Source of the DNA: Thermomonas sp. S9 | Lineage (GTDB): Bacteria; Pseudomonadota; Gammaproteobacteria; Xanthomonadales; Xanthomonadaceae | Assembly (NCBI RefSeq): GCF_024704365.1 | Contig: NZ_JAJDFY010000001.1 | Span: 1,779,001 to 1,843,000, forward strand | Direction of reading: 5' to 3' | DNA length: 64,000 nucleotides | Shown: one piece after another, positions 1 to 64,000 of the stretch | Numbering within the stretch: the first letter of the stretch is position 1 | How the letters are laid out: each line of letters starts with the position of its first letter | Translations under genes and position numbers: made by a program | Notes under the pieces: generated by a model | Database searches by the model: none | Told to the model about the DNA's origin: nothing | The model's input: the letters and a program-made list of their open reading frames with translations, nothing else

Positions 1-1
1 A

Positions 2-142
2 CCCGCGATCCTGCTGGTCCCGGGCGGGATCCGCGCCGCCATCTCGCGGCTGGTGCGTCACAGCGTCCCGCAGCTGTCGGTCCTGGCCTATGGCGAAGTG
101 CCGGAAGACAAACGGTTGCGGTTGCTGGGTGCGATCGGATGA
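2..142 (+). CDS. flhA: Flagellar export gate protein FlhA, C-terminal fragment
   Basis: Only the last 46 codons are inside the window; the gene begins upstream. The frame reads PAILLVPGGIRAAISRLV and ends in RLLGAIG before a TGA at 140-142. This matches the end of the cytoplasmic domain of FlhA, the type III export gate subunit that docks chaperone-substrate complexes at the flagellar base. The next gene is flhF, 44 bases downstream, which is the usual flhA-flhF-flhG-fliA order in Xanthomonadaceae and Pseudomonas. The identification rests on this short tail and on synteny. Confidence 0.85.
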   Translation, partial: PAILLVPGGIRAAISRLVRHSVPQLSVLAYGEVPEDKRLRLLGAIG

Positions 143-186
143 GGGCTCATGCCCGCCAATGAGCAGGTCCGCAGCGGAGCAGCACT

Positions 187-1734
187 ATGAGAATCAAGCG
201 TTTCAACGCCCCCGACATGCGCACCGCGCTGCGGATGGTGCGTGAGGAACAGGGGCCGGATGCGGTGATCCTGTCCAGCCGGCAGGCCAGCGCCGGGGTG
301 GAAGTGGTGGCCGCCACCGATTACGACGAAGCCGTGGTGCAGCAGGCCCTGCGCACGATCGGCGCGCCCGAGGCGCCGCGCGCCCCGGCCGCCCCTGCGG
401 CGCCCGCCGCGCCGGCCTCGCCCGCTCCCACCGCCGCGACCGGCACTTCGCCCGCCCCGGAGGACTTCGCCGCCGTGCTGCGCGCGCGCCTGCCCGAACG
501 CGGGCAGGGCCGCGCGGTCTTCCATGTGGATGGCGAGCCGGTTCCCGCGCGCGCCGCGCGCGCCGCGCCAACCACCAGCGAGCGCCCGGCCAGCCGCCTG
601 GAACAGGTGATGGCGGTGCTGAAGGGCCCGCGCGACGCCGCCGCGGTGTCGGCTGCCGAACCGCACCCCGTGCCCGCCGCCTTGCCGGCACAGGCCACGA
701 CCGCCGCGACCGAAGTTCCGCCGAACAGGCCGGCGGGCGTGCCGGCGGATGCCCCGGCCGCGACCGCGCCGGACTCCCCGCGTACGGCCACGCCCGCTGG
801 CCCGCTTCTGCGCAGTGTCGAGCCCGACCCCGCGATGGCCGCGATGCGCGCCGAACTGGCGGCCATGCGCAAGATCATCGAACGCGAACTCGGCCAGCTG
901 GCGGGCGAACGCCTGCGCGGCGCGCCGGCGCGGGCGGCGGCGCTGGACGCGCTGGCCGCGTTCGGCTGCGACGAGACGCTGGCGCAGCAGGTCGCCGCCG
1001 CCATCGACCCGACGCTGGCGCCGGAGACGATCGCCGCGCCGCTGCGTGCCGCGCTGGCCGCGCACCTGCCGGTGCTGCCCGACGAAACGCTGGAGGCCGG
1101 CGGCATTCTCGCCGTGCTCGGCCCGACCGGCGCCGGCAAGACCACCACCATCGCCAAGCTCGCCGCCCGCTACGCCGCCCGCCACCGTGCCCGCGACGTG
1201 GCCTTGGTCAGCGCCGACAACGCCCGCGCCGGCGCCCGCGAGCAGCTGCACGTGCTGGGCCGGCGGCTGGGCATCACCGTCTGCGACGCGGAAGGCCCGG
1301 ACGCGCTGGCGCGGGTGCTGGAGCAGCTGGCCGACTATCCGCTGGTGCTGATCGACACCGCTGGCCACGGTCTGCGCGACCGCGCCCTGCTGCGCCAGAT
1401 TCTGTGGATGCGCGCCGCCAGCAATGTGCGCAGCCTGCTGGTGCTGCCGGCGAACGCGCATCCGGCCGACCTCGACGAACTGCTGCGGCGCTACCGCCCG
1501 GCCGCGCCGGAGGGCGCCATCCTGACCAAGCTGGACGAAACCACCCGTCCGGGTGCAGCCTTGTCGGTACTGGCGCACCATCGCCTGCCGCTGGCCTACA
1601 CCACCGCCGGGCAGTGCGTGCCGGACGACATCGCCCTGGCGGACGCCACCCGCCTGGCCGATGCCCTCGAGTTCCCGCGCCGCGCGCCGGCGGCTACCCC
1701 TCACCTTGACGACGGCCACCATGCACTCGCCTGA
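187..1734 (+). CDS. flhF: Flagellar placement SRP-type GTPase FlhF
   Basis: A 515-residue SRP-family GTPase that sets the polar position of the flagellum. It starts MRIKRFNAPDMRTALRMV, the typical FlhF N-terminal B-domain start. A long Ala/Pro-rich linker follows (about residues 60-220). The NG domain comes next, with a P-loop GPTGAGKTTTIAKLAARY at about residues 312-329, a DTAGHGLRD switch motif and a TKLDET motif near the C-terminus (the G4 TKxD equivalent). It overlaps the start of flhG by 14 bases, so the two are translationally coupled. FlhF normally works with FlhG, which stimulates its GTPase and limits flagellar number. The reading frame is intact. Confidence 0.96.
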   Translation: MRIKRFNAPDMRTALRMVREEQGPDAVILSSRQASAGVEVVAATDYDEAVVQQALRTIGAPEAPRAPAAPAAPAAPASPAPTAATGTSPAPEDFAAVLRARLPERGQGRAVFHVDGEPVPARAARAAPTTSERPASRLEQVMAVLKGPRDAAAVSAAEPHPVPAALPAQATTAATEVPPNRPAGVPADAPAATAPDSPRTATPAGPLLRSVEPDPAMAAMRAELAAMRKIIERELGQLAGERLRGAPARAAALDALAAFGCDETLAQQVAAAIDPTLAPETIAAPLRAALAAHLPVLPDETLEAGGILAVLGPTGAGKTTTIAKLAARYAARHRARDVALVSADNARAGAREQLHVLGRRLGITVCDAEGPDALARVLEQLADYPLVLIDTAGHGLRDRALLRQILWMRAASNVRSLLVLPANAHPADLDELLRRYRPAAPEGAILTKLDETTRPGAALSVLAHHRLPLAYTTAGQCVPDDIALADATRLADALEFPRRAPAATPHLDDGHHALA

Positions 1735-2581
1735 GCCCTCCCGCCCGCAGCCATCCGCCCCCAGCGCGCCGCGCGTGATCGCCGTCACCGGCGGCAAGGG
1801 CGGGGTCGGCAAGACCACCGTGTCCATCAACCTGGCGATGGCGATGGTGCTGGCCGGCCAGCGCACCCTGCTGCTGGATACCGACCTCGGCCTCGCCAAT
1901 GCCGACGTGATGCTGGGGCTGTCGCCGCGCCTGACCCTGGCCGACGTGTTCGCCGGCCGCTGCGAACTGCGCGAGACCATCATCGAAGGCCCGCGCGGGC
2001 TGCTGGTGGTGCCGGCAGCTTCCGGCAAACGCCACATGACCGAACTCCTGCCGCAGCAGCATGCCGGGCTGGTGAACGCGTTCTCGCAGCTCGACATTCC
2101 GCTGGACGTGATGGTCGTGGACACCGCCGCCGGCATCTCCGACAGCGTGCTGACCTTCTGCCAGGCCGCGCAGGACGTGATCCTGGTGGTCTGCGACGAG
2201 CCCGCCTCGGTCACCGACGCCTATGCGCTGGCGAAGGTGCTCAGCCGCGACCGCGGGGTCAACCGGATCGAGGTGCTGGCCAACCAGGTGGCCAACCCCA
2301 CCGAGGGCAAGGCCCTGTTCGACAAGCTGGAACGGGTCACCTCGCGCTTCCTCGACATCACCCTGTCCTACCTCGGCGCGATCCCGCGCGATGAATGGCT
2401 GCGGGTGGCGGTGCAGCGCCAGGAACCGGTGGTGGATGCCTTCCCGGGCGCGCCGGCCTCGCTGGCGTTCCGCGAGCTTGCCGCCAGGATCAGCCAGTGG
2501 CAGGCGCCGCAGGGTCCGCGCGGGCACGTCGAGTTCTTCACCGAGCGGCTGATCGCCGCGCAAGGGAGCACCTGCGCATGA
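1721..2581 (+). CDS. flhG: Flagellar number regulator FlhG (FleN), MinD-like ATPase
   Basis: A 286-residue ParA/MinD-type ATPase. After a short Pro/Ser-rich leader it has a deviant Walker A, TGGKGGVGKTTVSINLA, at about residues 24-40, then LLLDTDLGLANADVMLGL and VVDTAAGISDSVL (Walker B). I chose the ATG at 1721, which overlaps the flhF end; an open frame continues further upstream but has no better start. FlhG restricts flagellar number by antagonising FlhF and, in Pseudomonas, the master regulator FleQ. Its stop overlaps the fliA start as ATGA at 2578-2581. Confidence 0.95.
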   Translation: MHSPEPSRPQPSAPSAPRVIAVTGGKGGVGKTTVSINLAMAMVLAGQRTLLLDTDLGLANADVMLGLSPRLTLADVFAGRCELRETIIEGPRGLLVVPAASGKRHMTELLPQQHAGLVNAFSQLDIPLDVMVVDTAAGISDSVLTFCQAAQDVILVVCDEPASVTDAYALAKVLSRDRGVNRIEVLANQVANPTEGKALFDKLERVTSRFLDITLSYLGAIPRDEWLRVAVQRQEPVVDAFPGAPASLAFRELAARISQWQAPQGPRGHVEFFTERLIAAQGSTCA

Positions 2582-3327
2582 ATACCGGGGCCGCCCAATA
2601 CCGTGCCCAGCAGAACGGCGATGCCGCTGCCATCGTGGCGCGGCACTCGGAGCTGGTCCGCCGCATCGCCCACCACCTCGCCGCGCGGCTGCCGTCCAGC
2701 GTCGAGGTCGACGACCTGATCCAGGCCGGCATGATCGGCCTGCTCGAAGCCGCCCGGAACTTCCAGTCCGACCAGGGCGCCACCTTCGAGACCTACGCCT
2801 CGATCCGCATCCGCGGCGCGATGATCGACGCCATCCGCGCCGGCGACTGGGTGCCGCGCTCGGTCCACCGCCGCTACCGTGACGTGGTGGCCGCCACCCG
2901 CGCGATCGAGCAGCGTGAGGGTCGCGCCGCCACCGCCCAGGAAATCGCCGCCGCGCTGGGCATGAGCGTGGACGACTACCACCAGGTCCTGCAGGACGCC
3001 GCGCGCGGCCAGCTGCTGAGCCTGGACGAATACGTCGAGGAGCACGATGGCGAGCCGCGCCTGGGCCAGCACGACCACGCCACCCCCGCCCGCCGGTTCG
3101 AGCAGAGCGCATTCCGGGTGGCGCTGGGCGAGGCCATCGACAACCTGCCGGAGCGCGAGAAGCTGGTGCTCTCGCTGTACTACGAGCAGGAGCTGAACCT
3201 GCGCGAGATCGGTTCGGTGCTCAACGTCAGCGAATCGCGGGTGTGCCAGATCCACGGCCAGGCCATGCTGCGCCTGCGCGCACGCCTGACCGACTGGCGC
3301 GGGGAACTGGACGACGGCGAAGACTGA
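2578..3327 (+). CDS. fliA: RNA polymerase sigma factor FliA (sigma-28)
   Basis: A 249-residue flagellar sigma factor. Region 2 reads DLIQAGMIGLLEAARNF and TYASIRIRGAMIDAIRAGDW; region 4 reads LPEREKLVLSLYYEQEL followed by a helix-turn-helix (REIGSVLNVSESRVCQIH). The start codon is the ATG at 2578, coupled to flhG by ATGA overlap. Six sequences matching the FliA promoter consensus (T(A/C)AAG-N14-GCCGATA-like) lie in the 18 kb downstream, at 3364, 6220, 9688, 12478, 13702 and 21226. This sigma factor therefore probably transcribes the chemotaxis and stator genes of this same cluster. The frame is intact. Confidence 0.96.
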   Translation: MNTGAAQYRAQQNGDAAAIVARHSELVRRIAHHLAARLPSSVEVDDLIQAGMIGLLEAARNFQSDQGATFETYASIRIRGAMIDAIRAGDWVPRSVHRRYRDVVAATRAIEQREGRAATAQEIAAALGMSVDDYHQVLQDAARGQLLSLDEYVEEHDGEPRLGQHDHATPARRFEQSAFRVALGEAIDNLPEREKLVLSLYYEQELNLREIGSVLNVSESRVCQIHGQAMLRLRARLTDWRGELDDGED

Positions 3328-3363
3328 CCCGGCCGCGCTTCGCGTTTCGGTCAGCCCGTCACA

Positions 3364-3390
3364 TCAAGTTTTCGGCCAGGCGGCCGATAG
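3364..3390 (+). promoter_or_regulatory. FliA (sigma-28) promoter upstream of cheY
   Basis: TCAAGTTT-N11-GCCGATAG at 3364-3390, a near-perfect sigma-28 promoter (enteric consensus TAAAGTTT-N11-GCCGATAA). It lies 27 bases before the cheY start, in the gap that follows fliA. It should make cheY-cheZ-cheA a late (class III) flagellar transcription unit. Confidence 0.8.
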
Positions 3391-3417
3391 CCACTGCGCA
3401 CACCTACAGGATTCGAC

Positions 3418-3810
3418 ATGGACAAGGGCATCCGCATCCTCATCGTTGACGATTTCTCGACCATGCGCCGCATCGTCAAGAACCTGCTCAACGACCTCGG
3501 CTTCACCAACACCGCCGAGGCCGACGATGGCTCGACCGCGCTGATCGAACTGCACAAGGGCCATTTCGACCTGGTCATCACCGACTGGAACATGCCCGGC
3601 ATGCCCGGCATCGAGCTGCTGAAGGCGATCCGCGCGGACGCCGCGCTGGCCAAGATCCCGGTGCTGATGGTGACCGCCGAATCCAAGCGCGAGCAGATCA
3701 TCGAGGCCGCGCAGGCGGGCGTGAACGGCTACATCATCAAGCCGTTCACCGCCGCCACCCTCGAGGACAAGCTCAACAAGATCTTCGAGCGCATGGAGAA
3801 AGTGGCATGA
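3418..3810 (+). CDS. cheY: Chemotaxis response regulator CheY (flagellar motor-binding)
   Basis: A 130-residue single receiver domain. The conserved residues are all present: acidic pair D11/D12, phospho-acceptor D56 (in VITDWNMPG), T86, aromatic switch Y105 and K108 (in YIIKPF). The sequence [15 protein letters not shown] and the Tyr switch are typical of flagellar-type CheY. It is the partner of CheZ, whose start overlaps its stop by ATGA (3807-3810), and of the CheA encoded next. When phosphorylated it should bind FliM/FliN and change flagellar rotation. A strong FliA promoter lies 27 bases upstream. Confidence 0.96.
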
Positions 3811-4427
3811 GCATGCCCATGCCCCCGCCGGCGATCCCTGCCAGCCAGGCCGACGTGATCGGGCGCCTGCACGCGGCGATGTCCGCGCTGGAAGCGGGCG
3901 ATGCCGATGCCTGGCGCCGTCACCTCGACTCCCTGCTGGAATGGCGCCGGCAGCCGGTGGTGGAGAGCCTGGTCAAGCTGGCGCGCGAGCTGGACGAGCT
4001 GGAACGCACCATCGACGCGCGCATGCCGGCCGCCGCGCAGGCCAGCGCCTCCGGCAGCCTGCCCGATGCCTGCAGCCGGCTGGAGCACGTGGTGAAGATG
4101 ACCGAGGAGGCCAGCATGCGCACGCTGGACCTGGCCGATGAATGCCGCGGCCTGCTCGCCACCTTCGGCTCCGAGCACACCGCCACGGTGGAGGCGATCC
4201 GCACCCGCCTGTCCGCGATGGTCGAGGCGCAGAGCTTCCAGGACCTCACCGGCCAGATCATCCAGCGCGTGATCCACCTGATCCGCTCGCTGCAGGCCGG
4301 CCTGGGCGACATCCAGGCCATGCATGCCAACGACGGCAAGGGCCACGGACCGGCGGTCTCGGGCGTGGATACCCCGGCGGCGACCCAGGACGAGGCCAAC
4401 GACCTGCTGGCCGCACTCGGGATCTGA
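3807..4427 (+). CDS. cheZ: CheY-P phosphatase CheZ
   Basis: A 206-residue four-helix-bundle phosphatase. The catalytic motif [13 protein letters not shown] places the acid D146 and the water-activating Q150, equivalent to D143/Q147 of E. coli CheZ. A flexible linker (about residues 174-194) leads to the C-terminal CheY-binding peptide [12 protein letters not shown]. It removes the phosphate from CheY-P to end the motor signal. It is coupled to cheY by ATGA overlap and is followed by cheA after 2 bases. The D-LL-x-x-LG tail resembles peptides in the linker of CheA1 and the N-terminus of ParP (see findings). Confidence 0.95.
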
Positions 4428-4429
4428 CC

Positions 4430-6246
4430 ATGGCCTCGGAGGGCGGCTACGACGCGCGCGCCGACTTTCTGATCGAGGCGCGCGAGATCCTGGACCGCCT
4501 GGGCGAGCAGGTCGTCGCGCTCGAGCAGGACCCCGACGATCGCGCCACCCTGGACGCCGTGTTCCGCGGCTTCCACACCATCAAGGGCGGCGCCGGCTTC
4601 CTCGACCTGCCGCCGATGGTGGCGCTGTGCCATGCCTTCGAGGACCGCATCGATGCCGCCCGCAGCGGCGCGCGCGCTGGATGCGGCGGCCTTCGACGGC
4701 GCCCAGCGCGCGGTGGACCAGCTGCTGGACATGCTGGACGCACTCGCCCGCGGCGAGGCGCTGGAGGAAATCGATCCCGCCCTGCTCGAGCAGGTGCGCG
4801 GCGGGCAGGCGCCGGCGCCCACCGCCGCCGCGGCCCCGGCGTTCGAGATCCCCGAGAACCTCGACGACCTCGATTTCGACGCCCTGCTGGACAGCCTGCA
4901 CGGGGTCGGCGGCATCCCCGGCGCCACTCCGCCAGCGCCTGCGGCCGCCACGCCTGCCAAGCCCGCCGCACCTGCGGCGAACGCCGGCAAGCCGGCGTCG
5001 CCCGCCAAACCCGCCGCTGCGGACAAGCCCACCGCCATCGCCGCCGAAGCCGAGCAGACCGTGCGCGTGGACGTGCGCCGGCTGGATGCGCTGGTCAACC
5101 TGGTGGGCGAGCTGGTGCTGGCGCGCAACCGCCTGAAAACCCTGCGCCCCGGCGTGCGCGACGAAGCCCTGGACCGCGCAGTGACCGCATTGGACACCGT
5201 CACCGCCCGCCTGCAGGGCGCGGTGATGTCGGCGCGCATGCAACCGGTCAGCCGGGTGTTCACCCGCTTCCCGAAGCTGGCCCGGGATGTCGCCCGCCAG
5301 CTGAAAAAAGCAGGTCGAACTGGTGGTGGAAGGCGCCGAGACCGAGCTCGACCGCAACCTGGTCGAGGCCCTGGCCGACCCGCTGGTGCACCTGGTGCGC
5401 AACGCCATCGACCACGGCATCGAGATGCCCGAGGCGCGCCGCGCCGCCGGCAAGCCCGAGGCCGGGCGGGTGCGCCTGTCCGCGCAGCAGGAAGGCGACC
5501 ACGTCGCGATCGAGGTCAGCGACGACGGCGCCGGCATCGACCCGGAGAACATCCGCCGCAGCGCGGTGCGCAAGGGCGTGATCGACGCCGAGGCCGCCGG
5601 CCGGCTGTCTCCGGAGGAATGCCTGTCGCTGCTGTTCCTGCCCGGCTTCTCCACCCGCACCGAGGTGTCCGACCTGTCCGGGCGCGGGGTCGGCATGGAC
5701 GTGGTGCAGTCGAAAATCCGCGAGCTCTCCGGCCAGGTGCAGATCTTCTCCGAGATCGGGGAAGGCACCCGCTTCGTGATCCGGGTGCCGCTGACCCTGG
5801 CCATCCTGCCGACCCTGCTGGTCGAGCTCGACCAGGACGTGTACGCGCTGCCGCTGGTGCGGGTGCTGGAGGTGATCGCCCACGACGCGGCACAGCTGCT
5901 GTGGATGGACGGCCAGAAGATCCTCGACCTGCGCGAACGGCCGATGCCGGTGCTGTCGCTGCGCGACTGGCTGGGCCTGCCGCGCGGCGGCGACGACGCC
6001 ACCCGCGGGGTGGTCCTGCAATCCGGCGAGCAGCGCTTCTGTCTGCTGGTGGACCGCGTGCTGGGCCGCGAGGAAGTCGTGATCAAGGCGCTGCCGCGCA
6101 GCCTGCGCGGCCTGCCCGGCTACGCCGGCGCCAGCCTGGTCGGCGACGGGCGGATGGCGATGATCCTCGACGTCGACGCCCTGCTCGGCCCGGCGCAACG
6201 CGGCGCAAGCGGAGCCTGCTCAAGCGGAGCCTCGCGCGGCCGATAG
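4430..6246 (+). CDS. cheA: Chemotaxis histidine kinase CheA (two apparent frameshifts)
   Basis: Restored length is about 605 residues. Order: HPt domain with the phosphorylated His in HTIKGGAGF; a linker with FDALLDSLHG and a Pro/Ala-rich stretch; the dimerisation helix pair (LVNLVGELVLARNRL); HATPase boxes ([34 protein letters not shown]); and a C-terminal CheW-like domain. The frame breaks twice. At 4668-4677 a GC-dinucleotide run appears to have lost two bases. At 5304-5309 an A6 run appears to have one base too many. Correcting both gives 606 codons including the stop, so a sequencing error is more likely than a broken gene. It is the kinase for CheY and receives signals from the MCPs through CheW/ParP. 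Confidence 0.92.
6220..6246 (+). promoter_or_regulatory. FliA (sigma-28) promoter inside the cheA 3' end, for motC-motD-parC-parP
   Basis: TCAAGCGG-N11-GCCGATAG at 6220-6246. The -10 element includes the TAG stop codon of cheA (6244-6246), and the motC ATG lies 10 bases after the element. Initiation about 7-10 bases after the -10 would give a nearly leaderless motC transcript. The match is as good as the cheY promoter, so I regard it as likely functional despite lying in coding sequence. Confidence 0.65.
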
Positions 6247-6256
6247 CGATGGGTAT

Positions 6257-6997
6257 ATGGACATCCTCAGCATCATCGGCGCGCTCCTGGGCCTCGTCGC
6301 CCTGGTCGGCGGCAGCGTCCTGAAGGGAGCCGGCATCAGCGGCCTGTGGTCGCCAGCCGCCTTCACCATCGTCATCCTCGGCACCATCGCGGCGATCCTG
6401 CTGCAGACCCCGATGCACAGCTTCCGGCGCGCGCTGCGGATTTCTGTCTGGGTATTCCGCCCGCCACCGCAGGAGACCGGCGGGCTGATCGCGCGCATGG
6501 TCGAGTGGAGCAGCATCGCCCGCAAGCAGGGCCTGCTGGCGCTGGAACCGCTGCTGGAGCAGCAGTCCGACCCGTTCCTGCGCAAGGGCCTGCAGATGGT
6601 GGTGGACGGGGTGGAACCCGACACCATCCGGCAGATGCTGGACATCGAATCGCATGCGCATACCAAGCGCGACATCGCCGCCGCCAAGGTCTTCGAGGGC
6701 ATGGGCATCTACGCCCCCACCCTGGGCATCATCGGCGCGGTGCTCGGCCTGATGGCGGTGATGAAGAACCTGGCCGACCCCAGCAAGCTCGGACACGGCA
6801 TCGCCGCCGCGTTCACCGCCACCATCTACGGCATTGCCTCGGCCAACCTGCTGTTCCTGCCGATGGCGTCCAAGCTGAAGGGCATCGTGCACCGCCAGGA
6901 AGTGGAGCGCGAGATGCTGATCGAGGGCCTGATCGCGATCGCCGAGGGCGAGAACCCGCGCAACATCGAAAGCCGGCTCGCCGGCTTCGTGCACTGA
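6257..6997 (+). CDS. motC: Flagellar stator proton-channel subunit, MotA family (MotC)
   Basis: A 246-residue MotA/PomA-type stator subunit with four predicted membrane helices: MDILSIIGALLGLVALVGGS at the N-terminus, a second around TIVILGTIAAILL, and two in the second half (YAPTLGIIGAVLGLMAV and IAAAFTATIYGIASANLLFL). The long cytoplasmic loop between helices 2 and 3 carries the charged residues that contact FliG. Pairing with the MotD gene 13 bases downstream and with parC makes this the second stator set (motCD) of Pseudomonas/Xanthomonas rather than motAB. The frame is intact. Confidence 0.92.
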   Translation: MDILSIIGALLGLVALVGGSVLKGAGISGLWSPAAFTIVILGTIAAILLQTPMHSFRRALRISVWVFRPPPQETGGLIARMVEWSSIARKQGLLALEPLLEQQSDPFLRKGLQMVVDGVEPDTIRQMLDIESHAHTKRDIAAAKVFEGMGIYAPTLGIIGAVLGLMAVMKNLADPSKLGHGIAAAFTATIYGIASANLLFLPMASKLKGIVHRQEVEREMLIEGLIAIAEGENPRNIESRLAGFVH

Positions 6998-7010
6998 AGA
7001 GGCCATCCAC

Positions 7011-7951
7011 ATGGCCCGCAAACGCCTCCACCCGCACGAAGAACACCTCAACCACGAAGCCTGGGCGATCCCTTATGGCGACCTGCTCACCCTGCTGCTG
7101 GCCTTCTTCGTGGTGATGTACGCGATTTCCTCGCTCAACGAGGGCAAGTACCGGGTGGTGGCGGACTCGCTGTCCGCCGCGTTCGGCGGCGCGCCGCGCT
7201 CGATCAGGCCGATCCAGGTCGGCCAGGTGCAGCTGCGCGGCGGTGATTTCGACCATCCTTCGGTGATCGATACCGGCGCCCGCCGCGGCCCCGCCCCGGC
7301 CGTCCCGGTGGAAGTCCCGATGCCGCTGCACCGTCGTGACCGCCTCGACCAGCCCAGTGCCCCGGCCGCCGCCGCACAGGGCAATGGCAGCGGCGGGCTG
7401 GGCGACCAGCAGCAGCTGCAGGCGCTGGCCGCCCAGATCGAACAGGCGCTGTCCGAACTGGTGCAGAGCGGCCTGGTGCGCGTGCGCCGCGGCCGCAACT
7501 TCCTGGAAGTGGAAATCCAGAGCGACCTGCTGTTCCCCAGTGGCGTGGCCACCCCCACCGCCAGCGCCCTGGACACCGTGCGCAAGCTGGGCACCGTGCT
7601 GCGCAACGCACCGAACGCGGTGCGGGTGGAGGGCTATACCGACGACCAGCCGATCCGCACCGCCCAGTTCCGCTCCAACTGGGACCTGTCGTCCGCGCGT
7701 GCCATCAACGTCGTGTACGAACTGATCGCCGTCGGCATCGCCCCCACGCGGCTGGCGGCGATGGGCTATGGCGAATACCAGCCGATCGCCGACAACGCCA
7801 CGCCGGAAGGCCGCAGCCGCAACCGCCGGGTGGAGCTGGTGATCCTGGCCGCCGCCGAGAGCGTGGACAGCGTGATGCAGGGCCTGGACGCGCGTTCCTC
7901 CAGCGCGCCGGGCGCGGCCGCGCGCGCAAAAGTCTCAAGGGAGTCCCCTGA
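7011..7951 (+). CDS. motD: Flagellar stator peptidoglycan-anchoring subunit, MotB family (MotD), frame broken at 3' end
   Basis: Restored length is about 313 residues. The N-terminus has one membrane helix beginning at the proton-binding site (AWAIPYGDLLTLLLAFFVVMYA). A Pro/Ala-rich linker and an OmpA-type peptidoglycan-binding domain follow (VEGYTDDQPI ... NWDLSSARA ... ATPEGRSRNRRVEL). Read literally, the frame runs on for 590 bases through parC, which cannot be right. A one-base loss near 7921-7930 (GC run followed by A4) restores a stop at 7949-7951 that overlaps the parC ATG as TGATG. The exact C-terminal dozen residues are therefore uncertain. Confidence 0.88.
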
Positions 7952-8725
7952 TGCGGATCTGGGCGATCGCCAACCAGAAAGGCGGCGTGGGCAAGACCAC
8001 CAGCGCGCTGTGCCTGGCGCGCTGCCTGGCCGATCTCGGCCAGCGCGTGCTGCTGGTGGACCTGGATCCGCACGGCTCGCTGTCGCGTGCCTTCGGGATC
8101 GCCGCCGAGCCGCCGCCGCAAGGCACCTTCGACCTGTTCAACGGCGAATCCATCGCCCGCGTGGCCCGCGCCACCGGCCAGGCCGACATCCAGCTGGTCG
8201 CCGCGCAGGCCGCGATGGCCACCCTGGAGCGCCGCAGCGCCACCCAGCCCGGGCTGGGCCTGGCCCTGCACCGCGCCCTGATAGGCGCCGACGGCGACCA
8301 CGATTTCGCCCTGCTGGACTGCCCGCCCACGCTCAGCCTGCTGCTGGTGAACGCGCTGGCGGCCTGCGACCGCCTGCTGGTGCCCACCCAGACCGACCCG
8401 CTGGCGCTGCACGGGCTGGAAGGCATGCTGCGCACGGCGGCGATGGTGGAGCGCTCGCGCGGGCGGGCGCTGCTGCGGCAGATCCTGCCGACCCTGTACG
8501 ACCGCCGCACCCGCACCAGCTCATGAAACGCTGGAGCACCTGAACGCCTATCCCGGCATTTCCGTCTGCCCGTGGCCGATCCCGGTGGACACCCGCCTGC
8601 GCGACGCCGCCAGCCTGGCCACCCAGCCCCGGCATCTGGCCGGGCGCGGCATCAATGCCTACCGCGATGCCCTGCAGTGGCTGCTGGACACCGCGGATGC
8701 CAGACCGCAGGAGGCCGCCGCATGA
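7951..8725 (+). CDS. parC: ParA-like ATPase for polar chemotaxis-array positioning (ParC), frameshifted
   Basis: Restored length is 257 residues. It has a ParA-type deviant Walker A (NQKGGVGKTTSALCLARCLA, residues 8-27), LLVDLDPHGSLSRAFG and FALLDCPPTLSLLLVNALA. A ParA-family ATPase sitting between motCD and a CheW-domain gene corresponds to ParC of Vibrio and its Pseudomonas counterpart, which places chemoreceptor arrays at the pole. The frame breaks at 8521, where an extra T turns AGCCATGAAACG into AGCTCATGAAACG. Without it the protein continues THETLEHLNAYPGISVC and ends at 8725. That stop overlaps the next ATG as ATGA. The break is one of the GCTCA-type errors described in the findings. 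Confidence 0.85.
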
Positions 8726-9646
8726 GCCAGATCGTGTTGCCGCAATCCTCCGTGCTGCCGGCCGACCCGCCAGTGGACGCCTACCTCGACGCCCTGCTCG
8801 GGCTGCCACCCGCGCAACCCGCGCACGCAGCGGAGACCGTGGAATCCGCGCAGGCCGCCGGCACCCGCGAACCCGGGGCAGCACCGGAAATGGCCGGTGA
8901 GCCGCCCGTTGCGCCAGCGTCCGAATCGGCCGACATATCCGCCGTGGAAGCCCCGGCGGAATCCGACGCCGACGTCGACGCCGCCCCCCGAAACCGGATC
9001 CACGGCATGCCCCACTGCCGCAATCGAGACCAAGGCCGAGGCCGAAGCAGAAGTCGAAATCGAGGCCGATGCCGTGCCAGGAGCGGCGCCTGGAACCGCA
9101 TCCGGGCCGGAGCCGCAATCCGCCCTGCCGCCTGCACCCGCGGCGGACGCAGCGCCTGCCGCCGATGGGCAGGCCGCGCCAGCGCCCTACTCGCCGCCGC
9201 TGGCGGTGCCGTCGGTACGCGCCGCGCCGCCCCCGATCGGGCAGCGCTGGCTGCGGGTGGCGATCGGCAACGACCGCTACGCGGTGGAACTGCTGCGCGT
9301 GCAGGAAGTGGTGCGGCTGGCGCCGATCATCGCCATGCGCGGCGCCCCGCCCTCGCTGCTGGGGGTGATGAACCTGCGCGGCCGGGTGGTGCCGGTGCAC
9401 GATCTCGGCCGCTGGCTGCGCCGGCAGCCCGCCGGGATCGACGAGCGCACGCGGATCGTGGTGCTGGAGCACCACGACGAGCTGGCCGGGCTGCTGGTCA
9501 GCGCCGTGACCGATGTGGTGACCCTGGAGGCCCGCCAGATCGAACCTACCGCCGCCAGCCTGCGCGACCGCACCAGCATGGGCATCGCGCGCACGCCCGG
9601 CGCCCCGCCCACGGTCCTGCTGGACGCCACCGCGGTGTTTGAATGA
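8722..9646 (+). CDS. parP: CheW-domain protein, probable array localisation partner ParP, frameshifted
   Basis: Restored length is about 307 residues. The N-terminal 160 residues are low-complexity (Ala/Pro/Glu) and begin with VDAYLDALLGLPP. The C-terminal 130 residues are a CheW-like domain (RWLRVAIGNDRYAVELLRVQ, GVMNLRGRVVPVHDL, LLVSAVTDVVTL). ParP proteins are defined by this layout (variable N-terminus binding ParC, C-terminal CheW-like array-integration domain) and by lying next to parC. An alternative call is a plain long CheW. The frame breaks at a C6 run (8984-8989) with one C too many. The true cheW-type coupler is a separate gene at 12536. Confidence 0.75.
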
Positions 9647-9687
9647 ACGCCGGAAACATGCGCTCCGGCATGCTTCCGGCGCCCGCC

Positions 9688-9714
9688 TCAAGTCGCCCGT
9701 CGCGGCGCCGTTAA
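9688..9714 (+). promoter_or_regulatory. FliA (sigma-28) promoter for the STAS-cheY2-cheA2 unit
   Basis: TCAAGTCG-N11-GCCGTTAA at 9688-9714, with the correct 11-base spacing, 34 bases before the STAS gene start at 9749. It sits in the only gap between parP and the second signalling module, so it probably starts that operon. Confidence 0.75.
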
Positions 9715-9748
9715 CCGGTCTGGGCCAGCGCCACTTCCGAGATTCGAC

Positions 9749-10032
9749 ATGCCATTGTCCCTGCAAGCCGACCTGGGCATCGAACAGGTGACCGACCTGC
9801 AAGCCACCCTGCAATCGCACCTGGACGATGCGACGCTGGAGCTGTCCGGCGCCGAGGTGCGGCGCGTGCATACCGCCGGCCTGCAACTGCTGCACGCCTT
9901 CATCCGCGGCGCGCCGCGCGCGGACTTTCGACCACCATCACACTCCCCTCGCCCACGCTCGTGGAAGCGGCACGCCAGCTTGCGCTGGCGGTAAGCTTGG
10001 GCGTTGACAAGGACTCCGGAGAACCCGCGTGA
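9749..10032 (+). CDS. STAS-domain protein of the chemotaxis cluster (frameshifted)
   Basis: Restored length is about 94 residues, the size of a lone STAS (anti-sigma-antagonist-like) domain. Visible features are TLELSGAEVRRVHTAGLQLLHAFI in the first part (STAS motif region) and PTLVEAARQLALAVSLGV at the end. The literal frame drifts after about 9915; one base missing in the GC run at 9911-9922 restores a stop at 10030-10032 that overlaps the GTG start of cheY2. The helix after the first half would normally carry the regulatory Ser/Thr (here near the T of HTAGLQ). Its partner is unknown; the position ahead of cheY2-cheA2 suggests a role in that module. Confidence 0.7.
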
Positions 10033-10394
10033 GCGCAACCCTGCTGATCGTTGACGATTCCACCTCCATGCGCCAGATGGTCGCGTTCGCGCTGACCGGC
10101 GGCGGCTACAGCGTGGTGGAAGCCGAAGACGGCATCGCCGCACTGGACGCGGCCAAGGCCCAGAAGTTCGATGCGGTCATCACCGACGTCAACATGCCGC
10201 GCATGGACGGCATCGAGCTGATCCGCCAGCTGCGTGCGCTGCCCAGCCACAAGTTCACCCCGCTGCTGATGCTCACCACCGAATCCGGTACCGACAAGAA
10301 AAGTGAAGGCCGGGCCGCCGGCGCCACCGGCTGGCTGGTCAAGCCGTTCGACCCCGAACAGCTGCTGGCCACCGTGCGCAAGGTGCTCGGCTGA
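10029..10394 (+). CDS. cheY: CheY-like response regulator (second set)
   Basis: A 121-residue lone receiver domain starting at GTG 10029, whose GTGA overlaps the STAS stop. The phosphorylation site is complete: D9/D10, D53 (VITDVNMPRMDG), T83 and K105 (WLVKPF). The switch position holds Trp102 rather than Tyr, unlike the CheY at 3418. The DDSTSMRQMV start is typical of the CheY paralogue paired with CheA in the STAS-cheY-cheA-cheW-mcp-cheRDB order. It may act as a phosphate sink or adaptor for CheA2 rather than as the main motor regulator. Confidence 0.92.
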   Translation: MSATLLIVDDSTSMRQMVAFALTGGGYSVVEAEDGIAALDAAKAQKFDAVITDVNMPRMDGIELIRQLRALPSHKFTPLLMLTTESGTDKKSEGRAAGATGWLVKPFDPEQLLATVRKVLG

Positions 10395-10414
10395 GCCATT
10401 CCCCAGGGCCCGAC

Positions 10415-12464
10415 ATGGACATCTCCCGCTTCCACGCCACCTTCTTCGAGGAAAGCCGCGAGAACATCGCGGCCATGGAGGCCGGGCTGCTGGCGATGGA
10501 AAGCGGCGGCGGCAGCGGCGACACCATCCACGTGATCTCTCCGCGCCGCGCACTCGATCAAGGGCGGCAGCGCGACCTTCGGCTTCGCCGCGATCGCCGA
10601 TTTCACCCACCTGCTGGAAACCCTGCTGGAGGAGGCGCGCAGCGGCCGGCGCGTGCTCGACGCTCCCGCCATCAGCGCCCTGCTGGCCTCGGTGGACGCC
10701 CTGCGCATGCTGCTGGCGGCCGCCGAACACGGCGAGGCCGTGGACCAGCCGATGCTGCAGCAGGCGCGCGCCGGGCTGGAAAAACTGCTGGCCGGCGATG
10801 CCGCCGCGGCAGCGGCCGCGACCGTCGCGCCGGCGGCGCCGCCGGCGATCGGCTGGCAGATCGAATTCGTGCCGGAGCGCTCGCTGTTCCTCAGCGGCAA
10901 CGACCCGCTGCGGATGCTGCGCGAGCTCGGCCAGCTGGGCGAGCTCAAGGTCACCTGCCGCGACGATGCCCTGCCGCCGTTCAGCGAGCTGGATCCGTTC
11001 GAGGCCTGGCTGGCCTGGGACCTGCAGCTGGTCGGCGACGTCGAGCGCTCGGCCATCGAGGACACGTTCGCGTGGGTCGAGGACCAGTGCAGGCTCACCA
11101 TCGCGCCGCTTCCCGCCGCGGTGGCCAATACGGTGACCGCGGCCGCGCCGGTTCCCGCCCCGCCGCTCTCTGCCGCACCGCCCGCCGCAGCGGCGGCGTC
11201 CGCATCTGTCGCTACTCCTGCACCCAGCCGGCCTGCCGCCACGGCCGCGGCCGAATCGGCCAGCAGCGGCGGCCGCCACGACGCCGCCGACACCACCATC
11301 CGGGTGGCGGTGGACAAGGTCGATGCGCTGATCAACCTGGTCGGCGAACTGGTCATCACCCAGGCCATGCTGGCGCAGCGCTCGGCCGGCCTCGACCCGG
11401 CCCTGCACGAGCAGCTGCTGGCCGGGCTGGAGCAGCTCGACCGCAACACCCGCGACCTGCAGGAAGCGGTGATGTCGGTACGCATGCTGCCGGTGGACTT
11501 CGCGTTCAGCCGGTTCCCGCGGATGGTGCGCGACATCGCCTCGCGGCTGGGCAAGAAGGTCGTCCTCAAGACTTCCGGCGAAGGCACCGAACTGGACAAG
11601 GGCGTGATCGAGAAGATCGTCGATCCGCTGGTGCACCTGGTGCGCAACGCGATCGACCACGGGCTGGAGACCACCGAGCAGCGGATCGCCGCCGGCAAGC
11701 CCGAGGCCGGCACGGTGACCCTGTCCGCGGCCCATCAGGGCGGCCACATCATCATCGAGGTCAGCGACGACGGCCGCGGCCTGAACCGCGGGAAGATCCT
11801 GGCGAAGGCCGCCGAACGCGGCATTCCGGTGCCGGAAAACCCCAGCGACGCCCAGGTCTGGGATCTGGTCTTTGCGCCCGGCTTCTCCACCGCAGAAACC
11901 CTCACCGACCTGTCCGGCCGCGGTGTCGGCATGGATGTGGTGCGCAAGAACATCCAGGCGCTGGGCGGGCAGGTGGAGATCCGCAGCCGTGAGGGCGAAG
12001 GCACCACCATCTCCATCCGCCTGCCGCTGACCATGGCCATCCTCGACGGCATGACCGTCTCGGTCGGCGGCGAGGTGTTCATCCTGCCATTGAACATGGT
12101 GGTCGAATCGCTACAGCCCGCCCCGGAGAACATCAAGACCGTGGCCGGCGATGCGCGCGTCCTGCGCGTGCGCGAGCACTACGTGCCCCTGCTCGACCTC
12201 GCCACCCAGTACGGCCTGCGGCCGGCGCGCGCAGGCGCCGACGCGCAGCCGATCGCGGTGGTGGTGGAAAGCCAGGGCCAGCGGCTGGCGCTGGAGGTGG
12301 ACGAGCTGCTGGGCCAGCAGCAGGTGGTGGTGAAGAACCTGGAGCGCAACTACCGCCGCATCCCCGGCGTCGCCGGCGCCACCATCCTCGGCGACGGCCG
12401 GGTGGCGCTGATCGTGGACGCCGCCAGCCTGCCCCATCGCACCGCCCTGCCGAGGGCGGCCTGA
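10415..12464 (+). CDS. cheA: Chemotaxis histidine kinase CheA (second copy, one frameshift)
   Basis: Restored length is about 682 residues. Order: HPt domain ([19 protein letters not shown], then the phospho-His in [13 protein letters not shown]), a region resembling the CheY-binding P2 domain, an Ala/Pro linker, the dimerisation domain ([15 protein letters not shown]), HATPase ([36 protein letters not shown]) and a CheW-like domain. The frame breaks at about 10537-10540 (ATCTCTCC for ATCTTCC, one extra base), just before the phospho-His. Literal reading would lose the His, but the shift fits the indel pattern of the whole window. It is distinct from the CheA at 4430 and pairs with cheW at 12536. 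Confidence 0.92.
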
Positions 12465-12477
12465 CCCAGGCCCCGGC

Positions 12478-12504
12478 TCAAGGATCGCCGCGCGCGGCCG
12501 ATGA
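12478..12504 (+). promoter_or_regulatory. FliA (sigma-28) promoter upstream of cheW
   Basis: TCAAGGAT-N11-GCCGATGA at 12478-12504, between the cheA2 stop (12464) and the cheW ATG (12536). Spacing is exactly 11. It gives cheW its own late-flagellar start in addition to possible read-through from cheA2. Confidence 0.72.
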
Positions 12505-12535
12505 ACTGGGCGAACCCGCCTGCATCCGGACTCCC

Positions 12536-13048
12536 ATGAGCACATCCGCCAAGCCCTCCCACCACGGATTCCCGGCCAATGCCGCGGTCGCCGGCGAATT
12601 TCTGACCTTCACCCTGGGCCAGGAAGAGTACGGCGTGGACATCCTGAAGGTGCAGGAGATCCGCGGCTACGACGCCGTCACCCGCCTGCCCGACGCCCCG
12701 GACTACATCAAGGGCGTGATCAATCTGCGCGGCACCATCGTGCCGATCATCGACATGCGGGTGAAGTTCCACCTGGATGCGAAGGTGGACGCCACCACCG
12801 TGATGATCGTGCTGAACGTGGCCGACCGCGTGGTCGGGATGGTGGTGGACAGCGTGTCCGACGTGGTCCAGCTCTCCGGCGAGCAGATCCGCCCGATGCC
12901 CGACGTCGGCACCGGCATCGATCGCCGCTACCTGACCGGCATCGGCGCGCTGGACGAGCGCATGTTGATCCTGCTCGACATCGAAGGCCTGATGACCAGC
13001 AGCGAGATGGGCCTGGTGGCGGACGCGGCGGCGGCCCAGGCCGCCTGA
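12536..13048 (+). CDS. cheW: Chemotaxis coupling protein CheW
   Basis: A 170-residue CheW that links receptors to CheA. It has the standard features [41 protein letters not shown] and [15 protein letters not shown] across a single domain of normal length. Own FliA promoter at 12478-12504; a strong hairpin terminator follows at 13125. The frame is intact. The other CheW-domain protein here (ParP, 8722) is longer and probably has a positioning role. Confidence 0.95.
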
Positions 13049-13124
13049 TCCCCTCCCGATGCCCGCCGGCTCCCGGGTGGGCCCTCCCGGCACGGCGGGC
13101 ACGGAACCCCAGCACCCCAAAACG

Positions 13125-13152
13125 AAACGCGCCGCAGACTGCGGCGCGTTTT
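13125..13152. terminator. Bidirectional rho-independent terminator after cheW
   Basis: Perfect 12-bp stem AAACGCGCCGCA / TGCGGCGCGTTT (13125-13136 with 13140-13151) with a 3-base loop, followed by T's on the plus strand and by a matching A-rich flank for the minus strand. It lies between convergent cheW (+) and the TonB-like gene (-), so it can serve both. A second, looser inverted repeat (13060-13068 with 13093-13101) lies just upstream. Confidence 0.85.
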
Positions 13153-13232
13153 GCTGTTTGGATCAGGGCTGACCCGCGTGCGTCGAAGGCGCTGGCAAGG
13201 CCCGCCGTGGCGGGCCCTGCCGGATCACCGCG

Positions 13233-13547
13233 TCAGAGCTTGAACTCGAGCTTCACCTTGCCGCGGGTCTCGCCCGGGGCGAACTCCCACTGCTTGACCG
13301 CCTTCACCGCCGCGGCCACGAACACCCGGCCCGGCTTGGCCTCCACCACCGAGACATCGGTGACCTTGCCATCCGGCCCGACGCTGTATTCGACTTCGAC
13401 ATAGCCGGTGGTGCCGGCGCGCGCCGCTTCCGGCGGGTACACCGGGTCCACGCGCTTGGTGGGGTTGCCCGCGAACACGGGCTGGGCAAGGGCCATCGCC
13501 GCGGCGATTGCCGCTACGTTCAGGGCACGATGGAAGGCAGGTTGCAT
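13233..13547 (-). CDS. Small secreted TonB C-terminal-domain protein
   Basis: 104 residues from ATG 13547, which has a GGAG ribosome site 7 bases upstream; the frame extends further 5' but without a better start. Signal peptide at residues 1-26 ([19 protein letters not shown]), then an almost bare TonB C-terminal domain: [43 protein letters not shown]. It lacks the N-terminal membrane anchor and Pro-rich spacer of a real TonB, so it probably does not energise receptors by itself. Such stand-alone energy-transducer-TonB-family proteins are common in Xanthomonadaceae and of unknown role. It lies antisense inside the chemotaxis cluster. Confidence 0.8.
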
Positions 13548-13701
13548 GGCGGATCTCCGAGGGGGACGCGTGCACGGGACTGTGCTCAGTGCGCGTATCG
13601 GCACGCCCGCGCCGGACTTGAGCGCGCCCTGCGCGGATACGCGGATTTGCGCATCCGGTCACGCCCCCGGCGTGCGCGGATGGGAAATCCCGCACGCCGG
13701 T

Positions 13702-13728
13702 TAAAGATTCCCGCGCCCGCGCCGATGC
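13702..13728 (+). promoter_or_regulatory. FliA (sigma-28) promoter upstream of the MCP gene
   Basis: TAAAGATT-N11-GCCGATGC at 13702-13728. The -35 half begins with the exact enteric consensus TAAAG and the spacing is 11. It lies 44 bases before the MCP start at 13773, in a 225-base gap between the divergent TonB-like gene and the MCP. Confidence 0.8.
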
Positions 13729-13772
13729 CGGCGTTTGTACGGCCCATGAACCCGCCGCATCAGGACCCCGCC

Positions 13773-16484
13773 ATGCCCCGCAGCTCATCCACCGTCGATC
13801 GCCTGCTCGCCCCCGCCGTCCGCCTGATGGCGTCCCTGCGCTTCAGCCAGAAAGCCATGCTGATCGGCGCCAGCTTCACCCTCACCTGCGGCGTGCTGAC
13901 CGCGCTGGTGCTCAGCAGCAGCCTCGGCGAACTGTCCAGGGCCAAGGCCGCGCGCGCCGCCACCACCGGCCTGCGCGCCCTGAACGATGCCCAGATCGCG
14001 ATGCAGGAGCATCGCGCCCTGCGTGCCCGCGCGCTGGCCAAGGACGCCACCGCCACCCCGCAGGCGCTGGCGGATGCCGCCGCCGCGGCCGACAAGGGGC
14101 TGGCGGCGTTCGACGCCTGGGCCACCAGGAGCGAGCTGCGCGACGAGGAGCTGGCGGACGCGGTCAAAGCGACGCATGCGGCGTGGAAGAAGGCGCAGGA
14201 CACCGAGGGCGAGGCCGGCCCGGAGGCGGACACCGATGCGCTGCGCGCGCTGCGCGAGGAAATCGCGCGGCTGTCGTTCAAGGCCATCACCAGCGAGGCG
14301 CGCGACCCGACCATGCTGCTGGCCGGCGATGTCGGCGGCCAGCAATTGCCGGCACTCGCAGCCGCCACCGCCAAGCAGTCGGTGGTCAGCATGCGGGTGC
14401 TGGGCGAAGGTGCGATCTGGGTGAACGACCGCACCGCGCTGGCGGTCAACAAGAGCATGCAGCAGTACCTGAGCGGCCTGATTAGTGAGAACCGCAAGTC
14501 GATCGAGCGCCGCCTGCCCGAGGCCAAGGAGCTGTTCGGCAAACCGATGGCCGAGGCCTTCCAGCAGATGGATGCATTGAACAAGCTGATCCAGGAAAAA
14601 GTGCTGGACGCCGAAACTCCGGACTTTTCGGTGGTCGAATTCGCCAGGCAGGACCGCGCCGCGCGCGAAGCCTTCAACCGCGCGATGACGGCGACCTACG
14701 CCACCATCGAACTCGCCGGCGACCGCGCCATCGCCAGCCTGCAGCGCAAGGCCTTCCTCACCCTGGGCGGCGTGGTGCTGGCCCTGCTGGTCTCGGCCTA
14801 CCTGTTCCTGGGCTTCACCCGCGGCACCCGGCGCGCCCTGCAGCGCATCGATGCCGGCGCTCGCGCCATGGCCGCCGGCCAGTTCTCCGACAAGATCCAG
14901 GTGGACACCCACGACGAGCTCAACAACATCGGCCGCAGCCTGGAAAGCATGGCCGGCAGCCTGCGCCGCTTCGCACAGGCGCAGCAGGAAATGTATGAGC
15001 AGCACGAGGCCGGCGAGATCGACGCGCGCATGGATGCCGAAGCCTTCCCCGGCGCGTTCGGGGTGATGGCCGACCAGGTCAATACCCTGGTGGCCTCGCA
15101 CATCGCCACCAAGATGGATGCCATCGGCATCGTGGCCGACTACGCCCGCGGCGACCTCTCGCGCGACATCGCCCGCTATCCGGGCCAGAAGGCGCGCGTC
15201 ACCGAGGCGGTGGATGCGGTCAAGAAGGGCATGCTGGCGGTCAATGCCGAGATCAAGGCGCTGGTGGAAGCCGCGGTGGCCGGCGACTTCGGCAAGCGCG
15301 GCGATGCCTCCCGCTTCGAGTTCGTGTACCGCGAGTTGATCGAGGAGCTGAACGCGCTGATGGCCACCGCCGACCAGGGCCTGCACGAAGTCGGCAGCCT
15401 GCTCGCGGCGATGGCCGAGGGCGACCTGACGCGCCGGGTCGAGATCGACCTGCCGGGGCAGTTCGGCCAGCTGGCCAGCGACGCCAACCGCAGCGTGGAA
15501 GCGCTGGCGCGGATCGTCGGCGAGATCCGCCAGAGCGCCGACAGCATCAGCGCCGCCGCCGGCGAAATCGCCTCCGGCAACGCCGACCTGTCGATGCGCA
15601 CCGAGCAGCAGGCGGCCTCGCTGGAGGAAACCGCGTCCTCGATGGAAGAGCTCACCTCCACCGTCAGGCAGAACGCCGACAACGCGCGCCAGGCCAACCA
15701 GCTGGCGCAGGGCGCGGCCAGCGTGGCCGAGTCCGGCGGCGAGGTGGTGCAGAAGGTGGTCAGCACGATGGGCGACATCCAGACCGCCTCGCGCCGGATC
15801 GCGGACATCATCGGGGTGATCGACGGCATCGCCTTCCAGACCAACATCCTCGCGCTGAACGCGGCGGTCGAGGCGGCGCGCGCCGGCGAGCAGGGCCGCG
15901 GCTTCGCGGTGGTGGCGGCCGAGGTGCGCAGCCTGGCGCAGCGCAGCGCCGGCGCGGCCAAGGAGATCAAGCAGCTGATCACCGACTCGGTGGTGAAGGT
16001 GGAGGAAGGCAGCGCGCTGGTGGACCAGGCCGGCAAGACCATGGGCGAGATCGTCGGCAGCGTCAAGCGTGTCACCGACATCATGGCCGACATCTCCGCC
16101 GCCTCGCAGGAGCAGAGCAGCGGGATCGAGCAGGTGAACCAGGCCATCACCCAGATGGACGAGGGCACCCAGCAGAACGCCGCGCTGGTGGAAGAGGCCA
16201 GTGCCTCGGCCGAGAGCATGCGCCAGCAGGCCGCCGCCCTGGTGGACGCGGTGGCGGCCTTCCGGCTGGCCAACCAGCAGGCAGCCAAGGCAAAGCCCGA
16301 CCGCCAGGCGCCCGTCACGCATGCAGCACCGCAAGCGGATATGGGCGAGCCGGTGAAGCCTGCCCAGCAGAAGGCAGCCGTAAAGCCCCCGGCCCGCCGC
16401 GCGGCCGCCGCCCCGGTCGCGGCCACGCCCATCAAGCGCAGTGCCAGCAGCAGCGCCGGCGACCAGCACTGGCAGGAGTTCTGA
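13773..16484 (+). CDS. Methyl-accepting chemotaxis protein (transmembrane, CheR-docking tail)
   Basis: 903 residues from ATG 13773, chosen because AGGA lies 7 bases upstream; an in-frame ATG at 13746 has no ribosome site. Membrane helix 1 is at about residues 28-50 and helix 2 at about 328-348. Between them lies a helical periplasmic sensor of about 280 residues. A HAMP domain and further HAMP-like helices follow. The signalling hairpin is at about 670-730 ([20 protein letters not shown] ... [12 protein letters not shown]). The C-terminus ends GDQHWQEF, an x-W-x-x-F pentapeptide like the NWETF tail of Tar/Tsr that tethers CheR and CheB. cheR, cheD and cheB lie just downstream. The ligand is not evident. 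Confidence 0.93.
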
Positions 16485-16564
16485 ACCCCGATGGCCGCGG
16501 GCGTACCGACCCTGCACCGCCCCGGCCATCCCTGTTGCGCGATCCCGCCGTCAATGCTGCGCCG

Positions 16565-18674
16565 ATGACCCTCACCTCCCCCGCCATCGCCGCGCCATCC
16601 ACGGCAGACGCCGGCCGGTTCGACGACCTGCTCGCGCTGGCGCGGACCCTGCTCGGGATGCCGATGGCGGCGGTGGTCGCGGTCAGCGCCGACCGCCACA
16701 TGGTGGTGGCCCAGCAGGGCCTGGAGGCCGGCTGCACGCCGCTGGCGCGCGACCACCTGTTCGTGCGCTGCTGGGAACAGCACGCCCCGCTGCTGGTGCT
16801 GCCAGAGCTGCCGGAAAGTCCGCGCAGCGCGATCCGCGCGCATGCCGGCATCGCGCTGCAGGATGCGCAGGGGCGGCGCATCGGCCTGCTGGCGGTGTGC
16901 GATCGCCGACCGCGCGCGCACCCCTCGGACGCGCAGCTGCAGGCGCTGGCGCAGCTGGGCCGCCTGGCCGCCAGCCTGCTGCAACAGGAAGCAGCGGACC
17001 GCCACGCCACCATCGTCGCCCAGGCCGGCCAGCACGCGCGTGAGGCGGTGGTGGTGGCCGACCGCCACGGCGGCATCCGCTGGCACAACCCCGCCGCCGA
17101 GCGTCTGTTCGGCAGCGCCCTGCGCGGCCAGCAACTCCGCCAGCTGATTCCGCTGCGCCTGCAGCCCGACCAGGACGCGGCGCGCGACTGGCTCGGCGGC
17201 GCCGGCGGCGACCGCCTGCAGCTGCGCATCGTCGCCCCCGACGGCAGCCTGCGCCTGCTGGACGCCACCCGCTCGCCCTGGCGCCACGGGCATGCGCACG
17301 GCACCACGCTGATCCTGCACGACATCACCGAGGCCGCCCACCAGCGCGCCCAGCTCGACCGCCTGGCCCATTTCGACCCGCTCACCGGGCTGCCCAACCG
17401 CAATGCCCTGCTGGCCGCGCTGGAGGCCAACCCGGACTGGGGCGTGGCGCTGGTCGGGATCGACCGCTTCAAATGGATCAACGACGGCCTCGGCCATGCG
17501 CTGGGCGACCGCGTGCTGCAGGCGTTCGCGGACCGCCTGCAGTCGCGCGCGGATGCCGCGATGTGCCTGGCGCGGGTGGAAGGCGATGTGTTCGCGATCG
17601 CCTGCGCGGATGCGCGCCTGCGCGGTGCGGAAGCAGGTGATGGCGAGGGCGCAGGGGGGCGCCTGCTGCATGACCTGATGGATTTTCTGCAGCAGCCGCT
17701 GCGCATCCGCGGCCACGAGATCCACGTCGAAGCCAGCGCCGGGCTGGCGCTGCGGGCGGACGTGCGCGGTGGCGGCGATCTGCTGGCCTGCGCCGACCTG
17801 GCACTGTACCGCGCGAAGGCGGCCGGTGGCCGCCAGCTGTGCCGCTACCGCCCGACGATGCGGGCCGACGCGCTGGCGCGGCGCGACCTCGACCTCGAAC
17901 TGCGCCGTGCGTTCGCACAGGGTGAATTCGAGCTGCACTACCAGCCGCAGGTGGAGCTGGCCAGCGGGCGCATCTGCGGCGCCGAGGCCCTGCTGCGCTG
18001 GCGCCATCCGCTGCGCGGGCTGGTTCCGGCCTGTGAATTCATCGACCTGCTGGTGCGCAGTCCGCTGGGCGCCGACGTCGGTGCCTGGGTGCTGCGCCGC
18101 GCCTGCGAGGACACGGCCGCCTGGCCCGACAGCGGGCTGTCGGTCAGCATCAACCTGTTCCCGGCGCAGTTGCGCGAGGAACTGGTGCCGCAGGTGCTGC
18201 GGGCACTGGCCGACTCCGGGCTGCCCGCGCACCGGCTGGAGCTGGAGATCACCGAGACCATCGCCCTCGCGCACGACAGCGCGGCCGCGGCGACCCTGGC
18301 GATCCTGCGCGAGCGTGGGATCAACCTCGCGTTCGACGACTTCGGCACCGGCTATGCGTCGCTGTCGATCCTGCATCGCTTCAAGATCGACCGGGTCAAG
18401 ATCGATCGCAGCTTCGTGGACGGGATGCTGCAGAACAGCGAGGACGCCGCGATCGTGCGCTGGACGGTGATGCTGGCGCGCGCGCTGGGGCTGCGGGTGG
18501 TGGCCGAAGGCGTGGAGCACCCGGAACAGGCGGAGCTTCTGCAGCTGCTCGGCTGCGACGAGGCGCAGGGCTACCTGTATGCGCAGGCGCTGCCGGCATC
18601 CGAACTGCAGCAGCGCCTGCGCGCGCCGGAAGCGGCTGCCGATAGTGCGCCGCGATCGGTGGCAGGAGGCGGCC

Positions 18675-18682
<8 letters not shown>
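16565..18682 (+). CDS. GAF-PAS-GGDEF-EAL protein, probable c-di-GMP phosphodiesterase
   Basis: 705 residues from ATG 16565 (weak ribosome site; a TTG at 16535 is an alternative). GAF-like domain at about residues 15-145, PAS domain at about 150-260 (VVVADRHGGIRWHNPAAERLFG), GGDEF at about 265-435 and EAL at about 440-700. The GGDEF signature is degenerate: VEGDVF replaces GGDEF, so it is unlikely to make c-di-GMP. The EAL side keeps its residues: GAEALLRW, SINLFPAQ, LEITET, DDFGTGYASLS, KIDRSF, AEGVEH. It should therefore degrade c-di-GMP. No membrane segment, so cytoplasmic. It lies between an MCP and cheR, whose GTG start overlaps its end by 8 bases. Confidence 0.9.
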
Positions 18683-21225
<2,543 letters not shown>

Positions 21226-21253
21226 TAAAGACCCGGCCGGCCGCGGCCGTTAT
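21226..21253 (+). promoter_or_regulatory. Probable FliA (sigma-28) promoter upstream of the MCP-like gene
   Basis: TAAAGACC then GCCGTTAT with a 12-base spacer (21226-21253), one base longer than ideal. It lies 29 bases before the ATG at 21282, after the cheB stop. The -35 half is exact; the spacing makes it weaker than the others. Confidence 0.55.
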
Positions 21254-21281
21254 CCCTACCGAGACCCAGACGAGATCGACG

Positions 21282-22453
21282 ATGGAACCCCGTGCCCTGC
21301 TCCGGATCGCCGCCCCCTGCTGCTGATGGTGCTGCTGCTGGTGGCCGAAGGCCTGGCCTGGCCGTTGCCGCTGCGGATGGCGCTGGTGGTGACCTCCGCG
21401 CTGGCCTGGGGCGTGGTGATCTGGCGCAGCCTGCCCAGCAAGGCCGAGGCCAAGATGCTGCGCGATCATGCCCGGTTGCTGGAAGAACTGCGCGGCTTCG
21501 TCAGCAACGAGATCAACGGCTCGCACTCCGAGATCGACCGCACCCGCACCCTGATCCGCGACTCGGTGGCCAAGCTCGGTGGCAGCTTCGAGGCGGTCAA
21601 CCGCAAGTCGCGCGAGCAGAGCAGCGTGGTGGCGCGCCTGGTGGAGCGCACCGGCGACGACAGCGGCTCGATCGACATCACCCGCTTTGCCCAGCAGGCG
21701 GCGCAGCAGGTGGAGCAGCTGGTGCAGGCGCTGGAGGAGGCCAGCAGCCAGAGCGGCGTCACCGTGGCCCACATCGACACCATGGCCGGGCACCTGGACG
21801 GCATCTTCTCGCTGCTGGAGGACGTGAAGTCGATCGCCGACCAGACCAACCTGCTGGCGCTGAACGCGGCCATCGAAGCCGCCCGCGCCGGCGAGGCCGG
21901 GCGCGGCTTCGCGGTGGTGGCCGACGAGGTGCGCAACCTGTCCGAACGCAGCACCGCGTTCAACGAGCAGATCCGGAAGCTGGCGCACAGCTCCAAGGAC
22001 GCGATCGCCAAGGTGCGCGACACCGTTTCGCAGACCGCCTCGCGCGATCTCGACCGGGTGCGCGCCGCGCGCGCCGAATCGGCGGCCATGCTGGAGCGGG
22101 TGGACGGCATCCACCGCAGCCTGGGCAACAGCATCCGCGACATCGCCGACTGCGGCCGCGCGATCGACGCCTCGGTGGCGGAGGCGGTGCGCTCATTGCA
22201 GTTCGAGGACATCGCGACCCAAGCCCTGGGTGCGGCCGGCCTGCACCTGCAGCGGTTGGCGCAGATCAACAACGAAGCGATCACCCTGCACGACCTGCTG
22301 CAGAGCAGCCACGGCTTCCAGGACGCGGAGATGCAGAAGGCGCTGGCGCGGATCGGCAACCGCATCAACCAGATGCGTGGCGAATGGGAACGCCCGCCGC
22401 ACAAGCCAGTGCTGCAGGAAAACATGAACGCCGGCAGCGTGGAGCTGTTCTGA
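21282..22453 (+). CDS. Membrane MCP-like signalling protein with a CheZ-like D-x-x-x-Q motif (one frameshift)
   Basis: Restored length is about 390 residues; a C5 run at 21313-21317 has lost one C. Two closely spaced membrane helices form the N-terminus ([17 protein letters not shown], then [14 protein letters not shown]) with no periplasmic sensor. The MCP signalling hairpin follows ([38 protein letters not shown]). After it, [12 protein letters not shown] carries D (22208-22210) and Q (22220-22222) spaced as in the CheZ active site QDLTGQ. The C-terminus is GSVELF, as in CheD. A terminator follows at 22494. It could be a receptor that also dephosphorylates a CheY, but that is inference. Confidence 0.85.
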
Positions 22454-22493
22454 ACCTGGTTTCCCTCTCACTCCCCCAGGGTGATGCGACGCG

Positions 22494-22518
22494 ATCCCGG
22501 CTGCGGCCGGGATTTTTT
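22494..22518 (+). terminator. Rho-independent terminator at the end of the chemotaxis cluster
   Basis: Stem ATCCCGGC / GCCGGGAT (22494-22501 with 22506-22513), TGCG loop, then six T's (22513-22518). It is 41 bases after the MCP-like gene and closes the plus-strand cluster before the minus-strand rarA. Confidence 0.88.
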
Positions 22519-22589
22519 CGCGGCCGTTTGCAAGGTGGTGCAAGGTTGCGCGCGTGGCGCGGGATTTCCGCACCAACCGGGGGCGGCGA

Positions 22590-23955
22590 TCAAGACTTGC
22601 CGATGTTTTCCGCACGCGCCTGCGCGCGCGCCGCGCGCAGGGCGTCGAGCTTCTCCTTGAGCTTGCCTTCGATGCCGCGGCCGGTCGGGTCGTAGTACAC
22701 CCGTTCGCCCAGCGCGTCCGGGAACCCGGTCTGGTCGAGCGCGATTCCGCCCTCCACGTCGTGGTCGTACTGATAGCCGCGGCCGTGACCCAGCGCCCGC
22801 ATCAGGCCGGTCGGGGCGTTGCGAAGATGCAGCGGCACCGGCTGGCTTGCCGTGCGCCTGCACGTCGGCGCGGGCCGCCTTCCAGGCCGTGTAGGCGGCG
22901 TTCGACTTGGCGGTGCTGGCCAGGTACAGGGTGAGCTGCGCCAGCGCCAGTTCACCTTCCGGCGCGCCCAGGCGGTCGTAGGCCTCCCAGGCGTCGATCG
23001 CCATCTGCAGCGCGCGCGGATCGGCCAGGCCGATGTCCTCCACCGCCATCCGGGTCAACCGCCGCGCCAGATAGGCCGGGTCCGCGCCGCCGTCCAGCAT
23101 GCGCGCCAGCCAGTACAGCGCGGCGTCGGGGTTGGAGCTGCGCACGCATTTGTGCAGCGCCGAGATCTGGTCGTAGAACGCATCGCCCCTTTTGTCGAAG
23201 CGGCGGGTGCGGTCGGCCAGCACCTGCTGCAGGGTGGCGGTGTCGATCCGGCCACCCTCGCCCACGGCGATGTCGGCGGCGATCTCCAGCAGGGTCAGCG
23301 CACGCCGCACGTCGCCATCGGCGGCCAGCGCGATCTGCGCCAGGGCGTCCGCCGCCACCGCCAGACCCAGCCCGCCCAGCCCGCGCTCGTCGTCGGCCAG
23401 CGCGCGCTCCAGCGCGGCGCGGATGTCCTCGGCGGCGACCGCCTCCAGCACGTGCACCCGGCAGCGCGAGAGCAGCGCCGAGTTCAGCTCGAACGAGGGG
23501 TTCTCGGTGGTGGCGCCGACGAACACGATGGTGCCGCGCTCGATATGCGGCAGGAAGGCATCCTGCTGCGCCTTGTTGAAGCGGTGCACCTCGTCCACGA
23601 ACAGCAGCGTGCGCTCACCCGCGTCGAACCGCGCCTGCGCCCGCGCCAGCACCTCGCGCACCTGCGGCAGGCCGGCGAGCACCGCCGAGATCGCCTCGAA
23701 ATGCGCCTGCGCGTGGCGCGCCAGCAGCAGGGCCAGGGTGGTCTTGCCGCAGCCGGGCGGGCCCCACAGGATCATCGAATGCACGCGCCCGGCGGTGAGC
23801 GCGCGCCGCAGCGCGGAACCGTCCGCCAGCAGCCGGCGCTGGCCCACCATCTCGTCCAGCGTGCGCGGGCGCATGCGCTCGGCCAGCGGCCGCAGGGCGT
23901 CTCCGCCGTGGCCAGGCAGATCCGGGGACGATGACGGTGGGCGCGCGGCGGGCAT
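22590..23955 (-). CDS. rarA: Replication-associated recombination protein A, AAA+ ATPase RarA (MgsA), frameshifted
   Basis: Restored length is 454 residues. RMRPRTLDEMVGQRRLL leads into Walker A GPPGCGKTTLALLLARHA, Walker B TLLFVDEVHRFNKAQQDAFL, sensor VFVGATTENPSFELNSALLSR, and the MgsA C-terminal domain ending in DVEGGIALDQTGFPDAL, VYYDPTGRGIEGKLKEKL. The frame breaks at 22847-22848 (extra T on the plus strand, an extra A in the gene). Correcting it joins AHGSQPVPLHLRNAPTGLM. RarA acts at stalled forks. It follows lolA by 31 bases in the ftsK-lolA-rarA operon. Confidence 0.94.
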
Positions 23956-23986
23956 GGGATCGATTCTACCCGCCGCGCAGGCAGGC

Positions 23987-24604
23987 TCAGCCGCCGATCA
24001 CGTCCACGCCCTTGGGCGGCACGAAGGTGAACGTATCGGCGGCGAACGCCGGGTTGCGCGTCCAGCCGGAGAACGCGATCACGGTGCGCTGGTCGAGCGC
24101 ATCGGTGTAGTCCAGCCGCACCAGCTGGCCCTGGGCGAAGCCCAGCCGTGCCGACTTGAACGCGGCATCGGCCTGGCGCGGGCGGATCTCCAGCCAGTCC
24201 ACGCCGTCGCTGCTGCCGGCCTCGCGCACCACGAAGTCGCGCTCCAGCCGCGCCGGGGTCAGCAGCAGCGCCAGCGGGCTGTTGGCTTCCTCCACGCCCT
24301 GCGCGCGCTTGCTGACCTGGTTGAGGTCGGGTTCGTACACCCAGACGGTCTTGCCGTCGGCCAGCACCAGCTGCGCGTATGGCCTGGTGTATTCCCAGCG
24401 CAGGCGGTCCGGAGTCGCCAGCGCCACCCGCCCGCTGTTGGCCTCCTTCTGGCGCCCACGGGGGTCGAACACCTGCTGGGTGAACTGCCCGTCCAGCCCC
24501 TTCAGGCCGCGGGTGAAGGTCTCCAGCGCGTCGCGCGCGCCGGCATGGGCCAGGCTGGCGGCGGCCAGCAGGCCGGTGGCGAGGATGGCTGCGATTGGTT
24601 TCAT
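23987..24604 (-). CDS. lolA: Outer-membrane lipoprotein carrier protein LolA
   Basis: 205 residues from ATG 24604. Signal peptide MKPIAAILATGLLAAASLAHA is cleaved before GARDALETF. The mature part has GQFTQQVFDPRGRQKEANSGRVALA-type sequence, RPRQADAAFKSARLGF and the closing beta-sheet of LolA. It shuttles lipoproteins across the periplasm from LolCDE to LolB; lolC and lolD are also in this window (57.7-59.6 kb). A longer frame upstream (to 24646) is less likely because the signal peptide starts at residue 15 of it. The frame is intact. Confidence 0.94.
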   Translation of the reverse strand: MKPIAAILATGLLAAASLAHAGARDALETFTRGLKGLDGQFTQQVFDPRGRQKEANSGRVALATPDRLRWEYTRPYAQLVLADGKTVWVYEPDLNQVSKRAQGVEEANSPLALLLTPARLERDFVVREAGSSDGVDWLEIRPRQADAAFKSARLGFAQGQLVRLDYTDALDQRTVIAFSGWTRNPAFAADTFTFVPPKGVDVIGG

Positions 24605-24692
24605 GCGGTCTCTCCTGCGGCGTTGCCGGCAGTGTGTCGGCGCCATCCTGAATGGCGGATGCCGGGCACGCCCCGCGCGTGCCGGGCGGCGT

Positions 24693-27064
24693 TCAGGGCC
24701 GCGGCGGCGGCGGCGCCAGCACGCTGCGGTCGCCGTTGTGCTCGGGGGTGCTGACGATGCCGGCCGCCTCCATCGCCTCGATCAGGCGCGCGGCGCGGTT
24801 GTAGCCGATCTTCAGCCGCCGCTGCACGCCCGAGATCGAGGCGCGGCGGGTTTCGGTGACGATCTGCACCGCCTGGTCGTACAGCGGGTCGGCCTCGGGG
24901 TCGTCGCTGGCGGCGGCCTCCGGCAGGCCGTTGGCGCCGACGCTGCTGCCGTCGTACAGGGTCTGGGTGTCCTCCAGCACACCGGCGACGTAGTCGGGGC
25001 CGCCGGCCTGCTTGAGGAACTCCACCACCCGGTGCACTTCCTCGTCCGAGACGAACGCCCCATGCACGCGCTCGGGCATCGCGGTGCCGGGCGGCAGGTA
25101 GAGCATGTCGCCGTGGCCGAGCAGGGTCTCCGCCCCGCTCTGGTCGAGGATGGTGCGCGAGTCGATCTTGCTGCTGACCTGGAACGCGATGCGGGTGGGG
25201 ATGTTGGCCTTGATCAGGCCGGTGATCACGTCCACCGACGGCCGCTGGGTGGCCAGGATCAGGTGGATGCCGGCGGCGCGCGCCTTCTGCGCCAGGCGCG
25301 CGATCAGCTCCTCGACCTTCTTGCCGACGATCATCATCATGTCGGCGAATTCGTCGATGAAGACCACGATGAACGGCAGCGGCTCCAGCGTCGGTGGCGC
25401 CTCGGCGGTGTCCGGCGCCGGCTGGAACAGCGGGTCCACCATCGGTTGCCCGGCGTCGATCGCGTCCTTCACTTTCTTGTTGAAGCCGGCCAGGTTGCGC
25501 ACACCGACCGCGCTCATCAGCTTGTAGCGGCGCTCCATCTCGGCCACGCACCAGCGCAGGCCGTTGGCGGCCTCCTTCATGTCGGTGACCACCGGCGCCA
25601 GCAGGTGCGGGATGCCCTGGTAGACCGACAGCTCCAGCATCTTGGGGTCGATCATCAGCATCCGCACGTCCTTGGCGGAGGCCTTGTACAGCAGCGACAG
25701 CACCATCGCGTTGACCGCCACCGACTTGCCGGAACCCGTCGTGCCGGCCACCAGCAGGTGCGGCATGCGCGCCAGGTCCGCGACGACCGGCTTGCCGGCG
25801 ATGTCCTTGCCCAGCGCCAGGGTCAGAGCGCTGCCGGCCTTGTCGTATTCCTTCGAGCGCAGCAGCTCGCTGAGATAGATCATCTCGCGGTGGGTGTTCG
25901 GGGTTTCAAGACCAATGACCGACTTGCCCGGAATCACGTCCACCACGCGCACCGACTTCACCGACAGGCCGCGCGCGATGTCCTTGTCCAGCGAGGAAAT
26001 CTGGCTGACCTTCACGCCCGGCGCCGGCTGCACCTCGAAGCGGGTGATCACCGGGCCCGGATAGGCGCCGACCACCTCGGCCTCGATGCGGAAGTCCTTG
26101 AGCTTGAACTCGATCTGGCGCGACAGCGTCTCCAGCGTCTGCGCGTCATAGCCTTTGGGCTGCGGCTTGGGATCGTCCAGCAGCGCCAGCGGCGGATGCC
26201 GCCGGCATCGCCGGCTCCGAACAGCGGGATCTGCTGCTCGCGCCGCGCGCGCTCGCTCTTCTCCACCGTCGGCGCCGCCGGCGGCTCGATCTTGACCTTG
26301 TCGCGGCGCAGGCGGATCTCGCTGTCGGCCTTGCGCGCGACCTCCCGCTCCTCGCGCAGGGCGCGCGCCTCGCTCCACTCGGCCGCCTGCTGCACGCCCT
26401 TGCGCGCACCGCGGTCGAGCAGGCCCGGCAGGGCCAGCACGAACGCACCGATGCGATCCATCACCGCCAGCCACGACAGCCCGGTGGCCAGCGTCACCGA
26501 CACCAGCAGCAGGCTGACCAGGAACAGATTGGCGCCGACCGGCCCGAACAGCATGTGCAGCGAGTTGCCGGTCAGGCGGCCGAGCACGCCGCCGCTGCCA
26601 GCGGCAAGGTCGTTGCCGCCGCCGATCCGCAGCGCCAGCAGGCCGCAGGCCGCGATCAGGAAGCCGACGATACCCAGCAGCCGCAACGCCGGTCCGAGGT
26701 CGGCCTGGCCGTCGCCGTCCTCGTCCATCCCGAACAGCGCGATCCAGGCGATGGCGCCGAGCACGAACGGCAGCAGGAAGGCGACGTAGCCGCACAGGAA
26801 CAGCAGGAAGCTGGCGATCCAGGCCCCGGCCAGCCCGCCCCAGTTGTGCAGCGGCGCCAGTACGCTGGGATCGCGGTCGAAGCCGGGATCCTGCGGCGAC
26901 CAGCTGACCAGACAGGCCAGCAGATACAGCAGCGCCGGGGCGATGGTGATCAGCGCGAAATCGCGCCACAGCCGGTGCCGGCGCGGGCTGGCGCCCGCGT
27001 CGGCCTTGGCCGCGCGCATCGGTTTCCGGCTGGACTTGCCCGCCTCGGACGGAGCGTTCGCCAC
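24693..27064 (-). CDS. ftsK: DNA translocase FtsK (one frameshift)
   Basis: Restored length is 790 residues. Four to five membrane helices occupy about residues 35-200 ([38 protein letters not shown]). A short linker follows, shorter than in E. coli. The motor domain has Walker [16 protein letters not shown] and Walker [15 protein letters not shown]. The C-terminal gamma domain reads [29 protein letters not shown] and would recognise KOPS. The frame breaks at 26194-26195 (one G lost from GGCGGGATGCC); the restored join is [17 protein letters not shown]. Essential for division and chromosome segregation, so a real break is unlikely. Confidence 0.95.
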
Positions 27065-27109
27065 CTGCGATCAGACCTCAGGAAGTTCCCCCAGGTCCTT
27101 GATAGTACG

Positions 27110-28180
27110 TCAAACCTGCATATCGCGCAGCGCCGGATGCACGAGCTTGCCGGCCTCCACGTTGATGCCCTTGACCAGCGCCGGGTTGTTGCGCCACTCG
27201 CTGCCGGAGGCGAGCTTGTTCACCCACGGCAGGATCGCCGCGCAGATCGCCTGCGAGCTGGTCTGCGGCACCGCGCCCGGCATGTTGGTGACGCAGAAGT
27301 GGGTGACGCCCTCCTCCACGTAGGTCGGCTCTTTCCAGGTGGTCGGGCGCGAGGTCTCGAAGCAGCCGCCCTGGTCGATGGCGATGTCCACCACCACGCT
27401 GCCCGGCTCCATCGCCTGCAGCATGTCGCGGGTCAGCACGTGCGGGGCCTTGGCGCCGGTGATCAGCACCGCGCCGATCACGAGGTCGGCCGCGGCCACC
27501 TCGCGCGCCACCACGTCGTGGTAGGGGTACAGCGCGGTGACGTTGTGGCCCAGGCGCATCATCTCGTCCATGCGGTCCTGGCGCATCTCGAACACGGTGA
27601 CGCTGGCGCCCGAAGCCGCGGCCAGCGCCGCCGACGCGCCGCCGGCCTTGCCAGCGCCGAACACCACCACCTTGCCGCGCTCGGTGGACGGCAGCCCGCC
27701 CAGCAGCTTGCCCTTGCCGCCCATCGGCTGGTGCAGCAGGTGGGTGCCCACCTGCACGCCGATCTTGCCGGCGATCACCGACATCGGCGCCAGCAGCGGC
27801 AGCTCGCCGTTGGGGAGTTCCACCGTCTCGAACGCCACGCCGGTCAGGCCGATGTCCAGCAGCCTGCGGGTCAGTGCCGGCTCGGCGGCCAGGTGCAGGT
27901 AGCAGAACAGCAGGTGGTCGCGGCGCAGGTGCTGCAGGTCGCCTTCGATCGGCTCCTTCACCTTCACGATCAGCTCGCCCTTCTCGTACAGGGCGGCGGC
28001 ATCCGGGGCGATCTTCACGCCGAGCCGGGTGTACTGCTCGTCGGAAAAGCCCGACTTCAGGCCCGCGCCCTGCTCCAGCCAGACCTCGTGGCCACGCTTG
28101 ACCAGGTCGCCAGCCGCGGCGGGGACGAGCGCGACGCGCCCTTCGAGGGTCTTGGTTTCCTTGGGTACACCGATACGCAT
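27110..28180 (-). CDS. ald: Alanine dehydrogenase
   Basis: 356 residues from ATG 28180 ([18 protein letters not shown]), with AGGAG about 10 bases upstream. The Rossmann fold shows [21 protein letters not shown]; the substrate-binding Lys is in VKVKEPI, His in CYLHLAAEP, and Asp in [11 protein letters not shown]. It interconverts L-alanine and pyruvate with NAD. The C-terminal [21 protein letters not shown] is typical. It is divergent from trxB; the 145-base gap holds a palindrome (28279-28299). The frame is intact. Confidence 0.95.
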
Positions 28181-28278
28181 GCGCAACTCGCTCCTGAGCG
28201 ATGTGGGGGAATACACGACAGCGTTGCAGCCATCGCGCCTTGTGCCGAAGCCGCGCCGCCCTCAAGCTATGGGCCGAG

Positions 28279-28299
28279 CGCGGATCCGGGTGATCCGCG
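28279..28299. promoter_or_regulatory. Palindrome in the ald/trxB divergent region
   Basis: CGCGGATC / GATCCGCG (28279-28286 with 28292-28299) with a 5-base centre, immediately before an AT-rich ATTATAGAG that could be the trxB -10. It could be an operator for ald, trxB or both. No specific regulator is recognisable. Confidence 0.4.
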
Positions 28300-28307
28300 A
28301 ATTATAG

Positions 28308-29278
<971 letters not shown>

Positions 29279-29279
<1 letters not shown>

Positions 29280-30413
29280 TGGCGGCAGCGCGCCTGCACC
29301 GCGCGCTGTCCGAGATCCCCGCCGCGGCCTGGGACGGGCTGCACGACGGGCGCCATCCGTTCATTACGCATGCCTTCCTGCACGGGCTGGAAGCCACCGG
29401 CTGCCTGCGCCCCGACTGGGGCTGGACACCCCTGCCATCTGGGGCTGTGGGACGGCGACGCGCTGGTCGCGGCGGCGCCCGGCTACCTGAAGGACAACAG
29501 CCACGGCGAGTTCGTGTTCGACCACGCCTGGGCGCAGGCCTATGCCCGCCACGGCCTGCCCTACTACCCGAAATGGCTGTGCGCGGTGCCGTATTCACCG
29601 GTCACCGGTCCGCGCCTGCTGGCGCGCGACGCTGCGGCGCGCAGTGCGCTGCTGGAGGCCATGCAGGCGCTGGTGGCGCAGTCCGGCCTGTCTTCGGCCC
29701 ACGTCAACTTCCATCTCCAGGACGAAGAGCCGGCGTTTGGCGCGGACTGGCTGCTGCGCGAGGACATCCAGTTCCACTGGTGCAACCGCGGCCACTGGCA
29801 GGGATTCGAGGACTTCCTCGCCGCGCTCGACCACAAGCACCGCAAGAACATCCGCCAGGAGCGCCGCAAGGTAGCCGAGGCGGGCATCAGCTTCCGCATC
29901 GTGCACGGCGACGACGCCGACGAGGACGACCTGGCGGCGATGCACGGCTTCTATCTGCAGACCTTCGCCGACTACGGCAATGCCCCGGCGCTGACGCTGG
30001 CGTTCCTGCACCATCTCGCACGGGCGATGCCGCGCCGGCTGGTGCTGGTGCTGGCCGAGCGCGCAGGCCGCACCATCGCCGGCGCGCTGTGCCTGCGCGG
30101 TGGCGACACCCTGTACGGCCGCTACTGGGGCGCAACCGAACTGCACCCGGGGCTGCACTTCGAGACCTGCTACTACCAGGGCATCGCCTACTGCCTGCGC
30201 GAAGGCCTGACCCGGTTCGAACCTGGCGCTCAGGGCCGGCACAAGCTGGCCCGTGGTTTCCTGCCGACCTCCGTGCGCAGCCGCCATTGGATCGCCGAGC
30301 CACGCTTCGCCCGAGCCCTGCGCGACTGGTGCGCGCAGGAGACCGCCAGCGTGCGCCAACACCGGCAGGCACTGCGGGCGCACAGTCCGTTCCGCGCGGA
30401 GGAAGGCGCATGA
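29279..30413 (+). CDS. FemAB/GNAT-like acyltransferase family protein (PF04339 type), one frameshift
   Basis: Restored length is 377 residues. Typical family stretches: HPFITHAFLHGLEATGC, WGWTPCHLGLWDGD, YYPKWLCAVPYSPVTGPRLL, HRKNIRQERRKVAEAGI, ETCYYQGIAYCLREGL and EPGAQGRHKLARGF. The family (formerly DUF482) is related to FemAB/GNAT acyltransferases; its substrate is not known. A C4 run at 29429-29432 has one C too many. The gene is coupled to trxB (TGATG) and aat (ATGA). Sitting directly before aat, which also uses aminoacyl-tRNA, is suggestive but not proof of a related substrate. Confidence 0.82.
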
Positions 30414-31168
30414 GACTGCCGGTGCCGTGGCTGGCGGCCGATCCCGAAGCCCCGTTCCCGCCGCCGGAACAGGCGCTGGCCGAGCCGGACGGCCTGCTCG
30501 CGGCCGGCGGTGACTTGTCGCCGGCGCGCTTTCTCAACGCCTATCGCAGCGGCATCTTCCCGTGGTTTTCCGAAGGCGAGCCGATCCTGTGGTGGAGCCC
30601 CGCGCGGCGCGCGGTGCTGCGCACCGACGGCGTGCACCTGTCCGCCCGCCTGCGCCGGCGCCTGCGCAACAGCGGCTGGAGCGTGCGCGCGGACACCGTC
30701 TTCGCGGCGGTGGTGGACGGCTGCGCGGCCCCGCGCGACGGCCAGTCCGGCACCTGGATCACGGCCGGGATGCGCACTGCGTATCTGGAACTGCACCGGC
30801 TCGGGCACGCCCACAGCATCGAGGTGTTCGATGCCGGCGACCGGCTGATCGGCGGCGTGTTGGGGCTGGCATTCGGGCACGTGTTCTGCGGCGACAGCAT
30901 GTATTCCGCGGAGTCCGGCGCCTCGTCCCTGGCGTTGGCAATACTGGCGCGGCGGCTGCATGGCTGGGGCTGGCCGCTGATCGATGCCCAGGTGCCCAAC
31001 CCGCATACCCGCCGGCTGGGGGTGGACGTCTGGCCGCGCGCCGACTACCTCGCCGCACTGGCCCAGCTGCGCGACCTGCCGCTGGCCCCCGGCGACTGGC
31101 GCGAACGCTTCGGCATCTGGCCTGCTGCGGCGCTGGGCGAGGCGGCGCGCGATGGCCTGCGCGATTAA
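30410..31168 (+). CDS. aat: Leucyl/phenylalanyl-tRNA-protein transferase
   Basis: 252 residues, normal for Aat. Motifs include FPPPEQALAEPDGLLAAGGDL, AYRSGIFPWFSEGEPILWWSP, GTWITAGMRTAYLELHRLGHAHS, HVFCGDSMYSAESGASSLAL and LIDAQVPNPHTRRLG. It adds Leu or Phe to proteins with N-terminal Arg/Lys, marking them for ClpAP (N-degron pathway). It starts in the ATGA overlap with the upstream gene. The frame is intact. Confidence 0.95.
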   Translation: MRLPVPWLAADPEAPFPPPEQALAEPDGLLAAGGDLSPARFLNAYRSGIFPWFSEGEPILWWSPARRAVLRTDGVHLSARLRRRLRNSGWSVRADTVFAAVVDGCAAPRDGQSGTWITAGMRTAYLELHRLGHAHSIEVFDAGDRLIGGVLGLAFGHVFCGDSMYSAESGASSLALAILARRLHGWGWPLIDAQVPNPHTRRLGVDVWPRADYLAALAQLRDLPLAPGDWRERFGIWPAAALGEAARDGLRD

Positions 31169-31176
31169 CGGGATTT

Positions 31177-31205
31177 TTGCAAGGCCCGGCCCGACGTGGC
31201 ACAAT
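31177..31205 (+). promoter_or_regulatory. Probable sigma-70 promoter for infA
   Basis: TTGCAA (31177-31182), 17-base spacer, CACAAT (31200-31205). It begins 9 bases after the aat stop and 86 bases before the infA start. The -35 matches five of six consensus positions and the -10 four of six. Confidence 0.55.
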
Positions 31206-31267
31206 GCCGGACTTTCGAGCCCCGCTTCCGGGTGCTCGCCCAGCACAGGACACGCCCCGGCAGACAC

Positions 31268-31486
31268 ATGGCGAAAGACGACGTCATCGAATTCGAAGGC
31301 ACGATCTCCGAAACCCTCCCGAACACCATGTTCCGGGTGAAGCTGGAGAACGGCCACGAGATCATCGCCCACATCTCCGGACGCATGCGCAAGAACTACA
31401 TCCGCATCCTCACCGGCGATCGGGTCAAGGTGGAAATGACGCCCTACGACCTCACCAAGGGCCGCATCACCTATCGCCATCGTTGA
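31268..31486 (+). CDS. infA: Translation initiation factor IF-1
   Basis: 72 residues starting [19 protein letters not shown], an S1-type OB fold of standard length ([37 protein letters not shown], ending RITYRHR). It binds the ribosomal A site during initiation. The open frame extends 24 codons upstream, but MAKDD is the universal start. The stop codon lies inside a 16-bp tandem duplication. Adjacent aat-infA order is common in proteobacteria. Confidence 0.97.
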
Positions 31487-31507
31487 CGCCGGCCATCGTT
31501 GACGCCG
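31476..31507 (+). repeat. 16-bp tandem duplication across the infA stop codon
   Basis: GCCATCGTTGACGCCG occurs twice in tandem (31476-31491 and 31492-31507), with a degenerate third copy following. The infA stop TGA lies in the first copy, so the duplication does not change the protein. Confidence 0.8.
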
Positions 31508-31545
31508 GCCACCGCTGATGCCCCGCGTCCGGCCGCACCCCACGC

Positions 31546-31567
31546 AAACGCCCCGCAAGGGGCGTTT
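31546..31567 (+). terminator. Rho-independent terminator after infA
   Basis: Stem AAACGCCCC / GGGGCGTTT (31546-31554 with 31559-31567) with a GCAA loop. The trailing T run is short (TTT), which makes it moderate rather than strong. Confidence 0.7.
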
Positions 31568-31674
31568 CGCGTTCCGGCGGCATGCGGTACGCCTGCCGCT
31601 TGTGCGGCCTCACGCCGTCAAGTAAGAAAGCACAGGCGCCTGCGGACCGGCAGCGCCACCGCCAGGGACACTCC

Positions 31675-34600
31675 GTGCCACCCATCCGCCCACGCGCCTC
31701 GCTGCTCCGCAGGCTGTCCCTGTCGATCTGGGGCATGTTCCTGGCCCTGCTGCTGTCGCTGCTGGCGCTGGGCTACCTGGGGATGCGCCTGGGCGCGGAC
31801 CGGCTGGTGCCGATCGTGGCGCAGCGCTCGGCGATGCTGCGCGCGGCCAGCGGCGAAGGGCTGTTCCTGCAGGCCGAGCAGAGCGTGGCGCGCCTGCACC
31901 GGGAGCTGCTGGAGCGGCTGCGGCATGCCGACCACGACGCCACCCTGGCCCGCTTCCACGCGCTGTTCGAGCGCAGCCAGGACGGGCTGTGGCGGCTGCG
32001 GCCGGACCTGGTGGACCCCGAACGCGCGCCCACCCTGTATCTGCACCAGCCAGCCCAGGGGCTGGGCGAATCGGCGCGCATCCGCGCGGTGGTGGCCTTT
32101 GATCTGCTGCGCGAGCAGGGCCCGGCGCTGTCGCCGCCGTTCTATTCGGTGTACATGGACTTCGTCGAGGACGGCCTGCTGGTGTACTCGCGCGGGCGCG
32201 ATCTCGCGGCCGGGGCGGATGCCACCTACACCAATACCGGCTACCCGACCATGCAGGGCTCCGAGCCGCGGCGCAACCCGCAGCGCCGGCTGTTCTGGAC
32301 CCCGGTGTACCTGGATCGCCAGGCCAATACCTGGATGGTTTCGGTGATCCAGCCGCTGGACTGGCAGGGCCAATGGGTGGGCACCGTCGGCCACGACATT
32401 GCCATCCAGAGCCTGCTGGACCACAACGCCGTGCAGAACCAGGGCGGCGCGCTGGAGCTGGTGATGAGCGCCGACGGCGCGCTGATCGCGCATCCGCAGC
32501 TGCGCCAGCGGATCGCCGCCGCGCACGGGCAGCTGAGCATCGCCAGCCTCGGCGACCCGCAGCTGGCCCAGGTGCACGCCACCCTCGCCGCCGCCGGGAC
32601 CGCGCAGGGCGCGCGGCGCTCGCCGGACGGCCGCCTGTGGGTGGGCTGGGCCACCATCCACGGCCCCGGCTGGTACCAGGTGTACGTGCTGCCGCAGGCG
32701 GTGATCGACCGCATCCTGGCCTGGGGGCTGCTGGCCCTGTTCGCGTTCGGGGTGCTGGGCCTGCTGCCGGGCATGTGGCTGCTGCGGCGGCGGATCCACC
32801 GCCTGGTCGCGCTGCCGCTGCAGCGCCTGACGCGCGCGGTGGACGAACTGGGCCAGGGCCAGCAGCCCAACCCGATCGCCATGCCGGGCGACGACGAGCT
32901 GGGCCGGCTGGCCGGCGCGTTCGATGACATGGTGGAGGAAGTGGCGCAGCAGCGGGCTCTGCAGCACGCGCACGCGCAGGCCCTGCAGACCGAGGTGGAC
33001 GAGCGTCGCGAGTTCATGCAGCGCCTGCAGGAGGAGCGCACCCGCCTGCATACCCTGCTCGGCGCGATGCGCCAGGGCATCGTGTTCGTCAACAGCGAAC
33101 AGGTGGTGGTGTACTGCAATGCCGCCTTCCTGACGATGTGGGCTTCGCCGGCGAAGCCAGCATCATCGGCCGCTCGACCCGCGAAGGAATCGCCGACATT
33201 CTGCCGCTGGTGCGCGATCCGGAGGCGCTGCTGGAGCGCCTGCGCGCCTCGATCGCGGCCCCGCTGGAGCCGGCGCATTTCGAGATCCCGCTGGTGGATG
33301 GCCGCACCATCGTGCACGACGCCTACCCGCTGCAGGACGCGCAGGGCCGCCACATCGGCCGGCTGTGGGTACAGGAGGACGTCACCCGCGAGCGCGAGGT
33401 CGCGGCGCAGCTGGTGCAGCTGGCCGAGCACGACGTGCTGACCGGGCTCAACAACCGGCATCGCTTCGAGCAGGACCTCGAGGCCTTCTTCCACGCCGCC
33501 GAGCGCACGCCCAGCCAGCTGGCGCTGCTGGTGTTCGACCTCGACGAGTTCAAGTACGTCAACGACACCTACGGCCACCGCGCCGGCGATGCCGTGCTGA
33601 ACCGGATCGCGGTGGAAATACGCATGCTGATCCGCGGCGAGGACACCCTGTACCGCCTGGGCGGCGACGAATTCGTGGTGCTGATGGCGCATGCCAGCGA
33701 GCACGAGGCCGCCCAGCTGGCCGAGCGCATCGTCCGCCGCATCGCCCAGGCTCCGCAGGATCTGGGCGAGCAGACCCTGCGCCTGACCTGCAGCCTGGGC
33801 ATCGCCCATTTCCCCACCCACGCCGGCAACGCCCAGGACCTGGTGGCACACGCCGACATGGCGATGTACCAGGCCAAGCACACCGGCAAGAACCGCTGGA
33901 GCGTGTATCGCCCCGACCACGACGCCTCGCGCGCGATGGCGGTGCACCTGGGCTGGAACGACCGCATCGCGCATGCGGCTCGAGCATGACCTGCTGCGCC
34001 TGCATTTCCAGGGCATCTACCGCGCCCGCGACGGCCACCTGGAGCACCTCGAGGCGTTGCTGCGGATGGAGGACGCCGCCCAGCCCGGCACCCTGATCCT
34101 GCCGGCGGAGTTCATCGGCCATGCGGAGAAGAGCGGCAAGATCCTCGAGATCGACCGCTGGGTGATCCGCCGCTGCATCGGCCTGCTGGCCGCGCATCCG
34201 CACCTGCCGGCGCTGGCGGTGAACATCTCCGGGCGCTCGTTCGACGATCCCGACCTGCCCGCCTTCATCGCCGAGGAGCTGCGCCAGCGCCACGTCTCGC
34301 CGCGGCGCCTGCTGGTGGAGCTGACCGAGACCGCGGCGGTGTCCGACATGGGCGATGCCGCGCGCTTCATCGCGGCGCTGCGCCGCACCGGCTGCCTGGT
34401 CTGCCTGGACGACTTCGGCGCCGGCTTCGCCTCGTTCGCCTACCTCAAGCACCTCAACGCCGACATCCTCAAGATCGACGGCATGTTCATCCGCGACCTG
34501 CCGCAGGACGCCGACAACCAGGTGTTCGTGCGCACCATCATCGACGTGGCGCGCGGCATGGGCAAGCAGACCGTGGCCGAGTTCGTGGAGGACGGGCGCA

Positions 34601-34713
34601 CGTTGCTGATGCTGCGCGAGATGGGCGTGGACATGGTCCAGGGCTACCACCTGGACCGCCCCAAGGCCGAGCACCCGGCCCTGCAGCCGCCGCCGTTCGG
34701 CGCGCGCCGCTGA
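31675..34713 (+). CDS. Membrane sensor GGDEF-EAL protein (c-di-GMP turnover), two frameshifts
   Basis: Restored length is about 1012 residues from GTG 31675, which has AGGG 7 bases upstream. Membrane helix at about 18-38; periplasmic Cache-like sensor to about 340; second helix (ILAWGLLALFAFGVLGLLPG); HAMP; coiled coil; PAS (LLGAMRQGIVFVNSEQVVVYC); GGDEF with intact RLGGDEF; EAL with LEALLRM, AVNISGRS, VELTET, CLDDFGAGFAS, ILKIDGMFI and QGYHLDRP. Both catalytic halves look active. The frame breaks at 33140-33142 (G lost) and 33977-33978 (extra G); the net length is unchanged. A poor TCAAGTAA box at 31618 lacks a proper sigma-28 -10. Confidence 0.88.
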
Positions 34714-34740
34714 GCGCGCCGCGGCGGGCCGGCCGGCGCC

Positions 34741-37311
34741 TCAGCCGGCGCCGATCCGCGCGCGCAGGTGCGCCAGCGATTCCTCCACCTGGTCGACCAG
34801 CACCAGGCACAGCTCGCCCGGCTGCAGCAGCTCCAGCGCGCGATCGATCGCGGCGAACTCGCCGTGGATCTCCTCCACCACCCGCGTGCGCGGCGCGCCC
34901 TGCAGGCCTTCGCGCAGCAACCCCAGCACCTCGCCGTCGGTGCGCCCGCGCTGGCAGGCGTCCTGGTACAGGATCACGGTGTCGAAGGCGGCACCGAGGA
35001 TGCGGGTCTGCTGGCGGATGTCCTCGTCGCGGCGGTCGCCGGCGCCGCTGATCACCACCGTGCGCCGCAGCGCCGGCAGGTTCTCCACCGCCGCCACCAG
35101 CGCCGCCATCGCGTCCGGGTTGTGGCCGTAGTCGGCGATCACGGTGGCGCCCTTGAACGGCATCACGTTGAACCGCCCTGGCGCATTCCCGCTATCGGCG
35201 TTGAAGCTGGCCAAGCCCTGGCGGATCACGCCCCAGTCCAGCCCCAGCGCCCAGCCGGCGGCGAGCGCGGCCATCGCGTTGTCCACCTGGAAGCCGATCC
35301 GGCCGCCGTGGGTCACCGGCACCCCGGCCAGCGGCAGCCGGGTCTCGAACCCGCCTTCCATCGCCACCAGGTCGCCGTCCTGCACGAACACCACCCGCCC
35401 GCCCTGGGCGCGGTGCGCGGCCAGCACCGGCTGGTCGCCGTCGGCGGCGAAGAAGATCACCCTGCCCGGGCAGTGCGCGGCCATCGCCGCGACCACCGGG
35501 TCGGCCGCGTTGAGCACCGCGAAGCCGGATCGGGCGACGTTGCGCACCACCACCCGCTTCAGCACCGCCAGGTCGTCCACGGTGGTGATGAAGTTCAGGC
35601 CCAGGTGGTCGCCCATGCCGATGTTGGTCACCACCGCCACGTCGGCGTGGTCGAACGCCAGCCCCTCGCGCAGCAGCCCGCCGCGCGCGGTCTCGAACAC
35701 CGCCGCGTCCACCAGCGGGTTCAACAGCACGTTGCGCGCGCTGCGCGGGCCGGAGCAGTCGCCGGAATCGATCTGCACGCCGTTGACGTAGATGCCGTCG
35801 GTATTGGTCATGCCCACGCCCAGCCCGCGGGTGCGCAGCAGGTGCGCGATCAGGCGCACGGTGGTGGTCTTGCCGTTGGTGCCGGTGACCGCCACCACCG
35901 GGATGCGTCCGTTCTCGCCGGGCGGGAACATGGCGTCGATGATCGCCTTGCCCACGTCGCGCGGCTTGCCGTACGACGGCGCCAGGTGCATGCGCAGGCC
36001 CGGCGCGGCGTTGACCTCGACGATCCCGCCGCCCTGTTCCTCCAGCGGGCGCAGCACGGTCTCGCACACCACGTCCACCCCGCAGATGTCCAGCCCGACC
36101 ATGCGCGCGGCCTCCACCGCGCGCGCCGCCACCTCCGGGTGCACGTCGCCGGTGACATCGGTGGCGGTGCCGCCGGTGGACAGGTTAGCGTTGTTGCGCA
36201 GCACCACCCGGCGCCCCTTCTCGGGCACCGAGTCGGCATCCAGCCCCTGCTTTTCCAGCGTGCGCAGGGCGATCTCGTCGAAGCGGATGCGGGTCAGCGA
36301 AGTGGCATGGCCCTCGCCACGGCGCGGGTCGGCATTTACCTGCTCGACCAGCGCGCGCACGCTGGACACGCCATCGCCGATCACGTTCGGCGGCTCGCGC
36401 CGGGCCGCCGCCACCAGGCGGTCGCCGACCACCAGCAGGCGGTAGTCGCCGCCGGGCAGGTAGCGCTCCACCATCACCTCGTCGCGGAATTCGCGCGCCA
36501 CATCAAAGGCGCGACGGATGTCGGCCTCGGCGTGCAGGTTCACGGTGACGCCCTTGCCCTGGTTGCCGTCCAGCGGCTTCACCACCACCGGCAGGCCGAT
36601 CTCCTGCGCGGCCGCCCAGGCCTCGTCGGCGCTGGCCACCGGCCGACCTTCCGGCACCGGCACCCCGGCCGCTCGCAGCAATTTCTTGGTCAGCGCCTTG
36701 TCCTGGGCGATGGCTTCCGCGATCGCGCTGGTGCTGTCCATCTCCGCGGCCTGGATGCGCCGCTGGCGACTGCCCCAGCCCAGCTGCACCAGGCTGCCGG
36801 CGGTCAGTCGCCGGTACGGGATGCCGCGGTTCACCGCGGCTTCTACGATGGCGCCGGTGCTCGGCCCCAGGCGCGCGTCCTCGTCCAGCGCGCGCAGTTC
36901 CGCCAGCGCCCCTTCGAGGTCGAACGGTGCGTCCTCGCGCGCGGCCTGGCACAGCTGCTCGGCCAGCTGCAGCGCGCGCCGGCCCACCGCTTCCTCGCTG
37001 TACTCCACCACGATCTGGAACACGCCCGGGTCCACCGTGCGCGCGGTGCGGCTGAAGGTCACCGGGCAGCCGGCCTGCGCCTGCAGGCACAGCGCGGTGA
37101 ACTCCAGCGCGTGCGCCAGGGTGAGGGTCTCGGACTGGCGGGTGGTGCGCAGGAAGCCGAGCTCCGGGAAGCGCTGGCGCAGGCGTTCCTCGAAGCCGGG
37201 GATGCTGTCCAGCGGGCGCTCGCCCTGCGACAGGGTGACGATGGCCTCGATCGCGGTGCGCCGGGTCCACAGGTTGGGGCCGCGCAGGGCCCGGATGCGG
37301 GAAATATCCAT
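34741..37311 (-). CDS. cphA: Cyanophycin synthetase
   Basis: 856 residues, the usual size for CphA. N-terminal domain beginning MDISRIRALRGPNLWTRR; ATP-grasp domain (VVVKPLDGNQGKGVTVNL, about residue 240) that adds Asp to the backbone; Mur-ligase-like domain with P-loop VAVTGTNGKTTTVRL at about 475-489 that adds Arg. It makes the nitrogen store multi-L-arginyl-poly-L-aspartate. The start at 37311 overlaps the stop of the cphA2-like gene (ATGA). The frame is intact. No cyanophycinase (cphB) is in the window. The divergent ABC exporter and DUF1854 gene are likely part of the same locus. Confidence 0.95.
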   Translation of the reverse strand: MDISRIRALRGPNLWTRRTAIEAIVTLSQGERPLDSIPGFEERLRQRFPELGFLRTTRQSETLTLAHALEFTALCLQAQAGCPVTFSRTARTVDPGVFQIVVEYSEEAVGRRALQLAEQLCQAAREDAPFDLEGALAELRALDEDARLGPSTGAIVEAAVNRGIPYRRLTAGSLVQLGWGSRQRRIQAAEMDSTSAIAEAIAQDKALTKKLLRAAGVPVPEGRPVASADEAWAAAQEIGLPVVVKPLDGNQGKGVTVNLHAEADIRRAFDVAREFRDEVMVERYLPGGDYRLLVVGDRLVAAARREPPNVIGDGVSSVRALVEQVNADPRRGEGHATSLTRIRFDEIALRTLEKQGLDADSVPEKGRRVVLRNNANLSTGGTATDVTGDVHPEVAARAVEAARMVGLDICGVDVVCETVLRPLEEQGGGIVEVNAAPGLRMHLAPSYGKPRDVGKAIIDAMFPPGENGRIPVVAVTGTNGKTTTVRLIAHLLRTRGLGVGMTNTDGIYVNGVQIDSGDCSGPRSARNVLLNPLVDAAVFETARGGLLREGLAFDHADVAVVTNIGMGDHLGLNFITTVDDLAVLKRVVVRNVARSGFAVLNAADPVVAAMAAHCPGRVIFFAADGDQPVLAAHRAQGGRVVFVQDGDLVAMEGGFETRLPLAGVPVTHGGRIGFQVDNAMAALAAGWALGLDWGVIRQGLASFNADSGNAPGRFNVMPFKGATVIADYGHNPDAMAALVAAVENLPALRRTVVISGAGDRRDEDIRQQTRILGAAFDTVILYQDACQRGRTDGEVLGLLREGLQGAPRTRVVEEIHGEFAAIDRALELLQPGELCLVLVDQVEESLAHLRARIGAG

Positions 37312-39512
37312 CACGCGCCCATGGCGTCGGTGGCGCGGGCGGCGGCCGCCCGCTCCTGTTCGAAATGTTCGATGCCGGCCGGGATCAGATCCACCGGCAC
37401 GTCCAGCGCCCAGGCGGCAGCGACCGCGGCCAGCACCGCCTCCAGCTGGGCCGGCGTGGCCGCCGCCCCGGTCAGCGCGAAGCGCGAGGCGCGCGCCAGC
37501 GGCTCCTCGTTGCCGGCGGCCGCCAGCACGATCGCGCCGTTGCGCACGAACACCGCGCGCCCGCCCTGCTCCAGGTGCGGTTCCAGCGGCGCGGCATCGG
37601 CATCGCGCGCGAACAGGATCACTTCGCCGTCGCACAGCCCGGCCATCGCGGCCACCGCCGGCTCGCAGGCGTTGAGCACCGCCGCGCCCTGCGCCAGCAC
37701 CACGTCCACCTGGGTGCGCAGCACCGCGTGCAGGCGTTCGGGCGAATCGATGTAGAACTCCGCCAGCGCAGGATCCGGATCGGCATCGGTGAGCACGCCG
37801 ACCTGGCAGCGGTCGTACGGCAGGCCCTCGGCCAGGATCGCGCGCGCGCTGGTTTCGATCACCGCGGCCTCGATCTCGCGGTTGATCAGCAGCCGCTGGC
37901 CGCCGTCGAAATGCTGGCAGGGGCGCGCCGCCAGCTGGCGCTGGTCGAGGAACAGGCCCTCGCCGCAGGCCAGCCCCACGCTGCGCCCGGACAGCCGCAG
38001 CAGATGCCCGACCAGGCGCGCCAGCAACGCCGGCTCACGGCGGCCGAGCACGCCGACGATCGGGATGCGGCCGTCGTCGCCGGCGGCGAACAGATGGTCC
38101 ACGATCGCCTGCCCGGCCGGGCGCGGCTTGCCGACCGCCGGCTTGAGGTGCATCAGCAGGCTGGGGCCGGCGTTGACCTCGACGATCGCGCCGCGGGTCT
38201 CGGACAGCGGCCGCGAGACATCGCGCGTCACCAGGTCGATCCCGGCGATGTCCAGGCCGACCACCCGCGCGGCCTGGATGGCGGCGGCGGCGACTTCAGG
38301 ATGCACCTCGTCAGTGACGTCGAAGGCCATGTTGCCGTGGCGCAGGATGAGCACCTCCTGCCCGGCCGGCGGCACCGACTCCGGCGCATAGCCCTGACGC
38401 TGCAACTCGTGGATGGCGATCGGCTCGCGCTCCAGCAGCAGGGTTTCCAGCGGGAAGCCCTCCTCCTCGCCGCGGCGCGGATCGCTGTTGATCTGCAGAT
38501 CGATCAGCTCGCGGATGCTCGAACGGCCATCGCCCACCACCCGCGCGGTATCGCCGCGGTTGGCCGCCACCAGCTTGCCGCCGACCACCAGCAGGCGGTG
38601 TTCGTCGCCCTCGATGAAGCGCTCCACCATCACCCCGCTGCCCTCGGCCAGCGCACCGGCATACGCGGTTTCCACGTCCTGCCGGGTCTTGAGGTCGGCG
38701 AACACGCCGCGCCCGTGGTTGGCATCCAGCGGCTTCACCACCACCGGCAGGCCGATCTCCTGCGCCGCCTCCCAGGCGTCCGCGGCGTCCTCCACCAGCC
38801 GCCCTTCCGGCACCGGCACGCCGCAGCTGGCCAGCAGGGTCTTGGTGAGGTCCTTGTCGCGCGAGATGCTTCGGCGATCGCGCTGGTGCGCTCGGTCTCG
38901 GCGGTCCAGATCCGGCGCTGGCGGCGGCCGTAGCCCAGCTGCACCAGGTTGCCGTCGGTCAGCCCCAGGTGCGGGATGCCGCGCTCGCCGGCGGCCTCCA
39001 CGATGGCCGCGGTGCTGGGCCCGAGCAGGCGGCGGTCGGCCAGCTCGCGCAGCGGGGGCAGCCGCGCCGGCAGGTCGAATCCGGTGTCGTTGATCGCGGC
39101 CATCAGCAGGTCGCGCGCCAGCAGCAGGCAGGCGCGGCTGACCTGCTCGTCGCGCGAGCGCACGGCTACCTTGTAGAGGCCGCGCGGCCCGGCCTCGCGC
39201 GCCTTGCCGAAACCGGTCTGCATGCCGACCTGGGTCTGTAGTTCGAGGGTGATGTGCTCGGAGGATGTGCGCCGGCCAGGTGCCCTCGCGCAGGCGCTGC
39301 ACGAAGCCGCCCGGCGCGCCCACGCTGCAACGGTGCTCCTGCAGCCCCGGCAGCCAGGCCAGCAGGCGCTCGGTGAGCCCGTCGATGCGGTTGGAGGGAT
39401 AGTCCTCGAGACCGCCGATGTCCACCCAGGCTTCCAGCACCGGGCGGTAGGTCCAGAGGTTGGGGCCGCGCAGATAGGCGACCCGCAGGATGGTGATGTC
39501 GTCGTGCTTCAT
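37311..39512 (-). CDS. cphA2: CphA2-like cyanophycin synthetase homologue (degenerate Mur-ligase P-loop; two compensating frameshifts)
   Basis: Restored length is 733 residues from ATG 39512. The N-terminal and ATP-grasp halves match CphA (YLRGPNLWTYRPVLEAW; VVVKPLDANHGRGVFADL). The C-terminal half is shorter, and at the place of the CphA P-loop it reads GVLGRREPALLARLVGHL, with no GxNGKT. That is the CphA2 pattern; CphA2 in cyanobacteria re-polymerises beta-Asp-Arg dipeptides rather than free Asp and Arg. Frame breaks at 39260-39261 (extra G) and 38867-38868 (G lost) scramble about 130 residues in a literal reading but cancel out. Upstream partner of cphA in one operon. Confidence 0.85.
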   Translation of the reverse strand: MKHDDITILRVAYLRGPNLWTYRPVLEAWVDIGGLEDYPSNRIDGLTERLLAWLPGLQEHRCSVGAPGGFVQRLREGTWPAHILRAHHPRTTDPGRHADRFRQGARGRAARPLQGSRALARRAGQPRLPAAGARPADGRDQRHRIRPAGAAAPAARAGRPPPARAQHRGHRGGRRRARHPAPGADRRQPGAAGLRPPPAPDLDRRDRAHQRDRRSISRDKDLTKTLLASCGVPVPEGRLVEDAADAWEAAQEIGLPVVVKPLDANHGRGVFADLKTRQDVETAYAGALAEGSGVMVERFIEGDEHRLLVVGGKLVAANRGDTARVVGDGRSSIRELIDLQINSDPRRGEEEGFPLETLLLEREPIAIHELQRQGYAPESVPPAGQEVLILRHGNMAFDVTDEVHPEVAAAAIQAARVVGLDIAGIDLVTRDVSRPLSETRGAIVEVNAGPSLLMHLKPAVGKPRPAGQAIVDHLFAAGDDGRIPIVGVLGRREPALLARLVGHLLRLSGRSVGLACGEGLFLDQRQLAARPCQHFDGGQRLLINREIEAAVIETSARAILAEGLPYDRCQVGVLTDADPDPALAEFYIDSPERLHAVLRTQVDVVLAQGAAVLNACEPAVAAMAGLCDGEVILFARDADAAPLEPHLEQGGRAVFVRNGAIVLAAAGNEEPLARASRFALTGAAATPAQLEAVLAAVAAAWALDVPVDLIPAGIEHFEQERAAAARATDAMGA

Positions 39513-39576
39513 GTCGGCGCTGCGGGTCGGCAGATGCGTCGCCTCGGGCGCCCTGCCGCTCGCTATACTTTGCTCC

Positions 39577-39595
39577 CTCTGGATGCCATCCAGAG
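39577..39595. promoter_or_regulatory. Inverted repeat in the cphA2/ABC exporter divergent region
   Basis: CTCTGGAT / ATCCAGAG (39577-39584 with 39588-39595), 3-base centre. It lies in the 138-base gap that separates the two halves of the cyanophycin locus, 8 bases after a TATACT -10-like element. It is a candidate shared operator. Confidence 0.45.
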
Positions 39596-39650
39596 TAGCG
39601 GAGCCGGGCTCTGGCGTCATATTACGGATTCTTTAAAAAACAGCCGCCCC

Positions 39651-41955
39651 ATGCCCGCGCCCGCCGCTCCCGCGCCCATCGCCACGCCCGCTGCCTGCCA
39701 CGGCCTGCCAGCCCACTGGCAGGAACCCCTGCAGCAGCGACTGCAGCCCGGCGAAACCGCGCTGGCCGCGCTCGCGATCGATCTCGACGACGCCCTGCAC
39801 TACGGCGACGGCGTGCTGGTGCTGACCGACCGCCGCCTGCTGGCGCGCCTGCCGCATGCCGCACACTGGCAGGACTGGACACTGACGAGCGATCTGCGGC
39901 TGCATCACGGCGACCACGCCGGCGTCGGCCAGCTGGAGCTGGTGGATGCCCGCCGCCGCCTGTTCCACTGCCGCTTCACCCTCGACCAGAATCTGGCCGC
40001 GCTGCGCCTGCTGTCGCAATTCGAACGCCTGCAGAAACGCACCGGGGATGCCCGTGCGACGCACGAAGACGAAGACTCGCTGTGCCCGATCTGCAAGGCC
40101 CCACTGCCGCCGGACGAGGACGACTGCCCGGCCTGCGTACGCGAGCTGCACACCCCGCCCTCCACCTGGACCCTGCTGCGCTTGTGGCGGTTCGCGCGGC
40201 CCTACCGCGGCGCGCTGCTGGCCGGCTTCCTGCTCACCCTGGCCTCGACCGGCGCCACCCTGGTGCCGCCGTACCTGACCATGCCGCTGATGGACAAGGT
40301 GCTGATCCCGTTCCAGAACGGGCAGCCGATCGACCAGCGCCTGGTGCTGATGCTGCTCGGCGGCATCCTCGGCTCGGCGCTGCTGGCCTGGTTCCTGGGC
40401 TGGGCGCGCACCTACATCCTGGCGCTGGTGTCCGAGCGCATCGGCTGCGACCTGCGCACGGTGACCTACGAGCACCTGCTCACGCTGTCGCTGGAGTACT
40501 TCGGCGCCAAGCGCACCGGCGACCTGCTGACCCGGATCGGCTCGGAATCCGACCGCATCTGCCTGTACCTGTCGCTGCACCTGCTGGATTTCGCCACCGA
40601 CGTGCTGATGCTGGCGATGATCGCGGCCATCCTGTTCTCGATCAATCCGATGCTGGCGCTGGTGACACTGCTGCCGCTGCCGCTGATCGCATGGTTGATC
40701 CAGCTGGTACGCAACCGCCTGCGCACCGGCTTCGAGAAGATCGACCGCGCCTGGTCGGAGCTGAGCAGCGTGCTGGCCGACACCATCCCCGGCATCCGCG
40801 TGGTCAAGGCGTTCGCCCAGGAAGGCCGTGAGACCCGCCGCTTCCGCGAGGCCAACCGCCATTACCTCGCGATCAACGACCGCCTGAACAAGGTGTGGTC
40901 GCTGTTCACCCCGACCGTCACTCTGCTCACCGAGCTGGGGCTGATCGTGGTGTGGGCGTTCGGCATCTGGCAGGTGTCGCGGCACCAGATCACGGTGGGC
41001 GTGCTGACCGCGTTCCTGGCCTACATCGGCCGCTTCTACACCCGCCTGGACTCGATGAGCCGGATCGTGTCGGTGACCCAGAAGGCGGCGGCCGGCGCCA
41101 AGCGCATCTTCGACATCCTCGACCATGTCTCCAGCGTGCCGGAACCGGCGCGCCCGGTGCCGCTGCCGGCCGCGCGCGGCGCGCTCACGCTGCGCGACGT
41201 CGGCTTCCGCTACGGCAACCGCGGGGTGATCCGCGGCCTCGACCTGGAGATCCGCCCGGGCGAGATGATCGGCCTGGTCGGCCACAGCGGCTCCGGCAAG
41301 ACCACCCTGGTCAACCTGATCTGCCGCTTCTACGACGTCACCCAGGGCGCGATCCTGGTGGATGGCATCGACATCCGCTCGGTCGCGCTGGCCGACTACC
41401 GCCGCCACATCGGCCTGGTGCTGCAGGAGCCCTTCCTGTTCTTCGGCACCATCGCCGAGAACATCGCCTACGGCCGCCCCGACGCCAGCCGCGAGGAGAT
41501 CGTGGCCGCGGCCCGCGCCGCGCACGCGCACGAGTTCATCCTGCGCCTGCCGCACGGCTACGACTCGCTGGTGGGCGAGCGCGGACAGGGCCTGTCGGGC
41601 GGCGAACGCCAGCGCATCTCGATCGCGCGCGCTGCTGATCGACCCGCGCTTTTTGATCCTGGACGAGGCCACCTCGTCGGTGGACACCGAGACCGAGAAG
41701 GAAATCCAGCGCGCGCTGGACAACCTGGTGCAGGGCCGCACCACCCTCGCCATCGCCCATCGCCTGTCCACCCTGCGCAAGGCCGACCGGCTGGTGGTGA
41801 TGGAGCGCGGGCGGATCGTGGAAGTGGGCCCGCACGACGAGCTGATGGCGCGCCAGGGCGCGTACTGGCGGCTGTACCAGGCGCAGCTGCGCAACGTGGA
41901 CCAGGAAGAGGCGCTGGCCGAACTGCCGCTGGAAGGAGTGCCGCATGAGCGCTGA
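39651..41955 (+). CDS. Cyanophycin-associated ABC exporter with N-terminal PH-like domain and zinc ribbon (one frameshift)
   Basis: Restored length is 768 residues. The first ~130 residues look like a bacterial PH-type fold ([18 protein letters not shown]). A zinc ribbon follows with C145-x2-C148-x10-C159-x2-C162. Then a full type-I exporter half-transporter: six membrane helices (about 180-480), Walker [14 protein letters not shown] (about 544), signature LSGGERQ, Walker [22 protein letters not shown] run at 41624-41632 has lost two bases; restored it reads [11 protein letters not shown]. It is coupled to the DUF1854 gene (11-base overlap). The pair recurs next to cyanophycin synthetases; the cargo is unknown. 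Confidence 0.85.
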
Positions 41956-42412
41956 GTACCGGCTCGAACGCAATGCCTTCGGGCGGCTGGTGCTGACCGC
42001 CGCCGATGGCCGCGTGCACGAGGGCGTGGTGGCGGTGCGCGCCTTCCCGCTGAGCGCGCCCGACACCGGGATCGCGCTGGTCGGCGGCGACGGCCACGAG
42101 CTGGCCTGGATCCCGCACCTGGACGCGCTGGACCCGGCGCGGCGCGCGCTGGTGGAGGCCGAACTCGGCCAACGCGAATTCGTGCCGGTGATCCGGCGCC
42201 TGCGCGAGGTGTCCACCTTCGCCACCCCCAGCCAGTGGACGGTCACCACCGACCGCGGCGATACCCGCTTCATCCTCAAGAGCGAGGACGACATCCGCCG
42301 ACTGGGCGCGCACGCCCTGCTGGTGGCCGACAGCCACGGCGTGCACTACCTGATCCCGGACCTGCTGGCGCTAGACCGCCACAGCCGCCGCCTGCTCGAC
42401 CGCTTCCTGTAG
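41945..42412 (+). CDS. DUF1854 protein, cyanophycin-associated
   Basis: 155 residues. Recognisable family stretches are RLERNAFGRLVLTAADG, VAVRAFPLSAPDTGIALVGG, LAWIPHLDAL and HYLIPDLLALDRHSRRLLDRFL. No signal peptide, membrane helix or catalytic motif is visible. The family is found beside cyanophycin synthetase and the ABC exporter encoded just upstream, with which this gene overlaps by 11 bases. It is probably an accessory subunit or regulator of the exporter. Its function is unknown. Confidence 0.85.
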   Translation: MSAEYRLERNAFGRLVLTAADGRVHEGVVAVRAFPLSAPDTGIALVGGDGHELAWIPHLDALDPARRALVEAELGQREFVPVIRRLREVSTFATPSQWTVTTDRGDTRFILKSEDDIRRLGAHALLVADSHGVHYLIPDLLALDRHSRRLLDRFL

Positions 42413-42442
42413 CGCACCGCCGCTTCCTTTCTGCTTCTTGCG

Positions 42443-44330
42443 CTAAACCTCCAGCCCCAGCGCCGCGACGACCTGGTCGGCCAGCGCCACCGGGTCCATG
42501 CCGCTGGTGCGCAGGTGCAGTTCCGGATGCTCCGGAGGTTCGTAGGGCGAATCGATGCCGGTGAAGTTGCGCAGTTCGCCGCGCCGGGCCTTCGCGTACA
42601 GGCCCTTCACGTCGCGCCGTTCGGCTTCTTCCAGCGGCGTATCCACGAATACTTCGAGAAACTCGCCCGGCTCGAACAGCCGGCGCGCCAGCTCGCGTTC
42701 GGCGCGGAACGGGCTGATGAAGCTGACCAGCACGATCAGCCCGGCGTCGGTCATCAGCCGGGCCACTTCGGCCACCCGGCGGATGTTCTCCACCCGGTCC
42801 TCCGGGGTGAAGCCGAGGTCCTTGTTCAGGCCATGGCGAACGTTGTCGCCATCCAGCACGTAGGCATGCCGACCCAGCGCCAGCAGCCTGCGGTCCACCA
42901 GGTTGGCGATGGTGGACTTGCCGGCGCCGGACAGGCCGGTGAACCACACGCAGCGCGGCGGCTGGTGCTTGATCCGGGCGCGCGCGGCCCTGTCCACGTC
43001 CAGATGCTGCCAGTGGATGTTGGCGGCGCGGCGCAGGGCGAAGTCGAGGGTGCCGGCGGCCACCGTGGCATTGCTGTGACGGTCGATCAGGATGAAGCCA
43101 CCGAGGGTACGGTCCTCGGCATACGGCGCGAACGCCACCGGCTGGTCGAGGTGCAGGTTGCACACCGCGACCTCGTTCAGCTCCAGGTGCTTGGCCGCCA
43201 GCGCGTCCTGGGTGTTCACGTCGATCTTGTGCTTGATCTCGGTGACCGAGGCGCCGACCGTGCGTGTGCCGAGCTTGAGCAGGTAGGGCCGGCCCGGCAG
43301 CAGCGGCGCATCGCCCATCCACAGCAGGTGCGCCGCGAACTGGTCGGCCACCTCGGCCGGTGCGGCGGCGGCAGCGATCACGTCGCCACGGCTGGCATCG
43401 ACTTCATCCGCCAGCGTCAGCGTCACCGACTGCCCGGCCACCGCCTGCGCCAGATCGCCATCGGCGGTGACGATCCGCGCCACCCGCGAACGCCGCCCGG
43501 ACGGCAGCACCACCACCTCGTCGCCCGGTGCCACCCGCCCGCAAGCCACGGTGCCGGCAAAGCCGCGGAAATCCTGATTCGGGCGGCACACCCACTGCAC
43601 CGGCATGCGCAGCGGCGCATCGCGGCGTTCGCGCACGATCGGCGCCGTCTCCAGCAGCTCCAGCAGCGGCATGCCCGCGTACCACGGCATCGCCGGCGAG
43701 CGCGCGGTCATGTTGTCACCGCGCAGGGCCGACAACGGCACGGCGTCCACCCGCGCGATGCCCAGCTGCGCGGCCAGCGCGCGGTAGGCCTCCTCGATTT
43801 GCGCAAATACCGCCGGGCCATAGCCGACCAGGTCCATCTTGTTGACCGCCAGCACCACGTGGCGGATTCCGGAGCAGCGACACGATGTAGCTGTGGCGGC
43901 GGGTCTGGGTGAGCAGGCCCTTGCGCGCATCCACCAGTACCACCGCGAGATCCGCGGTGGAGGCGCCGGTGGCCATGTTGCGGGTGTACTGTTCATGCCC
44001 CGGGCAGTCGGCGACGATGAACTTGCGGCACGCGGTGTCGAAGAAGCGGTAGGCCACGTCGATGGTGATGCCCTGCTCGCGCTCGGCGGCCAGCCCGTCC
44101 ACCAGCAGGGCGAAGTCGATCTCGCCGTTCTGGGTGCCGTGGCGGCGGCTGTCGGCCTCCAGCGCGTGCAGCTGGTCGTCCAACAGGCGGCGGGTATCGT
44201 GCAGCAGGCGGCCGATCAGGGTGCTCTTGCCATCGTCCACGCTGCCGCAGGTGATGAAGCGCAGCAGCTGCTTGTGCTCGTGCTGGCGCAGGTAGTCGGC
44301 CACCTGCGCCTCGGCGTCCTGCATGTGCAT
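42443..44330 (-). CDS. cysNC: Bifunctional sulfate adenylyltransferase subunit 1/adenylylsulfate kinase CysNC (one frameshift)
   Basis: Restored length is 628 residues. The N-terminal CysN GTPase has [35 protein letters not shown] and NKMDLVGY. The C-terminal APS kinase (CysC, about residue 440 on) has the P-loop [16 protein letters not shown] and [16 protein letters not shown]. With CysD it makes APS from sulfate and ATP, then PAPS. The frame breaks at 43871 (extra G on the plus strand); restored join is [20 protein letters not shown]. It starts in an ATGA overlap with cysD. Fused cysNC is usual in Xanthomonadaceae. Confidence 0.94.
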
Positions 44331-45241
44331 CAGAAGTAGCCCTCCTGCTTCTTCTTCTCCATCGAATCGGCCGGGTCGTGGTCGATCACCCGGCCCTGGC
44401 GCTCGGAGGTGCGTGCGGCCAGCACCTCGGCCACCACCTGCGCGGGGGTCTCGGCCTCGGACTCCACCCCGCCGGTCAGCGGATAGCAGCCCAGGGTGCG
44501 GAAGCGCACCTTCTTCTGCTGCGGGGTTTCTCCCGGATGCAGCGGCAGGCGTTCATCATCGACCATGATCAGCACACCGTCGCGCTCGACCACCGGGCGC
44601 ACCCGCGCGAAGTACAGCGGCGGCAGCGCGATCCCCTCGCGCAGGATGTAGAGCCACACGTCCAGCTCGGTCCAGTTCGAGAGCGGGAACGCGCGCACCG
44701 ACTCGCCCCTGTGGATGCGGGTGTTGTACAGGCTCCACAGCTCCGGGCGCTGGTTTTTCGGCTCCCAGCGGTGCTGGGCGGTGCGGAAGCTGAAGATGCG
44801 CTCCTTGGCGCGCGACTTCTCCTCGTCGCGGCGGGCGCCGCCGATCGCGCAGTCGTAGCCGCCCTGCTCCAGCGCCTGGCGCAGCGCGCGCGTGCGCATG
44901 ATTTCGGTATACACGCTGGCGCCGTGCGTGAACGGGTTGATGCCCTGGCGCACGCCTTCTTCGTTGATGTGAACGCGCAGCTCCACGTCGCCGTGGGCGG
45001 CCACCTGCGCGCGGAAGGCATAGGTCTCGCGGAACTCGAAGGTGCTGTCGATGTGCAGCAGCGGGATCGGCGGGCGCGCCGGGTAAAACGCCTTGCGCAG
45101 CAGATGCAGCAGCACGGTGCTGTCCTTGCCGATCGAATACAGCAGCACCGGGGTGCGGAACTCGGCGGCGACCTCGCGCAGGATGTGGATGCTCTCGGCT
45201 TCGAGCCGGTCGAGGTGGGAAAGGTGGGTATCCAAGGCCAA
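44330..45241 (-). CDS. cysD: Sulfate adenylyltransferase subunit 2 CysD
   Basis: About 303 residues if started at TTG 45241 ([18 protein letters not shown]), the usual CysD length. No ATG or GTG with a ribosome site lies nearby, so the start is uncertain. PP-loop-type ATP pyrophosphatase: [54 protein letters not shown]. It works with CysN as the catalytic adenylyltransferase subunit. The C-terminal [13 protein letters not shown] is typical. ATGA overlap with cysNC. Confidence 0.93.
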
Positions 45242-45275
45242 AGAACCAGGACGTATCGGCAGGCCGGCAAGCGTA

Positions 45276-46916
45276 TCAGGTCGCCTTGCTCTCCCGCAGG
45301 CGCAGGACATGGGGCGGCGGGCTGAAGGCATCGCTGCGCGCGTACGGCCAGAAATCGCGGAACACCGCATGCCCCGGCACCCGCCCGCCCAGCAGCTCGC
45401 CTGGCGCAAGAAAACGGTACAGCGCCGCCAGCGAACGCACCTCGATCGGCGACACCCGGCGCAGGATGTGCTCGGGGCCGAGCTGGGACGGATGCGACAG
45501 GCCCGCCGCGCCCAGCAGGTCGCGCAGCGCCGAGACGGTGTTGCGGTGGAACTCGTACACCCGGGTCGCCTTGTCCGGCACGTCCAGGTGCTTCCAGCGC
45601 GCCGGGTCCTGGGTGGCGATCCCGGTCGGGCAGCGGTTGGTATGGCAGCTCAACGACTGGATGCAGCCCAGCGCGAACATGAAGCCGCGCGCCGCGTTGC
45701 ACCAGTCGGCGCCCATCGCCAGGGTGCGCGCGATGTCGAACGCACTGACGATCTTGCCGGCGGCGCCGATGCGGATGCGCTCGCGCAGGTTGAGCCCGAC
45801 CAGGGTGTTGTGCACCAGCATCAGGCCCTCGTGCATCGGCACCCCGACGTGATCGATGAACTCGGCCGGGGCCGCGCCGGTGCCGCCCTCGGCCCCATCC
45901 ACCACGATGAAATCCGGCAGCAGGCCGGGCCGGGATTCGGCCTGTTCGGCCATCGCCTTGGCGATCGCAAACCATTCCCACGGATGCCCGATTGCGAGCT
46001 TGAAGCCGGTCGGCTTGCCGCCCGAAAGCTCGCGCAGGCGGGCCACGAACTGCAGCAGCTCCAGCGGGGTGGAGAACGCCGAATGGCGCGCCGGCGAAAC
46101 GCAGTCGCGGCCCATCGGCACCCCGCGGGTGGCGGCGATCTCGGCGGTCAGCTTGGCCGCCGGCAGCACCCCGCCGTGGCCGGGCTTGGCACCCTGCGAG
46201 AGCTTGATCTCGACCATCTTCACCTGCGGATCGCGCGCCTGCGTGGCGAAGCGTTCCTCGCTGAAGCTGCCGTCCTCGTTGCGGCAGCCGAAGTAGCCGG
46301 AACCCAGCTCCCACACCAGATCACCGCCGCCTTCGCGGTGGTAGGGCGAGATCGAGCCCTCGCCGGTGTCGTGGTAGAAGCCGCCGCGCGCGGCGCCGGC
46401 GTTGAGCGCGCGGATCGCCGCTGCCGACAGCGCGCCGAAGCTCATCGCCGAGATGTTGAACACACTGGCCGAATACGGCTGCGCGCAGCCAGCGCCGATC
46501 AGCACGCGGAAGTCGGGATCCATCACCTCCACCGGCGCCAGCGAGTGGTTGATCCATTCGTAGTCGATCCCGTACACGTCCTGCAGGCTGCCGAACGGGC
46601 GCACGTCGCTGACATGCTTGGCGCGCTGGTACACCAGCGCGCGCTGCTCGCGCGAGAACGGCGCCTGCTCGGTATCCGACTGGATGAAGTACTGGCGCAT
46701 CTCCGGGCCGATGGTCTCGAGGCCATAGCGCAGATGCGCCAGCAGCGGATAGTTGCGGCGCAGGGTGCTCTTGCGCTGCAGCAGGTCCCAGGTACCCAGT
46801 GCGGACGGCAGGCCGAAGACGGCCACGCCCCACCAGGCGTGCGGATGCCAGGCCGACAGCACGAGAAAGAGTGCGGCCAGCAGCAGGCTGGCGACGTACA
46901 CGGCATAGCGGACCAC
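45276..46916 (-). CDS. FMN-binding glutamate synthase family protein
   Basis: 546 residues from GTG 46916 (GGGAG 5 bases upstream); the open frame continues upstream only through the tRNA-Leu gene. One or two membrane helices at residues 2-40 ([18 protein letters not shown]). The remainder is the GltB-type FMN barrel: [79 protein letters not shown] and [16 protein letters not shown]. It lacks the glutaminase and FAD domains of true GltB/D, so the reaction is unclear; an FMN oxidoreductase tied to the membrane is the safe call. Confidence 0.88.
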
Positions 46917-46933
46917 GGCGGCTCCCTGCGAAG

Positions 46934-47020
46934 TGGTGCCCGGAGTCGGGATCGAACCGACATGGCCTTGCGGCCGAGGGATTTTAAGTCCCTTGCGTCT
47001 ACCAGTTTCGCCATCCGGGC
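46934..47020 (-). tRNA. tRNA-Leu (UAA)
   Basis: 87 bases including encoded CCA. Acceptor GCCCGGA pairs with TCCGGGC; anticodon loop CTTAAAA gives UAA; long class II variable arm (CTCGGCCGCAAGGCCATG region); T-arm CGGTTCGATCCCG. Last of the tRNA-Gly-Cys-Leu series, the same order as E. coli pgsA-glyW-cysT-leuZ. Confidence 0.96.
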
Positions 47021-47203
47021 GGCGGGGGAAGCTTAGCGCGAAGGTGGCGATGACCGTAATGCACGGAGCGACTGCGGCGGGTCGCCGAACTGGTGACAAT
47101 CGACGGCACGGATGCCGCCGATTAGCCTACATGGACGTACTTGCGGCGTGTCCCCGGCTCGGCGGCCCGCCGCGGTCGCATGCGCTCGACTTCCTCGAAC
47201 AAA

Positions 47204-47227
47204 AAAGCCCCGCTTCCGCGGGGCTTT
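47204..47227 (-). terminator. Rho-independent terminator after tRNA-Cys (minus strand)
   Basis: Stem AAAGCCCCGC / GCGGGGCTTT (47204-47213 with 47218-47227), 4-base loop, followed on the minus strand by a run of six T's. It separates the tRNA-Gly-tRNA-Cys pair from tRNA-Leu, which therefore probably has its own promoter in the remaining 183 bases, where I see no other feature. Confidence 0.85.
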
Positions 47228-47231
47228 CGAT

Positions 47232-47305
47232 TGGAGGCCGGGGTCGGAATTGAACCGGCGTACGCGGATTTGCAGTCCGCTGCATAACCACTCTGCCACC
47301 CGGCC
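47232..47305 (-). tRNA. tRNA-Cys (GCA)
   Basis: 74 bases with encoded CCA. Acceptor GGCCGGG pairs with CCCGGCC; anticodon loop CTGCAAA gives GCA; T-arm CGGTTCAATTCCG. It lies 60 bases after tRNA-Gly on the same strand. Confidence 0.96.
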
Positions 47306-47330
47306 GGATGACGGTCGCATCTTACCGAAA

Positions 47331-47360
47331 CGACGAAGCCCCGCGAACGGGGCTTCGTCG
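47331..47360 (-). other. 13-bp perfect hairpin between tRNA-Gly and tRNA-Cys
   Basis: CGACGAAGCCCCG / CGGGGCTTCGTCG (47331-47343 with 47348-47360), CGAA loop. On the minus strand it is followed by only three T's, so it is either a weak terminator/attenuator or a processing hairpin in the tRNA precursor. Confidence 0.65.
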
Positions 47361-47365
47361 AGATT

Positions 47366-47441
<76 letters not shown>

Positions 47442-47488
47442 GTTGAGCCCGCCATTCTACGGGCTTTTTTCAGGGCGTCAACAGGGTC

Positions 47489-48077
47489 TCACGGATTTTT
47501 TCCATCTTCGGTCCGCGGCTCGTCCGCCAGCAGGGTCGGCCAGGCCGCGCGCAGGTATTCGAAGCCAGACCACAGGGTCAGCAGCGCCGCCGCCGCCAGC
47601 AGCCACTCGCCGATCAGGAACACCGGGATCCCGAACACCGGCGCACGGTACAGCAGGAACGCCAGCGCCACCATCTGCACGATGGTCTTGATCTTGCCCA
47701 CCAGCGCCACCGCCACCTTGGCGCGCTGGCCCAGTTCGGCCATCCATTCGCGCAGGGCCGACACCGCGATCTCGCGACCGATGATGACGCTGGCCCACAG
47801 CGCCATCCACACCGTGTGGTGGTGCTGCACGGTGATCACCAGCGCGGTGGACACCATCAGCTTGTCCGCCACCGGGTCGAGAAATGCGCCGAAGCGCGAG
47901 AACATCCGGTAGCGGCGCGCGATCCAGCCGTCCAGCCAGTCGGTGAGCGAGGCCGCGACGAACACCGCGGTGGCGGCCAGGTTCGACCAGCGGACATCGA
48001 GGTAGTACACCACCACCAGTACCGGGATCAGGGCGATGCGGGCCAGGGTCAGCTCAGGTCGGGACGGTCAGCGTCAT
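47489..48077 (-). CDS. pgsA: CDP-diacylglycerol-glycerol-3-phosphate 3-phosphatidyltransferase PgsA (one frameshift)
   Basis: Restored length is 195 residues from ATG 48077 (MTLTVPTWLTLARIALIPVL). The CDP-alcohol phosphotransferase motif D-G-x2-A-R-x8-G-x3-D-x3-D is visible as DWLDGWIARRYRMFSRFGAF followed by LDPVADK. Several membrane helices. It makes phosphatidylglycerol phosphate in the inner membrane. An extra base in GCTCA at 48052-48056 turns the Trp codon TGG into TGA and breaks the frame at codon 8; without it the protein is complete. Position uvrC-pgsA-tRNA-Gly is conserved. Confidence 0.93.
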
Positions 48078-48086
48078 CCGCGCATT

Positions 48087-49952
48087 CTACTGGTCGCCCT
48101 CGCCCGGCGCCGCCTGCGCCAGCCCGTGCAGGGCATCCCACAGCCGCTGCGCCAGCGCGCGGTTGACGCCTTCGACCCTGGCGATCTCGTCCACCGGCGC
48201 GGCCTTGAGCCCCTGCAGCCCGCCGAAATGCTTGAGCAGCGCGGCGCGCCGGCGCGGCCCGATCCCGGGAATGTCCTCCAGCCGGCTGCTGCTGCGCGCC
48301 TTCTGGCGCTTGCCGCGATGGCCGGTGATCGCGAACCGGTGCGCCTCGTCGCGCACCTGCTGGATCAACTGCAGCGCCGGAGAGGCTGCACCCGGCTGCA
48401 CTTCGCGGCCATCGGGCAGCAGCAGGGTCTCGGCCCCCGGCCTGCGCTCCGGGCCCTTGGCCACGCCGACCAGCACGACCCCGGTGATGCCGGCATCGGT
48501 CAGCACCTCGCGCGCCTGCGCCACCTGCCCCGCGCCGCCGTCGATCAGCAGCACCTCCGGCAGTACGGCGTCGGGCGCACCCTCGGCGGCCGGCCGGAAA
48601 CGCCGCTGCAGCGCCTGGTGCATGGCCGCGTAGTCGTCGCCCGGCGCGATCCCGGTGATGTTGTAGCGCCGGTACTGCGTGCGCACCGGGCCCTGCGCGT
48701 CGAACACCACGCAGGAGGCCACGGTGGCCTCGCCCAGGGTGTGACTGATGTCGAAGCATTCGATCCGCGCCGGCGCCTCGGCCATCCCCAGCAGTTCGCG
48801 CAAGGCCTGAAGCCGCGCCTGCTGCGCGCCGCTGCTGGCCAGCTCGGCGGCCAGGGTCAGCTGGGCATTGCGGCGCACCAGCTCCAGATGCGCCGCGCGT
48901 TCGCCGCGCACGCCGGTGCGCAGCGCGACCTTGCGCCCGGCGTGTTCGGAAAGCGCCTGCTCGATCAGCGCGTGCTCGGGGATGTCGCCGTCCAGCACGA
49001 TCTCCGCCGGCGGCGGCTGTTCGGCGTAGTACTGCGAGACGAACGCGCCCAGCACCTCGCCCGCGCTGTCCTCGCCATTGGTCCTGGGGAAGAACGCGCG
49101 GGTGCCGAGGTTGCGGCCGCCGCGGAACGCCAGCAACAGCACGCAGGCCGCCCCGCCCTGCATGGCAACGCCCAGCACGTCGAGGTCGGCGCTGCGGCCG
49201 TCCATGGTGTGGCGGGCCTGCAGCTTGCGGATGGTCGCGATCAAATCGCGCAGGCGCGCAGCCTGCTCGAACTCCAGGGCGTCGCTGGCCGCCTGCATCG
49301 CCGCCGCCAGCTCCGCATCCAGCTGCTGGCTCTTGCCTTCCAGGAACAGCCCGGCGCGGCGCACCGCATCGGCGTACTCGGCCTCCTCCACCCGCCCCAC
49401 GCAGGGCGCGCTGCAGCGGCCGATCTGGTACTGCAGACAGGGCCGGCTGCGGTTGCGGAACACGCTGTCCTCGCAACTGCGCAGGCGGAACAGCTTGTGC
49501 ATCAGGTCCAGCGTCTCGCGCACCGCAGCCGCGCTCGGGTACGGCCCGAAGTAGCGCCCGGGGACCGCGCGTGGGCCGCGGTGGAAGGCCAGTCGCGGCC
49601 ACTCCTCGCGGGTCAGCAGCACGAACGGGTAGCTCTTGTCGTCGCGCAGCATCACGTTGTAGCGCGGCTGCAGCGACTTGATCAGCTGGTTTTCCAGCAG
49701 CAGGGCATCGGCTTCGCTGTGGGTGACGGTGGTCTCGATGCGCGCCACCTGGGCCAGCATCGCCATGATCCGCGCCGGCTTCGGCGCGGCGTTGAAATAG
49801 CTGCCGACGCGGTTGCGCAGCGCGCGGGCCTTGCCGACATACAGCACGTTCCCGGCGGCATCCAGCATGCGATAGACGCCGGGCGCCAGCGGCAGCGACG
49901 CCGCGAATGCGCGGCCGTCGAACTCCGGGGCGGGTGGCGTGCGCCGGGCCAT
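48087..49952 (-). CDS. uvrC: Excinuclease ABC subunit C
   Basis: 621 residues, intact. GIY-YIG nuclease domain at the start (PGVYRMLDAAGNVLYVGKA), CLQYQIGRCSAPCVG, the UVR domain (LEFEQAARLRDLIATIRKL), the RNase H-like 5'-nuclease domain (ARIECFDISHTLGEATVAS, VLLIDGGAGQVAQA), and C-terminal helix-hairpin-helix (LEDIPGIGPRRRAALLKHFG). It makes the two cuts in nucleotide excision repair. It ends 9 bases before pgsA. Confidence 0.97.
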   Translation of the reverse strand: MARRTPPAPEFDGRAFAASLPLAPGVYRMLDAAGNVLYVGKARALRNRVGSYFNAAPKPARIMAMLAQVARIETTVTHSEADALLLENQLIKSLQPRYNVMLRDDKSYPFVLLTREEWPRLAFHRGPRAVPGRYFGPYPSAAAVRETLDLMHKLFRLRSCEDSVFRNRSRPCLQYQIGRCSAPCVGRVEEAEYADAVRRAGLFLEGKSQQLDAELAAAMQAASDALEFEQAARLRDLIATIRKLQARHTMDGRSADLDVLGVAMQGGAACVLLLAFRGGRNLGTRAFFPRTNGEDSAGEVLGAFVSQYYAEQPPPAEIVLDGDIPEHALIEQALSEHAGRKVALRTGVRGERAAHLELVRRNAQLTLAAELASSGAQQARLQALRELLGMAEAPARIECFDISHTLGEATVASCVVFDAQGPVRTQYRRYNITGIAPGDDYAAMHQALQRRFRPAAEGAPDAVLPEVLLIDGGAGQVAQAREVLTDAGITGVVLVGVAKGPERRPGAETLLLPDGREVQPGAASPALQLIQQVRDEAHRFAITGHRGKRQKARSSSRLEDIPGIGPRRRAALLKHFGGLQGLKAAPVDEIARVEGVNRALAQRLWDALHGLAQAAPGEGDQ

Positions 49953-49956
49953 CGGC

Positions 49957-50436
49957 TCAAAACCGCCCCTGGCGCACCCGCTCCACGATGCCCTGCGCCG
50001 CCGCCTCGATCAGTCGAAAGGCGTGCTCGAAATCGCGCGCAGTGCCGTAGTACGGGTCGGGAACGTCTTTGTTCCCCAATCCGGCCCACTCCAACAGCAG
50101 CTCCACCTGCGCATGCGAGGTGCGCGGCTTGCGGATGCGCGCCTCGTGCAGGATGGTGCGGTCGGCGCACAGGATCAGATCGAAGGCATCGAAATCCTCC
50201 AGCGCCAGGCGCCGCGCGCGCAGCATCGAAATGTCGACCCCATGCCCGGCCGCGCAGGCGATCGCGCGCGGGTCCGGCGCCTGGCCCAGGTGCGAATCGC
50301 CGGTGCCGGCGGAATCCACATGCACCCGTCCATCCAGCCCCGCGGCCTGCAGGCGCGCGCGCAGCACGCCCTCGGCGGTCGGCGAGCGGCAGATGTTGCC
50401 CAGGCACAGCATCAGGATCGAAAACGGTCTAGCCAT
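49957..50436 (-). CDS. Low-molecular-weight protein tyrosine phosphatase
   Basis: 159 residues from ATG 50436. Active-site loop CLGNICRS with nucleophile C11 and R17, and the general acid Asp in VPDPYYG. The fold and length match LMW-PTP. It overlaps kdsB by 8 bases and ends 4 bases before uvrC. The target is unknown; in Xanthomonadaceae it commonly sits between kdsB and uvrC and is not tied to a visible tyrosine kinase here. Confidence 0.93.
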
Positions 50437-51214
50437 GCGTGCTCCCTGCGCATTGCTCCATGTAGATGCGTTCCGCGCGCGCCAGATCCTCTGGCGTATC
50501 CACGCCCGGCGGGAACGGCGACGGCGCCAGCTCCACCGCGATCCGCCAGCCGGCCTCCAGCGCGCGCAGCTGCTCCAGCACCTCCACCTGCTCCAGCCGC
50601 CCCGGCGGCAACGCCGCGAACGCGCGCAGCGCAGACACCCGGTAGCCGTAAATGCCGATGTGGCGCAGCCATTGGCCTTCCGGCATCGCGCTGCGGTCGC
50701 GCGCGAACGCAGCGCGCGGCCACGGCACCGGGGCGCGGCTGAAGTACAGCGCATCGCCGCTGGCGGCGCGCACCACCTTGACCGCGTTGGGATCGAGCAG
50801 GGTCTCGACCGCGTCGATCGGCGTCGCCAATGTGGCGATCCCGGCGCCGCTGCCGACCACCGCGCGCGCCACGCAGGCGATGCCATCGGCCGGGGCGAAG
50901 GGCTCGTCGCCCTGCAGGTTGACCACGATCGCGTCCGCATCCCAGCCGGCGATGGCCGCGCATTCGGCCAGACGGTCGGTGCCGGAGGTGTGCGCGGGCG
51001 AGGTCATCGCCACCTGCACGCCACTGCCTTCCAGCGCCGCGGCGACGCGGGCATCGTCGGTGGCCACCCACACCGCACGTGCGCCAGCGGCCAGCGCGCG
51101 GCGGGCCACGTGCAGCACCATCGGGATGCCACCGATCGTGCGCAGCGGCTTGCCCGGCAAGCGCGAGGCGGCATGGCGGGCGGGAATGGCGACGATGAAA
51201 TCCGGCGTGCTCAT
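50429..51214 (-). CDS. kdsB: 3-deoxy-manno-octulosonate cytidylyltransferase KdsB
   Basis: 261 residues from ATG 51214. [19 protein letters not shown] is the nucleotide-binding start; [10 protein letters not shown] and [17 protein letters not shown] are typical. It activates KDO as CMP-KDO for lipid A core assembly. Next to lpxK and msbA, it forms part of an LPS biosynthesis run. The frame is intact. Confidence 0.95.
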
Positions 51215-51273
51215 GGGGTCATTATCGCCGCTCGCCTGCGCAGCGGACGACCGCTCCGCCAGGATGCCGGCAC

Positions 51274-52275
51274 TCATGCCCCGCGCGCCGGCAACCGCGC
51301 CAGCAGCGCCTGCCAGAAGGCCTCCGGCAACTGCGCGCGCACCGGCACCGCGTACCAGTCCGGGCGCGCGAAGGCGGCGCACTTCACCGCGTCCTTCTCG
51401 GTCATCAGCACCGGCAACGGGCTGCCGAACGTGAAATCCTCCGGCGCATAGGCGTGATGATCGGGGAATGCGTGCGGCACCACCGCGATCCCGGCCGCGC
51501 GCAGCATGGCGAAGAAGCGCTCCGGGTCGGCGATCCCGGCGACCGCGTGCACCCGTTGCCCGGCCAGCGCGCTCAGCGGCAGGCGGCGCCCCCGGCCAAC
51601 GGCCGCAGCTCGCCCGGCGCCAGCCGCATCGGCCACTCGCCGCCGCCCGCCGTGTCCGCCTCCGCCCCTGCCGGCGCGCCGAGGTTGAGCACGCGCAGAT
51701 CGCAATCGGCGGCGCGTTCCAGCGGCTCGCGCAGCGGCCCGGCGGGCAGCAGGCGGCCGTTGCCATAGCGGCGGCGCGCGTCCTGCACCTCGATTTCCAC
51801 GTCGCGCGCCAGCCGGTAGTGCTGCAACCCGTCGTCGCACACCACGATGTCGCACCCCGCTGCCGCCAGCGCGCGCGCGGCGGCCACGCGGTCGCGATCC
51901 ACCCGCACCGGTACGCCGGTGGCCTGCGCGATCAGCAGCGGCTCGTCACCGCACTCTGCCGGCGACATATCCGGGGTGACCCAGCGCGGCGTGCGCGCGT
52001 GCTGGCGGCCATATCCGCGGCTGGCGACCCCGGGCGTCCAGCCCGCAGCGCGCAGGTACTCCACCAGCGCCAGCACCAGCGGGGTCTTGCCGCTGCCGCC
52101 GGCGACCAGATTGCCCACCACGATCACCGGTACACCCGGATGCCGGCGCCCCAGCTCAGCCGCGCCGATAACCCAGGCGCCGCAATGCCACCACCGCGGC
52201 ATACGCCACCGCCAGCAGGCGCGCCCAGACTGGTGGCGGGCTGCCGTCGAACCACCAAGCGGGCGTGCGCGGCAT
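51274..52275 (-). CDS. lpxK: Tetraacyldisaccharide 4'-kinase LpxK (two frameshifts)
   Basis: Restored length is 333 residues from ATG 52275; a TTG at 52290 overlapping the msbA stop is an alternative start. N-terminus [20 protein letters not shown]-loop-like [36 protein letters not shown], and the end HHAYAPEDF ... [14 protein letters not shown]. It phosphorylates lipid A precursor at 4'. Two breaks: an extra base in GCTCA at 52154-52158 (restored [19 protein letters not shown]) and a lost base in a C5 run at 51589-51593. The gene is essential in most Gram-negatives. Confidence 0.92.
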
Positions 52276-52286
52276 GCGCCGCGGGC

Positions 52287-54035
52287 TCAAGCGCCGGTCT
52301 CCCGGAACTGCATGGCGTGCAGGTGCGCATACACGCCGCCGCGCGCCAGCAGCTCGGCATGGGTGCCCTGCTCCACCAGCCGGCCTTCATCCAGCACCAG
52401 GATCTGGTCGGCGTGCTCGACGGTGGACAGCCGGTGCGCGATCACCAGGGTGGTGCGGTCCGGGATCAGATGCGCCAGCGCTTCCTGCACCAGCCGCTCG
52501 GAGGCGTTGTCGAGCGCCGCGGTGGCCTCGTCCAGGATCAGGATCGGCGCATCCTTGAGCAGCGCGCGCGATCGCCAGACGCTGGCGCTGGCCGCCGGAG
52601 AGCTTGCCCCCTTGACGCCGATGTGGGTATCCGCCCCCTCGGACATCTGCGCCACGAATTCCAGCGCGTTGGCGCCGCGCAGCACCCGCTCCACGTCCCC
52701 CGGCGAGGCCTGCTGCAGTTCGCCATAGGCCACGTTCTCGGCCACGCTGCCGTCGAACAGCATGACCTGCTGGCCGACCATCGCCAGCTGCCGGCGCAGG
52801 TCGGCCAGGCGGTATTCGGACAGCGGATGCCCATCCAGCAGGATCTGGCCGCCGCCGGGTTCATAGAAGCGCGGGATCAGCTTGACCAGGCTGGACTTGC
52901 CGCTGCCGGAGCGGCCGACGATGGCGGTGACCGTGCCGGGGCGCGCCACGAAGCTGATGCCCTGCAGCGCCGAGTGCGGCTGGCCGGGATACTGCAGGGT
53001 CACGTCGCGGAACTCGATCAGGCCCCGCGCGCGCTGCAGCGGACGGGTGCCGGTGTCCGTCTCGTCCTCGGCATCCAGCACGTGGAACAGGCGCTCGGCC
53101 GAGGCCACCCCGCGCTGGAGCATGCCCTGCACGTTGGTGAGCTGCTTCAGGGCCGGAATGATCGCCAGCATCGAGATCATCAGCTGCACGAAACCGCCTG
53201 CGGTCAGGCGCCCGGCCAGCGCCTCGTGGCCGGCGAAGAACAGCAGCAGGGCCAGCCCCACCGCACCGGTCAGCTGCACCACCGCCGAGGAGATGCTGCG
53301 GGTGGCCTCCACCTTCAGGCTCAGGCGCAGGTTGTCGTCGGCCAGCCGCGAATAGCGCGCCATTTCCATTTCACGCGCGCCGTACACCTTCACGTCCTGC
53401 TGGTTGGACAGCGCCTGGTCGGCGGCCAGCATCATCTGCGCCGAGGTTTCCTGCACCTTGTGCCCGTAGCGGCGGTAGCGGCGGCCCACTTTGTCCATCA
53501 TCCACGCGATCAGCGGCCCCAGCAGCAACACCGCCAACGTCACCCGCCAGCTGGCGTACAGCATCACCGCCAGCATCGCCACCACCTGCAGCGACTGCTG
53601 CAGCATGACCTTGCCGGAATCCACCACCGCCTGCGCCACCTGGTCGCTGTCGGAGCCCAGCCGCACCAGCATCGACGGCACCGGCTCGCCGTCGAAGCGT
53701 AGCCCCGGCAGGCGCAGGTACTTGTCCATCGCGCGCACGCGCATGTCGCGCGCCACCCCGCGCGCCGCCTTGGCCATGTACAGGTCGGTGAGGTAGCCGG
53801 CCATGCCGCGCACCACGAAGATGCCGACGATCGCCAGCGGCAGCAGGATGCCGAACTCGCGGTTGCGGGCGACGAAGGTCTCGTCGACCATCGGCTTGGT
53901 CAGCATGCCGAATGCCCCGGCCGCGGCCCCCTCCACCAGCAGCCCCAGCAGCGCCAGCAGCAGCACCCCGCGGTAGGGCCCGACCAGTCCCAGCAGCCGT
54001 CGGTAGATCGCCCAGGCCGAAGGCGGCAGGCTCAT
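52287..54035 (-). CDS. msbA: Lipid A export ATP-binding/permease protein MsbA (two indels, net in frame)
   Basis: 583 codons as read, 584 when corrected. Six membrane helices (about 20-320), then Walker [18 protein letters not shown] and Walker [14 protein letters not shown]. Read literally the signature is lost: the text is [21 protein letters not shown]. Adding one C at 52607-52611 and one GC pair at 52562-52570 restores [22 protein letters not shown]. The two indels sum to three, so the frame looks open although the sequence is wrong. It flips lipid A core across the inner membrane. Start overlaps the exbD stop. Confidence 0.93.
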
Positions 54036-54473
54036 CGGGCGCTCCCGCGCGCAGCGCCGGTCTCCGGCGCGGTGGCATTGGCGACCGTACGGAACCCGAG
54101 CTGGCCCAGCGCCTCGTAGGCGGTCACCACGGCCTGCCAGGGCGTACGCGCATCGGCGCGAAGCAGCACCACCCGCGCGCGGTCCTCGCCGGCCACCTCG
54201 CGCAGCGCCTGCTTGAGGGATTCCACGTCGGTACGGAGCACCTCGCGATCCCCCCACGAAATAGCGGCCCTGCGCGTTGATCAGGATGCTCAGGGGCTGC
54301 ATGCGGGTGTCCGCCGGCTGGCCATCGGCGCGCGGCAGCTGCAGCTTGAGCACCGAACGCGCGTCGAAGGTGGTGGTCACCACGAAGAAAATCAGCAGGC
54401 ACAGCATCACGTCGATCAGCGGGATCAGGTTGATCTCGGGGATGTCGTCGCTGCGGTGGTCGGCGATCCGCAT
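54032..54473 (-). CDS. exbD: Biopolymer transport protein ExbD (one frameshift)
   Basis: Restored length is 146 residues. N-terminal membrane helix with the conserved Asp (PEINLIPLIDVMLCLLIFFV), then a periplasmic domain ending in TAYEALGQLGFRTVANAT. It forms the proton-driven motor with ExbB that powers TonB or a Tol-like system. A C6 run at 54250-54255 has one base too many; restored join is GRYFVGDREVLRTDVESL. ATGA overlap with msbA. Confidence 0.9.
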
Positions 54474-54480
54474 TCCCGCC

Positions 54481-55116
54481 TCAACCCTTTTTCCTGCCGG
54501 CGGAGCCAGCTGCGGCGGTGTCCAGCACGTCCGAAAGCTGCATCGCCTCGTGCTCCATGTCCACGATATAGCCGGCGATACGGCCGCGGAAATAGCGGTG
54601 GAAAGCCAGTGCCGGGACGGCCACCACCATGCCGGTGGCGGTGCATATCAGCGCCTTGCCGATGCCGCCGGCCAGCTGGTTGGCGTCGCCGATGCCGTGG
54701 TCGAGGATGCCGAGGAACATCTGGATCATGCCCACCACCGTACCGAACAGGCCCAGCAGCGGCCCGGCGGCGGCGATCGTGCCGAGTGCGTTCAGGTAGC
54801 GCTCCATCCGGTGCACCAGATGGCGGCCCACGTCCTCGACCCGCTCGCGCATCACCTCGCGCCCGCGCCCGCGCACGTCCAGCTGCGCCGCCAGCAGCGC
54901 ACCCAGTGGCGAGGTCGCGCGCAGCGACTCCACATGCGCCGGCTCCAGCGGCTTGCCGCGGCCCACCCATTCGCGCACTTCCTCGCCCAGCCCCGGCGGC
55001 AGCACGCGCTCGCGGCGCAGGCTCCAGAAGCGCTCGAGGATGATGGCCAGCGCGGCCACGGCCAGCAGCAGCAGCGGGATCATCGGCCAGCCACCGGCCT
55101 TGATCAGTTCCAGCAC
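54481..55116 (-). CDS. exbB: Biopolymer transport protein ExbB (MotA/TolQ/ExbB family)
   Basis: 211 residues from GTG 55116 (AAGGA 7 bases upstream). Three membrane helices: MIPLLLLAVAALAIILERFW, TIAAAGPLLGLFGTVVGMIQMF and GKALICTATGMVVAVPALAFH. It is the proton-channel partner of ExbD, encoded 7 bases downstream. It overlaps the end of comEC by 13 bases. The frame is intact. Confidence 0.93.
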   Translation of the reverse strand: MLELIKAGGWPMIPLLLLAVAALAIILERFWSLRRERVLPPGLGEEVREWVGRGKPLEPAHVESLRATSPLGALLAAQLDVRGRGREVMRERVEDVGRHLVHRMERYLNALGTIAAAGPLLGLFGTVVGMIQMFLGILDHGIGDANQLAGGIGKALICTATGMVVAVPALAFHRYFRGRIAGYIVDMEHEAMQLSDVLDTAAAGSAGRKKG

Positions 55117-57603
55117 AGGTCGATCCTTTCGGCCCTCATGGCCGCGAAAACTCCGGCGCGTAGCATAGCCCGCTTCACCTGCCCGCGCCGGCGCACCGCA
55201 TCCCACGGCCGCTGCTGTGCGCTGCGCTGTTCGCGCAGCTGCAGACCCGTCGCCGTCAGCCAGACCCGGATCGCGCCCGAGCGCGCGCTGTCCAGCACCT
55301 CGGCGCCCGCCCCGCACCAGCGCCGCACCACCGCCGCACGCGGATGGCCGAAGCGGTTGTCGGCCCCGGAGGACACCAGCGCCAGGCGCGCGCCGGTGGC
55401 CGCCACGAACTCCGGCGCGGAGGAGCCGGCGCTGCCGTGGTGCGCCACCACCACCACATCGCTGCGCAGGGCGGCGGGCTGTTCGGCCAGCAACTTGCGC
55501 TCGACGTAATGGCCCACATCGCCCGCCAGCAGCGCGCTGCCGTGGGTGCTTTCGATCCGCAGCACACAGGCCGCCTCATTGCCCAGGTATGGGAACCCCG
55601 GCCCCGGATGCAGCACGCGGAAGCGCACACCGTCCCACTGCCATTGCTGGCCCTCCAGACAGGGCGCATCGCCGCGCACCGGGCTGCCCTCGGGCGCCAG
55701 CACCCGCGGCAGCGGAAACGCCGCCGCCACCGCCTCGCGCCCGCCGGCATGGTCGTTGTCGCCGTGGCTGATGATCGCCAGGTCGAGGCGGCGCACGCCC
55801 AGCGCGTGCAGGGCCGGCACCACCGCGCGCTCGCCGGCATCGAACCCGTCCGCCTGCGCCGGTCCCATGTCGTACAGCAGCGCGTGCCCGGCGGTGCGCA
55901 CCAGCACCGACAGGCCCTGGCCGACGTCGATCACGGTCAGCTCCACTTCGCCCGGCCGCGGCAGCTCGCGCGGTGGGTACAGCAGCGGCGCTCACAGCAG
56001 CAGCCCTGCTCAGCGCCCGGGCAACCCGCGCGGCAGCAGCGCCACAGCGCGCCGAGCAGGGCCAGCGGCAAGGCATACCAGCGCGCCTGCGGCAACCAGA
56101 CCAGCGCCAGCGGGCTATCCGCGATCGCCGTCAGCAGCGGCCAGGCCAGGTCGAAGCAGGCGGCCGCCGCCTGCCAGCACCAGGCGCCCCCGCCCGCATG
56201 CAGGGTCTCGGCCAGCACCCCCAGCAGGCTCAGCGGCACCACCACCAGGCTCCACCACGGCACCGCCACCAGGTTGGCCAGCGGTCCCGCCAGGGATGCC
56301 TGCCCGAACAGCACCACGCACAGTGGCAGCAGCCCCAGGCTGGCCACCCCCTGCGCTTTGAGGAAGCCGCCGAGCAGGCCGCGCCAGCCGCGGCCATCGC
56401 CTTCCGGCAGACACCACAGCAGCTCAGGCCACGCCGGCGAAACTGAGCCAGAAGCCGGCCCCGAGCACCGCCAGCGGATCCAGCGCCAGCAGCACCCAGA
56501 TCCCCAGCGCCAGGGTATCGGCCATGCCCAGCCGGCGCCGCTTCAGCGCGCCAGCACCAGCGCCGCGATCATCACCGCGGTGCGCAGGGTGGGCACCGCC
56601 ATCCCGGTCAGCGCGGCGTAGCCGAACGCCCCGGCGATGGCGCCCGTACCTGCGGCGAACGGGCGCGGCCAGCGCCGGCACAGGCCCGGGAACAGTTCCA
56701 CCATAGCCCCGCGACCGCGAGCGCGCCGGCCCCCGCCACCAGCCCGACATGGAAGCCGGAAATCGCGATCAGATGGGTCAGCCCGGCCGCGCGCAGGCGC
56801 GCCCAGTCGCGGGGATCGAGCGCGCGGGTATCGCCCAGCGCCAGCGCCTGCACGTAGCGCGAGGAAGCCCGCGGCACCGCCGCGGCGATACGCCCGCTCA
56901 TGTCCTCGCGCCAGGCCTCGATCCCGGCCGGGACCGCCAGTTGCCGCGCCGTCGCCGGCTTCTGCAGGGTGCCGTTGGCGGCGATGCGGGCGGCCAGCGC
57001 GTACCTCTCGGCATCGCTGCCGCCGGGATTGCGCAGCCCGCGCGGGGCGCGCAGCCGCGCCTGCAGCTGCCAGCGACTGCCGGCCCGCAGCTGCCGTCGA
57101 GCCTGCGGGTCTTCCTCATACCAGGCCAGGCGCAGCAGTGCGCCGCGCACCGGCGCGGGCATGTGCCTGTCATCGTCCACCCGGAACAGAAAGCGCGTCC
57201 GCCGCGGCTCGTGTACCGGCAGCTCCAGCACCTGCCCCTGCAGGCGGAACACCTGCCCCTGCAGCGAAGCCGGCAGCTGCGCCGCCAGGACCGCGCCAGC
57301 CTGTAGCCCCGCATAGGCCAGGCCGAGCAGGAAGCTGCCGGCCAGGCGCGCGATGCCGCCGCGCAGGAACACGCCAAGCCCCACGAGGCCGGCCGCGGCC
57401 AGCAGCGGCCAGGGCGGCAGCACAGGCAGCAGCAGGCAGGCCGCGACCCCGGCCAGCAGCGCCGCCGCGCTGGCCGGCCCGAACGGGGCCACCACCGGCA
57501 CCGCCGCGACCGCCGGCCGCAGGCGGCGCAGAAATGCGCGCAAGGGGGAAGCGGCCGAAACCGCGATCGGGATCGCCATCGCGGCAGTCTCGGCCGCGGC
57601 CAT
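55104..57603 (-). CDS. comEC: DNA internalization competence protein ComEC/Rec2 (five apparent indels)
   Basis: Corrected length is 832 residues. N-terminal helices and OB-like domain (LLLGLAYAGLQAGAVLA; HEPRRTRFLFRVDDDRHMP), competence domain (ALALGDTRALDPRDWARLRA, HLIAISGFHVGLVAG), more helices, then the C-terminal metallo-beta-lactamase domain (ELTVIDVGQGLSVLV, LAIISHGDNDHAGG, VVVAHHGSAGSS). The frame breaks near 56695, at about 56546, and at GCTCA insertions 56422-56426, 56008-56012 and 55990-55994. Undoing all five gives an exact multiple of three and a continuous family match. It forms the inner-membrane channel for transforming DNA. With this many breaks, a real pseudogene cannot be excluded. 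Confidence 0.85.
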
Positions 57604-57699
57604 CGGCGTGTCGCTCGGCGGATGACGCGCGCCGGGGTCGGGGTTTCACCCGGCGCGCCCGCAGGCGGCGCTCATACCGCGGCGTTCACACCGCAGCGC

Positions 57700-58404
57700 T
57701 CACACCTCGGAATGCGCCAGCGGGCGCAGGCCCCCGGCGTGCAGCTCCAGCACCCGGTCCAGCCGCCGCGCCAGGCCACGGTCGTGGGTCACCAGCACCA
57801 GGCTGGTGCATTGCGCACGGTTGAGTTCCAGCATCTGCGCGAACACCTGCGCGGCAGTCTTCTCGTCGAGGTTGCCGGTGGGCTCGTCGCCAAGCACGCA
57901 GGCCGGCTGGTTGACCAGCGCACGCGCGACCGCGGTGCGCTGGCGCTCGCCGCCGGACAGCTCGCCCGGCTTGTGCTGCAAGCGGTGGCCGAGGCCGACC
58001 GCCTCCAGCATCGCGCAGGCACGCTGGCGCGCCGCCTCCGGCAGTTCTCCCGCCAGCAGCACCGGCATCATCACGTTCTCCAGCGCCGTGAACTCCGGCA
58101 GCAGGTGGTGGAACTGGTAGACGAAGCCCAGCGCACGGTTGCGCAGGCGGCCGCGCGCGGCATCCGACAGCGCGCTCATCTTCTGCCCGGTCACGTACAC
58201 CTCGCCGGCCGTGGGCACGTCCAGCCCGCCCAGCAGGTGCAGCAGGGTGCTCTTGCCGGCCCCGGACGCGCCGAGGATGGCCACCGTCTCGCCGGCATGC
58301 ACGCAAAAATCGAGACCGTCGAACACTGGGGTATAGAGCCTGCCTTCGGCGTAGGTCTTGCCGAGGTTTTCGGCGCGGATCACCGCCTGCATCGCTTCAC
58401 TCAT
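57700..58404 (-). CDS. lolD: Lipoprotein-releasing system ATP-binding protein LolD
   Basis: 234 residues, intact. Walker [22 protein letters not shown]-loop [21 protein letters not shown], signature [19 protein letters not shown], Walker [15 protein letters not shown], and H-loop VTHDRGLA. It drives release of lipoproteins from the inner membrane to LolA. Its start overlaps the lolC stop by 8 bases. Confidence 0.95.
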
Positions 58405-59643
58405 AGCGCAGCGCCTCCGCCGGGGCCGTGCGCGCCGCGCGCCAGGCCGGGTACAGGGTGGCGATGAAGGCCATCGCCAGCGCCACCAGCACGATGATGG
58501 TCACATCCTGGGTCTGCATATCGGTCGGCAACCCGGTGATGTAGTACACGTCCTCCGGCAGCAGCTGCACGCCGAACAGCGCCTCGATCGCCTGCAGGAT
58601 GCGGTTGAGGTTGAAGGTGAGCAGGATGCCGCCGATCACGCCGGCCACGGTGCCGATGATCCCGATCAGGCTGCCCTGCACCATGAACACCCGCATCACC
58701 TGCCCCGGGGTCAGGCCGAGGGTGCGCAGGATGGCGATGTCGGCCTGCTTGTCGGTCACCAGCATCACCTGCGAGGACACCAGGTTGAACGCGCCCATCG
58801 CCACGATCAGCGACAGCAGGATGCCCATCACCGTCTTTTCCATCTTCAGCGCGCGGAACAGGTTGGCGTTGTCCTGGGTCCAGTCGCTGACCCGGTACGG
58901 CCCTTTCAGCTTCAGCGCCAGCGCGCGCGCGACGTCGAAAGCCTGGTCCATGTCGTGCAGCTTCAGGCGCACCCCGGTGACGCCCTCACCCATCCGCAGC
59001 ACGCGCTGCAGATCATTCAGGTTGACCACCGCCAGGCCCTTGTCGAACTCGTTGTAGCCGGCTTCGAAGATGCCGCTGACCCGGAACCGCTTCATGGTCT
59101 GCACCCCGCCCACCGGGGTACTGCGGAAATCGGCCAGGGTGACGATCACGTCGTCGCCCACCGACACCCCAGCCACAGCGCCAGCTCCTTGCCCAGCACG
59201 ATATTGAAGCTGCCGGGCGTGAGCTGCGCCAGCGAGCCTTGCACCATCTTAGCCGGCAGCACCGAGACCGCGCCTTCGCGCGCCGGGTCCACCCCGCGCA
59301 GCATCGCCGGCTGGTTGCTGGCGCCGGAGATCAGCGCTTCTTTCTCGATATACGGCGCGGCCCCGGCCACCCGCGGATCGGCCAGCGCCACCTGCACCGC
59401 ATGCCGCCAGCCCTGCAGCGGCTGGCCGTAGCCGCTGACGGTGGCGTGCGCGGCCATGCCCAGCATGCGGTCGCGGATCTCCTTCTGGAAGCCGCTCATC
59501 ACTGCCAGCGTGGTGATCAGCGCGGTGACGCCCAGCGCGATGCCGAGGATCGAGGCCAGCGAGATGAACGAGATGAAGCCGTTGCGGCGCTTGGCGCGCA
59601 GATAGCGCAGGCCGATGGCGACGGGAAGGGGTTTGAACATCAC
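58397..59643 (-). CDS. lolC: Lipoprotein-releasing ABC transporter permease LolC/LolE (one frameshift)
   Basis: Restored length is 415 residues, normal for LolC/E. Helix 1 ([21 protein letters not shown]), a large periplasmic MacB-like domain, then three helices ([56 protein letters not shown]). A C4 run at 59167-59170 has lost one base; restored join is [19 protein letters not shown]. Only one permease gene is visible, so it probably serves as a LolF-type homodimer with LolD. Confidence 0.93.
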
Positions 59644-59663
59644 GGTCCCTGGCAGAAAGGCGC

Positions 59664-60116
59664 CTATCCTGCCACCGATCCCGCATTCGCGGCAGGCGCC
59701 AGCCGCCGGATCGCCAGCTGCAGTTCACGCCGCCGCGCGGCGTCGAGCCGATCCGGCCAGAACAGCCGCCATGTCCAGCGCCCATCCATCCGCTGCCAGC
59801 CGACGAAGGCCAGCGGCCCGCGAACCCGTAATCGCAGCGCGCGCAGCGGCTGGCCGTCGCAGCGCATGCGGTCGGACTCGGGCACGACCTCCACCACACA
59901 GGCCGGCATCTCCCGGTAGCGGCGCAACTGCGCGCGGGCCGCCACGCCCAGCAGGAGTGCACCGGGCCAGGCCAGCGCGGCGGGCAGGTCGCAGGCCAGC
60001 ACGCAGAACACGCCCAAGACCGCCAGGCCGAGCAATGCGGCCTGACCCAGGCGGGAGGGCCGCCACTCAAACCGGCAACTGGCGGATGTGCTGGATGAGC
60101 GCGGCGAGGTCGGCAT
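59664..60116 (-). CDS. ygfX: YgfX (CptA)-like inner-membrane protein
   Basis: 150 residues from ATG 60116, overlapping the end of sdhE by 50 bases; the start could be later. [20 protein letters not shown] begins the family match, with two membrane helices ([33 protein letters not shown]), then a soluble part ending in [22 protein letters not shown]. It is found next to sdhE in many gammaproteobacteria (E. coli ygfX-sdhE). In E. coli it was proposed to affect cell shape proteins; the role here is unknown. Confidence 0.75.
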
Positions 60117-60340
60117 CCGGAGGCGTCTCATGGCCGAGGAACCAGCGCCAGAGTGTGTCGTCCTCGCTGTCCAGCAGCCGCAGGAACACCGCGCGCGTGT
60201 GGGTCGGACTTTTGCCGCCACTGGCGCTCCAGCCAGCGTTCCAGCAGCTGATCCAGCTCGCGCATCCCGCGCCGGCAGCGCCAGCGCAGTTTGTGCAGCT
60301 CGGCCTCGTCATCCGCGGCCTGGCTCATCGCGCCCGTCAT
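60067..60340 (-). CDS. sdhE: FAD assembly factor SdhE (one frameshift)
   Basis: Restored length is 90 residues from ATG 60340 (AGGAG 5 bases upstream). The RGMRELD motif of SdhE/YgfY is present in [16 protein letters not shown], and the second half reads [20 protein letters not shown]. It helps attach FAD to succinate dehydrogenase. A T4 run at 60210-60213 (A4 in the gene) has one base too many, restoring [13 protein letters not shown]. The identification of both halves is clear. Confidence 0.88.
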
Positions 60341-60363
60341 TTTCACTCCTCGCTACAGGCACC

Positions 60364-61684
60364 TCAGGCCTGCACCTCACCCCGCCGGATGCGATGGTGG
60401 ATCAGCAGCGCCAGCGAGGTGCTGATCGCCCCGGACAGCAGATAGGCGCCGAGGAAGGCCAGCCCGAAGCTGGCGCACAGCTCACAGCGCCACCAGCGGC
60501 GCGAACGCGGCGCCGATCAGCCACGCGAAATCCGTGCTGAACGCGGCCCCCGTGTAGCGGTAGCGCGCGCCGAAGTTGCGGGTCACCGCGCCGGAAGACT
60601 GGCCGTAGGACAGCCCCAGCAGCAAAAAGCCGATCAGGATGAACGCATCCTGCGCCAGTTCGCCGCCGCCCAGCAGGGTCGGCGCAAAGCCGCTGAACAT
60701 CGCGATCGCCAGCGCCAGCCCGCCCAGGGTGGGAATCCGCCCGAAGCGGTCGGCGATCACGCCCGAGGCCAGCACCCCGCCGATGGCGATGAAACCGCCC
60801 AGCACCTGCACCCACAGCAGATCGACGATCGACTGCCGGGAGAACAGCAGCACCCACGACAGCGGGAAGATGGTGACGATGTGGAACAGCGCATAGCTGG
60901 CCAGCGGGGCGAAGGCGCCGATCACCACGTGGCGGCCCTTGACCTCGATCAGCTCGCGCAGCGGCACCGGCTCGAGGTCGCTCTGGTCCATCTCCTGCTC
61001 GTATTCGCGCGTCACCACCAGGCGCAGGCGTGCGAACAGCGCCACCACGTTGATGGCGAAGGCGGCATAGAACGGATAGCGCCAGCCCCAGTCATAGAAA
61101 TCGGCAGGCGCGAGGCTGGCGATCAGGTAGGCGAACAGCGCGCCGGCCACGATGAACCCCACCGGCGCTCCCAGTTGACCCAGCATGGCGTACCAGCCGC
61201 GCCTGTGCTTGGGCGCATTGATCGCCAGCAGCGAGGGCAGCCCGTCCCAGGAGCCGCCCATCGCCATGCCCTGCAGCATCCGCAGCAGCGCCAGCAGGAC
61301 GATGGCCGTACTGCCCAGGGTGGCATACCCCGGCAGGAAGGCGATCCCGGCGGTGGCCACGCCCAGCATGAACAGCGCCACCGTCAGCTTGGTGCCACGA
61401 TCCCAGCGGCGCTGGATTTGCATCGACAGCAGCGTGCCCAGCGGGCGCACCACGAACGCCAGCGCGAAGATGGCGAAGGAGTACAGCGCACCGGTCAGGG
61501 GATCGACGAACGGGAAGAACACCTTCGGGAACACCAGCGCCGAGGCGATGCCGTAGACGAAGAAATCGAAGTTCTCGGAGGCGCGGCCGATCACCACCCC
61601 GACCGCGATCTCGCCCGGCGCCACGTCGTGGCCGGCCTGGCGGCCATGATCGTGGTGGGTGGCAGCGGGGAACTGGACGGACAT
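60364..61684 (-). CDS. MFS transporter, metabolite:H+ symporter type (one frameshift)
   Basis: Restored length is 439 residues from ATG 61684 (AGGA 7 bases upstream). About 12 membrane helices. MHS-type motifs: VVIGRASENFDFFVYGIASA at the start, VVRPLGTLLSMQIQRRWDRG between helices 2 and 3, and SGVIADRFGRIPTLGG between helices 8 and 9. An extra base in GCTCA at 60480-60484 turns a Trp codon into TGA; restored, the protein continues VALWLCASFGLAFLGAYLL to a stop at 60364. The substrate cannot be told. It is divergent from cyoA. Confidence 0.87.
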
Positions 61685-61760
61685 GCAGCAATCCTGAATG
61701 CGGGCGTGCGCCGGGCACGGAACGAGGCTATCAAACCATAGTCGAAGCATTTTGTCGTTG

Positions 61761-61783
61761 CGATAGGACAAAACGTCCAATCG
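61761..61783. promoter_or_regulatory. Imperfect palindrome between the MFS gene and cyoA
   Basis: CGATAGGAC / GTCCAATCG (61761-61769 with 61775-61783) around AAAAC; eight of nine arm positions pair. It lies in the middle of the 158-base divergent gap, in an AT-richer stretch, and is a candidate operator for the oxidase operon, the transporter, or both. Confidence 0.4.
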
Positions 61784-61842
61784 TTTTCGCTCGCGGGCGG
61801 GGTTAAAGTACGCGCCGACTCCCCCAAGTCGATTCACGAACC

Positions 61843-62895
61843 ATGCCCAAGCTCCTACGTGCCGCGTGGCTGCTACCCGCGCTGCTGGCTGTTTCTGGCT
61901 GCGCACGCACCGTCGTGCTCGACCCCTCTGGCGACATCGCCCGCCAGCAAGGCAATCTGATCCTGACCGCTACCGCGCTGATGCTGATCGTGATCGTGCC
62001 GGTGATCGCGCTCACCCTGTTCTTCGCCTGGCGCTACCGCGCCTCCAACGGCAAAGCCAAATACACCCCGGACTGGGACCACTCCACCCAGCTGGAACTG
62101 GTGATCTGGGGCGGCCCGCTGCTGATCATCCTGGCGCTGGGCGCGATCACCTGGATCACCACCCACACCCTCGACCCCTACCGCCCGCTGGACCGCATCG
62201 CGCCCGGCAAGCCGGTGCCCGCGCACGTCACGCCGCTCGAGGTGCAGGTGGTGTCGCTGGACTGGAAGTGGCTGTTCATCTATCCCGAACAGGGCGTGGC
62301 CGCGGTCAATGAGCTGGCCCTGCCGGTGGACCGCCCGGTGCGCTTCAAGCTGACCTCGTCGAACGTGATGAACGCGTTCTACATCCCCGAGCTGGCCGGC
62401 ATGATCTACACCATGCCCAGCATGCAGACCGAGCTGAATGCGGTCGCCAACAAGCCCGGCAAGTTCGTCGGCTTCTCGTCCAACTACAGCGGCGCCGGGT
62501 TCTCGTGGATGCGTTTTGCGGTGCACGCCACCGACCCGGCGGGTTTCGACGCCTGGGTGGCCAAGGCCCGCGCCAGCGGCAGCGGACTGGATCGCGCCAC
62601 CTATCTGCAGCTGGAAAAGCCGAGCGAGCGCGAGCCCGTTCGCCTGTTCGCCAACGTCGATCCCGGCCTGTACGACGCCATTTTGAACCGCTGCGTGGAC
62701 CCGAACCGGATGTGCATGCACGAGATGATGGCGATCGACGCCGCCGGTGGCCGGCGCGCCGCCGACAGCGGCGTGGCCGTCCTGCGCGAGCGCAGCCGCG
62801 GCGACCTGCGCGGCCGCCCCTACGTACCGGGCGCCACCTGCACCACGGGCACGGTCAAGCCCGCCGCGTGGACGCTGGCCCTGCGCGCCCCCTGA
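61843..62895 (+). CDS. cyoA: Cytochrome o ubiquinol oxidase subunit II
   Basis: 350 residues, intact. Lipoprotein signal peptide with lipobox LAVSGCA (Cys 20), two membrane helices (NLILTATALMLIVIVPVIALTLFF-like; LVIWGGPLLIILALGAITWI), then a cupredoxin domain with VVSLDWKWLFIYPEQGVA and SSNYSGAGFSWMRF. It lacks the Cys-x3-Cys CuA ligands, which marks a quinol rather than cytochrome c oxidase. First gene of cyoABCD; cyoB follows after 24 bases. Confidence 0.95.
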   Translation: MPKLLRAAWLLPALLAVSGCARTVVLDPSGDIARQQGNLILTATALMLIVIVPVIALTLFFAWRYRASNGKAKYTPDWDHSTQLELVIWGGPLLIILALGAITWITTHTLDPYRPLDRIAPGKPVPAHVTPLEVQVVSLDWKWLFIYPEQGVAAVNELALPVDRPVRFKLTSSNVMNAFYIPELAGMIYTMPSMQTELNAVANKPGKFVGFSSNYSGAGFSWMRFAVHATDPAGFDAWVAKARASGSGLDRATYLQLEKPSEREPVRLFANVDPGLYDAILNRCVDPNRMCMHEMMAIDAAGGRRAADSGVAVLRERSRGDLRGRPYVPGATCTTGTVKPAAWTLALRAP

Positions 62896-62919
62896 TCCAT
62901 CGTATCCAGAAAGACCATC

Positions 62920-64000
62920 ATGATCCCCACCCCCTCCCCCGACCCGTACGCCAGCGCCTCCCCCTGGCTGGGCAAGCTCAGCCTGGCGGCGATTCCGTAT
63001 CACGAGCCGATCCTGATCGCGACCTTCATCGGCGCCGCGCTGGCCGGCCTGACCGTGCTCGGCCTGGTCACCAAATACCGCCTGTGGGGCACCTTCTGGC
63101 GTGACTGGGCCACCAGCATCGACCACAAGAAGATCGGCATCATGTACATGGTGCTGGGCCTGGTGATGCTGCTGCGCGGCTTCGCCGACGCGCTGATGAT
63201 GCGCGCCCAGCAGGCGATCGCCTTCGGCGACACCCTCGGCTACCTGCCGCCGCACCACTACGACCAGATCTTCACCGCGCACGGCGTGATCATGATCTTC
63301 TTCGTGGCCATGCCGTTCATCACCGGACTGATGAACTACGTGGTGCCGCTGCAGATTGGCGCGCGCGACGTGGCGTTCCCGTTTCTCAACAACTTCAGCT
63401 TCTGGATGACCACCGCGGGCGCGATGCTGGTGATGATCTCGCTGTTCGTCGGCGAGTTCTCCAAGGCCGGCTGGCTGGCGATGGCGCCGCTGTCGGGGAT
63501 CGACTACAGCCCAGACGTCGGGGTGGACTACTACATCTGGGCGCTGCAGATCGCCGGCGTGGGCACCACGCTGTCGGGCATCAACCTGATCGTGACCATC
63601 ATCAAGATGCGCGCGCCAGGCATGGGCATGATGAAGATGCCAGTGTTCACCTGGACCGCGCTGTGCTCGAACATCCTGATCGTGGCCAGCTTCCCGGTGC
63701 TGACCGCGGTGCTGGCGATGCTCACGCTGGACCGCTACCTGGGCACCAACTTCTTCACCAACGACCTCGGCGGCAACCCGATGTTGTACGTGAACCTGAT
63801 CTGGATCTGGGGCCACCCGGAGGTGTACATCCTGATCCTGCCGCTGTTCGGCGTGTTCTCGGAGGTGGTGTCCACCTTCACCGGCAAGCGCCTGTTCGGC
63901 TACAGCTCGATGGTGTACGCCACGGTGTGCATCACCATCCTGTCCTACCTGGTGTGGCTGCACCACTTCTTCACCATGGGCTCGGGCGCCAGCGTGAACT
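62920..64000 (+). CDS. cyoB: Cytochrome o ubiquinol oxidase subunit I, 5' part (cut by window end)
   Basis: 360 codons are visible from ATG 62920, with no stop before the window ends. It shows the heme-copper oxidase core: heme b ligand in [33 protein letters not shown], the CuB His-Tyr site [14 protein letters not shown], and WLHHFFTMG. It reduces O2 to water and pumps protons using ubiquinol. The full gene should be about 660 codons. Confidence 0.96.

Follow-up and report, generated by a model that had tools for sequence, protein, structure and literature searches.

What does an ABC exporter, accompanied by a small DUF1854 protein, do beside two cyanophycin synthetase genes? The question is raised by a 64,000-nucleotide stretch of the Thermomonas sp. 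S9 genome (the window), in which these two genes lie divergent from cphA and a second synthetase gene, here called cphA' (Table 1). Cyanophycin is known only as a reserve, which is the reason given in the available text of PMC10206079 for calling missing cyanophycinases unanticipated. The preliminary description of the locus had called the exporter-DUF1854 system uncharacterized. This holds for function in the literature searched, where we found no functional study of the pair and no paper mentioning DUF1854 (many subscription papers lay outside the reach of the search); the pair is, however, already named in NCBIfam, as NF052233 and NF052234. Those names give no function and say nothing of the PH fold, of the tie to CphA', or of cyanophycinase being excluded. 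The association with cyanophycin is partly in print already, and no account of its meaning was found. We found that the ABC exporter, DUF1854, cphA', and cphA genes constitute a four-gene module.

Table 1. Features of the exporter-synthetase locus, in window coordinates
Feature	Position	Strand	Basis or remark
cphA, 856 aa	34741..37311	-	NF010623 1209.6 bits for main part
cphA' (earlier "cphA2"), CphA1 paralogue	37311..39512	-	NF010623 778 bits in one frame (cut-off 877)
Divergent intergenic region, cphA' versus ABC gene	39513..39650	.	Coordinates from gene starts
ABC exporter gene (NF052233 cyanophycin metabolism-associated ABC transporter)	39651..41955	+	Frame broken near 41633
PH-fold domain of ABC protein	39711..40058	+	Residues 21-136
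Four-Cys zinc ribbon of ABC protein	40083..40136	+	Residues 145-162
ABC transmembrane region (PF00664)	40215..41036	+	Residues 189-462, 148 bits
ABC nucleotide-binding domain	41232..41955	+	PF00005 92 bits as far as break
DUF1854 protein (NF052234, PF08909), 155 aa	41945..42412	+	Profile matches

The ATG at 39651, the cysteines C145, C148, C159, and C162, and the 11-base overlap between the ABC and DUF1854 genes, all given in the preliminary description, were confirmed in the sequence. The DUF1854 protein belongs to NF052234 (235 bits; cut-off, 150), matches PF08909 (171.7 bits; cut-off, 26.8), and is 97% identical to its homolog in Thermomonas haemolytica DSM 13605. The ABC exporter is present as a gene, as had been described, but not as a single open frame in this assembly: homology to NF052233 places its second part at 41635-41955, in a different frame from the first. 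Scored separately against NF052233 (cut-off, 880), the pieces reach 1185 and 184 bits; the first alone establishes family membership, and the second covers profile positions 660-753. The divergent cphA' is likewise frame-broken. The window genome (2.85 Mb in two contigs, 89.9% complete) aligns with that of T. haemolytica at 93.9% identity over 10.5 kb (31946-42415), and the alignment has 22 gaps, none of them a multiple of three in length, which marks the assembly consensus as error-rich. The ABC gene is a single open reading frame (ORF) in 20 of 20 relatives, in T. haemolytica, and in G499 of the same genus. Given these intact relatives and the error-rich assembly, we take the frame breaks to be assembly errors, and the reading of the locus as carrying a dead gene was rejected on the same grounds. 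Frame-broken-looking genes in the window lie at 29279-31168, 37311-39620, and 39651-41955. The alignment with T. haemolytica (L084) ends at 42415, directly past the DUF1854 stop codon, so that the right edge of the module is a synteny break between the two.

The PH-like domain and four-Cys zinc ribbon proposed for the ABC protein were borne out. Its N terminus is predicted to adopt a PH-domain-like fold, a seven-stranded barrel capped by a C-terminal helix; by comparison with the structure 2re3, a DUF1285 fold is possible. The zinc ribbon, which is sub-threshold for DZR in Pfam and matches ribosomal eL40 with an E value of 0.022, was found by regular expression in 89 of 95 relatives and is missing in 6. 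The remainder of the protein is a type IV ABC exporter with fused PF00664 and PF00005 domains, whose motifs in the window are split over two frames, Walker A and the signature lying in frame 1 and Walker B onward in frame 2; all three ATP motifs are conserved over the 95 relatives. In the list of nearest solved structures, the top rows are eukaryotic two-half ABCB proteins, and the nearest solved bacterial half-transporters are TM288, MsbA, and SAV1866. Like MsbA, SAV1866, TM287/288, and the glucan exporter models of NCBIfam, the window protein is a half-transporter with PF00664 and PF00005; in contrast to type IV exporters, it has an extra N-terminal PH fold and zinc ribbon and a DUF1854 partner gene.

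The pair and the synthetase genes keep close company. Of 398 Pseudomonadota genomes sampled, 21 carry NF052234 and 29 carry CphA, the former all lying among the latter; CphA was scored here for two candidates per genome, and a third copy could be missed. The pair adjoins two tandem CphA genes in 20 of the 21, one of which, G294, also carries a canonical CphA gene apart from these; in the remaining genome, G185, the contig ends inside the single CphA seen. Co-occurrence with cphA had been set beforehand as a test of the association, and CphA was present in 26 of the 27 tested genomes with NF052234 over the cut-off, comprising 21 of 21 in the 398-genome sample and 5 of 6 elsewhere. No CphA was seen in the exception (G836), whose genome is 78% complete and whose pair sits on a 3.6-kb contig. 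We then have the gene order at 80 named loci, the best of 569 confirmed matches and hence those nearest to the window, several congeners included: cphA and cphA' are divergent from the ABC and DUF1854 genes in 63, the four genes are codirectional in 5 (Nitrosomonas, Nitrosospira, and Rhodocyclaceae), and the remaining 12 loci are truncated, incomplete, or parsed otherwise by the ORF caller. CphA', whole or partial and told from CphA by best BLAST match, stands beside the pair in 78 of these best 80 of 569; at the remaining 2, the contig ends within the ABC gene. Among 669 flanking ORFs of the named loci, crude clustering revealed no family in more than 7 loci, and nothing beyond the four genes seems to belong to the module. 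A chance neighborhood of the pair with cphA was rejected on the co-occurrence counts and the 80-locus survey, and a functional linkage between pair and CphA is very probable. The tie is to the cyanophycin synthetase, as had been claimed, but not to cyanophycin metabolism generally, since eight genomes with only canonical CphA, and G474, lack the DUF1854 family. Of 149 genomes from the taxonomic family to which the window belongs, 3 have the DUF1854 family, all three within its genus, which suggests that the module was acquired there by transfer.

Module and cyanophycinase exclude each other in our samples. No cyanophycinase over the cut-off was found in any of 20 DUF1854 genomes in which canonical CphA was not seen, and one was found in 9 of 9 with canonical CphA, namely, the eight canonical-only genomes and G294 from the 29 CphA genomes of the 398 (Fisher test, 1e-7, kinship ignored). 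Six further DUF1854 genomes and one further canonical genome extend the counts to 0 of 26 versus 10 of 10, the 26 including G836. By tblastn over 103 loci, cyanophycinase was found only at the canonical locus L173 (G474), and none was detected in the 102 module loci (101 distinct; flanks of up to 10 kb). The module/canonical-CphA swap is seen even within the window's own genus: among five Thermomonas genomes, three (G000, G445 [T. haemolytica], and G499) have the module and no cyanophycinase over the cut-off, G474 has canonical CphA with an adjoining cyanophycinase and no DUF1854, and G522 has neither module nor canonical CphA. The window genome does not show the canonical storage arrangement, with a cyanophycinase in the genome, mostly next to cphA; at 89.9% completeness, its best match (103 bits; cut-off, 126.6) is unlinked to the module. 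A cyanophycinase-like (S51) match of 98-108 bits within a longer ORF was observed in all five Thermomonas genomes (e.g., G000 C1:151602-152141); because one of these has no CphA, the match is not tied to CphA and is probably a different peptidase. At canonical CphA-cyanophycinase loci in G267 (C1:3363326-3364489) and G474 (C5:508372-509493), we also observed a shorter second gene beside cphA, consisting of the Mur-ligase half only (profile position 477 onward).

This pattern fits a puzzle set out in the available text of PMC10206079, where 97% of cphA1-bearing beta-Proteobacteria lack cyanophycinase: Table 2 of that paper records a cyanophycinase in 2.8% of 903 such bacteria, and the accompanying text calls this unanticipated and proposes an unrecognized beta-proteobacterial cyanophycinase as a possibility. 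Two cphA genes and no cyanophycinase are likewise described for a Herminiimonas genome in the accessible part of PMC5670224. Among the roles suggested in the preliminary description, import of the dipeptide becomes less likely, as the ABC protein is of exporter type and no cyanophycinase over the cut-off is present to supply the dipeptide.

The two synthetase copies differ in which sites they keep. In the window, the ATG of cphA and the stop codon of cphA' share one base. CphA (TIGR02068, 975-997 bits; cut-off, 850) keeps the M-domain motifs and Asp-binding residues, has lost the N-domain peptidase site by deletion, and carries Q at H267; cphA' has the N-domain motif, a remodeled G domain, and a degenerate, truncated M domain. 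In the readable frame of cphA', H57, C59, and H79 are present, E82 and H83 fall at the frame break, and the M-domain P-loop is lost. We counted the corresponding residues, at sites taken from the available text of PMC9262961 and PMC9427784, in one MAFFT alignment of 91 CphA, 92 CphA' (all 183 distinct), and 9 canonical CphA sequences, using ORFs of at least 700 aa not touching a contig end and excluding the window copies. The N-domain peptidase set (H57, C59, H79, E82, and H83) is complete in 92/92 CphA' and in 1/91 CphA, that of G185, the site being lost in the other 90. The Arg-adding M-domain residues D585 and H586 are present in 91/91 CphA; in CphA', each is kept in 38/92 and both in 29/92, and the copies with M-domain motifs include full-length ones from Cupriavidus, Ralstonia, Achromobacter, and Pandoraea. 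The window CphA shows the same site pattern as its relatives. Over 1,500 random pairs, identity in the M core is 0.72 for CphA and 0.52 for CphA', with similar values in the other domains (N domain, 66% and 68%; G domain, 72% and 69%), and it is therefore mainly the M domain that is relaxed in CphA'. In a tree of 50 rows built from 20 hand-picked loci, CphA, CphA', and canonical CphA form one clade each, and the G185 protein lies near the split. By sequence comparison, CphA and CphA' are complementary sister lineages, and a division of labor between them is probable.

The label "cphA2" did not survive sequence comparison with solved chains. CphA' of L064 scores 528 bits against CphA1 (7lg5) and 214 bits against 8fxh, which we take to be CphA2, and on this closeness to CphA1 we reject cyanobacterial CphA2 as the identity of CphA'. 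By the mark of a missing M-domain P-loop and M lid, the window copy does resemble CphA2, having lost the P-loop and having a shortened C terminus; the P-loop lysine is kept in 49/92 CphA', so that a CphA2-like loss is not uniform. Cyanobacterial CphA2, which repolymerizes beta-Asp-Arg, is described as lacking both elements in the available text of PMC9427784. Many CphA', the window copy included, likewise have no P-loop lysine and are about 720-790 aa long; unlike CphA2, they have an intact N-domain peptidase site and no R458. Compared with a canonical locus of CphA1 and cyanophycinase, the module CphA has the Asp-binding residues in common, along with both the ATP-grasp half and the Mur-ligase half; the module differs in having no cyanophycinase, a CphA split into two complementary copies, and an added exporter. 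L030 (G294 C1:5343264-5345843) holds a canonical-type CphA with a cyanophycinase nearby, a partly lost N-domain peptidase motif, and Q at H267, in a genome that carries the tandem module besides. In L083 (G185), the ABC-DUF1854 pair adjoins a CphA that seems undivided and retains the sites of both the N and the M domain, the contig ending in the gene; this is suggestive of a single undivided CphA, and a search for preduplication loci in the class of G185 returned 1 of 48 genomes, G185 itself.

Retention of the peptidase site in all CphA' and its loss from 90/91 CphA also speak for one of the two chief rivals to an export system, namely, storage of the polymer as an intracellular reserve with CphA' as the missing cyanophycinase: its N-domain peptidase, perhaps with a further enzyme, would replace cyanophycinase, and the ABC exporter would guard the cell by expelling surplus arginine peptides or would act in placing granules. 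Experiments have shown that the N domain of CphA1 is a peptidase that cuts cyanophycin (PMC9262961, in its available text), and isoaspartyl dipeptidase is reported for 70.9% of CphA1-bearing beta-Proteobacteria in the accessible part of PMC10206079. The published N-domain activity, however, yields primers rather than dipeptides, and storage leaves the regular pairing of exporter and synthetase unexplained; we regard this reading as rather unlikely.

The other chief rival, a product other than ordinary cyanophycin, turns on the Asp pocket. CphA retains R323, S396, and R458 in 90-91 of 91 sequences (R323 and R458 in 91/91), and in CphA' the same replacement recurs almost everywhere: R323 is G in 90/92, S396 is deleted in 92/92, and R458 is L in 90/92. 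The ATP-grasp residues H267 (90/92) and R309 (92/92) are nevertheless retained in CphA', and its G domain is about as conserved as that of CphA (0.69 versus 0.72), as would be expected if the domain added a residue or cap other than aspartate and a modified or short peptide were secreted by the ABC protein. A changed pocket could be dead, structural, or polymer-holding, and in CphA the machinery for adding Asp and Arg is kept apart from Q at H267, so that we consider a noncyanophycin product unlikely. This Q is present in 90/91 CphA and also in the undivided CphA of G185 and the canonical-type CphA of L030; its occurrence in the latter implies that the change need not kill the site, and, with H267 changed in CphA, either copy may be the Asp-adding subunit.

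Distant relatives of the pair show that it is not confined to cyanophycin loci. A second sample, of 369 genomes, contained three DUF1854 matches below the NF052234 cut-off. In G712 and G540 (L166 and L167), DUF1854 follows an ABC exporter that is 37-39% identical to that of L064 and whose N terminus is predicted to carry the PH-like domain and zinc ribbon (profile match probability, 96%; E value, 1e-9), and no CphA was detected in either, in the stretches read or in the whole genomes at an E value of 1e-60. The soluble N-terminal domains, taken in the preliminary description as a hint of sensing or granule binding, are thus present but not peculiar to cyanophycin, and exporters of this type do not serve it exclusively. 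Of four genomes in the taxonomic family of the distant pair, two have DUF1854, one of these as a remnant without the ABC gene. The third match below the cut-off, in G579 (L168), is a DUF1854 remnant without ABC. PF08909 adds one borderline match in the 398-genome sample, a search of plasmids with the L166 DUF1854 protein gave no match, and the archaeal control, Sulfolobus acidocaldarius, has PF08909 over the cut-off. The cyanophycin-linked form thus looks like one branch of a broader type of exporter made up of PH-zinc-ABC plus DUF1854. Together with the closeness to TM288, MsbA, and SAV1866, the pairs without detectable CphA speak for a general envelope exporter for lipid or glycan that is only coregulated with cphA. 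Against this, every pair with enough flank in the best 80 of 569 loci adjoins CphA', across many genera and in two gene orders, which makes such an exporter very unlikely.

We favor a two-subunit synthetase with a dedicated exporter as the best explanation overall, a tentative one when rated at its weakest step. Within a cyanophycin system of four genes that has no cyanophycinase, cphA' and cphA would encode the two subunits, and the pair, as the transport half, would handle their product. CphA would elongate the multi-Arg-poly-Asp chain, and the N domain of CphA' would cleave it to short fragments, usable both as primers and as cargo. DUF1854, together with the PH domain and zinc ribbon, may act as a docking platform in the cytosol where the synthetase or its chain ends meet the exporter, and an ABC homodimer would carry polymer or oligomers through the inner membrane, so that they do not remain as a granule for cyanophycinase. 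MsbA-type exporters are not known to move long polyamides, and export of the product by the ABC protein is possible but somewhat short of probable. Linkage, the exclusion of cyanophycinase in the samples, the distribution of sites, and the predicted domain folds are read from sequences; linkage is well supported, and export is what we infer from the exporter type, the constant partnership, and the missing cyanophycinase. The further proposal of a second cyanophycin pathway in beta-Proteobacteria and some relatives is doubtful at present: a split synthetase plumbed to a PH-zinc-ribbon ABC exporter would secrete the polymer, or a capped short form, to the periplasm or the outside, with no need of cyanophycinase, and the rebuilt Asp pocket would give a different end or monomer.

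A published counterpart is the "Group 1" cphA cluster of activated-sludge bacteria, which, in the available text of PMC10687191, shares with the module two cphA genes, an ABC transporter, and no cphB, and is described as a possible composite transposon with flanking insertion sequences. Relative to that text, DUF1854, the CphA decay pattern, and the genome-wide absence of cyanophycinase are additions made here.

As a variant of cyanophycin metabolism, the module is real, coherent, and widespread. It offers a concrete, testable answer to the cyanophycinase puzzle as put in the available text of PMC10206079, namely, a separate system in these bacteria, recognizable by ABC-DUF1854 and a subfunctionalized CphA pair. 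If the product is indeed exported, cyanophycin or a relative would be a secreted polymer in, e.g., Nitrosomonas, "Candidatus Accumulibacter," and Cupriavidus, which are among the matches listed, and this would bear on nitrogen cycling, on nitrogen recovery from wastewater, and on genome papers that equate cphA with nitrogen storage.
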